Assembly (NCBI RefSeq): GCF_000165425.1
Contig: NW_001799032.1
Coordinates: 111,918 to 175,917 of the forward strand
DNA from: Paramecium tetraurelia
Lineage: Eukaryota > Ciliophora > Oligohymenophorea > Peniculida > Parameciidae
DNA length: 64,000 nucleotides
Direction of reading: 5' to 3'
Positions within the stretch are counted from its first letter, which is position 1. Every line of letters starts with the position of its first letter. The notes under the pieces were generated by a model, which saw only the letters and a list, made by a program, of their open reading frames with translations, searched no databases and had not been told where the DNA came from. Position numbers and translations under genes: made by a program. Positions 1 through 64,000 of this stretch are shown here, piece after piece.

Positions 1-394
1 TGCTGCCTATCATTCTTTAGTTTATTTAGATCATCATCCATTTCATCTTCTCTTCTTCTCTAGGCCATTCGATTTAATCTTTTGAATTCATCATCTTATT
101 ATTTCATCTAATCCTTAAACGCTTCCAAAGATAATTGGTTCTTCTATTATTACCCTGGTGGAGGTCTGCCAGTCTCAATAATTTCTCTTGCTCCAGGAGC
201 GTTGCTCTTTTTTAAATTCAATAATTCTCTTTAGTATTTCTCCTCTAGTTTATTTTAAGACCCATAATCTGAGCTCACACAAAACTAATTAAATCGTTGA
301 TATTTACCCTCTTGACGTGGTTCTCCAATTATTGTCTTGTCTCAAATTTCATTTTACATGCCAAACATTCATTGAAAAGTGTGTTCTCAGACAT
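1..394 (-). CDS. Zinc-finger and coiled-coil protein (partial)
   Basis: The reading frame runs off the left edge of the window, so only the N-terminal part is present. The protein starts MSENTLFNECLACKMKF and has a C2HC-type zinc-finger pattern (CLAC, then a His about twelve residues on, then a Cys). A 23-nt intron (GTAAATA...TTAG) splits the finger; removing it keeps the frame open and places the last Cys. The finger is followed by Lys/Glu/Gln-rich helical sequence with a PPPGQQQ stretch, typical of a coiled coil. Many Gln codons are TAA/TAG. I do not recognise the family and the function is unknown; a nucleic-acid or protein-binding role is only a guess from the finger. Confidence 0.7.
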
Positions 395-960
395 GTAATT
401 TAAAAAGTAAAATTTATAATAATATTTTATAATTCATAATAAACAAAATACTTTTGTTACAATCATTCATAGTAAGGAGTTTTGTTTGTGATAACAGCAT
501 TCTACTAATATCATTTTGATTGAAAATTATGGATTATTTCAATTACAAAACTTTCATATAACTACTTATTTATATTTAATACAATACTATTTACTCATTT
601 GAGAAAACATTCCCTATTGAATCCAAAAAAAATTAAGTAATTCATAAAACAATCTATTCATAGATGTGATTGTTATTTTTGCTCATTACATATAATAAGT
701 TATGATTTACAAATATATAAGACAGGGCCTAGAGAGGTGAAGCCGATTAATCGACTGAAAACAATTTGAATTCTTCTGTTAATGTTCAACTTTGTATAAT
801 TTAAATAGCTTATTGAGATGAGATGCTATAGATAAAGTTCATTCATCTAATTCTACTACTTCTTGCTGAATTCAAAAATAATTCCCATTTTCTTAAGAAT
901 GAGTTATAATTGATAATTATTATCAACATCAGTATTAGTATTATTTACATTCAAATTATT
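395..960. other. Intergenic, AT-rich, no gene seen
   Basis: This gap separates the divergent zinc-finger gene and RPN11 and must hold both promoters. No open frame of coding character was found on either strand. A patch at about 721-770 is noticeably less AT-rich than its surroundings and is treated as a finding. Confidence 0.6.
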
Positions 961-2000
961 ATGGACATTCAAAACATCATGTAACAACTGGGAGGAGGAG
1001 GATAAGCCGTAAATCCGGAAGTGTCCATCCCAGATACAGCAGAATAAGTCACTATAAGTGCGCTTGCTTTGATCAAAATGCTAAAAGTAATTTGACTCTT
1101 ATTATCATCCAGCATGCCAGAGCAGGAATACCATTTGAAGTAATGGGCCTTTTATTAGGAGATATAGTAGATGATTATCACATTAGAGTGTATGATGTCT
1201 TTTCAATGCCCCAAACAGCAAGCAGTGTTTCTGTGGAATCTGTGGATCCAATATTTCAATAAAAAATGGTTGAATTGTTGAATTTAACAGGAAGAATGGA
1301 AAATTGTATTGGATGGTATCACTCTCATCCTTCATATGGTTGTTGGCTATCAAGCGGTACTCATTCATATCTCATATTTTATAGTCGATATCAACACTCA
1401 ATAATCATATGAATAGTTAAATAAGAAATCGATTGCTGTTGTTATTGACCCAATTCAATCTGTCAGAGGCAAAGTAGTTATCGATGCATTCAGATTGATT
1501 CCCCTAATCAGCTATGCTTAGCCAATAAGAACCTAGATAAACTACTTCAAATACAGGGCACCTACAAAAACCAGGATTAGAAGCTTTGTTAAGAGGTCTA
1601 AATAGATATTATTATTCGATCAACATCAAATTTAAATGCAATGATTTGGAATAGAAAATGCTTTAAAATTTATATAAAAACAGCTGGGCTGAAGGTTTAA
1701 AGTAATTATTACTAATTCTATTGGTTATTAGATGCAATTCTGCTAGTGAAAATAGCCAAAAAAATGAGTTCTGTGTTGAAAGTATGTCCAAATTAGCTCT
1801 AGAATATTAGAAATTGATAGGTATAGATTCTTACATTTTAATTTATAGAGGATGAATCTAAGAAGGGAGAGTAGGAAACTAAATTAAAAAATACAGGAAA
1901 GAAGGATCCAAAGAAGCATCTTGGTTTGAAAGTGGATGAATTGCTTGATGAAAATTTAAATGCTATATTGGGTAGGATGATGGCTACTAAAGCCTTCTGA
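961..2000 (+). CDS. RPN11: 26S proteasome regulatory subunit RPN11 (JAMM deubiquitinase)
   Basis: RPN11 is the zinc metalloprotease of the 19S lid that removes ubiquitin chains from substrates during translocation. The MPN domain is clear: [20 protein letters not shown], the metal-binding JAMM motif [14 protein letters not shown] followed after an intron by VDINTQQSYE, and [17 protein letters not shown]. The C-terminal half matches the family ([40 protein letters not shown]). Four introns fit: 1087-1112, 1357-1384, 1702-1731 and 1821-1848. The product would be about 308 residues, like other eukaryotes. One oddity: frame continuity from RLIP to the EPRQTTS segment requires one base fewer at the CCCC run at 1501-1504. 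Identity is secure; whether the slip is real is not. Confidence 0.93.
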
Positions 2001-2024
2001 TCTGATTTATAGTTAAAATTAATA

Positions 2025-2934
2025 ATGATTAATAATTTAATGTTCACTCCTGAACAATTTGCGGCAAATTATTAAATCAATTTCTCTAAATTGATAGGCA
2101 AAGGACATGATAGTACAGTATTTTTGACTATGAACAAATAAACTAATCAATAATTTGCATTAAAATGTTTGGCATAAACCATTGAGTAAAATGCTATTAA
2201 TTTATTCGTAATAATCATATCATATTTTTCAAGAGAACGAGATCCAAATACTTCGTCATATCTAACATCCGCACATTATAACTATGGTTGGATATTGTTC
2301 AGACTGTTCCTGTATGCTGCTTGAATTAATGTCATTTGGTTCTCTTTATAAAATCTTACTGTAAGGTCCTTTGCCATTAGCAATTGCAAATGGAATAATA
2401 ATCTAAATTGCTTAGGCTTTAGAATATCTTCATGCAAAAGGAATAACTCACGGAGACATCAAATTGGATAACCTCCTGATTTCTGGAGATTACATTATAA
2501 AAATATGTGATTTTGGATTTGCTAAAATTAATGGGCAGACTCCAATTCCAAAGATTACTGTATCTGGGAGTGAAGGATATACAGCGCCTGAAATATGGTT
2601 GGTTCCAACAGATTTGAAAAAATGTGACATGTTTTCTTTGGGAGTGGTGTATTTTATAATGATAACAGGGCATCCTCCATTTGAATCAAATAATCCATAA
2701 ATAGAGGATGCTTGGTGGAAGCTTATTAAGAAAGAGTAATGGAACGTGTTTTGGAAAGAATTAAAATTATCAATACTACCAGAATATGTTAGAACAATTA
2801 TTTAAAAATTACTATGCGTAAACTATCAGACGAGATATTCAGCAGATGAAATCATGTAAATATTAATGGATAAATGTGCTACGTCAGATCAGATAGTTGA
2901 TGAAATAAAAAAAAGGATCATTTAGTAAAAATGA
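2025..2934 (+). CDS. Ser/Thr protein kinase
   Basis: A compact kinase domain spans nearly the whole protein. The glycine loop reads IGKGHDSTVF, the VAIK-type lysine is in FALKCLAQ, and the hinge region is MLLELMSFGSLYKIL. The catalytic loop is HGDIKLDNLL, so the usual HRD arginine is glycine. The activation segment starts CDFGFAK and ends GYTAPEIW. One intron around 2209-2236 joins the N-lobe to NEIQILRHIQHPHII; its 3' end appears to be ...CAAGAG, which is unusual. The gene starts only 24 bp after the RPN11 stop. The replacement of HRD Arg is typical of kinases not regulated by activation-loop phosphorylation. The exact subfamily is not clear; CAMK- or ULK-like are possible. Confidence 0.85.
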
Positions 2935-3000
2935 AATATTTGTATTTATATTAAATTATGAAACAGTTTATGTAATTAGAGCAAATGAAATTCATTAAAT

Positions 3001-4774
3001 TCATTAAAATACTATTCTATCAACACTTTATCTTTCAAGTAAATGCTATTTTAATATGGCTTAGCTATATTTTTCTTTTCGACTTTTGAGATGCTTTTAC
3101 TTCTGACTTTCTTCCATCATTTTATCAATTATCTTTTATTGTTCTCTCTATTAATGGTTTAACTATGTACTTCTTTCTCTTCTGCAAATGCTCTTGTGTT
3201 ATTTAAGGCTCTTTACAATCTCATCTTATTTTTTTCAGATTACTCTTTGATTTTAATATCGATGCTTGATTAAATTGACTGCAATCTACCTGAAACATCT
3301 AATTTGATTTCAAATAACTATACTTTTATCATTCTCCTTCTTCTTTATGATCTCTATTTTCTATTCTAACAAACTATTCAATTTTTCTTTGTTTTTCTTC
3401 ACTCTGCTAATTTAAGTAGCTAATTTAGTTTTTACTTGTCCTAATTATGCATTCTTGATTTACATTTACTCTTCAACCATCTTATTGCTCAAATCAGCAA
3501 ATTTAATATATTATTCAAGCTTATTTTATTGATACTCAATCTGAGTTTAAATTACCTTCTACTGTGCTTATTCTTGCTTCTAAAGACTCAATTGTCTCTT
3601 TTAATTCATTTCATCCTTTAATTTTGACAGTATTTACTCAGTCATATAATCCTTCTCTATTTATTTCTCCATAATCTATTCAATCTATTAATCTTCCATA
3701 TAAATAGCTAGTTTCTTCTTTTCTCTTCTCTCTTCTTCCTTCCTTTGATTTCTCTCTTGAAGATCTTTCAATTCTTGGTTATGCTACGAATCAAATTGAT
3801 TTTTATTTTGCTGAGTGATTTCTTGCTTCTTGTTCAGATATTCCTGCACTTTAATCCTTTATTCTCTGTCTTTAATCTCTAATTCGTGTATTTTTTCGAG
3901 AGTCCTCTTCTAACGATCTTGAAAGATTTTCTTTCGTTCTTATTGCTTTCTAAGGTAATATTTTGATTTATTACATTTTATTCATTTGTTTGACAGCTTC
4001 TACCTTTTTGGCCATGATAGGAACTTTTTGTTGATAATAATCATGTAAGGATCTAAGTTTTTCTTCTTCCAATTATTTGTATCGACTAAGAGTTTGTAGG
4101 TATTCCTAACTTTTCTTGGCTTGCATTTCCAGTCTCTCTTCGAAGGAGCTCTATAAGAAATCGAGAGAACGAGTGTTGAATGATTTTGACATAATAGTGG
4201 TCAGCTTAGTGGGTATGACTAGAGCACCGCCATCAGTGAGGAAGCCTGATAGATGAAATGGAGACTGATACTTGAGGTATTCTATTGAGTGTGTGATTTG
4301 TTGAGTTTATTTTTTGATTTCTATAGTTTCTCTTGTTTTTTAATCGAATTTCTTGTACTCACTATGCGCAACAATTCCTTGTACTTATCAGTGAGGTAGT
4401 TCATATAATTTATTAGATTTTGAATGGGATGAAGTTCAGGCATTTGAAACTGCTAAAATGTAAATATGTGACATGCATTCTCACCTAAATCTAATTAAAT
4501 TCAGAGCCTACCTTTGTACGAGGAGATTGAGGATCGAGCTTTCAAGAAGAAAATAGATAGTTTATTAGGATCTCTCAAAATTTTATCCTTGTCATCGAAT
4601 GGCATAAAGATCCTGACTGATGGCTTCGTCTATGATTGCATTAGTGAGGGTCGGGAATTTGAGTTTTTTAACGAAGAATTGATTGATGAGATGGAATTTC
4701 TGATCTTCTGTTAATTTGGGTTTGATTCTGGGGGAATGAACCTCACTATTGTGACTATTGTGAAAACTTGACAT
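3001..4774 (-). CDS. Long coiled-coil protein
   Basis: Two apparent reading frames join into one gene when short introns are removed: a 19-nt one just after MSSFHNSHN, a 21-nt one (GTAGGCTC...TTAG), a 23-nt one (GTACAAGG...ATAG) and several of 23 to 25 nt further on. The N-terminal part carries a small conserved-looking block (MPELHPIQNLINYMNYLTDKY, then FHLSGFLTDGGALVIPTKL). The rest is Lys/Glu/Gln-rich and helical to the end (KEKYSQAILKQHLLERQSVD). One frame change near 3690 is not explained by a standard GT-AG intron. No catalytic motif is visible. It could be cytoskeletal or ciliary, which is inference from composition only. Confidence 0.65.
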
Positions 4775-4839
4775 TAAAAATAAAAAATTAAATAAATGCT
4801 CTTAGATAATGTACTATTGAATATGTAATAAATCAGCGT

Positions 4840-5178
4840 TCATTTCTTTTACTTCTTTTTGGTTTATTGTTTCTTTCCACCTGCACCAATAACTATTTTG
4901 TTGACATCTAAGTAATTGTGAATTAGGTTAAATACTTTATGGGAGTGTTTATTGAATTCCTTGAGGCCTTATTCTTATCAGCTGTTTTGAAGGTGAAGAG
5001 GTATTTCTTTCCTCTCAACTTGAATTTGGTGATCTTCTTGGACTCCTTGATGTAGAGATCTATCAAAATCAAATTAAATTCTACTCTTTTTTGGTTCTTT
5101 GTTGGCGTCCTTGCCTTAAGCTTCACTACCCTTCATGAGTGAGAGGAACTCTTTAACATCCTGAATTTCCTTAGGCAT
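4840..5178 (-). CDS. 60S ribosomal protein eL38-like
   Basis: The start [17 protein letters not shown] and the core [22 protein letters not shown] align by eye with eL38 (RPL38), a roughly 70-residue large-subunit protein. A 25-nt intron (GTAGAATT...GATAG) fits between EPKK and LYIKESKK. After the core the best C-terminus (KEFNKHSHK, then [15 protein letters not shown]) lies in a shifted frame, so there is either an unrecognised intron or a one-base slip near 4960. The lysine-rich tail is longer than in animals. The family call is likely but not certain because the N-terminal third is divergent. Confidence 0.55.
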
Positions 5179-5229
5179 TTAATTTAAAAAAGATTTAAAA
5201 ATTTTAATAATAAAAACAAATTACCTAAT

Positions 5230-6030
5230 TCACTTTTGAACATAATCCTCTTTGCTTTGTTATTCATTCTTACCTCTTAACTTCTTCAATTGATCCTCAG
5301 AATAATGAGTGATTTCAACTGGTTTCTATTGCGTATCTTGATAACGAGACCCCTTCTTCTTGTACACTCTAAATCCGAAAACCCTCGGAACATACTGTTG
5401 ATTATTTGGAGCAATCTGAATCTCTTAAACAAAGTTCTTATTAATTATTATCACTCTTCAATACCATGATGAAAACCGACGGGAATGAACAGCCAAAATA
5501 AGCCCCATCCACATCTGGACACTTCTTCTTTGGAATATAAACCTCCTCGCATCTCGGACAGAATACTTTCACTCTCGAAGTTCGCAATTCCTCACTCATC
5601 CCAACAGGTAAAACATTAGATCTTTCACATAATACTCTTGGACAAGCACCAAACTTTCCAGATAGAAATTTATCCTTCATTAGAGACAACCCTGCTCAAT
5701 TTGTTGTTTTAATACCTTTTGCCGTAATTATAAATCTGGCATGAATTAACCCATATAAATCTGTTGCTTCTTAATAAACCTCCAGAAAACGCTCATCTTC
5801 CAAGTCCTCATCATCAGGAGTCTCAGAACTTAAAATCAAATCAAGAGCCTCACTAATTGTTCCTTTTTAAAATATTACTTATAAAAATTAAACTTGCTCT
5901 TCAACCCATACAAATTAAAGTTGTCTCTAATAAATTCACTATCGATTTCACATAAAAATTGATGATCCTCCATCTAACAAAACCATTAAATCCAACCCCC
6001 GCCTTCTGAATATGATGATTCCCCTGACAT
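5230..6030 (-). CDS. CKB1: Casein kinase 2 regulatory subunit beta
   Basis: CK2 beta dimerises and anchors two catalytic alpha subunits. The protein starts MSGESSYSEGGGWIQWFCQ and matches the family all along: acidic loop around DDEDLEDE, DLYGLIHARFIIT, the zinc-binding ACPRVLCERSNVLPVGMSE followed by VKVFCPRCEEVYIP, and DGAYFGCSFPSVF. The four zinc cysteines (two CPRxxC/CPRC pairs) are present. Three introns of 26, 24 and 31 nt are needed and all are GT...AG. The product is about 239 residues, slightly longer than the human 215. It ends with a Lys/Gln-rich tail. Confidence 0.93.
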
Positions 6031-6062
6031 ATTTTTATTTAATATTATATTAATTTTATTAG

Positions 6063-7565
6063 TCATTATAAAATCAAAAAGATCAAAGTAATCATGCATA
6101 ATCCAATAATAGCAAATATATAGACGTGCCTAAAATTTTATTTAACTTCCTTCACTACTTTCTCTCTAGATTCTCTCCTTTATAAGGTTCTTGATCTCTC
6201 TTATTAACTATGTTTTCTCTATTCCATATTACAATAAGATTTCACAGCATTCTTGATTAGATCTTAATGTTTATTCTTAACTTTTAGCTAGGTCTTTTCA
6301 GTATCTTATATTTTCTATTCTCCTCCATTTGTAGGTTCTTCAATTTCGATATCTTTTATATGCTGTAAAGAACATGGCATCTTGAAACCTTCACAATTTT
6401 CAAGTGTCATGATTTCACTAAGATTCTCCTCTTCTTCATTTCTAGAATACAAAGGGAGTATCCTTTATGTATATAGATCCCCATATGAATTATTATTAGA
6501 ATCTTCAGAAGGTTTGTGTAAAATCAAGGTATTTAGAGAAAGTAGCTCATTATTTAATTGAAATGTTTTAATATCTTATAGATAACCGTTTAATCTATTA
6601 TGGACTACATTACAAAGATGATTAGAACCTATTTCAATAGGATTTATTCCAAATATGGTTATTCATAAATCTGAGTAATCTCATTTGTTCTCATAAGGCT
6701 TAATTATTTATTTTAAAATTGGCCTCTCATCATATTGAAAAGCAAGGCAAATTATTGTTTTTTTATTTTTTCGTTTAAGATAGAAGTAATAATTGTAGTA
6801 CTTGCAAATTTAATTGCTAATTATTCCTTAATTGAAAATTCTTCATGATGGTCAATAATCTATTCTTACTATTCCTCTTCAGATGGTATCTCATGATTTT
6901 AATCGAGAACACTTATTTTACAAATTTTCCTGTTTTGATTACTTCTCATAATATTGAAAAGTGCAAGATAGTAAGACCTTTTTTGACATTATTTAATAAA
7001 TTTTGTTATTTTTGTAATTGCTTTGTAAATGTTGGATTGTTCTTTGATTCTCTTAAAGGTTGACTTTTACTGTTACATTACAATTTTGTTTAAAATTTCA
7101 TAAAATACGATTGCTGTTGCAGTAGGCATTTACTGATATGAGTCTTATTGTGTTTGTACTCTATTTTAATGATTTGAAATATCATCTAAGCCTGGTGGTA
7201 ATGATATTGCCTGAGTTAAATCTTAGAAACAATGATGAGGTGTAGTTTTTCTTTCTTGTTGGATAATCCAAAAGTATGTTTACAATTTAGCCGATCTGTA
7301 CTTTTGTAATACATGCAATAGAGACTAAGTGGCTAGAACAATTCTTAGTTAAGTGAATTTCATTGCTAATTTACTTGATTCATCTTCTCTCATCTCGCTT
7401 AATACTTTACAAGCAACTTTGACTTAAGTCTTACGATCCTATTTATGAATAACATATTTATTACACTTGAAACACAAGACTTATTTGTTGAATAGCTAAC
7501 TATCGAACTTTGATCTGGATTAGTTTTCGTTCTTCTGCAATTCTGAGTTACAATTAATGATTTCA
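6063..7565 (-). CDS. Unknown protein with a C-terminal membrane anchor
   Basis: A long frame with many TAA/TAG glutamines begins near the MKSLI methionine at about 7565; the true start is uncertain because joining it to the main frame needs a 17-nt intron. A CFKCNKY pair of cysteines near the N-terminus could bind metal. The middle is Gln-rich and helical with the repeated phrase ALLFNMMR / LALFNIMR. The last 25 residues (VYIFAIIGLCMITLIFLIL) form one membrane span, which suggests a tail-anchored protein facing the cytosol. One base appears to be missing near 6670. The 33-bp gap to CK2 beta downstream is very short. No family is recognised. Confidence 0.6.
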
Positions 7566-8425
7566 TAATTATTAAATTATGTTATTAAATAAACTCTTAT
7601 TTTATATTTGCTTGATAAATTAATACATTAGTTTAAGGATAAAATCATTTACTTAAAAATTTTGACTTGTATTTGATTTTATTTTTCTAAACATTATAAA
7701 ATTTTCAAATTAATTGTAAAATTTATTTGAATCCTCTTCGTTAATATTCTGTGACTTTCTCCTTCCAATACCTTAAAACAAATAAATCAGTTTAAATTTT
7801 GATTGTGAATTTAATTGATAGCATTTTTTAAACAGAAAATATTAAATATTAATGTTATGATTTTGATTGAAGAATTGGAATTAAAATAAATAAAATTTAT
7901 TAAATTATATCACTCATTCTTAAGCAATGTTCATAAGAGGGAATTTATTATTTTTGTTATTCCTCATTATATCAAAATGATTATCATATGATCAATAAAA
8001 TTATACCTTAAAGCTAGACAACCATTCATTAATATTTAATTTTATTAAATGAATTGCAAGGATTTCATTATTAATTTATATTCAGATTAACAACAGTTAA
8101 GTGAGACTTGATTTTTAAAGACATAGCCTCAAAAATAGATTACAATTAGAGAGATGAGATATTTAATTAATTGAAATATAAAGAATGTTATTTATTTAAA
8201 TCCTTGAAAATTCGGTACTATAATCTTGAGTATAAAATTTAAAAATGGTTTGAGATATTATGAAATTTAAACTTATATTTAGATTTGGAAGTTTCGAGAA
8301 ATATTCCTTAGTAAAGGCATTGCCAATTTGAGTCTTGATGGTTGTCATACATAATTCATTGGAAGAGTTAAGGAGAGTATTTAAATGAGAGGAATATTGT
8401 GATTTATGAAATATTATTATTTTTA
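7566..8425. other. Intergenic, AT-rich, no convincing gene
   Basis: Both strands contain only frames of the kind expected by chance when TGA is the single stop codon. A minus-strand frame overlapping the start of the next gene was considered and rejected. Confidence 0.5.
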
Positions 8426-9907
8426 ATGAACAAGAATTCACCGTCACCAAGCTCACCAACCCCTGTGATACTTGTGCTAGTCACCAATAAATAGGGGAAA
8501 GTATTAGAGCACAGCTAGTTCTTTAGAACATTCTCATCTTTCGGGCAAGTTAAAAAGGTATTTGTTTATTTTGATTTTCGTTTAGATACTTATATTCGAA
8601 AGAAAAATCATTTGGAAAGTGTTCATCGAGTATGAGAATGCTTAACAAGCCCAATCAGCCTTAGTTTTGGATGGGACCCTCTTTGATTACTAACTGAAAA
8701 TGAGAGTACACCTCAGTCAACGGGATTCTCTGGTGTTTTAGAATAATAACAATTGTGGTGTTGGTAATACATTTCCCCTATCTTTTAGATTACACCACCT
8801 TACAATCAAAACAGCAGTTTTTCCAACAATTGAAGGAGGACTCAGGCTCTCTCAATCAATAACTACAATAGAATCTAGACATGCTCAATTAGCTTATTGC
8901 TCAACTAAGCTAAACGGCAGATTTGAAAGAACAAATATCCCTTATCCAACAGATATAGGAGTACCGTAATCAAACTTAACAATTGACTGTTCTCTACCAG
9001 CAGCAATTACGCAATTATGCATCCGTTTTACAAAGGGAGGGAAAGAAATAAAAATAAATCGTATCCACTGTTACCACCCCTTCACCCTCCCCCTTTTTGC
9101 ACTCCACCTTGGATTCCATTAGACAATAGATCCCTGAGGAGTCTTCAGAAGATGATAAGGAGGAGTTTTCTGATGGAGAGAGTATCTCCTCCCAATCTTC
9201 AGAAAAATCTTAGAAATCTACCCATTCAGAAGACAACTACAATGAAGTCTTTTGTAATGACTCCACAACTCCTTTTTCTTGTGGTGCCAGTCCCTTTACT
9301 CCTTATCCCTAAAAAGTCATAACCAGTCCCTTCATAATGACTCCCACTACTCTCCCAACCTACTTAATAGTTCAGCATCCCAACATCAATCTACGTGTGG
9401 TGTATAACATCTTTAGTACATTCACACGAGTAGACGCCATTCATCAAAGTCATCATGGAGCCTTTCTTCAACTGGCTTCTAAAGAAGAGGCAATTCGAAT
9501 GAAAAATCTACTTGGCAAAGCCTTGCTTTTTGGAGCGCCAATGAATCTTATTGTTTCTGATCAACTTTCTCTTGACGCTCGCTAGGTTACTTTGCCTCCT
9601 AATGAAAGAAAACCACTTCTATAGTAACAACTGTCGAACTCAATCTTGATCACTGGATTAAACGGAGTTACGATAGAGCAAATATATCAATATTTCGGGT
9701 GCATCACTCCCATCTTAAATATGAAGTACCCTATTTCAATACTATTTTTCCTAGATTCATTAATCAGAGCTCTTGTAAAATACTGTATTCAGATGTCGGA
9801 TGCAGTCTAAGCGTCTTAGGATATATCCAAGATGCCAAGATTAATGGAAGGTATCAATATATATAATATACTTTAGATCTGTGTAACTTTCATTCACAGC
9901 TTTCTGA
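8426..9907 (+). CDS. RRM RNA-binding protein, PTB/hnRNP L-like
   Basis: Three RRM-like folds are visible. The first follows MNKNSPSPSSPTPVILVLV and includes FGQVKKILIFERKIIWKVFIEY. A central one starts YLIVQHPNINLRVVYNIF and includes HHGAFLQLASKEEA. The last starts SILITGLNGVTIEQIYQYF and ends INGRSVQLSFTAF. The VYNIF and LYSVFS-like phrasing and the INGRxVxL ending resemble PTB and hnRNP L. Between the first and second RRM lies a Gln-rich helix and a Ser/Pro/acidic linker (SSEDDKEEFSDGES). Introns of 28, 25, 29 and 26 nt fit. The linker is clearly more GC-rich than neighbouring genes. A role in splicing or mRNA handling is inferred from the family. Confidence 0.8.
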
Positions 9908-10981
9908 TTAATGAATTCATTCAATATTATAATATTATTTTATCAAGCAATTAATCAATACAATTACATTATTATATATACATATTGATTTCATCAATAG
10001 ATTCTTCAAACCTAACAAGATATTTTCCATATTTTTATAAAATTGTATAATTTATGATAATAATTTAATATGTAGATAATTATCAGTAATTTTTCATAAT
10101 ATTTATGCCAAATAATAATAGGAAAGCAACTAGTCATATGATATTCTTATCAAAAAGGTCTTGAATTGAGAAATCAAATTGGAATTTGAATGAATATATA
10201 TGAATAAATATTAGATTATATCAAGAGCGACAAAACAATACTGAATTAATTAATTAAAATAATTATGTATGCTTATCTCTATGATTAATGGTAATTTCTT
10301 TTTGAATTCATAGTAAATTTATATCAATATGTCTTAGACACATATAATTATGATATGACAAATATCGAGTATCATTGATTAATAATGCTTGTACAACATC
10401 TCTCTTTTAATGAAATAATATAGCAACCATTATTAATTAGTTAATCAAGTGATTTGAAATGGAAATTTGAAAACTTAAACCTATAAATAATAACTAATTG
10501 TATGAGTTAAACAAATATATACAAGGTCCACAATTTTTATTAAATTTAATTAATTTATAAATAATAGAAATTAAAATGTCATAATCCAATTACAAAATAA
10601 GTAGTTATTGATAAATATAAAATATTCAATTCTCAAAGCAAAAAAGAAAATCTTAATTAATTACTATATTCAGCTTTCAATGGGTAAATAATCTATGGCA
10701 GAATATTAATTTATTTTATAAATAATGAGCTCTCTAACTAAGCCATAAAGTGTAGAAGATCAGTTTTACATTTATTGAGATTTTAATAGCTTATATTAAG
10801 AGATTGAAGTGAATTGATTGTAAAGTATTAGAAAATCAAATAAATGATAGACAGTTAATTTTCAACAAATTCGAAATGTATATAATTTTGAATGAACAGA
10901 TGGTTTTGAACGGGCAATTCTTGAAATAAGAATTGCTGAGTCATTTGAGATATATATCTATAATAATTGTGATATATATAA
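9908..10981. other. Intergenic, over 1 kb, no gene seen
   Basis: Very AT-rich sequence with scattered tracts of ATTAAT. I see no conserved protein motif, tRNA or obvious RNA fold. Confidence 0.55.
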
Positions 10982-12389
10982 ATGGATGATAATTTTAAGA
11001 AATTGATTAAATCTACCTAACCAGAATCTTTATCTACGATCAGACTATGTAAGAGATTAGGATATCATCCAGAAGATTTAATATATAAGTATTTACTTAT
11101 TCAATATTCTTTTAGATCCATAGATGAATTTTAATCTGTCAATCATGAGATGAGACAAATGAAATATGATAATTACAAAGCTAAAGTGCTGAGTAAAATC
11201 TTAATAATTATTTAACTTAGAAATAATAAATGAAATCAACAATGTGAGATGTAGAAATAAAACGACTGGTGTATCAGAGCTGTCTAGTTAACCCTTAGTT
11301 TAATTATCTTCCATTGGAGATAATGTGAAAGAGTAATCCTAAAGCATATCTGTTAAGGAGAGAGTGCTTTAGAATCTCATTTAATAGGAGCTTCTTAGAC
11401 AAAAAAGGTTTGCTTAATCATATCAATAAAACAATAAAATTTAAGAACACAAAACTAAATTGGCAACTTAGCCTTCCTAAAAAATATCAATAAAATCTAA
11501 GGAATCTACTTAATTAATGAAAAGGGAATAGTCAAATAGAAGATGTGAAACTCATCGTGAGTTTGAAACCAAGGAGAAATCCTTAGCTAAATCTAATCAA
11601 AAGGTTCTAATAAATAGATAACATATTTTGAAAAAAGAGTAGCATTAATAGGATGAATATATGAAAAAACTTGAAGAGAAGGGTAATTACGTCTTTATCA
11701 TAGAAAAGAAAGCAATAGAGAGAATAGAATAATATAAGAGTGAGTTGAAATAGAATCAACAAAAATCTCAGTTTGGAGAAGTGAAAAACAAGAAGGAGTA
11801 ACTTGATAATGAATAATATTAATTGTTGATTAATAGATAATATGAGAAATTGCAAAGGTTAAGATTAAAGTAGACTCAATTGGAGAAGCCTACCAAAAAG
11901 CAGATGTTGATAAGAAATAAGACTTAATCATTGATTTTTGATTCAGATCTTGAATCTAGGATGGATTAGAAGATTGAGAGAGTTGTGAATATGAAATCTC
12001 AAATGCTTTCGGAACGATCAAAAATAGCAGATGAGAGGTTGAGGATCAATTAGAATGATGTGAATTTCAACAAATATCATGATCAGCAATTGAGGATTAG
12101 GGAAGAGTGTAAACGGATAGGATTGATCGAGAGGAAACAGAAATAAAATACTTATTAAATTGATACAAGATATTAGGTGTTAGAGAAACAAAAAAAGGTA
12201 TCAGTTTGGGAACAGGTGAATCGAGTTAGTCATTTATTTTCAAGTCCAATAGAGTATGACAAGTATAGAACTCAGATGAAGTTACTGTTGAATAAACAAA
12301 GGGAAACTTTGGAGATGAAAAATCGAAATCGCATAGATATATTATATAAATTGTTACCCTAGTAAATGGCAGAAAAAGTTTTATAATGA
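10982..12389 (+). CDS. Coiled-coil protein of unknown function
   Basis: The frame of 443 codons is intact after removing three introns of 27, 28 and 21 nt. The N-terminus (MDDNFKKLIKSTQPESL, then CKRLGYHPEDLIY) forms a small globular block seen in ciliate coiled-coil proteins. The remainder is Lys/Gln/Glu-rich with long helices. It ends at a TGA at 12387-12389. The same frame stays open beyond that stop into the hydrophobic sequence described in the next entry, so a longer product with a membrane tail is possible but unproven. A cytoskeletal role is a guess. Confidence 0.75.
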
Positions 12390-12452
12390 TAAATTTCATA
12401 TTATCTAACAAAATTGTTTACAGCAGGGATCGGACTCCTCTTTCTCTTCAAT

Positions 12453-12695
12453 ATGATTATAGTGTTTCCAATTTTCCACTATGTGTATATCACACACTTA
12501 TTGAGAAGGGATGATTTCGTCTCTGAAGCAGATGTGAAACTTTAGTTATTTATTGATTGGATTTCCAAATTTATCAACTCTAACATCCTGATCTACTTCT
12601 GGATCTTCATCATCGTCAAAGTTCGATCTACAAAGCTCTTGAATATTTTGTAGTTTGTATTTAGGTCCTTGCAACATTTTATTAAATTATTATGA
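12453..12695 (+). CDS. Small two-span membrane protein, or read-through tail of the previous gene
   Basis: The frame downstream of the TGA at 12387 is open for about 100 codons. It begins with hydrophobic sequence (LTKLFTAGIGLLFLFN) before the first available ATG, which opens MIIVFPIFHYVYITHLL. A second span is ILIYFWIFIIVKV. Because strongly hydrophobic sequence precedes the methionine, the annotated start probably truncates the real product. Either the stop is an error, or it is read through, or an upstream start was missed. Confidence 0.45.
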
Positions 12696-12986
12696 CTTTA
12701 TTTGAACATATTAATTTCCTCAATGAATGGCTAAGACATTTAATAGTTAAACAACAAGAAATACAGTATTTTGAGTTAATCTAAAAGATCATATAAATTG
12801 ATTTGTTGATAATAAAAATATTAGTAAAATTTTGATTTAAACCTAAATATTAATTATTACATTCTTAATGTGCATTGAATGAAGAAATCTAATATTCAAA
12901 ATTCTGAAGATTAGTGGATAATAGGTATATTTAGTTTAATGTTGATTAAATATATTTAGTTTAATGTATATTAAATATATATAAGA

Positions 12987-13751
12987 TCACCCATCATTTA
13001 ATATTTATGCTGATTATTGTAGTAAACCTTGCAAAGAGAAGGGGGACGTAGCTACATAAGGGGATTGGTTGACTACTATTCTATTAAGTTATTTTTAGGG
13101 ACTGGAGTAAGAGAATGTAGTTTAAACATCTTTGAGTAATTATAATTCTTTGGTTTGAGTATTGAGTTAACTTTTAAGGGTCTCACATTGTAATCTGAGA
13201 CATTTTTGTTGGTCATGTTGATTAGTGGAACCACAAACACACTCTGTTGTTGGGTTGCAGATAGAGACATGAGTTATGAAATCTTTTTTGTATGTCTGTT
13301 AACTGCATTCTTGCTTAGGACAGGTGATAGTATTATATCCACATTTCTGTTCATGAATTCTCAAATCTGGATAGCAGAGTTCTTCAGAACAACCGTTGAT
13401 TCTGTTTTGACATGAGAATTTGACACTGGTGTATAATTTATGAAACATTTTTGGTAGTTAAGATGTTAGAACTGTAACAACTTCACAATTAGGACAGAAG
13501 CCTCTGTAATTGATATCCTAAACATATTTAGTGTTCTTATTGATCAGAATGGTTTGAACAGTTATTTCGATCGGTTCAGGAATCTGATCATCTGCATAAG
13601 GGATGCATTTAAAGCAAAAGTTCTCATGACATTTAAGACATATCAATTATTGTAGAGACAGTGATTTGCAACATTGACAGACGAGGTGAGGCAGGAAAGT
13701 CGAAACTTTGGCATAATTTGCAATTCTATTTTCAGGCAAAGGGAAATTCAT
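12987..13751 (-). CDS. RING/TRAF-type zinc-finger protein
   Basis: No intron is needed. Residues about 24-50 contain a RING-like set of cysteines (CQCCKSLSLQQLICLKCHENF, then CFKC). Further on there are TRAF-type fingers (CSEELCYPDLRIHEQKCGY, then CPKQECSQQTYKKDFITH and a terminal Cys). This arrangement is common in ciliate TRAF-like E3 ligase candidates. The C-terminus is Gln/Leu-rich and may form a short coiled coil. E3 activity is inferred from the RING-TRAF layout; the RING spacing is not textbook. Confidence 0.7.
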
Positions 13752-13789
13752 TAAAGTATAATAATATTAATTATTAACAAACATATTGA

Positions 13790-14836
13790 TCAAACCCTTT
13801 TAGCTTCTTGGAAGTGTTTGGCAAAGGTCTAAGCGACAACCAAAGGAAACACTAGAGTAGCCTCAGAGAACACTTTTACATATTCAGCATCCACTCTTAA
13901 TTTACCCCAAGTGATTCCTTCTGATGGCTTGGCACCAGCATCACTTCCATCATATTCGATGCCAGTATTAATGAATACAGCCAAATCTGCACCATTTCTC
14001 CAGATATTCGCATTCATTATATGGTGTTTAACCACTCCTCCTCCCAATATTACCAATCCTGATTTCTTAGAATACATGGCTTTCTTGTTTAATTTTACCA
14101 CATCTTACAGGATATCACAAATCAATCCATCTTGCTTATAATTGAAGTGGAACATCATGTCTCCGATTGCTCCATCTGTTAAAGCAGGACAATACACTGG
14201 GATATCATTCTTAGCACACCAATAATAGATTGATCTCTCATCATTGATTCTTTCCCCAAACCTTTTGATCATAGATGAAGGTGACCAAATAAACGATTTC
14301 TCTTTTTATTCTTTGTACATTTCTTAAAATACTGGGAGAAGCCAATCTTCCAGTTTTCCATAGTTGGCTGCAGGAACATATATATTACCAATCCTACAAA
14401 TAGCTTTTAATCTTATTTCTTTATCATTGGCTTACCAATCTCCTTTGTGAAAAGTAGATAGACATTTCATGAGATCCTCCTCTATTGCTCCAGCTGTAGT
14501 GACTATGGCATCAATCATTTTATGTTAAGCCAAATACCTGATTATTTCTCTATTGCCTGAAGATACCATATTACTAGTGTAACCTAAAAATATTGTGCAT
14601 CTAGTATTGGGATCTTGATTCTCTTCGTTTGGACCCAATCTCCAATGAATCATTTTATTGATTATGTCGATTGCTTTATTTAATTGAGTCGCTTATAACC
14701 CGAAGTTGGCATAAGAATTCAAGAGAGCATCAAAATCGACTCCTTGATTAAAATCATATCCTTTTATTTCAGGAGTAGTTAATGGTTCTGGTTATAGTTT
14801 ATAGAGAGTCTGATATTGCTCTTCTGCTTGTTTCAT
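13790..14836 (-). CDS. DHPS: Deoxyhypusine synthase
   Basis: This enzyme transfers the aminobutyl group of spermidine to one lysine of eIF5A, in the cytosol, using NAD. The whole 348-residue frame is intact without introns. The active-site region is unmistakable: [20 protein letters not shown], with the catalytic lysine in VVKHH. Other family blocks are [37 protein letters not shown]-like [33 protein letters not shown] and [20 protein letters not shown]. Length is close to the human enzyme (369). The 38-bp gap to the TRAF-type gene downstream is short. Confidence 0.96.
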
Positions 14837-14971
14837 TTTAAATAATTAATGGTGAATAAATGAAATTAGATGTTATAATACATTTTATTAAGAATTATGG
14901 TTCTGATCAGATTATTGTCGTTTTTTTGTTAAACTTTGCAAATGCCTTATGAATTCGTATCATACGAGCAG

Positions 14972-15294
14972 TCATAAACCTTATTATTGTGATCTGTACT
15001 TAGTACGCAATTTAACAATGAGCAACACCACTAACAACAATGCAAGGATTACTAAACACCACAAATAGAATAAGTCGAAATATTTGCTACATTACACCTA
15101 TGTTCCACAGGACTGGTAGTTTTCTTGGATTAAACAACAATTATCGCAATTCAATTTGATGCAATGATTCTACTTAAATCATGATGTACATCTGAGTATA
15201 TGGAACACTCACTTTGATATTTGGAGCATCGATTCAGGTTGTTGCAACAAAGACTCTTACACAAAGAGGCTTCTTCAGGAGACGAGCATTACAT
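14972..15294 (-). CDS. Small Cys-rich single-span membrane protein
   Basis: A 20-nt intron (GTACATCATG...TAG) joins two Cys-rich segments. The first reads CKSLCCNNLNRCSKYQSEC and the second NHCIKLNCDNCCLIQENYQSC. They are followed by one membrane span (LWCLVILALLLVVLLIV) and a basic tail (KLRTKYRSQQQGL). This looks like a type I membrane protein with a disulfide-rich ectodomain. The chosen start MQCSSPEE gives no signal peptide. A hydrophobic methionine stretch (MILINLLCNA) lies just upstream in another frame, so the true N-terminus is probably elsewhere. Family unknown. Confidence 0.55.
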
Positions 15295-15310
15295 AATAAA
15301 TTAATTAAAA

Positions 15311-15727
15311 TCATAGAGGTCTCAAAAAACAATAGATAAAAAAGCTAAATTAAGTCTAGATTCCTGAAAGTTCAATTATTTCACGGCCTAGTCCTTGAAT
15401 GATCTTATCAGTCATCTCTTATTACAACTATTAACCTATACTCTTGCTGATCAAGTGATCTAGAACCAACTATAAATTAGCAACAACAACTCCATTTAAT
15501 AATCTCAATGAAATGTTGATTTCAGATAAAAATTCTTAATAACTGAAGGAGATAGCTTAAAAGTACTGATTTCAATATAGAAAAAATACAGAAGAACAAA
15601 TTCTTTAAGTAGCAAAATCACGAGAATTAATATTGGAATTTAAATCAATTATATTGAAGAAACTAGTACTTTGTTAGCCCAATTGATTCCTAGAATGTTA
15701 GATGATACCTAGATTTTGACCCTTCAT
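15311..15727 (-). CDS. Short helical protein, unknown
   Basis: The frame MKGQNLGIIQHSRNQ continues through a 24-nt intron (GTATTTTT...ATCAG) to a helical second half with LRLLNGVVVANLQLVLDHL and ends near CFLRPL. It stops 16 bp from the start of the downstream Cys-rich gene on the same strand. Size and helicity suggest a small subunit of a complex, but no family is recognised. The gene is supported mainly by the intron that restores a continuous frame. Confidence 0.5.
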
Positions 15728-15889
15728 TAGACCTTTAATATTACATGGAATTAAATTATTCTGTTTTCGGTTAGGATAATTAAAATAATGAAATTATATA
15801 ATAAGAGAGTACGTTGATTCATTTGGGCAATTATTAGGATTGCTTAAATATGAAGTTATTTACTAATGAATTTATTCGTTTTTATAATT

Positions 15890-16918
15890 ATGAAATATTT
15901 CATTTTGACATTATTTGTTTTGAATGCATTTAGCTTCTCTTTGAACGATGATTGGGACGGTATGGAAGAAGCAGTCAAAGTTCAATAAGACGCGGTCTTG
16001 GTATAGAGAATAATTAAATAGGATCTAGTAGACTAGTTAGACTTATATTCAGAAACTCCGATCACAACTTAGATAGAGAATCAAGTTTAGTAATTGATAA
16101 ATCCTCCCCTTGAGGCTGATCAGGCAGAATAAGAGAACGAACAAAGCGAGGAAGTACACTCTCTCGAATACTGGTTGGAGAGATTGGGAGATGAATATTA
16201 AGACGAAACTATATTGTTATAGCAACCATAATCAATTACGGAATAAATCACAACAGTTGTTGGCAATTTGGTTCTAAAAGTAGGCGACGCTAATCAATTA
16301 AAGCTAATTGCTGAATAAGCTGAAATTGCAGATCCCTTGATTATAGATGGAATTGAATTGGAATATTAGGATAAGAATGATAAGGAAAATGTTTAGATGC
16401 AGTAACTCTTAAACTCAGCTTTGGAAATGCAGAAATCATTGAGTTAAGAAGATGAATAACAATAAAATGATCTAAATTCTAATTCCAAGAAGAAGCATAA
16501 GAAGAAAAGACCAATCATTGATATTGATTTGAATGATTTAACTATGCCAGAAGACAGTGATTAAAATGAAATAGAAAATACAGTAGTGTAAGAAAATGAC
16601 ACTTCTGAAAACACTATTGAAGTCTAAATTGATTCCAATAATGAAGAAGCATCAACTGAGGCTGTTTCTAAGTTCACTCCAAATGAGGAAACAATTAGTG
16701 AAGTTCAGGATAATAGTAGGATGTATAATTTCTTGAATGATGCTCATGAAGATGCTGGAAATGAAGATAATTAAGTTAAATAATAGCCTTAACAATCTTA
16801 TAATTTTAAAGAATATTCATTTAATAAATTTGAAGGAGATTAGCGATCGTTTTATAATGAAAAAGATGATTCTACATTGAAAGTAGTAGAAAGAGAATAA
16901 CCAAAAGAAATTATAAAC

Positions 16919-16958
<40 letters not shown>

Positions 16959-17729
16959 GATTATAATACTAAGAAGAAAACAAATCATATAAATTTATCA
17001 ATACAGAATAATCAGATTAAAATAAGGATTAATAATCTACATTAAATAATTATGATTAACCACAAGAAACATCAATTCTTAAAAAATATTTATTATACAC
17101 AGATCAACCAGAAGTGATATCCACAGGAACTACTGAAAAAGAGATTGAAGATGATAAAAAATTAGTTGCTGCCTTTAAATCTATGGATAGAGATGAGCAT
17201 TGGGAAAAAACTAACAAGAAGTAAAAAATAAATACAGATGTTAGAAATGAACTATTGAGATGTAATCATTATAATAATATATTAGTTACCAATGTTGATG
17301 AGGAACCACAAAAGAAAGAACCTGAATTCAAAGAGGTTACAGAAAGCAAAGTGGAAAACCCCCATAAATTCATTTCATTTAAAGCTGATCCTGAGTATGA
17401 GTATGAGTAGGCTGAAAATGCAAAGAAGAAAGAATTGGCTAAATCTAAATATGATGAATTGCCAGAAACCAAACTCTAAACCAAAGAAGACATGAAGAGA
17501 GAGAAATAATAAAAAATACGTATCAATTTAAATTCAATACTTAGAGGAAATGCAGAAAATTATTGAAGAATAATTGAAGAACAAGACTTTAAAAAAGAAG
17601 TCTGAAACTGACAAATCTTTACAATATGAAAGTGAATATTTGCAATGGGAAAGAGCTACATAGGCTAAATCTTACCCTGCTGAAATCAATTTTGTCATGA
17701 CGTAAAATAATTTAAGAAAAAGATAATGA
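15890..17729 (+). CDS. Secreted acidic Asn/Gln-rich protein
   Basis: The start MKYFILTLFVLNAFSFS is a clear signal peptide. The mature part is about 590 residues, rich in Glu, Asp, Asn and Gln, with few cysteines and no recognisable globular domain. A run of about 13 asparagines is encoded by an AAT repeat at 16917-16958. A Lys-rich cluster (KKKHKKKRP) interrupts the acidic region. One 25-nt intron near 17521 restores the frame at the end. Content suggests a secreted or luminal low-complexity protein, for example a calcium-buffering or granule matrix component; that is inference. Confidence 0.75.
16917..16958 (+). repeat. AAT trinucleotide repeat coding for poly-Asn
   Basis: A near-perfect run of AAT units lies in frame within the acidic secreted protein gene and encodes about 13 asparagines. 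It is a likely site of length variation. Confidence 0.9.
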
Positions 17730-17753
17730 TTAAAACTATAGCATAAAAATACA

Positions 17754-18436
17754 TCAGCAACAACTTCCCCCTTAATTTTATGACTCTTTCTTCTTTCCTT
17801 ACTTCAGAGTATTTCTTGTATTGGTTTATTTAACAATTTACTTCAATTCTATGATTTCTTAATATATTTACCATTAGCTAAGTGATCGAAAATTTCTGGT
17901 ATTCCCTTACCAGATTTGGCTGAAACCAAAAAGTGTTTTGCATTATATTGATTACACAATTCATCAATTTCTATTAATTGTTATTTGACACATAGTACAT
18001 GATTATTCTACATCTTTCTAAATGTGCATGTCACATTTATTGCCCACAATAACCAATAGCATATTATCATTTTCAGCCATTTACTTGAGTTCTTATATCC
18101 ATTAGCGTCCCTTCTGCAATGTTTCTTTCACTGTGATATCATAGACTATGATTGCAGCATCAGAATTTCTGTAATAGAGTGGAGCCAGACTGTGATACTT
18201 CTCTTGGCCAGCGGTATCCTTTATGTAAATGACTTATACGATACCCATACGGCCAAATCAATTGGTCCTTTTTTAGTCTATATTGTTTTCTCCTTGCAAT
18301 AGCCATCCGAAGTTTCCTGAGTCTATTCAGAGAAGGAATTATCGAAAAACCGTGTTATGATTGATGTCTTACCCACTCTGCCTTCTCCTAGTGTGACTAC
18401 TTTGTATACTCGATCTTCAAATTTTTGTTTTTTCAT
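17754..18436 (-). CDS. Rab-family small GTPase, Rab21-like
   Basis: The protein of about 201 residues has all GTPase motifs: P-loop GEGRVGKTS, switch [27 protein letters not shown] and SAKSG. It ends in a double cysteine (GGSCC), the prenylation signal of Rabs. The EGxVGKTS loop and the phrase [19 protein letters not shown] are most like Rab21. Three introns of 26, 28 and 23 nt split the gene, one exactly before DTAGQ. Rab21 proteins act on early endosomes and integrin-type cargo in other eukaryotes; the exact pathway here is not known. It converges with the secreted-protein gene, whose stop is 25 bp away. Confidence 0.9.
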
Positions 18437-18478
18437 AACTTTATTATTTGATATAATAAAATGTGTATTAAAATAAAT

Positions 18479-19100
18479 TCAAAATTCGAAATCTTTTATT
18501 TACTCTGTTGTGAATCTAAATTTTTATTATGTCTTTTGACAAATAAAATCATATTCAGTAATTTTTTATTTGAATTTGCATTTTTCACATACTATCATAT
18601 TATCATCATTATACACCAACCTCGAATTGCAAGAGTGAATCCAATTATGATCCTAATGACATACTTGACATTTGAATTGGAAGATTGGATGATTCAATTA
18701 ACTATACTATTTTTATTGTTCATTTTCTTCCTCAACAGGAGCCAACTTTTCACTATTCTTATGAGAAGAACGCTTCCTAAATCTTAATTTCATTTACTAT
18801 AATTTCCTCAACTTATTTCGATTATTTCAAATACAAAAATTTATCATCACTACTATCATAAGAATTCTTAAAATATGGAGTATTCGGCTATTCCAGACTG
18901 TGTTTCAATTGATTTGATTCCCCCAGATTTCTATTTTGCGGAGAATTCTTTTCACTACTCAAATACATTTCTAAAATCTCTTTCATCTCCCCACTTAACT
19001 CCTCATATTCCTCCTATTCCAACTATCTGTTTGTCGGCGATAAGAAACCATAAGTATTGTGTGGATTTTTTGAATTTTTATTGCTACAGCAAACGCCCAT
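18479..19100 (-). CDS. Lipid-anchored candidate with a Cys pair motif (MGVCCS start)
   Basis: The N-terminus MGVCCSNKNSKN has glycine at position 2 followed by two cysteines, the pattern for N-myristoylation plus palmitoylation. The next 100 residues are polar. A second segment, in a shifted frame starting near 18790, holds a zinc-binding-like block (CQVCHQDHNWIHSC, then CEKCKFKQ). Joining the two needs either a 16-nt intron, shorter than the usual lower limit, or a one-base correction. I treat them as one gene because no start signal other than an internal Met precedes the second part. Function unknown. Confidence 0.55.
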
Positions 19101-19120
19101 AAATAATTAATATATATATT

Positions 19121-21835
19121 TCAAATCAATAAGTTCAATTCTGTGCCATCTTTTACTCCTAATTCTTTTAGAGTCTTGTTAACATCTAAAACTTTACCAT
19201 TCCATGCTAAATTTATGGTGTTGCCTTTGATACTATGTTATCTAACAAAGTCCCAGATAATATCACCTACTTTTTAATTAGGCTTTAATTATCTTTAATG
19301 TATTTGATTGTTTATTTTATTGATTTTTATGATAACCTTTATAGTTAGTGGAGAAACAATTAGAAATTCAAATGACACAGGAATAGGATCGGAAGGTTTC
19401 AAAATAGTATTCCCTTACCTAATAACAATATCACTCTATTATTGAAATTATTATATGATGTACTATCTTAGATCTTCCACAGTTTTATTCTTCTCGAATT
19501 CTATTTCATGTCTCTTGTCTTTAATGGAGATATTTAAAAGACATTTATTTTCTTAATTGTTTGGCTATTCTGGATTATTGATCTTAGTTTTCTGATTCAA
19601 TGTCAACTTTCCATTTTATGCAATCTCCTTTAACTTTTATTCATCTTTGGCTGCACTCTGATTACTTAATAATAGTTCTATTTCGTCAGCACTTCTAAGA
19701 TTTAATGCTTGTCTTACATCTTTGATTGTCTATTCCTCAAGCAATTAAACTTCTTATTACTAATTCTTTTCAATTACAATTACTTAAATCCACTAAACCT
19801 ACTTTTTCTAAACTTCGTACTCAATTGTGTTTAAATCATAAAACTCTATTTCTTAAAAAGTCTTCTCTTAATTGATTTGTTTGTTCTAAAAATAGAAATT
19901 ACAGTTGCAGTTTTCCAATTTTAAATTCTAAATCAGAATTGAAATCTTGGATTTGAAATTTATTTCAAAGTAGGACTCATCTTTTGTTATTCTATCATAT
20001 GTTCTTACATTAATATAATCCTTAAGTAAAATTTGGAATTCACAAAAATTCAATGTATTTAATTGATCTTCTTCATTAAAAGAAGCATTGGGTTGATTTC
20101 TTATTTAGAATTCATTTGGTTGATTTTCAGGATAGGAATAATGAGATAAGAATATTTGTTTCAAATCCGATATTTTTTTTGTATGGTTCATTTTAAACTC
20201 AACTAATCTGTCTTGGTTTATGATATAAATCTTATATGTTTTAGTTTGGGTATCATTTTCGCCATTTTAACTAGGCACAATTTTATAACACTTCTGACAT
20301 GCTGCCCATAATTTTTTACACAATAATTGCCCTTATACAGTTTCATTTCCGTAATATAGTTCAAAATCTTATGATTCATCAATTTCAAAATATTCTCTCA
20401 GTTTGTCGAACAAATCTATGACACATTTGTCTCTTTTTTGATAGATGTCATACAGATCATCCTTGTATTACACTTACAATAGAATTTATGTTGGTTGATA
20501 AAATATCAAATCATTTTATATTTATAGAGCAGCAAAGGTTTATTCGATATCATCAATAGTTTAATTTTTACAACTTACCCAAACATCATTGGTTTCTCTT
20601 CCGATCAAATCGTAAATGTATTTGGATAGTAATTCATTAGATAGTGCTTAAATTTCAACTGGGTTTTATTACTCAAGATGTTAGAACTTAAGTAAAAGCT
20701 ATACGCCCTCTATTGGTTTATACTCAATAACAGTGTCATTTTGTGTGATTTGCAATTGACGGAAAGTCTCTTTTTTGTCTAATTATTTGCCTTAATAAAA
20801 GTACTCCATCTATTTATTACAGAAAACTTATTTATCTAATACTGACAATTATTCATCTAAGGAGATGTTACTTTTCTTCCTGAGTCCTGGGTTTTCTTTA
20901 TGCTGTAAGCAAATTTAAATCTTCTCCAACTTATTAGTGACAATCAACTGGATGACATCATTATTCGCAATTTAGCATTGATTGATAGTGTTGTTATTAG
21001 ACAATTCAATGTCTTCGAAGATCAATTTCACATTGACTTAAGAATAGTTATGAGGGAAGAAGGAGGTTTTGGTTTTATTCATAAGTGTTTCTATTTTTTC
21101 ATCTTTGAGTATTGTCATTTATCGAGTGACTTGGCCATAGACAATGGTAATAGTAACTTATTTATTATTTTGAATTTCTACAATGCGTAATTTTAATTCT
21201 GTGTTGGGGCTCACTTGATAAAAATAGAAGGCATCATCTTTATTCATTTAATCTATTTGAATCTATTCACTATCTACATTTATCATTTGGCTAATCATTG
21301 TGCATAAAGTCGACACTGAATTGGTAACATCAATTTCGAGTTCATATTATTTTGAATCATAAATGAATTAATGTTTTGAGAATATCTAATATGTTATATT
21401 TTCCCAAGGTGATACTTCGATTAAGTTCCTCCCCTAGTTAAGGATTTGGTCGTTCATGGAGAAGCGAACTTCATAATCTTATCTAAAGTTTAATTTCTTC
21501 AATAGAATAGCACCTAATTCATCCATGGTATTGATAATATCGCATTTAAGATTTTGGCTGTCCAATTTCTCATTGTGAACAGTGACTACAATTTTCTCGA
21601 TGAATTCTGCTTCAATTTCTGAACAAGGCAAGGTGATTCTCTATTGATCCAGAGTTTTAGTGTTGTCCATTCTTTCTCCTTTAAAAAAAAAAATTGGATT
21701 GGGTGCATTTGTGGGAAATTTCAAATCGGCAATTAATTTATTCATTAACTCAATTGCTGTTTATTCTGGCTTGTATTCTACCTAGAATTTTAATTTCGTA
21801 TTTCTTAGTTTAATATCGATTTATCTTACATTCAT
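19121..21835 (-). CDS. Tandem ubiquitin-like (beta-grasp) repeat protein A
   Basis: An uninterrupted 904-residue frame without introns. By eye it divides into about 12 units of 65 to 85 residues, each with a beta hairpin, a helix and the ubiquitin-type ending F-x-G-x-x-L...T...L-x-I-x-x-x-D. Clear unit ends are FYQGKQLDKKETFRQLQITQ (about residue 385), LIFEDIELSNNNTINQCQI (about 305) and LAWNGKVLDVNKTLKELGV at the C-terminus. The helix of the last unit reads KVGDIIWDFVRQHSI. The protein ends DGTELNLLI, so there is no terminal Gly-Gly, and no unit has an internal one. It is therefore unlikely to be a processed polyubiquitin. No intein-like (Hint/BIL) domain is seen. It probably acts as a scaffold; function is unknown. 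Confidence 0.8.
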
Positions 21836-21841
21836 TTAATT

Positions 21842-21860
21842 TATATATATATATATATAT
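21842..21860. repeat. TA dinucleotide run in a divergent promoter
   Basis: A TA repeat lies in the 58-bp gap between the start of tandem-Ubl gene A (minus) and the start of the coiled-coil gene (plus). It is likely part of a shared, very short promoter region. Confidence 0.7.
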
Positions 21861-21893
21861 CTAGTATTTTTATTTATTTATTAACTGTCAAAA

Positions 21894-22857
21894 ATGCTAG
21901 TTTCACAATATCGATAGTTGCCAGCCCCTTCCAAGGAACTCCCTTCCAATTTGAGTTAGGCTCATTTCGATTAGAAGATGAGATTCCAATAGTAACATAT
22001 ACAAGCGAGGGTGATTGAGGAAAGACCCAATTTCCAAGAGATGTAAGGAGGATAACCTCCTATGAAGCCTTGGTTAGGAGAAGATGTTTATATGGTAGCA
22101 TTTCTGTTATCAGTGGAAAATGATAGATTGAGAGAGGAGAATGGAAGGATTGGAGAATATATAAATTAGAATGAATTAAGATTCAAGGGAGTGGATTTAA
22201 TTGAAGGAGAATTGATACAATTGAGAAATAAAATAGGAGATTATGAGAAAAAGATTGCTTAGCTACAATATGAGAGTGAATAATGGAGAGTGAAGTGTGT
22301 TAATAGAGAGAAAGAAAGTGAAGATCAACGCTATTAGAAGGAATTACAGAGAAGGATATCTATAGATAGGGAAATAAGGGAGTTGACAGCCAGATTTATA
22401 TCAGATAGGAATCAATTGGAAAAGGAGAATAGATAATTGAGAACTGAATTGGATAGTCTGAAACTATCTAAAAGCAGTGTAGATGACATAATGAGATAAG
22501 CAGATATGGTTTAGAAAGAAAATCACAGATTGAAATAAGAATTAGACAATCTTAGAAAGGGTTTCGATGAATTAGAGTATGTCCTTAAAACAGCTGCAGA
22601 TTTGGAGACTGAGAACACTCATCTAAAACAATAGATAGAGAATTTCTAAGTCTAATTCTAGAACCAACAGTAACAGCAAATGCAACCAATTCAAAGAGTT
22701 GTCGTCAATTCAACAAATTTATGTAAGACTAAGATTTAATGACTTAGAAAATTCGCATAACTTAGAATCAGAAATTAAGAGATTAAGAGATGAGAATGAT
22801 AGACTCAAGGTAATTGTAAATTTAGGTCAAGCTACTAGACCTTAACCATTTATGTGA
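21894..22857 (+). CDS. Coiled-coil protein between tandem-Ubl genes A and B
   Basis: The start MLVSQYRQLPAPSKEL leads, after a short N-terminal region with MKPWLGEDVYMVAFLLSVEN, into heptad-rich helix with many Glu, Arg, Lys, Leu and Gln residues. It is transcribed divergently from gene A and convergently with gene B, with 58-bp and 34-bp gaps. A frame change near 22735 is needed to reach the best C-terminus (LESEIKRLRDENDRLK, ending RPQPFM); no good intron accounts for it. The conserved opening (LGEDVYMVAFLL) recurs in ciliate coiled-coil proteins as far as I can recall, but I cannot name the family. A structural role is inferred. Confidence 0.65.
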
Positions 22858-22891
22858 TACATTATATATTAACTACTTATTAACATTTATA

Positions 22892-25733
22892 TCAAATAAT
22901 AATCTCAAATTTCGCATTTTAAGTAATTTAGAGGTCTGAGAAACACTGATCTAAATTTAATGTTGCACCGTCATAGAACATTTCTCCATCATTAAACTTA
23001 TATTTTAATTTAAATTCCTATAAGAATGTCTTAAATTTTTGATTCATCTTCACATATTCTGTGTACTCCTTTTCATCCTAATCTATCAAAATGATTTTGA
23101 TAATATTATGATCCAATTTGTATATTAGTTCAATCTCTTTGTTATTATTCTGTAGAGATTTCAAAATGAAATCATTGGGTAATGCTTATGTCTAATCTCT
23201 TAATTGATAAAGATAATAATTCTCCCTATTCAATTTCTGTTGTTCCTTGAAAAGCTAAACAGTCATTTTCTAATCAATAGTTAAAGTTCTAATCTTATCA
23301 TCGACATGCAATATCAATGTACTATCTAACTCCTCAATGAATAATTCTTAAGAATCTGGCACTTCTAATTCTGCCAAGGTGCTGTCTTAATTGATTTCCC
23401 TCTCTAAATAATATACTCTAATCTTGTTTTGATGATTCTGGCTAAGAATCTAACTGATTTTTGTGTCCATTCTGCAAATCTTTTAATACTACAATTCCTT
23501 TGTTTTATAGCTCATAAATTTAATCGTCACTAATAAAATATAGTGCAAGTGGTCGTTATTGTAAATATTTTCATCTCGGAATGAGTTTTAAATGTTTATC
23601 TCGCGATTTCCCTCCTAAATTACACATTTCCCTTTGATATGGTTCTTAATTGCATAACCAATTATGTCTTCTGGGTAGAAGTCAATTTCCACCACGTTAT
23701 GAGTGTTATTTAAGTCAAACAATTAAACTTTACTAGTAGATTCTATAGTAATAACTGTGTTTGGGTCTAAATTTAGATCGATTAACTTAATAGTTTGATC
23801 CATTAGGTTATTGGCAATATAACATCTTGATTTTCTTTTTGCTATGTCTCCCAGCATTCCTCCCAATGTCTTAAACTTATTAAATTTACCCTCATACACA
23901 GTTTATAAGTCTTAGATTTTATATTTCACATTTATATTCTTCTTTGAAATCCTGAGCACCTTACCAATGTATTCTGACAATTCATCATCATCATTTATGT
24001 CATCATCTTTATTTTCATTTTTGTTGTCGACCTAAATACAAACCTCGTCTTAGAATAAATCTGTGTATAAAGACTTCATTTGTGACACTCTGTCTGTCTC
24101 ATAGAATCTGGATTCTGATTGTTCTATATTGTTATCCAACAATAATTCGATCTTAAAGTGAAACACCTTACTTACTGTAAACATTACATTATTTTTAAAA
24201 TTCTTGATATATTCATTCTCATGTAAATCTTACCCATTTAGTAGTATTTTGCATTCATCTGTAATCTTAAATTGGTTTATCACTTTCTCTTTTAGATCCT
24301 TCACTGTGTCCAAAAAATGTATACACATTTCTTTTATTTATCTCTGATTCCTAGTCCAAATCATCAATTATACTATCATGTCTGACAAACAATATTGAAT
24401 GATATCCCCATCCTAGATTCCTTCTGACTTATATGTGCCATTCAAATCTATCAATTAACCATTCTTATACGCTTTTATTCTCAAATTATCATAATTAACA
24501 TTCGTCATTATTTCCTCATTGATGATGTCCTCCGATTTCACCTATTTTGTAAATGAGTTGCCTTCATCATCTTGGAAGGTGACATTAAAGGTAATTGAAA
24601 ATTCTACACCATTTCATACTAAATCAAATACTCATTTTCTTTAAATTTGATACTATTAAAAATTAGTCTCTCAGTAATTTCGACTATATTACCATTAACA
24701 TAGAATTAGAATACCTTTCCTTTAAAAGGTTGTAATTCAAAAATAGTTGAAAAATAATCTAAATTGGATACCTGTTTTGAAAAATGAACTTACTCTTATA
24801 CTTTACTTACAAATTTTATGATCATAGTCTTTTCTAGTATTTTATTTGTTATCTTAAATTCAGCATTATCTGCTAAATCTAAGCTTCCAATTTTTGTGTT
24901 GTTTTCTAACATTTTGTTAAGATAATAAACTTATAAAATTTGATTTTAATGTATTTGTTCAACTTACTTGTAGTATTTAATGAACTCCTCTATAGTCATA
25001 TTAACCGAAACATTAAATCTATATGTTTTGCTCTAATATGAAATTTAAATCTTTTGCAGGCTCTTTATTTTCATTTTCAATTCAGCATTCTAATAGATTT
25101 TGTAGAAAAAATATGTCTTTCGATCTTCCAATTATTGACCTCTGAAATATAATTCTATTTCCTCTTCAATACCAAGCTTTTGTCTAATCTTCTACTTTAT
25201 TTTATCCAAATATGAAAAAGCATCAATCTAAAACAATTATAGTTTGTCTTAATATCTAATATAAAAAATCGCTTAAACTAGATAAAATAGTTCTTATTAA
25301 TAAAAGAATATTTGGCAGAGGAATAAATTTCTGTCTAAAACTTGATTTTTCTTAAGAATTTTAATTGGGTACTCTTCAATTTTTATTGTATTCGCAATTT
25401 TTTTTTCAATTTCTATTAATTACTAACATGCATCCACTTTATCCAATATAAGCTTATATTTCTCTCATCCTTATCTATGTGTTATATTGTGAAGCTTTCT
25501 ATTTCTTCTGAAAAATTGATATATATCACATTATTTTTGAGAGAATTAAGGTCATAATGTATATCTCTGACATTATTTTCATCAGCAATATACAATTTAG
25601 CTTTCGCAGGAAATCCTTTTTGTTAATTTAAGAATTGAACAACGTCGCTGATTTTTGCTGAGGAAGATTTGGGTTCATATTCCAATTTGAATGTGTTGTT
25701 ATTCACAATGATCTCGTATTTTTTCATTGACAT
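22892..25733 (-). CDS. Tandem ubiquitin-like (beta-grasp) repeat protein B
   Basis: A second protein of about 937 residues with the same build as gene A. Unit endings include LYFRGQQLEDRKTYFFYKI, YYLNKMLENNTKIGSLDLAD, AYKNGQLIDLNGTYKSEGI, ILLNGQDLHENEYIKNF and, at the C-terminus, MFYDGATLNLDQCFSDLQI. The first unit opens MSMKKYEIIVNNNTFKLEYE. One 28-nt intron near 24602-24630 (GTATTTGA...GTGTAG) restores the frame. A further frame irregularity near 25460 is unexplained. An acidic insert (NDDDEL) lies near the middle. Around 11 to 12 units are present. The end is KFEIII with no Gly-Gly, so conjugation is not expected. Confidence 0.75.
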
Positions 25734-25740
25734 GTGACAT

Positions 25741-26330
25741 TTATATATTTATATATAATAATACAGTTTAAATTTCTAATTCATAAATCTATTCCACAAG
25801 CATAGTGCATTTAAAATACTATTATATTCTGATTTACAAGTAATTTTTAAGCAATTTATACTCCTTCATCCTTTCATTCATGTGCTATTATAAATATAAC
25901 AAGATTAGGTTAAAATGCTTATTGTTGTAATAATTTTATATTCGATTAAAATAAAATATTAAATTTTTGAGATGTATTTGTATTTTGTTTAAGTATTCTA
26001 GAAATTCATTCTTAAACTTAAATTGAATACAAATGAATCTTAAAATGTATACAGTTCCATTTTCAAATTTATGACTTCACTTCTAGCTCTAGATACCGCT
26101 GAAACATATGAAACATATTGAATGAATGAAATTTTCTCAATCTGAGGAAATGGTATGTTGGTTCAATTTTAATTCTTAGTTTTTCATTCAGATATGCTTA
26201 CAAATTAAGATTACTTCTCTGATTTATAATTTGCTCATCAAATATAGATACTGTGTTTGAATCCTTATTTTAGTTTAATTTAGAAACCCTCCGAAACTTT
26301 CAAACAACAATTATATAATAAATTTACAAA
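25741..26330 (-). CDS. Possible gene of unknown function upstream of tandem-Ubl gene B
   Basis: The minus strand carries frames that look coding: DSNTVSIFDEQIINQRSNL, then RFHSFNMFHMFQRYLELE-like sequence and, in a second frame, NGTVYILRFICIQFKFKN followed by a helical stretch with HMNERMKEYKLLKNYL. They do not join without a one-base change, and the 3' end would run into the start of gene B. Coding character (balanced hydrophobic and charged residues, Q codons TAA/TAG) is the only support. It could be a decayed gene or a chance frame. Confidence 0.3.
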
Positions 26331-26493
26331 CCAAAGAGTTTATTAATCTATAATTAGCTAACTTATATCTTATAAATATATTTTCATACATGTTTACTTC
26401 ATTAACTACCATATATATCGCTTAACCAAATAATACCATACAGTTCGATCTTTATAAAATAATAATAAATTTATTATATGCTTTAAAATTAAT

Positions 26494-26796
26494 ATGTCTG
26501 AAAGCGAAATTTCATTTGATTTCAATGATGATGAACCTGTCGAGGAAGTCAAGTCATCTCACATGTAAACTAAACCGGAGAGATAAATGATGTCATTTTC
26601 TAAAAGTGATAAAAAGGACAAAAAAGAAAAGTTAAAGCAATTACAAATCACAATGCAAGGATAGAATTCAAGCAAATAGTAAATGACAAAGGATTTGTTA
26701 TTCCTATTAAAGTTTGAATAACATATGTTGAGTTCCATTAATAGTTTGCATTAGAGAATTATGAGATCTTTAGAAACGGAGGCTCCTGGAAATTGA
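26494..26796 (+). CDS. Small charged protein of 100 residues
   Basis: An intact frame without introns: acidic start MSESEISFDFNDDEPVEEV, a central Lys-rich stretch (SDKKDKKEKLKQL) and a helical end (LLFLLKFEQHMLSSINSLHQ, then TEAPGN). It stands alone between tandem-Ubl gene B and a kinase gene. The charge pattern would suit a small nuclear or scaffold-associated factor. No family recognised. Confidence 0.6.
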
Positions 26797-26972
26797 ACTC
26801 ATTTATTAATATTATTATATATATAGTTTGATGTATAATTTAAACTTCAAATTAACATGATTATAAACTAATTACTAAAAATAATTAAATTTCTAAACTC
26901 TAAAATGTTAAATAGAAATTTAAATTCAAATTTATAAATACAATTATAATGTTATATATCGAGTAATTGAAA

Positions 26973-28386
26973 TCATTTTCTTTTTAAAGGAGGCAACTCT
27001 AACTTTTGCCTTACAATTTATCTAGATTTAGCTGAATTGTCATTCAAAATCTCGTCAATTGTTTTGGGTCTCACAGAGGCCTTTTGTTAAAAGCACTTTT
27101 TGAATGAAGCTATTGTATACTTCTAATCTTCTAGTGTATTCAAATTGTCAAAAGAAGTCTTTGGCTTTGATTTTGAATTTTACTTTGATTTCTAATCTTT
27201 CGGACTTTTGGATCTCATATTTTTTATTTTTTGAATATTTGATACCATTTTTTATTTTTATGATTTAGGATTGGGTAAAGATTAATACTGCTACAAAAGT
27301 TTTTTCTTATCAGTCAATTTTAATAATATCTCATCATTTGGATATGGTTGTTAAATTGGACAATTTTTCATTAGATATTGTAAAAAGAGCAGTAACTTAA
27401 ATGACTATTGTAATGGTTAAATTAATTACATTTCGAATTTACTGATCCTTAATAAACTATGATATTTGCTCATTATAAGTTAATGGAATTTTATCTGAGA
27501 AATTTCGAGTAATCCAAGGATGAATCAATGCCTAACCGACACTATACCTTTCAATGGGTTCAATTGTAGTCAATTTTTAGATAAGATCCTTTGCTAATGG
27601 GCTCATGTGATCTGATAATTACCATATTGGATTCATGATTTTCTTGATCACTTAATCTCTAGTGTCGTTTTTATTATAAAATGGATGCTAACCAGAATTC
27701 AATAACATGTACATAATAACTCCGCAACTCCATGAGTCAACTTGTTTACTATACTATCTATTATTTAGAATTGAGTACAAATTTCTCTTTAAATTACTCA
27801 GGAGCCATATAAATGACAGTTCCACATTTTTTATTAAGCAAACTATAGAACATGCCTTCTGATGCAAACTTGAAACTTAAGCCAAAATCAGCAATCTTGA
27901 CTGTCCTTATGTCAGTTGTGGCAAACATGATGTTTTCTGGTTTTAAGTCTCTATGAATGATTCTTTTCTCATGTAAATAGTGAACTGCTAATAGAATTCC
28001 TTTCATAATAATCGCAAAGTCCTCATCAGTATATTCTTAATTCATACGCTGTGCCAATGTTCCTCCTTTCATGAGTTCCATAATTAAAAAAAATTAATTC
28101 TTATTTTCTGTTATCTTCATAAGAAATCTTAAGTACTCTTTTGCATTGGACGATATGAGGATGATTTAACTACTAATAAATATCTGATTCAATTTATGCA
28201 TCTTTGAAAAGTGTTTTAGAAACAACCTTAATAATTACAAGATTATTTAACCTTGACAGCACACTCTGTATTATCTGTTAAGTCTGTTGCCTTATACACT
28301 TTTCCAAAGCTTCCCTCTCCGATCTTTGCTATTTCTTTTATTTAATACATTTCTTGTAGAAAATCTACATCCTCACCTTGGAGCAT
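26973..28386 (-). CDS. CAMK-type Ser/Thr protein kinase without EF-hands
   Basis: All kinase motifs are present: IGEGSFGKVYKA, ECAVKVV, FLIMELMKGGTL, catalytic loop IIHRDLKPENIMFA, IADFGLSF, the GTVIYMAPE end of the activation segment, and VDSWSCGVIMYMLL. Introns of 25, 22, 25 and 25 nt join the parts; a 22-nt one precedes the hinge segment. The C-terminal tail is basic and Gln/Ser-rich (RSKSPKDQKSK) instead of the calcium-binding EF-hands of a CDPK. It lies between tandem-Ubl genes B and C on the same strand, 90 bp upstream of nothing but the end of gene C. Whether it phosphorylates those scaffolds is speculation. Confidence 0.88.
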
Positions 28387-28476
28387 TAATTTTATAATTA
28401 ACAATATTATTATAATAGTGTCATAATTCTAATAATATTAATTTTAGATCATAAAAGGCAGCGTTTAAATTCAAAT

Positions 28477-30852
28477 TCAATTTTATAAATCTTGGAAAGT
28501 CTTGACTTCGGATGCCTCATGGTAAGAAAGCTATTCCTCAAATATAATGTTCTCATTAGGATTATAGTTTATGCTATTAATCGTAGAAGTCAAGTCCAAA
28601 ACTTAGTTCTTATATAAAAGTCTATTAATCTTGACACCTAATTTGTTAATGATGCTTTTAAGGCTCTCATCCAATTCTGCTATCATCTTTTGTACTGTTC
28701 CACTACGAGCATTTTAAAAATTCATTAATAATTAAGAGTGATACCTTATTATGGAATTATTTTCAATAGGCAAATCTTTTATGTTTTTATGCATTTATAT
28801 GGTATAATTATAAAAAGTAAAGTTAGTCCCAATTATCTAATTTTTTTTTAAAGCAAACTCAAAAGTATTTTCAAGTTCTGCTTAAATTATTTATTTTAAA
28901 CCATTCTAATTCACAAGTTACAAGGTTAAGGTAGTTATAAATTAAACCCTCAAGTCCGAACGAGTTTGATTAATTATATTGTTAATTTAATAGATAGTCT
29001 CATTTTCATCGACCTTTTTCTAACCTATAAAGAGATCGAGTACTTAATTTCTTGGTGATTGATATCTGTATTTGATTATCTGGCAAAGAGCTTTTGCTGT
29101 TTAGTTCTATTTCATATTAATATGGGCGCAACAACTAACATGATTGACATATACACACAATTCTATTATATCTTCTTGAGATTACATGTCATTTTGGACA
29201 TCAAATTCAAATTTAAAATTATTGTTTCCCTTTAAGAATTCTATTAATGACAAATTTTTAACTTAAGGTTGTATATTCTGTAGTTATAATTGTTGATTAA
29301 GATTATTCGATGCTTTGAATTGTTGTTCTATTGAAGAAATGGGTAGGTTTTAATCTACAATTACTTTTAAAGCTTGACCTTAAACCTAGGCTTGAAATAT
29401 TACAAAATCAGTGAAATAATTTAAGATGGAATTTGAAATAATATTTAATTTATCAAATCTCCATTTAAGATCAAGTAATTAATTGCCAAAATATACCTTA
29501 TAATATTTTGTATCCTTTAAAGTTTCCGTCTGAACAATACCTTAAAAGCCATCCATAATAGTGCAAGTAGAGGAAATTTTAATTTATTTAGACGATTTTG
29601 TGTATTTATTTTGAAAAGTGATTGTGATTTAAGTCATGTCCTCACTTGGCAGATGTAAATCTTAACGTATATCTTATAATTAATCTTAGTTATAATATAA
29701 ATCTTATTGTTAATCCTGTTTTATTATCTAATAATTAATAATGCATTCTGATTACAAATCTAGTTATTTTAAATTGAATTTTTTATCTTTTATTTATTCT
29801 TCTAGAAAATATTAAATGGTTTCAGTGTATTTGTCATGATTTATTAGTATATCCAGATCAGCTAAGGTAGAATTCACAGCCACTCTCTCGTATTGCTTCA
29901 TAGAGTATTGATTTTGCAATAAGATATTAATCTTATTATCAGAAGGTTCTTTGATGAGAGTTAATTGACTATATATAGGAATACATTCTTGATTTAGAGT
30001 ATTACTTATATCAAGAAGGTTTTTCTTAAGTTTGTATTCTAATGTTAATGGAATAGTATTTTCTATTTTAAACTGTTGTCTGACCTTGCGTATTAAATCA
30101 AATACTTCCATACTCCCTGGTATAGTAATCAATTTATTGTCTTGATTTTAAAATGCTACATTATAAATGAATTCCTATCGAAACTCAACATCCCATGGTT
30201 AGTCTAGTGGTATGTTTAAGTTTATGTATAATAAATCAGGGTTTATATTTAGTTATCCAAGCTTAAAAGTAATGAGTTCATCGTCAATGTTTTACTAAAT
30301 TTTGAATTAATTAATGTATTTAGCAATTGGTTAAAAGACATCAATTGTAATTTCCATAATCTATTATTTGTACTATATTTGCTATTGCTTTTTGATTTGA
30401 ATAAAAACTGTAAGATTTTAAAATACTCCTTACTTCCCCCAACATTCTGACCCAAATTAGGTCCCATCCTCAGAGTTAGTTATCTATATCTCACATTATT
30501 TGATCTTGATTAAGTTTGATATATGGACTCTAAACTTGTTGGCTGATTCATATACATCTGTAGCAAAATTGATGGTCCCTAAAAATTCATGAACACATTA
30601 AATTGTTATTTTTTTTGATAAAATTACATCTATTTACGAGTATAAATTTATCTCAAGATCCTGAATTGTTTTATTAATATCAACTTAAATATTATCAATC
30701 TTCAATATTGCTTGTAAACTATCTCTAACCTATTTAGCAATATTCAATCTGTTAAATAATAATTGCAGAATATTTAACCCTGTTTAATATGGATAAATTT
30801 CAATAGATTCCATTATGCTGAGTTGTTAAACCACTACATTTACTTTAATCAT
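28477..30852 (-). CDS. Tandem ubiquitin-like (beta-grasp) repeat protein C
   Basis: A third intron-less frame, 791 residues, beginning MIKVNVVVQQLSIMESIEIY. It shows about ten units with the same rhythm: strand, hairpin, helix and a terminal LDLxxxI-type strand. Good examples are GSMEVFDLIRKVRQQFKIE followed by LTLEYKLKKNLLDIS, and the last units KALCQIIKYRYQSPRNQVLD and RLLYKNQVLDLTSTINSINY. The units are more divergent than in gene A and the F-x-G-x-x-L motif is often degraded. The end (EVKTFQDLQN) lacks Gly-Gly. The frame is very rich in TAA/TAG Gln codons around residues 370-420. Beta-grasp assignment is weaker here than for A and B. Confidence 0.68.
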
Positions 30853-31756
30853 CTAGAGTTAAGAAATGTAAAAACAATTTCTATTAATTTTTATTAATAA
30901 TTATACTTATTTTTTTAACAGATTTTGTTAAAAGAATTCTTTACTCATATTTTATAGAATTCATAGCCATAAGTTCTTAAGAAGATTCAATTTCAGAATT
31001 TGAAGACAATAGATAACAATTTTTAAAATTATTTTAATCACAATTACACAAAATAATATAATATTTCTTCTTATATCTATGAATTGTTTAAGTGATTTAA
31101 AGATTTTGTCTAATTTAATGACATAATCAGTTTGATTTGATACAGAAAGGTTAAATTTTAAATATCAATTGGATCTCAATCATATTCCATTTTATAGTAA
31201 GATTTGTTGATATTTCAATTTAGTTTATTTCGAACTCAAATAATCCATAATTGTATTTTATTATTTGGATAATTGATAAATTTTGTAAATTAATTCATCA
31301 TATTTGTTTTCATAGTTTTCGCACATTCTCAACCTGAATAATGAATAAAAAATTAGTTAAGATTATTAATTAATAATTAACTTCTTATTATTTCTATATG
31401 ATTATTCAATTCTCGATTACTTATTTATGTGACACTTAAATTTGTATATAGATTAGAATAGTTTATAGAAATTATATGATTTATCAATAAAATTAAATAC
31501 ATTATAGTATAAATGAAAATAATGGGAATATAATATTTTATTTTAATACAATTTGTAAGTACAAAATATTTGATTAATATAAATGAATTCTGATTGATTA
31601 TGTTGCACAATTTAAATAAATTTAAAATATATATATTAAAACATTTATTACTCTTTAGGATGAAAAAACTGAATAATTTATAATAAAAGTAAAATATATT
31701 ATATAACTCGATGTAAACAAAAAATATAGTCACTATACTGATTCACTTCAGCGTGT
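30853..31756. other. Intergenic, about 0.9 kb, no gene seen
   Basis: Extremely AT-rich. A 102-codon minus-strand frame at 31425-31733 is mostly Ile, Leu, Tyr, Asn and Phe, as expected of AT-rich noise. Confidence 0.55.
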
Positions 31757-32400
31757 TCAGCAATCGGAATCAAGTTCATAATTGATATCATTCGATCTTT
31801 AACTTTCACAAGGTTGATCTTCTGGAAGAGAATTCATATGGCTATACTCACTAAATGATAGTTAAATTCAAATTACCTTCCCATAACTTAATCCCATCTA
31901 TAACGAAGGTATTTGTAGTAGCGATTCTTAACCATGCTGACACTCTTGCCTGGAAATGACTTTGATATTTTATAAAACTTTGGTCCTATCTTAAGAACAA
32001 GCTCCAAAATTCTCTTATCTTCAACATTAGAGAAAGGATGGGCATTAGATTTTGGTTTCTCCATGACAAGACACACCTTCAATCCATTTTCTTTAATATG
32101 GATAATAGGTTTAGGGGCAGGGCGCTTCTTTTTCTTGTGATAAGTGTATTGAATTCTTTTTGGAGGACGTCTTCTTTGAATTGGTAATTTTATTTTTTGA
32201 ATTTCTTGCTGTTGTGGAGTCGATAAATTCGAATCTAACGAAAGACTTAATATATATTATCTACCTTAATCTACACAAGTGCTTAACCCTTAATCCGAAA
32301 AAATAAGAGTATTTGGAGAACTGACAAGACCAAATAGTTCAAGCTCTTCTTCAAACAATTCTAGTTTTTATTCTTCGTATGTATCCACAAAGTTTATCAT
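31757..32400 (-). CDS. Myb/SANT-like DNA-binding protein
   Basis: After one 26-nt intron near the 3' end the frame codes for about 205 residues. The N-terminus is acidic (QKLELFEEELELFGL). A strongly basic Pro-rich block follows (IQRRRPPKRIQYTYHKKKKR). A single Myb-like repeat then reads VEDKRILELVLKIGPKFYKI, SKSFPGKSVSMVKNRYYKYL, with the usual spaced aromatic residues and the NRYYKYLR recognition-helix end. The tail is acidic and ends LDSDC. This is typical of a ciliate Myb transcription factor or telobox-type protein; the target is unknown. Confidence 0.78.
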
Positions 32401-33536
32401 TTGATTTTTTTATGATTATTAATGATTTTTCATTTTAATTTTAATTGCAATTTATAGAGTTGAATATCAGTTTTAATGACGAAAGGTATTTATAATTGGA
32501 AAAATCAATTAACTTAAATTAATTCAATTTACGTGATTATAAGATCTAAATTCTTAAGAATTCCGGAACATTTTAATTGTTTTTTTTCATTTTCAAAATC
32601 TTTTACTTTTTCCACTTTTTCCAGGTTCAGAAAAAGACAAATAGACAATTTTCATCCTTTTTTGGTTGATTTATGTAAATCTATGAATCTCAACTGCTTT
32701 TCCGAAAATTGTAAAAACACCTTCCTATCCCTTTAAATTCAAAGTATAATCAAAAATTGATATCAATTCGATAATTTAATTAATAAAATCCAAATAACTC
32801 ATCGCAGAATATGCAAATTTCTATTAATAACCAAATTCAAAAAAACTGTATATTTATGATATCACAAAAGTAAGTTTATTTAGAAATTTATTTTACTTTT
32901 GGTTCAAATTGCATGGCATTCGTTTTTTTTATAATTTACTGAGAGTTCATAAATGAGAAAACTACAATAGATCCTTTAATCAAAAATCTCTTCGAAACTC
33001 AGTGTTTGTTTCACATATGTTGCTTCTATACCAGCTGCCTTAAATTTTAGGAATAAGTTATTTAAACCTATTTTAATAACTAAATAGATTGCAAAAACAC
33101 GTATTATATCTGATTATAATATATAAAATTGACAAATTTAAATTAAAACAAGATTCAGATTTTTCACTTCAGTAGGGTATCAAATTTTAAAGTGATAGCT
33201 TAATAGCCATTTTTTTAGCAAAACTATGTTCATGATATTACAAATTCTTTATTATCAATCATTATTAACATCATATTTGTTGAGACTTTAATTATAAATT
33301 AAATTGAAACTTTTTCGAAATTCTTAAATATAGATATCTGTTTCCTTGAAGTATTAAGCCTTTAAATAGGAGCAATATCTTAATTAAAATGCTAAGATCT
33401 TGATATAAGGATCATTAAATGAATATAAGGAAATCAATTATTTTCTTATATTGGCTTTAAAAGTTGTAAGAAATTAGAATTAATATAAATCTTGATATAT
33501 TTAATAAATGAATATAGAAGTTGAATTCAAAACTTT
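32401..33536. other. Intergenic, over 1.1 kb, no gene seen
   Basis: AT-rich sequence with long T and A runs. A 67-codon plus-strand frame at 32533-32736 is rich in Phe and Ser from T-rich DNA and is not convincing. It separates the Myb-like gene from the 3' end of the VWA gene. Confidence 0.5.
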
Positions 33537-33813
33537 CCTTATTAATATTAATATAGATCTGCCATATCTTCATCTTCGTCCCCCTCTTCTAAATTTGAAT
33601 CCTCTGATATTTCATTTTTCTAGAAATTTACTGCGCAAAAATTGATATTTTTTATTTTAGGACTCTCAGAAGATTTCATAAGTGGCTGTGAATTCATTTA
33701 AGGTTGCTATTAAGGTGGTTGTAAATCCATTTAAGGTTGCTATTAAGATGGTTATTATTTGTTATCATCTCCTTTAAATAATAATGCTGCCTTTTCAAAA
33801 AAACTTGGTTAAA

Positions 33814-33864
<51 letters not shown>

Positions 33865-35640
33865 GTTATTATTATTAATATTATTATTATTAATATTATT
33901 ATTCTGTTAGGACGGGCTGAGATGATAATTTTTCCTTTCTAACTTCTCTAATTTCTTATCTACACATAGTTGTTTATAACTTTGTATTATGCGTTTGAAA
34001 ACTCCTATTTTTCTCTTTGTTAGCAGAATTGCTATTAATGTTAACATTTGTTTGAATGTAACCATCCCATTACTAATTATATGACTATGCCTGTTAATAA
34101 TTTCCTTGTTTAGCTATCTATGCAGTCTTCTATGTCATTCTTTTATGAATGACATCTACTTCAGCCTCTTCTTCTGCCTCCATCGCATTTTCTGTTGTTG
34201 AGACCTATTTAGTAACTACTCTCATAAGTTTATCACCATTTAGATTAGTGTAATTAACCTTAAGTTAAAATGGAACAGTCTTTAAATCCTTGATATCAAT
34301 TTATTCTTTTTGTAACTCCTAATCATTTTTTAATTAATATTCAAATGTTTGAGTAGTAGCAATAGTAGCATTACCTATGTCTCTTTTAAGTTTATGATTC
34401 AGATTAGGATCATCTTCTCCTCTGAACTTTAAAGCTCGATGCAAACTCACAAATAGCTGAACTTAAGTTCCTACTAATTCATCTTTTAAAATATTGGCAA
34501 AATCTTTTTCAATATCTTCGGGCTTGACTCTAGTAATGGTTCCATTAGTTTTTTCAGACAAGGCTCCCAGAATGTCCACTTTGCATCCTTCCCCTTTTAT
34601 CGTTACAACTGATATCACTACTCCACATTATGTAGCAAAGTCACCCAAATTTTCATAAAATTGCTTATTTGCCTCATTTTCCAAAGATCCCAATCCCAAA
34701 ATTGGCTAATCCATCTGTGCAGATAATAATCATGGATCCAGGTTTACCTATTTTCGCTAATTGCAAAGCTGAAATCAAAGCAGGTCCTAAGGCAGTCTAT
34801 CCTTTTTCTTAGAGTTGCTCAAATTTCTTCAAGAGACTATCGGCTTGAGCTTTAACTGGAGATTTCATGAGTTATTTTGCAGTTCCATCTAAGAGAGCCT
34901 CTATTTCATCTTATTTAAAGAGTCTATCTCCAGCAATTGTAATTGGGACTTCAGAACCATCCCCATATACAACAACTTCATTATTGAATGTGACTAATCC
35001 AACTATTTTATTGGGGTTCTTCTTCTTTAATTCTCCTATTTGTTATTCAATAGCTGCCATAACACATTATTTCCTGGAAACATGAGTAACATGTTTGGTA
35101 TTAAATTATGGCCATATCTAATGTTCGTCTCCAGGTTCAATGAATTATTTAAGCATTTCATACTCTTCAGCAGATATTCCATGTTTAAAATTGACCTTTC
35201 CCTTTATTTCAACAGTGCTGGACATTGAACCACTGGTATCAATACAAAATACTATAGAGTTATCAGCATCTTCTATTTGCATTTATTATTCCTAAGATGA
35301 TTAAATCAGATAAACAGTATCTTCACTTTTAGGTATTTCTTCCTTTTCAATTTAGATGTAATTCTTATGATTACAAAACTCACAAATCCAAAGATGCTTT
35401 CCAAATTATTGATTTTAAACATCATCTTCAATTTTTGAGTATATATTTAGAACAGTTTCACATTGTTAGCACAAAATAGGATCTCCTTGATGTATTTTAA
35501 CAACGTTTTCTTTCAAGCAATCAAACTTAACTTGGAAGATATTGGTATCGACATCATCTAAAATTTAGGGTAAATAAGTTACATTAATTGTCAAAGGTCC
35601 TTCTTTTCAGATAGGCCTTTTTGGAACACATTGCCATCAT
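33537..35640 (-). CDS. VWA-domain protein with zinc-ribbon start and poly-Gln tail
   Basis: A short first exon (MMAMCSKKAYLKR) joins through a 25-nt intron to the main frame. Two Cys pairs (ILCQQCETVLN and WICEFCNHKN) form a zinc ribbon. The VWA domain follows with its MIDAS motif IVFCIDTSGSMSS, then IVGLVTFNNEVVVYGDG and MIIICTDGLANFGIG. This order resembles Sec23/24-related and copine-like ciliate VWA proteins. One extra base near 34688 breaks the frame just after GLANFGIG. The tail has a long poly-Gln tract encoded by TAA units, a tandem PQQQPQM motif pair and an acidic end. Possible role in membrane traffic; not established. Confidence 0.75.
33812..33904 (-). repeat. TAA trinucleotide repeat coding for poly-Gln
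   Basis: On the minus strand this is (TAA)n with a few TAT and CAA units. In the VWA gene frame it encodes a Gln tract of about 28 residues, broken by single tyrosines. With the standard code it would be a string of stops. Confidence 0.88.
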
Positions 35641-35742
35641 GGTTTTTAAATGAATAAATTAATTATAAATCAAGCATAAATAGATTATATAGTACTCCAG
35701 TCTGGTCAATACTATTATTAATAATTATAGATATAAATAATT

Positions 35743-36166
35743 ATGTAAAAGCAGAAGACTCAAACATATAAAGATTCCCACACGTTGGAAGATAGAAAGA
35801 AAAGAGTGTAGGAGCAACTAGCAAAGTATCCTGAAATGATTCCCATAATCGTGGAAAAGATTCCAGGTTGTAAATTACCTTAATTGCAAAAAGTGAAGTA
35901 ACTTTATTTAAATGATTGAATATAGGTTTTTGGTGAACTCTAGTTTCTCCTTTAATGAATTCAAAAATACAATCAAAAAGAAATTGAACTTGGATGAGAA
36001 AACCTCGACCCTATTTATGTATTGCGGAAAAAATTTAATGAATGAACGTACTTCTTATAATCAATAATTAGATGATAAATTAAAAAACATTTACGATTAG
36101 TACAAAGATCCAGAGGATGGATTCCTCTATTTGCATTATGCAGATGCAGAAACCTTTGGTTTTTGA
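35743..36166 (+). CDS. ATG8: Autophagy ubiquitin-like protein Atg8/LC3
   Basis: Atg8 is conjugated to phosphatidylethanolamine on autophagosomes. The 131-residue product shows SHTLEDRKKRVQEQLAKYP, IPIIVEKIPGCKLPQLQK and, after a 28-nt intron (35898-35925), FLVNSSFSFNEFKNTIKKKL, then TLFMYCGKNLMNE and DPEDGFLYLHYADAETFGF. The penultimate residue is the glycine needed for lipidation, so Atg4 would have to remove only one Phe. The gene is divergent from the VWA gene with 102 bp between starts, and its stop is 28 bp from the end of the next gene. Confidence 0.94.
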
Positions 36167-36194
36167 TTTAATAATAATCTATATAATAATTTAT

Positions 36195-39100
36195 TCAAGC
36201 ACCTTCCTTTTCGTCTATTCTCCTTAGAACATCAACTTTGGGCACTTCAAAACTCAGATGAATCGTATGTTTATCTAAAATAATAAATATCTTCTTACCT
36301 TCTTCATTATATTTGCCGATCATTTTCTTTAAATTTTGTTATCTCCAATTATTATAATTCTTTAACTATTCCTCGAATTCCCGAATGGATAATCGTAAGT
36401 ACTGTTATTGCATCTCGTTAATCTCAACTTCATGTTTATCTACATCATTATCCATTGCTACTTACAACTCAACTTCTTGTGCATAACTGGTCGAGGAACG
36501 ATCACTGGCTTTAATTAATTCTACTTTTATTAGGATTCATCCTATTCTGAAATCATTCTCTCCAATTTCAACTACTCCATCATTTTTGGTTCCTCCTGTT
36601 GTTGCATCTTTAATTCTTATTCTCTCCTCAATTTCTTATGCACCATCTTTAAATAGTAACTTTGATGATCCTATTAATATTCTCTCTGATTCTCATTAAT
36701 CTTGGCTTGTTCTAATTTGCTTAGGAATCTCAAGTATTTCATGTAGATATAATCAGACTAAATCATAATTCACACACCTTACAATCAACTGTTATTGTGG
36801 CTACCTATTCTCGAAATAACTCTAATTCTTCTTTGGTCTATTAATCAACGTGTATTGTTGTATAATCTACCTAACTATAATCATTAAGTGCTTACTCCTC
36901 ATCCAAACCTCCAACTTTTGGGTTCTTGTGCTAATGAGATACTCTATACAGTAAAAAGTAATGAAATACTAATCTTACTGTCCTACTCCAATGCAGGAAC
37001 AATTTAAACACTGCCTTCTCGAATAAAAATTCACATATGTCCTTTTTAAAGTCCACTTTCATAGATTCATAATGTTACTTGAAAATAATGGATAAATATT
37101 GTAAATAAGCCAAACACATTTAGCAATATTTATCGCATGTTCTGATTCTATTATGATTTATTTGATTCCTTTTAAAAAGAATGGATAATCGAAGTAAGCA
37201 GGCATGGTAGTCAATGTACCAAAACAAACATCCAAAATTTCAAATGTTTCTATCACTTATTCCGCATTGTATAGACTTAAATTAATAACATAAAGTACTT
37301 TGTTTTATTGAATTGCAAACTCACTACTATTCCTAATAAATTCACATTCTAAAGCAAACTTTTCAAAGCTATTTTCATTGCATCAGGTATAGATTCCTAC
37401 TATTTCAATTCACACATAAATGCTTTAACCAGAATTCTATAACCTGGAATGTCTTACCAGGGAAGTATTTTTACTTACAAAATATTCCTCACATATTTAG
37501 CCCATTCTTCTACAAAAAAACTGAAATTTATTGATCTATGTCTGATATGCTCCTTCCAACTTTCATCATCTAGTATTTAATTCAGGGCTGATTAATTTTG
37601 AATACCTTTGCTTTTATCAGACAGATAAGTGTGAAAATAATTCTACCAATCGAAAATTGAGATATTGGTTTTTGTACTTTTATCAATATTTGTGGGGTCA
37701 TCTTCCTGTATAAATTCAGTTCCTCTCAATTCCAACAACTAGGGATCATCAGATTTATTGATTAATTCTAAGAATTTTGCTCTGAATTCTGGAATTCGAA
37801 AATAGCTGATCACTAAATATTTTATATATAATTATCTCGCCTCTTGACTAGGATCTTTTTGATTTAATTTAGATAAAGTGAATCGAAGTGTGTTCACCAA
37901 AAATGATTAATAATTCAAACCAACCTCAGTTTTAAATTCAGATTGCTTCTTACTCAATGCTTTAAAAAACCCTAATTATTACAACATCAATTCTCCCCTG
38001 CTTAGTACCTAATTCAAACATTCAAAATAGGAATTGAAAGAAGCTAAAGTCTTCGAATAATCCACCAAGTGGATAGACAATTGAATCAATAAATCTTAGG
38101 CTTTCATTAAATCATCCTCAGATTTGTATTAAAATGTTTTAATATTGGTACCATGAGATTATCCCAATAATTGAGCCAACTTACTAAGTTATTGATCCAT
38201 ATCTGAACGAACCTTTAATTTATCTTCCATATTTAAAGTTTTGTGCTCAATCTTAAAAATTGAACTTGACAATTTCTGAAATTCAATTTGAATCATCTTA
38301 ATCTCTGTCACACTAATATTCTCTACATTGCCAACCACAGATGCAGTTGACACTATACCCTTCTCTGTCTAAACTCCAAATGATGATTATTATAAATAAT
38401 TGGGTAATCTTACACTTATTTCATAATCTATTTTACCGACCTCTACACCATGATACCAAATAGATTTAGCCTATTGACTTTTGATTATAAAGAACTTGGC
38501 TCCCAAATCGGCAATGATGTTGGTTTCTAAATTAGATAAATTGATATATGTTTCTGCCACTAAATGATGGTCTTGGATCTCTAAATCCATGTATTCTGAG
38601 TCATGCTTATTTTAGGTCTTCTTTATAATAGTTTTATGAGGAGACTTGCTGCTACTTAAACTGTTTTTGTTAGATGAGATTGACCACAAACATAATTGAA
38701 TAGCAGAACCTTAGAATTCCGAGATTGGTAATTCTACAATTAAAGTCAGTTCATCTCCAGCATGGTCCCACTCTATTCTATGATAGGGTTATGAGGCAGG
38801 AGATTGTCCTTTATTGGTCGGAGTCGCTGCTATGATGGACTCGAGGGAATGATTTACACCTCCACTGCTATTTATCATTGACGGTATTTTCGGTAAGGAT
38901 ATTATGGAATCTCTCATCATGTCCTAGTCTAAGATACTTTTACGACTGGAAGCGACTATACTCTTCTATTTTTCATTTTGCTTTCTATAATTGGGATTCA
39001 CAAAGGTGGTTGAATGTTCAGAGATGAATGAGAACTATGAAGTCTTTAATTTTAGTTGATATTTATACCACCAATCGCAAATTATAGTTGTATCTAACAT

Positions 39101-39600
39101 CACTAAGACTTTAGTTTAATTCCCAGATGATAAACTTACTTTAGAGAGTTGCCTACAATACTTGATTCATTTTCAAATCAAAACTAACATTGCCCATATT
39201 TTAACCTCGGATTGGTAATTGAAAGTGAAAGGGACCTACTGCTGCTTCAAATAAATTGATGGTTGCTGATCCAATTACTTAATTGTCAATCACTGAAATT
39301 TTCATATTGGATTCTCGCATCTACTACTCAGTCATCTTTAAGGTTCCATCAAAACTAGCTCGCCACTTCCTTCTATGAATTTAATACATAATGATCTCCA
39401 TTATTATCTATGTGCACCGGTGATGTGTACTTACACTACCCCAAATCAAATTCAATCGAGCATTGTCTTACACCAGTCATTTTCAAAGTGATGTTCTTCA
39501 GCAATACCTTAATCTGCAACTCACCATTGGTTATGATAGGTTGGCTCAGTTTGTGAACTTAGTCTTCCTAACTTTTAGGTCTGCCTCCACAAATACCCAT
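36195..39600 (-). CDS. Large N-myristoylation-candidate protein with a C2-like domain
   Basis: The product is about 1,100 residues. It starts MGICGGRPKSQED, a good N-myristoylation signal. The next 150 residues look like a C2 domain (KVLLKNITLKM, then RESNMKISVIDNQVIGSATI). The remainder is mainly helical with blocks such as FIQEDDPTNIDKSTK and WKEHIRHRSINFSFFVEEW. The C-terminus is charged and helical (LSFEVPKVDVLRRIDEKEGA). One frame slip near 39385 is not explained by an intron. The combination myristoyl plus C2 suggests calcium or phospholipid-dependent membrane binding. No family name can be given with confidence. Confidence 0.65.
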
Positions 39601-39711
39601 CTTGTAATATAAATCGTATTATAATAATATTATATTGAGTTCAAAATTTCCTTACAAACACATAAGATTTTGAAAATATTAATAGTTATATAAAAGATAT
39701 CTCATTGGTTA

Positions 39712-42253
39712 AATTATAATTTATTAATAGTTTTTATTTTTTGCATTTATTTTTTGGCCTCATTCAATATTACTTTTGATATTTGTGATTTACTTTTAGT
39801 CTATTTGAAAGTCTTTGATTTATCATTAATATTGTGTTCAGTTCGACATTCCTGTCTATAAGTAGACATCAGAGCAAGACTATTGCTTCCAGGTCTAGTC
39901 TGACTGCTATGATTAGTTAGATACTGAATGGTCTTCTGTTCTCTGTGAATATTATGTTTAAAAGTATTGCTGAATTCCTGGTTGTTGATCTGATGATAAA
40001 TGTGACTCACTACATACATATATGTGAAATAGTACATGATTGAATTCTATTCAAAGACAGAGTGAGCTATCTATTTTATTTGATGAATTCAGTGCGTGGA
40101 GTGTAATTGTCATAAAGTAAACTCGTCTTTGCAACCATCGTAGAATCAGTCTAAACATCCCTTTTTATTAAAGGATTCTCTATCCCATTTTTTATTTGAC
40201 TGTAATATTTTTCATAGTTTTCTTCATTTGTCTCTTCTTATTAGGAGTTCTTCTCGTCTAACAACAGAGATCTTCGTCTAAAAATTATACAAATTTAAAT
40301 ACGCAAATTGCTTTCTTTTCGAAGTAATATTGGGATCACTGATTTTTGAATCTGTGTAATTTTGCAACTTCTCTGCAGCCATATTGTAAGTCATCTGAAC
40401 AATGTGAGGCAATGGTGTTTATTCACTTGAAGATAAATGACAAAAATGTCTTAATTATTGTGTTTCCACCTTAATCTGATTACAAATAATTGCTATCTAT
40501 TCATAAATACATTAACTTTCAGAAGCTATCCTATTCAAACACAATTACACAAAAGCATCAAAATTATCAGACAATAATTTGTCATCAATTTCATTCTCTG
40601 TTACTTGTTGACAATATTACTTAAATTCATTGAATATTTGAGCATCATGATATAATAATGATATATTATGAGATTTCTTTAATTTTTTGAATTCTGGATA
40701 ATCATCCAAATGCATCTAAGATTATTGCTGATTTTATTTCAAAAACATCAGAGTCATCTAAGATTACTGATATTTCTCAATCATATCTTGACTAGCTATT
40801 TCACTTCGTTATGCTATATTGTGAAGTATATTTATTATTCTCTGCAAGAAGATACTAGCTCTATTGTTCATGCACAGAAACAAGTCTTCCATTTGTTGTC
40901 TTCTGCTTATGGTTTATATGATTTTTAGCTTGTTTGTTACACTTGATTAAGCAATATTAGATGTTATTACAACCTAATTAAAATTATCATTAGTAGGTTT
41001 TGAGCATCTGATTATCCTCTCTTTATTACTTCCATCGTCAAGTTAGAACTAAGCATTTAAATATAATATACCTTCTATTATATATTATTATACTCTTTAA
41101 AACATTCGCCCTTTTATTCAATAAGGAATGTATGTTACTCTGCCAATTGTCTTTGCAAATTTGACTACTCTTCATATGCTTTGAGAATGATCTCTTCAAT
41201 TATGTTAATGTCTACATTTAATTTAACTTAGGATATCAATTCTTTTGCAGTGATAAAATTCTGTAGAGATTATTGATAATTTATTGATTTCTTCTAATTC
41301 TTCTTAATTGAATTAATAGATTTAATAGATTGTTTTGATTTGAGGGAAGTCTGTTTGATTTAAGTTTAAAAGACTCCTCCATCATCCAAAAAGGAGTTGT
41401 CAGATGATTCTATAATCAAATCTTCAGACTCATCGTTCTCATTTTTGGAATCTTAGCTAATATCAATCTTTTAAATTTGATTAGTACAATATTCATACAA
41501 CTTGGTCATTGCTAAATAATTTTTGATTATTATCATTTAATTGCCACTAGATTCCCATTTTAACCTTTCTTGTTATTTCAAATCTTCGATTTATGACTTT
41601 TAGTTATGTATTTGTATTTTTAGTTCGTTGATATGATCCTAAATCACTTCGTATTCTTTCTTCTATTCTTCTGTGTTTGCTTTATGAAGATCGTTTTGAT
41701 CCATCAACTCTTGTAGATATTGATTTCTCCTGCTCTATAATCTTTATATTTTAGTTTTCATCGATTGTAGTAATTATTTGGATCTAAGCATTTCAAATTC
41801 AGCTAGAATTAATTCATCTTCAGCTTATTTTTATTAATATTTCAACAGTTACATCTAATGTTCCATAGGATAAATCTATTGTTTCTTCTTATTTATAGAC
41901 TTAATCAATTCATCAATAGAAATCTATAATTATTTTGTAGTCTCTAAACTTGAAATTGATTATGATTCATCAAATTTACTAACAGTTTATAAATGCTAAT
42001 CCGCTTTCTCAATAATAGTAGGTTTTGTTTCCGATTCATGTTTAATCATTTTCTAATATATTCTCTATTTATAAATGTTATTGTTTCTTATCTCCTAAAA
42101 AATCAAATTGAATTGAGAATTTTGATCATTTATCTATTTCTTCGATGCCTCCTATTTGTTAAACTCCTCCTCCAAAAGAGACTGAGGATCTTTTATTTTA
42201 TTGATGTCTTTAAAACTACTTAATCTAGATTCCAAATGACTCAGAGTTTACAT
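39712..42253 (-). CDS. Large coiled-coil protein
   Basis: About 820 residues in one frame after introns of 23, 25 and 26 nt are removed; the last of these brings a 78-codon standard-code frame into the gene as its C-terminal exon. The protein starts MQTLSHLESRLSSFKD and is dominated by Lys, Glu, Gln and Ile heptads. An acidic/serine segment (IIESSDNSFLDDGGVF) sits near the middle. The end (KQMQKIKTINKLQFNQ) is basic. It is probably cytoskeletal or basal-body related, judged only from composition. Confidence 0.7.
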
Positions 42254-42676
42254 TCCTTAATAAATAAAAAATAATCTCAACTAGATATTAAATCACAAAA
42301 CCTTAATCTAGCCTAAAAGGACCTCTTAATACAGTATTGAAAATGATTAATACCCTCAATCACTGTACTTAAACTAGTCTCACTGATTGATAAATTAGTT
42401 TAAATGGAATAAAGAAGGAGACACATAATTATATAAGTATAATAAAATATTTCAGGGTATAATTGCATAATCAATGAAACCTCATCGTGGAGTGATTTAT
42501 ACAAATATCATCATATAAAGTAATAGTATATATCATATCAGAGTGGTGATGCAAATTGAATCAATCTAGCTTATATTAAATATAAGTTAATTCATGAGCC
42601 AATTGATTTTCATCACAAATTTTAATTTTAATAATGATATTAATTATTTATTTTAATATAATATGAAATACACAAA
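42254..42676. other. Intergenic, no gene seen
   Basis: AT-rich spacer between the starts/ends of two minus-strand genes. Nothing coding or repetitive was found. Confidence 0.5.
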
Positions 42677-43761
42677 TCAACCAAGTATTCTAATTTTTTG
42701 ATTGATAATACCTTAAGCATCCTTAACAGCAACATCAATTGTTTCGATTTCCCAATCATTTGTTTTTTTGTTCTTCTACCCTTTCACATAACAAACACCT
42801 GCCTTTTATCCATACATATCAGTCTCAAACTCGGCCTAATCCCTTATCTGTCCCCCTCTCAACTACTAATTGAATTGGATGTTTTAACCAAATAATTTCT
42901 TAATCTAAGGGTTACTCTATATTATAATCATAGATTATCTGTGAATTTGAGTGTTCAACACACTTATTCGCTAGACTATTACATAATACATACTCTATTT
43001 GCCTTCACATAATTGTAAATGGCCATAGCTCCAATGATGGTACTAATAATAGTGATATTTCTAACACCACCAACTTTTCTATACAACTCTTATTGTCTAT
43101 ATCTTCTTGCCTCTTCTATTTCTTATTCAGTAGTTGGCACCTTAGGTTTGCGAGCATCTATTTCTAACTTTAGATCATAGAGTGTTCTACGATCGGTAAC
43201 CAGAGGAGGAGTCATTGCTTAAGCCACTTCCTTTTTCAACACTTAATTTGAATCAACCAACACTATTCTAAAGTCTCCTTATAATCCAATGTCAGCAACT
43301 AGATGATCAATCTTCCATAACCTCACCTCTGGTGTTAATTTCCAATTTTATAATGCTTCAACATCTTTATTATATTTCATCACATCAGTCATTTGTTTTG
43401 AGGATGGTATGTAATATTAAGTCTTATTTTGTATCTCTTGCAATTCTCTTGATTATCCCATTAACTCCACTTTTGCTGCACCCTTAGGACCAACAACCTG
43501 AAAAGAAAATTAACACACATCGTTATTTTGTGTTGCATTGCTACCCATATTTATCTACAGTGATAATGGATATCCTGCCAATTAGATTATTTAATCATTA
43601 TGTTACAATATCCTTAAGGCTTCTTAGACTATTGGATGATCATATTTCTGTTTATGCAAATAGCTTGTACCAAAATAACCCACACCTGAGAATCCTAGGA
43701 AACATATTAAGAAATTAGGACCAGACCTAAATGGAAATGAATTCTTTAATTTATTAAACAT
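42677..43761 (-). CDS. COA1-like mitochondrial inner-membrane protein with two domains
   Basis: The N-terminus has basic residues and one membrane span (NFLICFLGFSGVGYFGTSYL), then HPIVQEALRILQHNDQIIQL and a GAAKVELMGQS strand, the signature of the COA1/TIM21-like fold. After a 21-nt intron and a second span (RNITIISTIIGAMAIYNYV) a 23-nt intron leads to a second copy: NPQIKKLFGQNIQFNQQLRG, then KAGVCYVKGQKNKKTNDWEI. COA1 and TIM21 proteins act in cytochrome oxidase assembly and inner-membrane import. Two such domains in one chain is unusual. Alternatively these are two adjacent genes read together. The family call is by eye. Confidence 0.6.
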
Positions 43762-43842
43762 TATTTATATAATAATAATCAAGCCAGAAATTACCTTAAA
43801 GTTATTTAGTAAGCAATCTGATAATGTTAGGCTATCCTCTTT

Positions 43843-44633
43843 TCATTCACTCTCATTTCTATAATTAATTACATAATATCTACATTTATATTTCTCTTTG
43901 GCTTGTCCTGCATATAATAAACTCTGCAATCCCATCACTATTTCCACAGCTACAAATATCACTAATACTACTGTAAATTAGATCGTTTGAGATTAAGCTA
44001 CTTTATCTTCCTTCCCATAAACATATGATTGTGTTTACAATATTTAACCATAATCAATCAATAATAATATTGTGATTATCCCCCTTGTTATCACACAAGT
44101 AAAGGTCAACATCATAAATATTGTTAACAACTACTCACTCTTCTGCACAACACAAAAATACCCTAATTCATTTTCATTCTTACCTACTAAACATGTTAAT
44201 AATTTCAGTACATGGACCATCACCAATATTGTTATCAAATAATATACTGTGAATCCCTGTTTATTCCATCTATAAAAACTGAAAATTGATGAACTATCAT
44301 AAAACTTCAAGTTCGATTATCCTTCAATATTTATTATTGAACTCAAATTGTATAGAGTAATTGCCTATTCTTTTCCAATAACCATACTAACTAAAGCGAA
44401 TTGATCAAATTGAAAAGTGCTGCTCTTTCGTTAAATTTTGCCCTGTTTGATATCAGTTTTTCCAGTATCTTTTCTTTCTTTCTAGATTATTTCTTAGGTG
44501 AAGGCAGATCTGAATGTTCCGAAAATTGATACGGGCTCATAGCTTCTTGACTTTGAGTCTCATTATCGAATTGTTATAGTAACATAATATTTGTCTCCTG
44601 CATCTCTAAATGCTAATCTATTTCTTCACTCAT
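43843..44633 (-). CDS. Multi-pass membrane protein, unknown
   Basis: The cytosolic N-terminus is acidic (MSEEIDQHLEMQETNIMLLQ). A 23-nt intron (GTATGG...AATAG) joins it to three or four membrane spans: VYYLITILVMVHVLKLL, LLTIFMMLTFTCVITRGIIT and FTVVLVIFVAVEIVMGLQSL, possibly preceded by a weaker one at the exon joint. The C-terminal tail is basic (KEKYKCRYYVINYRNESE). It follows the COA1-like gene on the same strand with an 81-bp gap. No family recognised. Confidence 0.65.
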
Positions 44634-45527
44634 CTTATTTTAATTTTATCAATCACAAGTTTGTTCATGCATTCTTATTTAATTAAATCAATTATATACA
44701 ATATTCTACCAATAAAATTTATTTTAAATGAACAATATTCTTAAAAATTTAGAACTTTATTCATAAAGAAACAGCAAATACTTTATTATTAATTCTATTC
44801 TCAATAGTTTAATTCTTATAGGGTCATTAGATTAATATATAAATTTTAAATTAAACTATATCTTATGGCATTTATATTCATTTAAAAAGACATTTAGAAA
44901 ATGATTATTTATATTATTTCTAAGATAAATTTCACTCTTTTTAAATAGATATAGAAAGTCATATAAATTGATTATAATAATAAGTTATCTAGAATTTCAG
45001 TTTATTGATAATCGATCTAAATTATGTTAATTTTTTACTTAAATGTTAGTTTCAAGATATATTATATATTTTACAATCTAATTTGTATATAGTTGTATAA
45101 TATTTTAAAGTCCTCATAATATTATAAATCAAACAAGTTAATTGTTATTATTTTTCAAATTAAAACAGTGAATATCACTCAACACTACCATTTTCTATCA
45201 ATTATTACTTCTATTACTATGTAATTAGTATTAATAAAAAGTAATAATTAAATTTTTAATATATTTAATGTTTTTGAATTTTGATCATATCTTAATATAT
45301 CTTTTGATGTATCTTAGAAAGTCAAGATAAAAACCAAAAGTACTCCCCTAACAATATAGTTGAGGAATCTGGTGTAGAAAATGATTCTTGACATGTGATT
45401 GGGTGTTAATTCTTTGAGTAGAGTATTGAGATCTTGAATCTGATTGGTTGATTAATTAAATAAAAGAATTTTGTGACTGTTTAAAATTGAACCAAATTAT
45501 CTATTCTAATTATTTAATTAAACTCAA
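44634..45527. other. Upstream region of histone H2A, no gene seen
   Basis: About 0.9 kb of AT-rich DNA between a divergent membrane-protein gene and H2A. The last 150 bp are slightly less AT-rich and must include the H2A promoter. Confidence 0.5.
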
Positions 45528-45929
45528 ATGTCATCAGGAGGAAAAGGAAAAGCAGGAAAAGGAGGAAAGGCAGCTGGAGCTCACAAATCAGTTTCAAGAT
45601 CACACAAAGCTGGTTTATAATTCCCAGTCGGAAGAGTGTCAAGATATTTGAAATAAGGAAGATACACAGAGAGAGTTGGTGCAGGTGCTCCAGTCTATTT
45701 GTCAGCTGTCCTTGAATATTTGGCTGCTGAAGTTTTGGAACTTGCCGGAAATGCTGCTAAAGATAACAAGAAGAACAGAATCAACCCAAGACACATTCTC
45801 TTAGCCATCAGAAACGATGATGAATTGAACAAATTAATGGCCAATACTACCATTGCTGATGGAGGTGTCTTACCAAACATTCACCCACATTTGTATTCAG
45901 CTAAGGAAGACCCAAGCCAAGCTGTTTGA
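45528..45929 (+). CDS. Histone H2A, H2A.X-like tail
   Basis: A 133-residue intron-less histone. The start [20 protein letters not shown] is a Gly/Lys-rich tail, followed by the full histone fold: [40 protein letters not shown] and [18 protein letters not shown]. The acidic patch (NDDELNKLM) is intact. The C-terminus ends DPSQAV, so an SQ pair is placed where H2A.X carries its phosphorylated SQ motif. Codon use is more GC-rich than in neighbours, as expected for a highly expressed gene. Confidence 0.97.
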
Positions 45930-46948
45930 TTTAATTTTTATTAGTCAAATAATTAATATGAATATTGATAATATTATCAAAATATGCTAACTTAAAGAGA
46001 CAAACAAATAATTGTCTTGTTAGTAAATAAGGAAATATTAATTTCTTTATATAACAGTATTTGTCTACTCATCTAGATAAGTTGTACCATTCCAAATATC
46101 AATCCATGATTGACAGAGGATGACAACGAAGTGGTAATCATTTTACAAATATAATTATGCATTGAATTGCTGTCTTCTATACACAATTAGAGAAAATACA
46201 TATTTATAGTAGCATAAAAATGAACAAATGAAGTTTGTATAAATAGTCCTAAGGGTTGTTAATCTTATTTACTTAACAATAAAGTAGAAAATATGGATTA
46301 AATGTTAACATTAATAAACATCAATATAAATTAGTAGTAATAATATAGAGACTAAATAAATAGTTAAAAAATAATAAATATAGCCTAAAGGAAAGTATTT
46401 TAAGAGATACAGCAATAAATATAATATTGTTAATTTCCATTTTAATTAATAGAATCTTTTATATCAGAGGACGTAACCAATACTTAAAATTTTATTTTAC
46501 TAAATTAACAATATCTTTTTAAAATATATCACAGGTTGTTGAATATTTAAAGAGTACTTCAGTCTTAAGAAATTATAATAAAGAACATCAATAAGTACTC
46601 GAATTTAATTTCAATATTGATAAAATTGATTCTAAATTAAACTTTACTATAATGTTTAAATATTTTCCTTAATTAGTCAATCAAAAAGGAGGTTTATTCT
46701 ACTAATTTTATGATTTTCATCTATGGTCTTAATAAACATTGTTATTAAAATTTTATTACAAAAAATGAATTCATATTTGTTTAAACAACAGGATTTTTAT
46801 CAATATTTACAAAGGACACTTAATAAAAGGCAAATATTGATGTAAGATGCTATCATACTAAGTGTTTTTGTTGATAAAATGATTGCTTTTAGATATTTAT
46901 TAAGAATTTTGGAAAATTAGAGTTAAAAATACACCTCCAAGGCTTATT
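45930..46948. other. Intergenic, about 1 kb, no gene seen
   Basis: AT-rich DNA downstream of H2A. I see no histone stem-loop that I can vouch for and no second histone gene. A short, less AT-rich patch near 46090-46140 has no identifiable fold. Confidence 0.5.
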
Positions 46949-48893
46949 ATGGACAAATCTTTAGTAAACGAAATGGTTCAGATTAATGATTAGATCAAAA
47001 GGATAAAGGCCATAATTAGTAAGATTTAAGAAATCGTTTCTAGAATAATATACAGATTTTTATAAATTAATTTTTGGAGCCATTTAGAATATAGATGAGA
47101 GATTCAGTTTATAAGTTATTTAACAATAAGTTTCTGAATAATATGCCAATAAATTCTACTCTTTGAATTAGATAATTTCAGAATATGATTTGGAATACTC
47201 TTTGGACAAACAAAAATACAATAATTTGATGTACTTATGAATTAATATAAATTATATTGTTAAATATATGAAACAAACTCTTCCAGTGCTTGCCCATTTC
47301 GAAAAGAGTTCAGATGAAATTGCGAGTAATCTAAGTGATATTATACAATAGAATATTTTGCATTAAAGTATGGAAACAATTACCATATAATAAAACAATT
47401 ACAAAACCAAAGGAAATAAATTGAAACTCCTATGTTAGAGGCTAAAAGAACATTAAGGACAATAGAATAAGAATGTGATGGACTCAAGAGAAGCAATTCC
47501 AAATAATCAGAACGCATGAAAGCAACATCTACTTTCAATTTCTCTAGACCTGGTAGTTAATTTGATACATTCATTCAGAGTACTCAACATTTTGACTTAA
47601 ATTCTGGATAACTTCTGCTTTAGAATATCAAATAGATTATGGAGAGTTTGTCAACAAAAGAGGACCCTCCAAATTTCTAATTATATTGGGAATCCGTTTA
47701 TATGTTTAAATGGGAACAATATTTACTTTGTTTTGTCAGACCTTTAACACAAAAGATAATTTAAGAATCAATATTTTTGAGTGACATAGTAATTTCATTT
47801 ATTTAATGTTAAATGAAAGAAAATTTACTAAATAATTCTTAAGAGCATCAATAAGAAATGATAGTATTAACAAAACTTTTATTGGAAAATTTCTGTCATT
47901 TTTTAAAGAAAATATTGACACAAACTAAACAGTAGAATACTTTAGTTGTACAATTACAGACTAAAATTGATTTAATACTGTGTAAAAATAACCCTTGCAT
48001 CAGTTTTATTTAAGAATTAAAAAAGAATAATAGTTTCATCAAAACAATTATCGATAAGTTATTATAAAATGATAATCCTAATATATAGCCTGTAATTATT
48101 ACCTGTAGATATTAACTAAGTCAAATAAAGTCATTAGATATATAAACTAGTAGACCATAATTAGTTAATGCAATCTATTTATCAACTAGTGTTAGTTAAT
48201 AGCCAGAACAATATTAATCGCCTTTGAAAACCTTATTCAAAGTACCTCATTAATAATAATACGTGATGCACTTAAGATAGTCATACAGTAATTTAGAGCC
48301 AGTTGAAGTTCCATTTATTAAAACACCATTTCAGCACTCTTTATGTGTAATATTAGATCTGGATGAAACCCTGGGTCATTATGTATGAGATAGAATAATA
48401 AGTTTAGAATGATAAGATAGGCAAATTCATAAGGAGACCAGGATTGGTTGAGTTATTACAAGGTATTAAAGAACACTGTGAAATAGTGATCTTTACAGCT
48501 GGTTTGCAGAGTGTATATATATAATATATTATAAAGTATGCAGATCATGCGATAGCAGAGTTGTAATGTGATGAATACATAGATTATCGATTGTATAGAC
48601 CACACACTACTTTTAATGGGAACAATTTTGTTAAAGTAAATAAATAATGATTGGATTAGGATATAAGCAAAGTAGGTAGACCTTTGGAGAGAACAATAAT
48701 AGTTGACAATACACCTACAAATTATGAATAATAGTAGGACAATGGACTTTTGGTGTCAACATGGATTGATTAATAGGAGGACAAAGAATTGTTTGAGTTA
48801 AAGGATTTGATAATAAAAATAGCTTAGGCAAAAACTAAAGATGTGAGAAAAGCTTTGAAAAAATATAGAGATTACATCAGTAGACATAAGTGA
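46949..48893 (+). CDS. FCP1/NIF-type (HAD) protein phosphatase
   Basis: The C-terminal 170 residues form an FCP1-like domain: the DxDxT motif in VILDLDETLGHY, FIRRPGLVELLQG, IVIFTAGLQSVY, and VDNTPTNYEQQQDNG. Such enzymes remove phosphate from the CTD of RNA polymerase II or from SCP/Dullard substrates. Introns of 25, 25 and 24 nt lie at the start, just after the DxDxT motif and before DISKVGRPLERT. The N-terminal 400 residues are helical and Gln-rich. An in-frame TGA at 47238-47240 interrupts otherwise continuous coding sequence (NNLMYL stop INYIVKYM). Without recoding the catalytic domain would need a later start. Confidence 0.82.
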
Positions 48894-48923
48894 TTATAGA
48901 TATTGTGATAAATTAATGTTTGA

Positions 48924-49485
48924 TCAAGATCTTTTCTTTTTGAATGGGTTTTCATGAGTCATTTCAAAATAATTATCTACAAATTTAGTGATTTCACATT
49001 GTTGATTTGCGAAATTCTTAGTTGGTTTATAGACATTCTAAAATATAATGTAATTTACTAATTAGTTGGCAAACCAACCGATTTCTTGATTTTGTGTCAT
49101 TGGGAAATTGTATTTTTATCTTGGGATCTGATTTCTCAATTCCAAAGTCTTCTCTAATTTTTGATTTGAGAATGCCTCTTCAACTGGATCATCCGTGTAT
49201 GGATTTCCAAAGATATCATTATCCTTCTCTTTTCTAGAAGATTGATGCGATTGAGGTTCTTGGAATATCACAATGATATATACTTATATGATTGGGTTTT
49301 TCAGCTAGAATTACAACTGAAATGAATAAGAATTAATAAATACCTCTATTGGGGTTCAATTGAAAATGTTCGGTTCTATTCTTATCAAAGAATTTCATTT
49401 CGTTTCTAATGTTTTCACTAAACACTATGTCCTTATTTACCACTTGGCCAGGGTCTGGCTGTTTCAGTTATTTCTTTTATGCCAT
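48924..49485 (-). CDS. CFAP144/FAM183-like axonemal protein
   Basis: About 168 residues after two introns (27 nt and 25 nt). Recognisable phrases are NEMKFFDKNRTEHFQLNPNR, the middle block DNDIFGNPYTDDPVEEAF, and YNFPMTQNQEIGWFANQLV, which resembles the YxxPxTxxQEIGW signature of FAM183/CFAP144, a microtubule inner protein of cilia. The protein ends in a basic tail (PFKKKRS). The assignment is by memory of the signature and should be read as probable. It converges with the phosphatase gene (30-bp gap). Confidence 0.55.
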
Positions 49486-49500
49486 TAATTTATTAAAAAT

Positions 49501-51294
49501 ATGAATAAATAGGTTTTATCGTTCATTACTTAAAACCAAAACAAATATAGCTACATTCATTTATTAGATAACATCCTAAGTATTCAACCTATTAACAATC
49601 AACAGTTTTTGATTTTACAAAAGAATAAATTGGACTTACTAACTTTACCAGCTCAATTATAATAAATTATTGATTTTGATTGTGAATTCGAATTCTTGGA
49701 TTGTTTAATTTAAGAAACAGAAATCCTCTATATTTTATAATCCTTGCCAAGTAATTCAATTAGTTACTGTAGATTACAAATTATTGTTATTAATATACAA
49801 TAAAAACGAATAGAAACTAAAAGTATTTCAACGAGAAAGTAATGAGAGTCTATCCAAAATCAAAATGATTCAAATCATTGATACTGAGTAGTTGATATAC
49901 AATGCAATTCTTATTAAAAATGAATAAGTATGCTTACTAACTCAAGGTAGAAACAATCCATTTTGTCTTAGGATTAAACAACTTGACCATTGATATCTGC
50001 AGTGAAATTTAAAACCCTATCGATATTTATAGAATTAATGCATAACTACTTTTACTTTTAACCAAAAATTCAACATACATAATCAATAATCAAATGGAAA
50101 TCACATTGATTAATTTGCCAATTCCTATTAATAATATCCTTTAATCATTAACAATTCAAAATTAGCATTACATTCTATCTAATAGAACACTTATACGATT
50201 TGATGAAACATCCTACACTCTCTATGAGAATCTCATTGATGGAATAACACTTTATGACCAAAATTTGTATCTATTTTATTATAATGATCAACAATAATTG
50301 TGTTTATCCAATATCGATGGATAAATTTTAATCAAATTGGATTTTCACTAAAAGATATCCAATTTAAATATTGTCAATCTATAGTCATTATTAATAAAAG
50401 ATTAACAAGATTCTGGATATTTGATATTTCAACCAGATTTCAAAACAATCTTATAATAATATTTTAGATTAGATGATTTCAAAGATCAATAGTAATAATA
50501 GTAATAATAATAATAATAGTAATAATAAATCACTTAAGAATAATTATTTAATCTTAATAAAACTCAAAGGTATAAATAAAATATAGATGATATGATAAGT
50601 ATCAGTCTTAAATATAGCTATATCTAATTGTTGTTATTGATGTGTGCAAGAATAAGGGTTTTTAGAGAATTCTTTATTCATATAGATAAAATGTCTGAAA
50701 ATGGAAATGAAAAAGAATTAAGAAATTTATTGGACATCAAAAAGATTAAGAAATGTGAATGCATAGAAAATGATTAAATAATGGAAGAGTTGATTGAAGA
50801 ATGCCTTTAATATAAAGACAAGAAAATATTTATTTATTTTTAAAAACTTTTTATAGAGAATCCCTTATACGTCAGTGATCACTACTATTGTCAAATATTA
50901 TAGTGTGAAATCAACAGAGTCCTCTATCAAAATGCTGGCTTAGAAATGCCAATCATTCCAAGTTATGCATTTAAAAGAGTGACCAATTATATTATGTTTT
51001 TATAGAAGGCAAAGATTGTATTTATTTAAGATTTATTTGTAAAGAAGGAAAAACAATTATAATTGTAATAATAAAATATGTATTTTTAGAATAAAAAAGG
51101 GTATGATAGGAAATGCAATGTAATGTTATGAGTGTTTGAAACCAATTTCATTTTCAGTCCAGAATAAGAATTAACAACAATAAGAAAGCAAAATAGTAAA
51201 GTATATGGATTGTTATCATGCAATACATAAATAATGTGTATAGATGTAGCATGAATGTAATTATGAGAATAATAAAAAATTGTTTTAATTTTGA
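49501..51294 (+). CDS. RING-ended Vps-like protein (HOPS/CORVET candidate)
   Basis: Three introns of 22, 25 and 25 nt give one continuous frame. The N-terminal half is made of repeated short strands (KLLLLIYNKNEQKLKVF, LIRFDETSYTLYENLI) compatible with a beta-propeller. A Gln tract coded only by TAA/TAG sits at 50488-50530. A helical region follows (ELIEECLQYKDKKIFIYFQK, ENPLYVSDHYYCQILQ). The C-terminus holds a RING-like cluster: CYECLKPISFSV, then MDCYHAIHKQCVQMQHEC. Propeller, solenoid and terminal RING in this order is the layout of Vps8, Vps18, Vps41 and Vps11. Which one, if any, is unclear; the protein is short for the family. Confidence 0.5.
50488..50530 (+). repeat. TAA/TAG run coding for poly-Gln
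   Basis: An in-frame run of about 14 glutamine codons, all TAA or TAG and none CAA or CAG, in the Vps-like gene. Confidence 0.85.
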
Positions 51295-51301
51295 TAACTA
51301 A

Positions 51302-52285
51302 TCATAATTCGAAAGAGTCATTTTAAATATTAGTCTTACTTTCATTCTCAGTTAATGGAAAAATCCAATTGATATAAAGTGAACCAAAGAGTTCTTTAAA
51401 ATTGTCTACCATTCTTGACTTTCGAAATGGATTGTCAGTTTTCATTTCTTCTATGTGAAATTCAACCGTTGTCACATTTCTTGCAATATAATATAGGTGA
51501 AATGACAGAAGAGTTCCCATAGAGATACAAAGAAGTAAACATGTAAATGCACGCATTTGGCAAAGAAACTTTGAATTTCCTTTAAGTGAAGTTTCAATAA
51601 ACAGTTCAAAGGTAATGAATATAACACATTATGACATACAGAGCAACGCATAGATTATGAATTAGCAAAAAACCTATGATTTTCATATCAATTCAATTAT
51701 TAACCCATAAACAATGATGATCCTATTGAAGCAAATTGAAAATACCATTCTTAAAACACATTTATTACATTCTTTACAATGATCAGTTCTAGGTTATTTA
51801 ATATTTTTCATTTGAAACAATAGGAATCAAGTTACATAGCTTAAATGATGTCACTAAATGATATGATGTTAAATTGGATTACAATATTTCATCTTCTCCA
51901 TCAATTGCTAATTCATGTTTCTTCATCAAATTTTGTTTATTTTTCTTGAATGATTTTTGAATGTTTTTTAGTTCTGTTCTTGATTTCTTCTAATGTATGC
52001 TCCTGATAATTTTTGGCCTAAGTTTAGGTCGATTTTAATACCAAATGAGGGAAAGGATAACCAGGGGATTGAATTTGAGCTTGAATGTAGGCCCAATGAA
52101 TTATTATGTAGATAAGTGTGAATTCTATTCCAATGAAATTTGTGGATCCACTATTCTATACTAATTATAAATATGATACATTGCTATATCTATAAGGTAA
52201 ATAATGAAATACAAATACATAATACTCACTGAAGATGATAGACAAAGATCACAGAAAATATGCCTTTAGGATTTTAAAATTTCAT
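51302..52285 (-). pseudogene. DHHC palmitoyltransferase gene with damaged core
   Basis: The C-terminal part is well preserved (FHLYYIARNVTTVEFHIEEM, then TDNPFRKSRMVDNFKELFG). The Cys-rich domain reads RTDHCKECNKCVLRM, a 23-nt intron, then DHHCLWVNN, so the catalytic DHHC is intact. The next residue should be cysteine but the codon is TGA, and the following GxxNxRxF region needs two one-base corrections (near 51740 and in a T6 run) to read through into the third membrane span. The N-terminal spans are visible (GIEFTLIYIIIHWAYIQAQI). Either the gene is decaying or this stretch contains sequencing errors. Confidence 0.6.
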
Positions 52286-52298
52286 AAATTAATATTAA

Positions 52299-53542
52299 AT
52301 GGACCCAAAATAAAGAAAAGATCGTTCAACATCAAGGGATAAAAAGAAAACAAATAAAAAATAAACACAGTATAGTTATGGATAACTAAAGTATGTATTC
52401 GTATAGATTATAAGATTTGGTGAAGTACAAAGTAAGTCAAAAAAAATATCATTAAAAACATTCTTTGGAAACCCTGAATTTGAAATCTTTTGTTTGAGAT
52501 TTGATTTCGAGGATCAACTCATAGCAGCTGGTTGTTCGGATGGAACAGTTAAAGTTTTTAACATCGTGTCTGGTAAAGTGAAAGCAGCAATATTAAAGGG
52601 AAACTGGCATTTAATTTATAAGGATCATCAGAAGGAGGCTAGTCCTACAACTGCAATTAGCGTGGAGAAGAGATGTAGCCAATAAAGCCAAAAGTGTGTT
52701 TTTATCAGCGAATTCTGATGGCTCCCTTATGATGTGGCAAGCACAAACAGGAAAGCAATTATTTAGGACAGTAGAATAGGGCAACCAATTATTGGCCTTA
52801 GATATAAGATCAGACGGAGATCAATTTGCTACTGCAGGCAAAGATTTTAAAGTTATTGATTTAGAATGATTATAATAGATACGTGTTTACGACGATGAAA
52901 AGAAGGAAGTAATCCACACTTTTGATAAGGCTGATTAGTATAATCATTATTCATACAAGCAATCAACCAGGCCATTAGAACAGAATCTTTGCACTTAAGT
53001 ATTTGGAAGAAACACCCAATATTCTACTCTCTGGTGGATGGGATGGCAATCTCCTGATCTGGGATCTTAGAGATCACAAATCTGTAGGAACTATCTACGG
53101 TCCTAATCTTTCTGGAGATAGTTTAGATTTTAGGTATCCACGTATACATTATAATTTAGAAATGGTTAAATACTGACTGGCTCTTATAGAACAAACAATT
53201 AGGTATAATTATGGGACTTTGGCACCAGATCACTGATTTAGGAGATATAGTGGGATAAAAATAATAACAACAGTGATTTTTATGTCTATTCGTGTTAATT
53301 CAGTAAAATCAATGGAGACACTATATTGGCTGGCAGCAGTGGCAAATAGGAACTGAAATTGTTTGATATTAATAACTAATATTAAACTTGTGGTTACATA
53401 CAAGATTTGTAGGAAGGTAAAAAGAATCCAGAAATCTTTATTAGGTGTTTATTGTGTTGACTATGGAAATAAAAGTAATAAATTTGCATTCGGTGGTGGA
53501 GAAGGTGTAGTCTACATATGTTCATTGACTAATTCAAAGTGA
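52299..53542 (+). CDS. WD40-repeat protein
   Basis: Starts MDPKQRKDRSTSRDKKKT; the gene begins 13 bp from the divergent DHHC gene. WD repeats are clear: IAAGCSDGTVKVFNIVSGKV, FLSANSDGSLMMWQAQTGKQ, FATAGKDFKVRVYDDEKKEV, LLSGGWDGNLLIWDLRDHKS, ILTGSYRTNNQVQLWDFGTR and ILAGSSGKQELKLFDINN. The last reads FAFGGGEGVVYICSL. Introns of 24, 27, 22, 26 and 28 nt are supported by repeat continuity. One extra base seems present near 52668. Seven blades are likely. The partner is unknown; similar proteins exist in ciliated protists, but I cannot name it. Confidence 0.8.
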
Positions 53543-53568
53543 TGAAGTATTAATAATATATTTAAATA

Positions 53569-54879
53569 ATGAACCCTTAATAATTAATTGAAAATTTAAA
53601 CGATATCTTACTGAGCGATTTCTTCAGATATATAGAAGTTTTGGGAAAGGGAAGTTTTGGAATTGTGGTTGCAGCTCATAGTTAAGAACTAGATAAAGTT
53701 GTTGCTATTAAAGTATTAACTAGTAAAAAACTAGATAGCACAATATTTCGAAAAGGAAAATGAATCATCTCTCTTGTAAGAATGTACTCATCCAAACATT
53801 GTTAAATTGTACAAGGTGAGAGTTATTACTTAAGCACTATTAGGTTTTATTTGCTAATAATTTCATATATCTAATTATGGAAAAACTGAATGGAACCACT
53901 CTAGATGTAATCTTGAAAGAACAGAAACTTGATGAAATTCAAATAAGGAACATTATGCTCTAAGTATTAAATGCCTTAGCTTTTTTACATCGCAAAGGAA
54001 TCATACATAGAGATTTAAAGCCTGGTATTTTTAAATACTAAATAAGAAAATATATTTATCTCAAATGGCAATCATGTAAAATTGATTGACCTAGGCCTAG
54101 GATATCAAATTGTGTGCAGAGGCATCATAGGCTAACAAGTTGGAACTCCATATTATATTGCTCCTGAACTAATTAATGGCTATGAATAAACGCAAGTAGT
54201 TTATTAAAATTAACAAAGGCTCTTGACATCTTTTCTCTTGGAATAATATTCTATAAGATGTTATGCAACAATTAGCATCCCATTTGGACTGAAGGATAAA
54301 CTAAAAAGGAATATTACAAAGTCCTCTCTAGTGATTTTCAAATCAACTATCCATCACATCTCTCAGAGTATACAGAATTAATAATATTTAAAGGATGGCA
54401 AAGGATTTCATCAAAAACACTATTACTCACAGTCCAATTGATAGAATGACAGCTGAATAATGCTTGGAACATCCATGGTTGTTAGGTGAAGAAAGAAAAT
54501 CTCATCCAATTACAAATAAAGAAATTATTTAAAGATATAGGTTTATCTAAAAGTTTTAGCTAGTATATAAATTTAATTATGTTCTTAGATAGTAAAGGCA
54601 TTGTAGATGACTAAGATATTCAAATAACAATGTTTAGAAGGATGTTCTTATCTGAAATCTCAGAACTCTGATGAAATCTATGAGATACTACTTAATGAAG
54701 ATGCTCCAAAAACATAAAGAGTTCACACAGAAACACACATTATTGTTCGTCCTTAAAAGTCTTACTACAAACCTAAGAGTTTGAAGACGATTCAACTGAC
54801 AAAAGAGACATCCTCATAAGATCTGGTGCCTATCAAAAATAAAATGCTGAATTCTAATCGATGCTATAGTAAATATTGA
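53569..54879 (+). CDS. Ser/Thr protein kinase with DLG instead of DFG
   Basis: Kinase motifs: VLGKGSFGIVVAA, VVAIK, IYLIMEKLNGTTLDVIL, catalytic loop IIHRDLKP followed after a 22-nt intron by ENIFIS, then LIDLGLGYQ (DLG replaces DFG), VGTPYYIAPELI and LDIFSLGIIFYKML. The domain ends TAEQCLEHPWL. Introns of 22, 28, 22, 23, 26 and 26 nt fit. The C-terminal 120 residues are polar and Ser/Thr-rich. The gene lies 26 bp after the WD40 stop. DLG kinases can be active; the family is CAMK-like. Confidence 0.83.
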
Positions 54880-55064
54880 TATAAATTACTTTAGATTTAA
54901 CATCTAGATATAAATCCTCTTTCGATATATAATTGCCAAAAGTCAATAGTTAAAAGAAAATTCATTTCTAATTACCTTCAATCTCTCCTTAACAAACTAG
55001 ATAGTCTAGCTTTATTTTTAGATTGTAATGATTTCTTTTTGCATAAATATATTTATATTTAAAT

Positions 55065-56401
55065 ATGAATAACTAATTTTATAATTAAGACTCGTTAGCA
55101 TTTGGTTCACCTTAGCCAATATCTTAGCTTAAGCAATCAAAAACAATAAAATTTGAAAATGTTTATATATCCATCGATTATTACAAAAGGTACTGTTATT
55201 TATACAATATTTTACTTTACGACAAAAATAATATATTCGAATGTCTAATTCAAGGAAGCTTCAAAAAAAGTTTAGCAATAGAAAATAGAATCTGTCTAAA
55301 AAGTTCGTCCTTCAAGTGCTTAGTAGCAAGAGAAGTTCAAACCTTCGTGGAATGATAAGGTTGAATCTAATCCAAAACAATTTGATAATTTGAAGAAGAA
55401 TGAAATATTCAAAATTGAAAATAAATTGCAAAAAGAAAAATTGAAAGAGAAAAGGAGAATAAAAAAGATAATTAGAAAATCCACCTCCTGCTGCAGTTAA
55501 ATCATATACAACTATAAAAGATATTGAATAAGTGATTGACAATTGTAATTTTTATTATCTTAATTAGAGTAATATAAGAAGGATGTTTCTGAAATGAAGA
55601 AATAGAAGAGAGAATTAGAATAGTTATAATGGATGATAGACAAAGAGAAGAAATTGAAAGATGAGTAAAATAAACAATTTGAAGAATAATTAAAACAGTT
55701 AAAAACCTAAAAACATCCTGATTTGGCCCAAGATATAATGAATGCTAAAAAAAGGGTATGGAAAATAAAGAATCGCCATGTAAAACAAAAGAATAAAAAA
55801 AAGGGATAAATAAAAGTCAACTGAAAAAATGTAGATGATATCTATGTTGAACCACAATAAATAATTATCCTGTTTGGAAAGATGGAATTCACTTAATTCA
55901 TTATAAAGCCAAAACACCATTTTTACCTGGAGAATATAATTAAAATGATTTGGACTTAATACCTCAAAGCAACCTTAATAATAAGTAAGGATTGATGATA
56001 ATAAATTCAAAAATGAATTAATTGAAATTAAAAAAAGAGAATTGCAAAGACAACATCACTTGGATACATTAATAGATAAACATTAGTAGTTGTTAAAATC
56101 TGAAGCTCAAAATCCAAATAAATATTACAAAGAAATCAATTAGAAATTGGATAAGATCAAAGGAAAAGTAGATCCACTATTTAAGAAAATTGATAGTGTC
56201 CAAATTGAATATCCTTTTACCGGACATCTGTTAGCAAGAGGAGTCTCTAAAACGATATAAATGCTTGATCAAGTCTATGAAATTTCTTTTCAATATATAG
56301 AGTTTGACTTTGTAACAATCGAATTTTACTATTTAGTATATTATTAATAAAATCAAAGAGCATTAATAAGTAAATTCTATATTTAGAGATTACTTTATTG
56401 A
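55065..56401 (+). CDS. Coiled-coil protein, several unresolved frame changes
   Basis: Coding character is strong but broken into pieces. They are SNVQFKEASKKVQQQKIES, a Lys/Glu helix to KEKRRIKK, a PPPAAVKSYTTIKDIEQVID segment leading through a 23-nt intron to KKDVSEMKKQKRELEQLQWM, a YPVWKDGIHLIHYKAKTPFL block, and a final helix (KRELQRQHHLDTLIDKHQQL) ending near GHLLARGVSK. Some borders are good introns, others look like one-base slips. The YPVWKDG and FLPGEYN phrases may belong to a conserved ciliary family, but I cannot name it. Start and stop are approximate. Confidence 0.5.
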
Positions 56402-56979
56402 ACAGAAATTGAAACTTTACTGTATTATTATTTTATTAAGTAATTATTAATTTTATTGAGTAAACTTAATTGATTATTATGTTGAAGTCAGTCATGCCTT
56501 AATTAAAATAGTTTCGTGAAAAATCATATATATTTAATGATAATTTAGAAATAGAAATAAAATTAAATAATTTAATTTTAAAGTGCTATTATTAGAGGTT
56601 GCTATATTTCTTATTAATTAAAGTTACAGAATGAATTAGATCTAAATAAACAGTTTAGATCATTATTGTTTGAAAAAAATTATTTACTAAGAATAGAGTT
56701 TCTCCTTCTTTTAAATCCTTTTCTAATTCAGAGTTGTAATACAGATGTTAGAACATTCAGATACATTGGATATGAAGGTGAAATAAAAAATATATTTTGT
56801 TTAATGATTTTTAATTTAACAAAAAAAATTAATTAAATGTAAGGATCTGAAAGTGTTTGCTATTGAAGCATATAAGGTTATACAATTTGTTTTCTAGAAA
56901 TATAATTAATTTTAATTTGTCATGAGTTTATTAATGAAATTAAGGAAGAATATAAATTAAGAGGAACAAAAATGTAGTC
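56402..56979. other. AT-rich region with a possible 5' exon
   Basis: Mostly featureless, but around 56690-56780 a plus-strand frame reads FLLLLNPFLIQSC then NTDVRTFRYIGYEG, like a signal peptide followed by a secreted protein. I could not connect it to the downstream frame with an acceptable intron. Confidence 0.35.
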
Positions 56980-57981
56980 CTGTTACAAAAACGATATGCA
57001 AACTCAGTAACATATATATTGATATACATATCAGAATAAAGAGATACTCAACATTAAATATCAAATAAAGTTGTTCTTCCTATTCTTACGGTCCCAAGGC
57101 CCCTTTCTACGTTTATTAAATCAGCAGTTGAATTAAAATTATCATTGTCATGTCCGCAGGAGCGTTGTTTAGGCGGTTTAAGAGAAAATCCATGCACATA
57201 CAATTATAAAGTTTGTAGAGTTGATCAATATGCTGACTTGTTCTTTTTTAGCTTAGAACAATATGATAGAGATTAATTCTCAAAGTAATAGGTATGTTAG
57301 CTTATAAAAAACATGAATGATCAATATAGTGAGTAAGCATTAGAATGTGTCGAAAATAGATTTAAGATTCTTGACAATTTTAAAGATTAAACATTACTAT
57401 CAGAAAATGAATTACTTGAATTAGAAAAAATTGTATCTCAATATCCTTTCTAATGCACAATCTAAAATGTTAATCAACTCAATAGTGTCTTATCATAAAG
57501 AATTCTAAATTAAAAATTTCTGGATGTAATGGGTATAACAAAAGATATGATGTTTGACCATTTAAAGGAAACACAAGCTTTACCAACTATTTTCAATTTG
57601 GATGGAACCTTAAAAAATTGGTGCGAACTTGCTAAATATTCTGTGGAAGGTAGAGAATACTTTGATTTTTATTTAAATACCTATGAAGGGGCCTAATACA
57701 AATGTAAAGTTGAATAGAAATAGATCTTTAAATAATCATCTCTAGACCCGAATTAAATTATATTTATAGAGTTCCGAATTATTCATATTGATCCTTCCTC
57801 AATGAAAAGTTTGTACAGATAAGAAAGAATTCTTAAAAATCATGCTGAATACTTTAATCTTAAGAATAGTGATTTAGTCTTAAATTAATTTAAAACTCAA
57901 ACAAACTATTTGGATGCCAAAAATTACAAAATAACACGACCTTGCGGACATAAAAAAATTGATAAAATTATTCCATCTTGA
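56980..57981 (+). CDS. Unknown protein, start not found
   Basis: A long plus-strand frame ending at TGA 57979-57981. No ATG lies near its 5' end, so it probably continues an upstream exon, perhaps the signal-peptide-like segment near 56690. It contains spaced cysteines (LSLSCPQERCLGGLRENPC, then YKVCRVDQYADLFFFSLEQY) and later a globular-looking block (LDVMGITKDMMFDHLKE, NLDGTLKNWCELAKYSVEGR, FDFYLNTYEGAQYKCK). The end is basic (PCGHKKIDKIIPS). TAA and TAG occur as Gln within it. No family recognised. Confidence 0.5.
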
Positions 57982-58053
57982 TTTGTATCTAACTATTTTA
58001 TGATTTTCTTAATACATATATAAATCAAATAATTTTATCAATAAATTTTTACA

Positions 58054-58930
58054 ATGTAACATACCAATAATAAAGCAAAAAAGTCCTACTCTTTTTCTAA
58101 AGCAAAACGGTTTTCGTAAACAAATACAAAGTAGGCTCATTTATTAATTAGACTAGTTACATCACTGCTAATTACAATATTAATAGAAACCTAAATAATA
58201 GGGGTCATTCTATTGGGAAAGGTCCTAGATCTGATTTTACTAAATCCTTCAGCAATGCTCCTCCTCCAACATAATATATCATCTCAGGTCTCTTTAATCT
58301 GCCTAAAGAGAAAGGAATTACATTTGGCATTTCAAGAGATGTTTAACATATAAATTAATATTCATAATAGAAGACCAAAGAATTAGGGTATATTACTTAA
58401 GGAATTCAGAGAAATCCTGGAGTAGGCAATTATAATTGTTCTTATTGCTATGATCCAAAAATATAATACACTATGAGACCAAAAACATAATCTAATTGGT
58501 TACCTAGTAATATATTGATACAGAATTAGATTTCTTATAGGAGTAAAACTTGGAATGCATTCCTGGGCCAGGGAAATATGATTCTACTGATATTGATTAA
58601 ATGGGTTAGACTATTTATGCTAGATATAGAAGTTCCAGATGTTCCAAAATAGGCAAAGAGGAACGATTTTAAAAAATAAGTAGTTAAGAAAATAATTTAG
58701 GACATAGTAGTCCAGGTCCAAATACATATAAATAAACAGATGGTCTAAACGATTCTGGGTTGTATTTTGAATCAAAACATCGTGGTCAAGGAAAGAGAAT
58801 TATTTGTAAGGAACCAAGACGAAGCTTTATAGATCAGATCTATTAAAGGAAACCTTATGATTAGAAATTCTTAAACCACTCAAACAGAGCTTTAGATTCT
58901 CAAATTAAGCTATATGAATCAGAATATTGA
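58054..58930 (+). CDS. Sperm-tail PG-rich (SHIPPO) repeat protein, ODF3/CIMAP-like
   Basis: The protein shows several spaced Pro-Gly motifs: SIGKGPRSDFTKSFSNAPPP, RNPGVGNYNCSYCYDP, ECIPGPGKYDSTDIDQMG and SSPGPNTYKQTDG. The last two fit the STPGR consensus PGPGxYxxxD. Such proteins bind ciliary doublet microtubules. Introns near 58128 and 58505 (23 nt) are needed. The tail is basic (GQGKRIICKEPRRSFIDQ). It is the second axoneme-type gene in this part of the window. Confidence 0.75.
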
Positions 58931-58982
58931 TTTCAGTTAGTTATAGTTTTACAAATTAATTCAATATAAATATCATTTGATT

Positions 58983-61184
58983 TCATTGATGAGAATCTGG
59001 GCTTGGCTTTTGTTGATGAACCTAGTAATTATAATAAATTTTTGAAAAGTCCTCGTAAACTCGTCTAAAAAATAATAAGATATCCTTAGATTCAAACGGC
59101 AAGTTAATATAGTCTAAGCCCTTTATTATTGCTTAAATAAACTTGTGAAACTAATTTAATTGAAATTTAGCCTTGCAATATGGACAAACAAATGATTGCT
59201 CGGTAATGTGTTTGAGTTTGCAGGACTTCTCTTTTGGTGATGAAATTAATCTCTTCGAACATCTAACAAAACCATTCATATCCAAAAAGTAATCAGTCTA
59301 ACACAATTCATGTTTCACCTAATATGGAGCATAGCTATCACACTTTCCGCATTAACTGATTATTTTTAATGGAATTCTTTTCAATTTAGCCCATGGTTCA
59401 AGTTCTTAATTGTTATTAGAAGTTGTTACAATGACACCTTTCGGAGTGTTTTATCTAATTTATTTGCTATTATTTGTTTCTTAATGAGGTGAATTAATAA
59501 CAGTTGTTGATTTTCTTTATTGTTTTTGTTTTAATGCATAATCACTTAATTAAGAAGCTCTCTTCTTTTAATCTTTATTATAAATAAGTTTATCAAGAGC
59601 CATAGTCAATTATTTTTCAATCAAGTCTGTGTCATCTGTTTTAATCATAATATTCTTAGCATTCAATATTGCAATATCGATATTTTAGATTAATTAGTCA
59701 ATTCTTTTCTTCTATTCATTATGTTTATCTTCAGTCAATTAAGAAATCTCATCTGCTTCCTTAGTTATGAAAGCTCCTAAATTGCATAAGTAGAGCTATT
59801 GCATTTTTTAAAACGACACCTGATATTCTTATATCATTTAAGTGACTTAATCAGTGGATTAATTCAATTTGAGGCCCTTAAGATCTAAAAATTTATTGGA
59901 ATTCTTTTGAAGTTCTTGTAAATCTTGAGAACACCTTTATCCATAATTTTAAATGAAAACTGAGAGCTTTTACTCCTGCCTCTTTGAAGCATTCAATATT
60001 AGAGTTATACATTCAAGTCTGGAAAAATATTAATTAATTTATTCAGCTATCTTTTATGATATCTTTTTCATTGACAATTAATAAAAAGGTTCAAAAATTT
60101 GTAGAGCATGTTATAAATTTTATTTTTATTTCGTTATAAATTACAATTAATATTTAGTAAATGTTTATTCGAAGTTTTAAGACATTTCTTTTATATTTTT
60201 TATACTTGTTTCAGCTTTATGAATGTGAAAACAATAAAAATCTTGGTCAAATATCTCCATTTTAGCTAATCCAAAAGCTTCCAATAATATGGTCAAAGAT
60301 GACAATTAAATCTCTTCTTAAATCAAGAAATCGTCCATTTATTCAATTACAGGTTAAATTATGTATTTGTCATAATTCTAGGTAAAACATTGTTGTAAAT
60401 TATATGCAATATCTAAAAATTCTGATTTGAACAATATATCCTATTGATTTTCTCGTAACTATAATAATTATTATGCTAATCTATATCCTAATTATTCAAT
60501 TACCTTTACTTCGCTTAACTTTGATAATTCCTGCAAGTTTTTATAAAGATTTTTATCATTTCCTGTTTTCAGATAATTTATTAAATAATTCGAATAATTT
60601 ACTATAACTTATTCACTTTGTCTAAATAATCTCTCTCTTAATTACGAAATTTAATCTTAAAGCCAAACCTAGTGAAAGTTTAAAATTTTATCATCAAATT
60701 TACCCAAAACGGTAATTATTTTTATTAAATTTTGCTCACTCTTTGCTATAATATAAAATTCGCCTAATTCTCCTGATTCTTGTTCAAGACAATTTATATT
60801 AACCAAAAATTCTTATTCCCATTTTTCAAAATCTACATCCGCAGACTTTATTTCATTTTGTACATTCGAGATAAATTCACGCATTTTTCCTAATTGTTCT
60901 ATTATTATAGAATCCTCTATGGTTTTCTAAGAGTGATATGTCTTTAACAAATGAAAATGCCTATCAAAAAAATTCCTGCAAGCAATTAAATAATCCTCCT
61001 CACTAAAATCAGAAGTTGTGATAAATTTGTTCATCTCTTCTTTTATGATGATTAACTCATCAAGCTATTTATTAAATTATTCCAACAAAACTTATGGATA
61101 ACTTATGTCGAACTCTGTAAAAGTTTAATATCTGATAAGGTGTAGTTATTAACTATAATTATTATTTGTTGCACAGCAACCCAT
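58983..61184 (-). CDS. 733-residue MGCC-starting coiled-coil zinc-finger protein
   Basis: One intact frame of 734 codons with no intron. The start MGCCATNNNYSQQ fits N-myristoylation plus double palmitoylation. A long helical Gln/Glu/Lys region follows (EQLGKMREFISNVQNEIKSA, ECITLILNASKRQEQKLSVF). The C-terminal third has a Cys/His cluster: SQCGKCDSYAPYQVKHELC, then FVRCSKRL, CKLKH and FVCPYCKAKFQLN, enough for two zinc sites. The same frame is open upstream to MESFRNQKANKLIDDF at 61301, separated by a single TGA at 61206-61208. The layout (helical rods plus zinc domain) recalls TRIM-like proteins in reverse order. Function unknown. Confidence 0.68.
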
Positions 61185-61301
61185 TTATATTTAATTTTAT
61201 ATAATTCAAAAGCATTTATTGCTGTTTTCAATGTATTTTATGGTTGTATTTTCAAAATCATCTATTAATTTATTTGCTTTCTAGTTCCTAAATGACTCCA
61301 T

Positions 61302-62269
61302 TTTAGAATTCGCAAATAGAGATTTATTTTTAATGACTTAAATGATGACATTTCTTCAAACAAAATTAATATTAGAAAAACCTTTTGGAATAGTATTTTG
61401 ATATTAATCTAATTAAAAGAATTTTATCATTAAATAATTAGAATAAATTACTATTCTAAAGATTGAAAATTATTTGTTCTTAAGATTTGATAGAATTTAA
61501 ACAACTCTTTCAAATTATTTCTGTTTACTTAAATTGAAAAGTTATGTAGATATCTCTAAAAATATTTAGCTTTCAAAGCATCAATTAAAATCTATAATTA
61601 CAATAAAATTTTGGATGATTTAGAAAAATTAATTATTTTTTTTTTATTATAGTTTTATAAAGCTCGTCTGTACATTAATTTATAGTTGTTATCAAGATAA
61701 TATAATTGAAATATAACACAAAATAAATAGAAGTTATCCATTTAGGGATAAAATTGACATACATTATCTGGATGTTGAATCGCTCATAAAAAGGTATTGA
61801 AATTTTTAGTGATAAATCTTGTTGCCTGAATGGATGTTTGACAATAATTGTTTTGTATTTTGATTCTGTAATTCTTAAAGAATCAAGCTGTCGCTACATT
61901 AAGTTACCTCAGTTAACAAATTTTTCTGGTTTTATAAAATAAAACCCAACTTAAAAAGTAATAGAAATTCAATATTATTTTTTTAATGAAAAAATAGGGC
62001 GTAAAATAAAAAAAAGAAGATTTATTGGTTTCTTTTAAAGATATTAATGAATCATTCCTCCATATAGCTTAATTGAAATATAGATAAGTGAGAAGATCTA
62101 AAACTGTCGATAATTCTCTTATTAGATTAAATTCAAGACGAAACCGAAAAAGAAATGATCTAGGTAGAAAGTTAACGACAGATCGAATAGGAATAGATGT
62201 TAATTGTTGGAAAAATAGATATTCTCTAATATTTTTAAGTTAATGATTTTAATTAATAAAATTCCTTTG
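61302..62269. other. AT-rich intergenic region
   Basis: About 1 kb with long A and T tracts. No frame with protein-like composition was found. Confidence 0.5.
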
Positions 62270-62700
62270 TAGAAGAATTCAAAAATTGAAAGAAGACCTG
62301 ATCATAAAAATATCAAATGATAAGAAAGATCATAAAATTATTAAAATTTTAGTTCAACTTAAAGTATTAGATGAGAGATATATATATAGTGTGGATCAAT
62401 TCTCTTCATTTATTAGTTTAAATGAAAGTTGAATTGAAGAAATAATAATTTGAAAATATAAAAATTAGAAATACTTCGCTGTTTGGATCAAATATAGTGA
62501 GATGTGACTTAAGCGGATCTGAATTTGACATAACATGATTAGTGGATTGAATCTAAAACGAAATATTTAAGAATAAAGAAGTTAAAGTAATAATCATGGT
62601 GGTAGAGTATCATAGGGTTCTTTTTTCAGATGGCAAGTCAGTAGCATCATGCAATGTTGATAATTCAATTCAGTTTTTGGATGTGAAACAAAAAAATACA
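62270..62700 (+). pseudogene. Relic of a pentapeptide plus WD40 repeat gene
   Basis: Three short, frame-shifted fragments in the right order match the large ciliate family whose members have a helical N-terminal region, a pentapeptide-like strip and WD40 repeats. They are DLIIKISNDKKDHKIIKIL and LVQLKVLDERYIYSVDQF, then KKQQFENIKIRNTSLFGSN with IVRCDLSGSEFD, then VLFSDGKSVASCNVDNSIQF followed by LDVKQK. The WD repeat has lost the Pro of SPDG and the Trp of LWD. There is no open frame linking them and no further blades follow. This is a decayed gene copy or a fragment. Confidence 0.6.
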
Positions 62701-62991
62701 GATTGTAATAAAAGAAAAGGGCTAAGCAAAATTAGTTTATTTCTCATCTCATAATCCTATACCAGCTTTTTAATTTCACATTTTGTATTTATGTAATCTT
62801 AAGAAAGAGAAAGAATGTTTAAGATTCTCAACTTACAATTAAAAGTTTATCTTAAATCAAATTCATTCCATTAATATTGGCATTGTCAAATTCAGATACA
62901 ATCAAGTAAGTCATTTCTCACTAAATTTGTTCCTAATTGAATAAATTTGTGATAATTTGTTTAATATTTTCAAAATCTTCTTCAGAGTAAT

Positions 62992-63195
62992 TCCATTTTA
63001 TTAAAGTCATGATCTTTAAATTTTGTTTTGAGAACATCTTTTAATCCCTTAATCTTACTTTTTCCAACATTATCTCTATTTTTATTATGAAGAGATCCCA
63101 TCAAAATTTCTTCTTCAAGTTGCCTTTGATTTTCAAAAATTTGAGGATCTAAAACCTTTGAAGAATATTAATATTTGAAATTTTTCCAAATTGAA
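62992..63195 (-). pseudogene. Gene fragment, unknown
   Basis: About 65 codons of protein-like sequence: SSKVLDPQIFENQRQLEEEI then MGSLHNKNRDNVGKSKIKGL and FKDHDFNKMELL before TGA. No start codon or intron connects it to anything upstream. It lies beside the WD40-family relic and may be a fragment of a related gene. Confidence 0.35.
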
Positions 63196-64000
63196 ATAGA
63201 AAAACCCAGATGACAAGTTAAGGAAATAAAATTTACTAATAGCTATTGAAAAAATTTTAAGCATCATTGAATAGCATCGAATGGGCTTTAATTTCATCAG
63301 ATATTTTTAGGAAGTTACTTTATTTTTGGAAAATATTTATTATCAAAACAATTTTTACTTTATTATTTTAGTCTTTCTCTAGTCTTTTCTTTTCTTTATT
63401 AATTTGTTGAAGTTCAGTAAATTTCAAAATGTATATCAAAATTTGGAGTATTTTATTTTGTTTTCATTAACTAAACATTTTTATTCGAATCATTAACTTA
63501 TCTCTCATAATTATTTTAAAATATTTGTGGTAGTGTGTTACTTCGTGGGTCATGATGATTCGCTTTAGGGGCACCAAACCCGATGCATCTGCATGAGGTG
63601 TCACTATCGCAGTTATTGTAAGGAAAATAACCATCCTTCAGCAAGGATGCTACTTTGTAAATTTTGCACCACATTTAAAATGTCTAATAACATTTGTTGC
63701 ACTGAGAGATAATTTGAGATTTAAAGTCAAAGGTAGAAAAACATATCTCGATCAAGGAGGAAAAGAAAGTGATTAACTTACATGGTCATTTGTCTTATAT
63801 GTTGATAATAATTGTGATCATAATATTTCTTTTTATTATAATAACTTCCTCTGCTTTTAAAATAAAATTAATATTGAAATTTTATTTTTTATATTTTAAG
63901 AATCCATAATTTTTCATTTAAATCATTAGAGAAATTAAATATGGGAACTTTAAAATAACTGATTAATTGAATTTTGGGGCCTATTAAATTCCTTTCCACC
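63196..64000. other. AT-rich end of window with one GC-rich patch
   Basis: No coding region is evident. A patch at about 63530-63680 is much less AT-rich than anything around it and includes a 6-bp hairpin (ATCCTT, loop CAGC, AAGGAT); it may be a structured RNA and is treated as a finding. Confidence 0.45.

Follow-up and report, generated by a model that had tools for sequence, protein, structure and literature searches.

Strongly diverged tandem units, probably ubiquitin-like, in three clustered genes of Paramecium tetraurelia

We identified three neighboring minus-strand genes in Paramecium tetraurelia whose products are very probably chains of 10–13 strongly diverged ubiquitin-fold domains, almost free of linkers and with no other recognized domain. 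The genes lie in a window of 64,000 nucleotides (contig NW_001799032.1, positions 111,918 to 175,917), to which the coordinates in Table 1 refer. As an explanation of the whole, a tandem ubiquitin-like (Ubl) protein family that acts as a fixed docking string has, in our judgment, a little less than an even chance.

Gene structure and tandem units

Table 1. Features of the ubiquitin-like gene cluster, in window coordinates
Feature	Position	Strand	Description
Gene 1	19121..21835	-	904 aa, 12 tandem ubiquitin-like units, single open frame (code 6)
Gene 1 unit 1 (residues 1-79)	21599..21835	-	AlphaFold model is a ubiquitin fold
Gene 1 unit 4 (residues 225-302)	20930..21163	-	Best-modelled unit (AlphaFold)
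Gene 1 unit 12 (residues 832-904)	19124..19342	-	C-terminal unit, ends in NLLI, no Gly-Gly
Gene 2 piece 1 (unit 1 plus the beginning of unit 2)	25733..~25470	-	First frame
Gene 2 first frame break	~25440..25490	-	Place approximate; introns of 15-49 nt do not fit
Gene 2 piece 2 (remainder of unit 2 through unit 5)	25464..24541	-	Second frame
Gene 2 second frame break	~24590..24630	-	Place approximate; introns of 15-49 nt do not fit
Gene 2 piece 3 (units 6-13)	24613..22895 (22892 including stop)	-	Third frame
Gene 3	28477..30852	-	791 aa, 10 units
Gene 3 unit 4 (residues 229-306)	29935..30168	-	AlphaFold ubiquitin fold; no significant Pfam match

A sequence-only reading had proposed three minus-strand genes of 904, about 937 and 791 codons. 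Genes 1 and 3 are single frames, as described, whereas gene 2 is split in this assembly into three pieces in three frames. The gene 3 frame is open upstream to an ATG at 30948, which would give 823 aa, and gene 2 piece 1 has an alternative in-frame ATG at 25784. The final residues of gene 2 piece 2 extend beyond the frame break. No GT-AG intron of 15–49 nt that would join the frames was found in the stretches scanned, and introns in this range were ruled out; six candidates of 50–68 nt are formally possible, several of which would delete unit sequence, and introns of this length are unusually long for Paramecium. The gene 2 copy on contig C52 is a 956-codon frame without interruption.

Segmentation by hand gave 12, 13 and 10 units for genes 1, 2 and 3, respectively, so that the proposed range of 10 to 12 units per gene held for genes 1 and 3 and was exceeded by gene 2. 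At 791–904 aa, the proteins described as giant are better called large. Unit length was regular (means of 75, 72 and 77 residues; sd 3.9–4.9), and in genes 1 and 3 consecutive units of about 75 residues followed each other almost without linkers, apart from a stretch of about 22 residues between units 5 and 6 of gene 3. The units have diverged strongly, with 4–23% identity to the first unit.

None of the unit ends or C-termini of the three genes (NLLI, EIII and DLQN at the C-termini) carried Gly-Gly. The only Gly-Gly was internal to unit 9 of gene 2, and the claim that this motif is absent from the units altogether needs correction at this point. As had been noted, no self-splicing domain separates the units: Pfam showed no Hint/intein family in P0001–P0004 at E≤1, and the same search detected both Hint (1.9e-9) and ART (1.2e-9) in a polyubiquitin-intein (BUBL) gene of this genome used as positive control (L027, contig C67). 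UBA and USP catalytic domains were likewise absent from P0001–P0004 at E≤1, the former result rejecting a Rad23/Dsk2-type shuttle factor, and Pfam gave no cytoskeletal domain in genes 1–3. Indeed, besides ubiquitin-type families it recognized no domain in the three genes, in agreement with the earlier description. Searches of other collections gave no families in PHROGs for P0001–P0004 (threshold 0.01), one pattern match and no relative in IMG/VR for P0001, and no significant match of P0001 to PDB sequences (best E 0.084).

Evidence for a ubiquitin fold

The ubiquitin-like fold was clearly supported in gene 1 and in some of gene 2, and less directly in gene 3. In gene 1, Pfam matched Rad60-SLD (5.1e-17, five stretches) and ubiquitin (8.3e-15, four stretches), and the best Rad60-SLD stretch (residues 844–904) fell in unit 12, for which the AlphaFold pLDDT block means were only 34–67. 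Gene 2 piece 2 matched the same two families (4.2e-9 and 8.8e-7), and piece 3 matched Rad60-SLD at 6.7e-5, narrowly missing the curated cut-off. Neither gene 3 (best E 0.86) nor the copies on contigs C184, C29 and C52 (threshold 0.01) had a significant Pfam match.

When each unit was compared singly with a ubiquitin/Ubl profile, with 20 shuffles as control, 17 of 35 units scored above all shuffles (9/12 in gene 1, 8/13 in gene 2 and 0/10 in gene 3). When units were compared together with their aligned copies, with 12 column shuffles as control, 11 of 12 units in gene 1 and 7 of 10 in gene 3 exceeded all shuffles; the corresponding 13/13 for gene 2, and hence a total of 31/35, was left out and is not relied on because the gene 2 blocks were gap-stretched and at least two matches lay outside the unit. 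Profile comparisons revealed collinear homology of gene 1 both with gene 3 (4.3e-5) and with the gene 2 family, and the match between the gene 3 and gene 2 families was not significant (E 0.026).

AlphaFold models were obtained for gene 1 (12 units) and a piece of gene 3 (five units) from shallow alignments of 4 and 3 rows, respectively. A majority of these units (8 of 12 and 3 of 5) lay mostly below pLDDT 50, and the mean values were 40.9 and 46.7. Usable models with a listed ubiquitin-fold match were those of units 1 and 4 of gene 1 and unit 4 of gene 3, the last of which is not independent of homology because its alignment included gene 1 and gene 2 rows. The best Foldseek match was linear tetra-ubiquitin. 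Structure prediction, which had been suggested as a check, gave beta-grasp folds in these three units, with confidence confined to a minority of those modelled. We infer that the other units, chiefly most of gene 3, have the ubiquitin fold too.

A conserved ubiquitin binding patch, taken as a proxy for recognition by UBA, UIM or other receptors, was considered and not supported. With core and exposed positions assigned provisionally, the L8/I44/V70 patch was hydrophobic in 50 of 96 cells, compared with 23% at other exposed sites; shuffled units on the same reference reached the same hydrophobicity (mean 52%, 43–59%), and the claim was dropped for this reason. Core positions were hydrophobic in 86% of cases, little above shuffled units (mean 79%, maximum 82%).

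Duplication, selection and candidate roles

Searches within the same genome found copies of genes 2 and 3 in older, collinear duplicated blocks, a search for syntenic paralogs having been proposed as a check, and because of these copies the duplication of the family is probably old. This refines the proposal of local duplication followed by strong divergence, of which both the duplication and the divergence agree with the copies and with profile homology. Copies of gene 3 were found on contigs C184 (39–40% identity, 1.7e-150) and C29 (26% identity, 1.1e-29). Gene 1 matched only itself when compared with its own genome (tblastn), and neither gene 1 nor gene 2 was found in the C184 block. The gene 3 protein changes fast under net constraint: its dN/dS was 0.39, and its dN exceeded that of every other usable row from its block (eight rows in all, after removal of a ninth, g_37253-part, which was out of frame and had pN > pS).

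Tentatively, we favor a docking-scaffold role for these tandem-Ubl proteins. The chain would stay uncut after translation, since the unit ends offer nothing to cleave, and would not be conjugated. Each unit may have drifted toward its own partner or neighbor, and the protein would then be a fixed string of docking surfaces holding several partners together, much like an uncleavable linear poly-ubiquitin with individualized beads. A bolder and rather unlikely extension is that ciliates possess a class of poly-Ubl strings, neither cleavable nor conjugated and outside modifier chemistry, in which each bead is a position-specific adaptor in a multivalent hub. The positions would have been kept since before an older duplication of the genome, while gene 3 evolves more rapidly than the genes around it.

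The same chains could instead serve as a mechanical or architectural rod of the ciliate cortex or cytoskeleton, stiff or extensible (titin- or spacer-like), in which fold and length matter and surfaces are free to drift. Regular unit length, near-absent linkers, a binding patch not kept above chance, and fast protein change with dN/dS nevertheless below 1 are all consistent with such a rod. However, no inter-unit geometry was predictable in the gene 1 model or the gene 3 piece (pTM 0.22–0.29), no cytoskeletal domain was matched, and the unit number varies from gene to gene, gene 3 having one unit fewer than its copy on C184, which is odd for a ruler; we regard the rod as improbable.

The family may be dispensable, since gene 2 is broken in two places, gene 3 lacks the C-terminal unit that its C184 copy has, and the C184 block yielded neither gene 1 nor gene 2. 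Taken further, these observations, with the lack of another genome copy of gene 1 by tblastn and the identity of about 40% between gene 3 and its C184 copy (the lowest in the block), could describe a decaying lineage-specific family of old duplicates, with the fold kept by weak selection and the genes being lost. Such decay is unlikely in view of the dN/dS of gene 3, the retention of its copies in three blocks and the long open frames of the family (904, 791, 876, 956 and 675 codons) in a code in which only TGA is a stop.

Fast change and gene turnover would also be expected of a conflict protein, i.e., a tandem-Ubl decoy or sensor directed against ubiquitin-directed enzymes of pathogens or symbionts. 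The high dN of gene 3, the turnover between duplicated blocks and an architecture resembling the tandem Ubls of ISG15 and OASL (Foldseek matches) point in this direction, but whole-gene dN/dS is below 1, the neighboring Myb-like gene has nearly the same value (0.34) and nothing links the genes to defence, which makes this role quite improbable. Although the units are arranged head-to-tail and polyubiquitin is present in the genome, a polyprotein that is processed into free Ubl modifiers for conjugation, as polyubiquitin is, is highly improbable and was rejected in view of the absence of Gly-Gly at the unit ends and C-termini, the dissimilarity of the units and the lack of a Hint match; the BUBL reading was rejected for want of that Hint match.

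The proteins that we regard as candidate docking strings would offer ciliate cell biology a family amenable to silencing and tagging. Even if their role proves trivial, they represent a domain array that has drifted beyond family models (Pfam misses gene 3), in which at least one unit still models as a ubiquitin fold.

Comparison with known tandem Ubl systems

No prior account of such a multi-Ubl family was found in searches of an open-access library. Polyubiquitin, which occurs as arrays on contigs C183, C71, C60 and C99 of the same genome, shares the head-to-tail arrangement of ubiquitin-fold units. However, its units are near identical and each ends in Gly-Gly, unlike the diverged, tail-less units of genes 1–3. 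The BUBL genes are also ciliate tandem Ubls (Dassa 2004; Chiarini 2019; Chiarini 2021, as cited in PMC8616854), and the title of Chiarini 2019 given there calls one BUBL-type Ubl "non-conjugatable". BUBL units are separated by Hint domains, and the C67 gene also has an ADP-ribosyltransferase; Pfam matched neither domain in genes 1–3. The distinction from both systems made in the sequence-only reading is thus borne out.

Diverged tandem Ubls are further known from ISG15, FAT10 and OASL, and structures of ISG15 and OASL were among the Foldseek matches listed. These proteins have two Ubls only; ISG15 and FAT10 are conjugated and OASL has a synthetase domain, whereas genes 1–3 have 10–13 units with neither a tail nor another matched domain. 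USP7 and USP47 contain several diverged, non-conjugated tandem Ubls (a USP7 structure ranked 37 in Foldseek), but combine them with a protease domain that Pfam did not match in genes 1–3. Another tandem-Ubl gene of the same genome, on contig C181 (L026:3006-4403; Pfam ubiquitin 1.5e-42, five stretches), had no Gly-Gly among the units read and differs in having only five units and a longer N-terminal part. Ubiquitin-fold domains are usually modifiers or occur as one to five accessory domains; 10–13 diverged, tail-less Ubls standing alone would, if true, represent the use of the ubiquitin fold as a repeat building block.

Gene structures and ubiquitin-like character

The window is the terminal part of contig C79 (positions 111918-175917 of 175917) in the 69-Mb, 231-contig genome that we searched, and a telomere repeat is not obvious in its final 300 bases (window 63700-64000), where the contig ends. 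Both TAA and TAG must encode Gln, as in the ciliate code, for the long frames to stay open. Long poly-Gln and poly-Asn runs occur within open frames at window 33527-34714 and 15866-17566.

Coordinates and organization of the three tandem ubiquitin-like (Ubl) genes; units and mean unit lengths are from hand segmentation
Gene	Window coordinates	Strand	Structure	Units	Mean unit length (residues)
Gene 1	21835..19121	-	single frame, 904 codons	12	75
Gene 2	~25733 (or 25784) to 22892	-	three frames	13	72
Gene 3	from 30852	-	single frame, 791 codons; open upstream to ATG at 30948	10	77

Within 25613-25403 and 24753-24503, GT-AG stretches of 15-74 nt that would join the frames of gene 2 without a nearby stop numbered six, with lengths of 50, 56, 62 and 68 nt. 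The copy of gene 2 on contig C52 is one uninterrupted frame of 956 codons, so gene 2 is broken or mis-sequenced in the present assembly. No Gly-Gly was found at unit ends or C-termini of genes 1-3; a single internal Gly-Gly is located in unit 9 of gene 2. Units 5 and 6 of gene 3 are separated by a short linker.

Gene 1 matched two Pfam families, Rad60-SLD in 5 stretches (5.1e-17) and ubiquitin in 4 (8.3e-15). Rad60-SLD was also detected in the second piece of gene 2 (4.2e-9) and in the third (6.7e-5, slightly short of the curated cut-off), the first piece being scanned as a unit only. The best E-value for gene 3 was 0.86, and no Pfam family was found at E<=0.01 in the copies on C184, C29 and C52. 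Scanned singly at E<=0.05, the 35 units gave 10 matches to Rad60-SLD and 6 to ubiquitin, other families appearing as scattered single matches. HMMs built from each gene's units were run on the units of the other genes and on 1050 shuffled units. The top 1% of shuffles was exceeded by 6/13 gene 2 and 5/10 gene 3 units with the gene 1 HMM, by 4/12 gene 1 and 1/10 gene 3 units with that of gene 2, and by 3/12 gene 1 and 3/13 gene 2 units with that of gene 3.

Profile comparison with ubiquitin and Ubl sequences of the same genome placed 9/12, 8/13 and 0/10 single units of genes 1, 2 and 3, respectively, above 20/20 shuffles. With rows from collinear copies added, 11/12 units of gene 1 and 7/10 of gene 3 beat 12/12 column shuffles; these unit-level counts are group results and not claims for each unit, because many individual probabilities are low. 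The corresponding 13/13 for gene 2 is unreliable, since gap-stretched blocks allow matches outside the unit. The sequence case for gene 3 consists of its family alignment and its collinear match to gene 1. The ubiquitin fold proposed in the sequence-only reading is well supported for genes 1 and 2 and probable for gene 3.

Duplication history and rate of change

Across units 1-5, the gene 3 family was collinear with gene 1 at E 4.3e-5, against 0.23 for a reversed control. A gene 2 family profile (C52 copy plus window pieces) aligned with gene 1 in two places, 154-380 with 161-394 (2.2e-5) and the last unit (7.1e-4; reversed control 0.68), and gene 1 matched the C52 copy at 4.3e-10 (phmmer). 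By these alignments, whole-gene duplication probably postdated formation of the array. Comparison of the gene 3 and gene 2 family profiles was not significant (E 0.026).

Among the matches listed, proteins from ~0.8-46.9 kb of the window had collinear blocks on C184, C29 and C52, that on C184 being closest and the other two more diverged, as expected from successive whole-genome duplications. Gene 3 has copies on C184 (39% identity) and C29 (26%) with the same flanking neighbours in each, and the C52 copy of gene 2 is flanked, as in the window, by counterparts of 26.1-26.8 kb and 8.7-10.1 kb. No copy of gene 1 was found elsewhere in its own genome. On C184 the expected place of gene 1 has only some 300-400 bp, and that of gene 2 is occupied by a different gene; a very diverged remnant could have been overlooked. 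The most parsimonious interpretation places gene 2 next to gene 3 already before the older duplication, with subsequent losses. Near the gene 2 place on C184, C29 and C52 lies a gene of ~700 codons (L039:4314-6415, C184) that matched no Pfam family at E<=0.01; the window lacks it at the corresponding place.

The C184 copy of gene 3 has an eleventh, C-terminal unit without a counterpart in gene 3. Relative to this locus, ~350 bp are missing at window 28372-28480, adjoining a kinase gene whose open frame begins ~10 bp past gene 3 in the same frame.

Seventeen of 21 window queries had a C184 match; gene 3 was lowest at 40% identity, the other 16 rows ranging from 59 to 95% (three are pieces of one kinase gene). 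By Nei-Gojobori, gene 3 had dN 0.49, dS 1.26 and dN/dS 0.39, and seven other rows had dN 0.02-0.20 and dN/dS 0.03-0.34 (a ninth, out of frame, was excluded). Hand-cut slices and dS values near or above 1, close to saturation, make these ratios rough. The ratio of a Myb-like neighbour (0.34) was close to that of gene 3. Judged from these sequence comparisons, gene 3 is the fastest changing of the compared rows, yet is under net constraint.

Possible function and related tandem-Ubl genes

On anatomical grounds, our preferred, tentative reading of the products of genes 1-3 is a non-conjugated docking string. A retained ubiquitin binding patch, which would favour a receptor-binding role, was suggested by a first count and abolished by a shuffled control; what remains is an array of tail-less, diverged Ubls in fixed order, with linkers nearly absent. 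There are two main rivals to the docking string: a structural rod, which we consider unlikely, and a decaying family, which seems less likely still. The terms "giant", "rod" and "system", used earlier for these genes, exceed the evidence.

Ordinary polyubiquitin arrays exist in the same genome. A BUBL-type gene (L027:1421-4234, C67) encodes in a single frame ubiquitin, a Hint/intein-like domain, a further Ubl and an ADP-ribosyltransferase (ART) by Pfam. Another tandem-Ubl gene (L026:3006-4403, minus strand, C181) has five ubiquitin-family stretches (Pfam), with no Gly-Gly in the units read; the frame directly upstream is presumably glycosyltransferase-like. Recovery of all three indicates that such kinds are detectable by these searches when present. 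A full-text search of an open-access library gave no ciliate protein of such build in titles and abstract starts among the matches listed, and unlisted print or database records may exist. Term hits in PMC1949818 include Tetrahymena once, in a species list, and no tandem Ubls in ciliates. The arrays of genes 1-3 are real and unusual in degree, and the tandem-Ubl kind to which they belong is already known.
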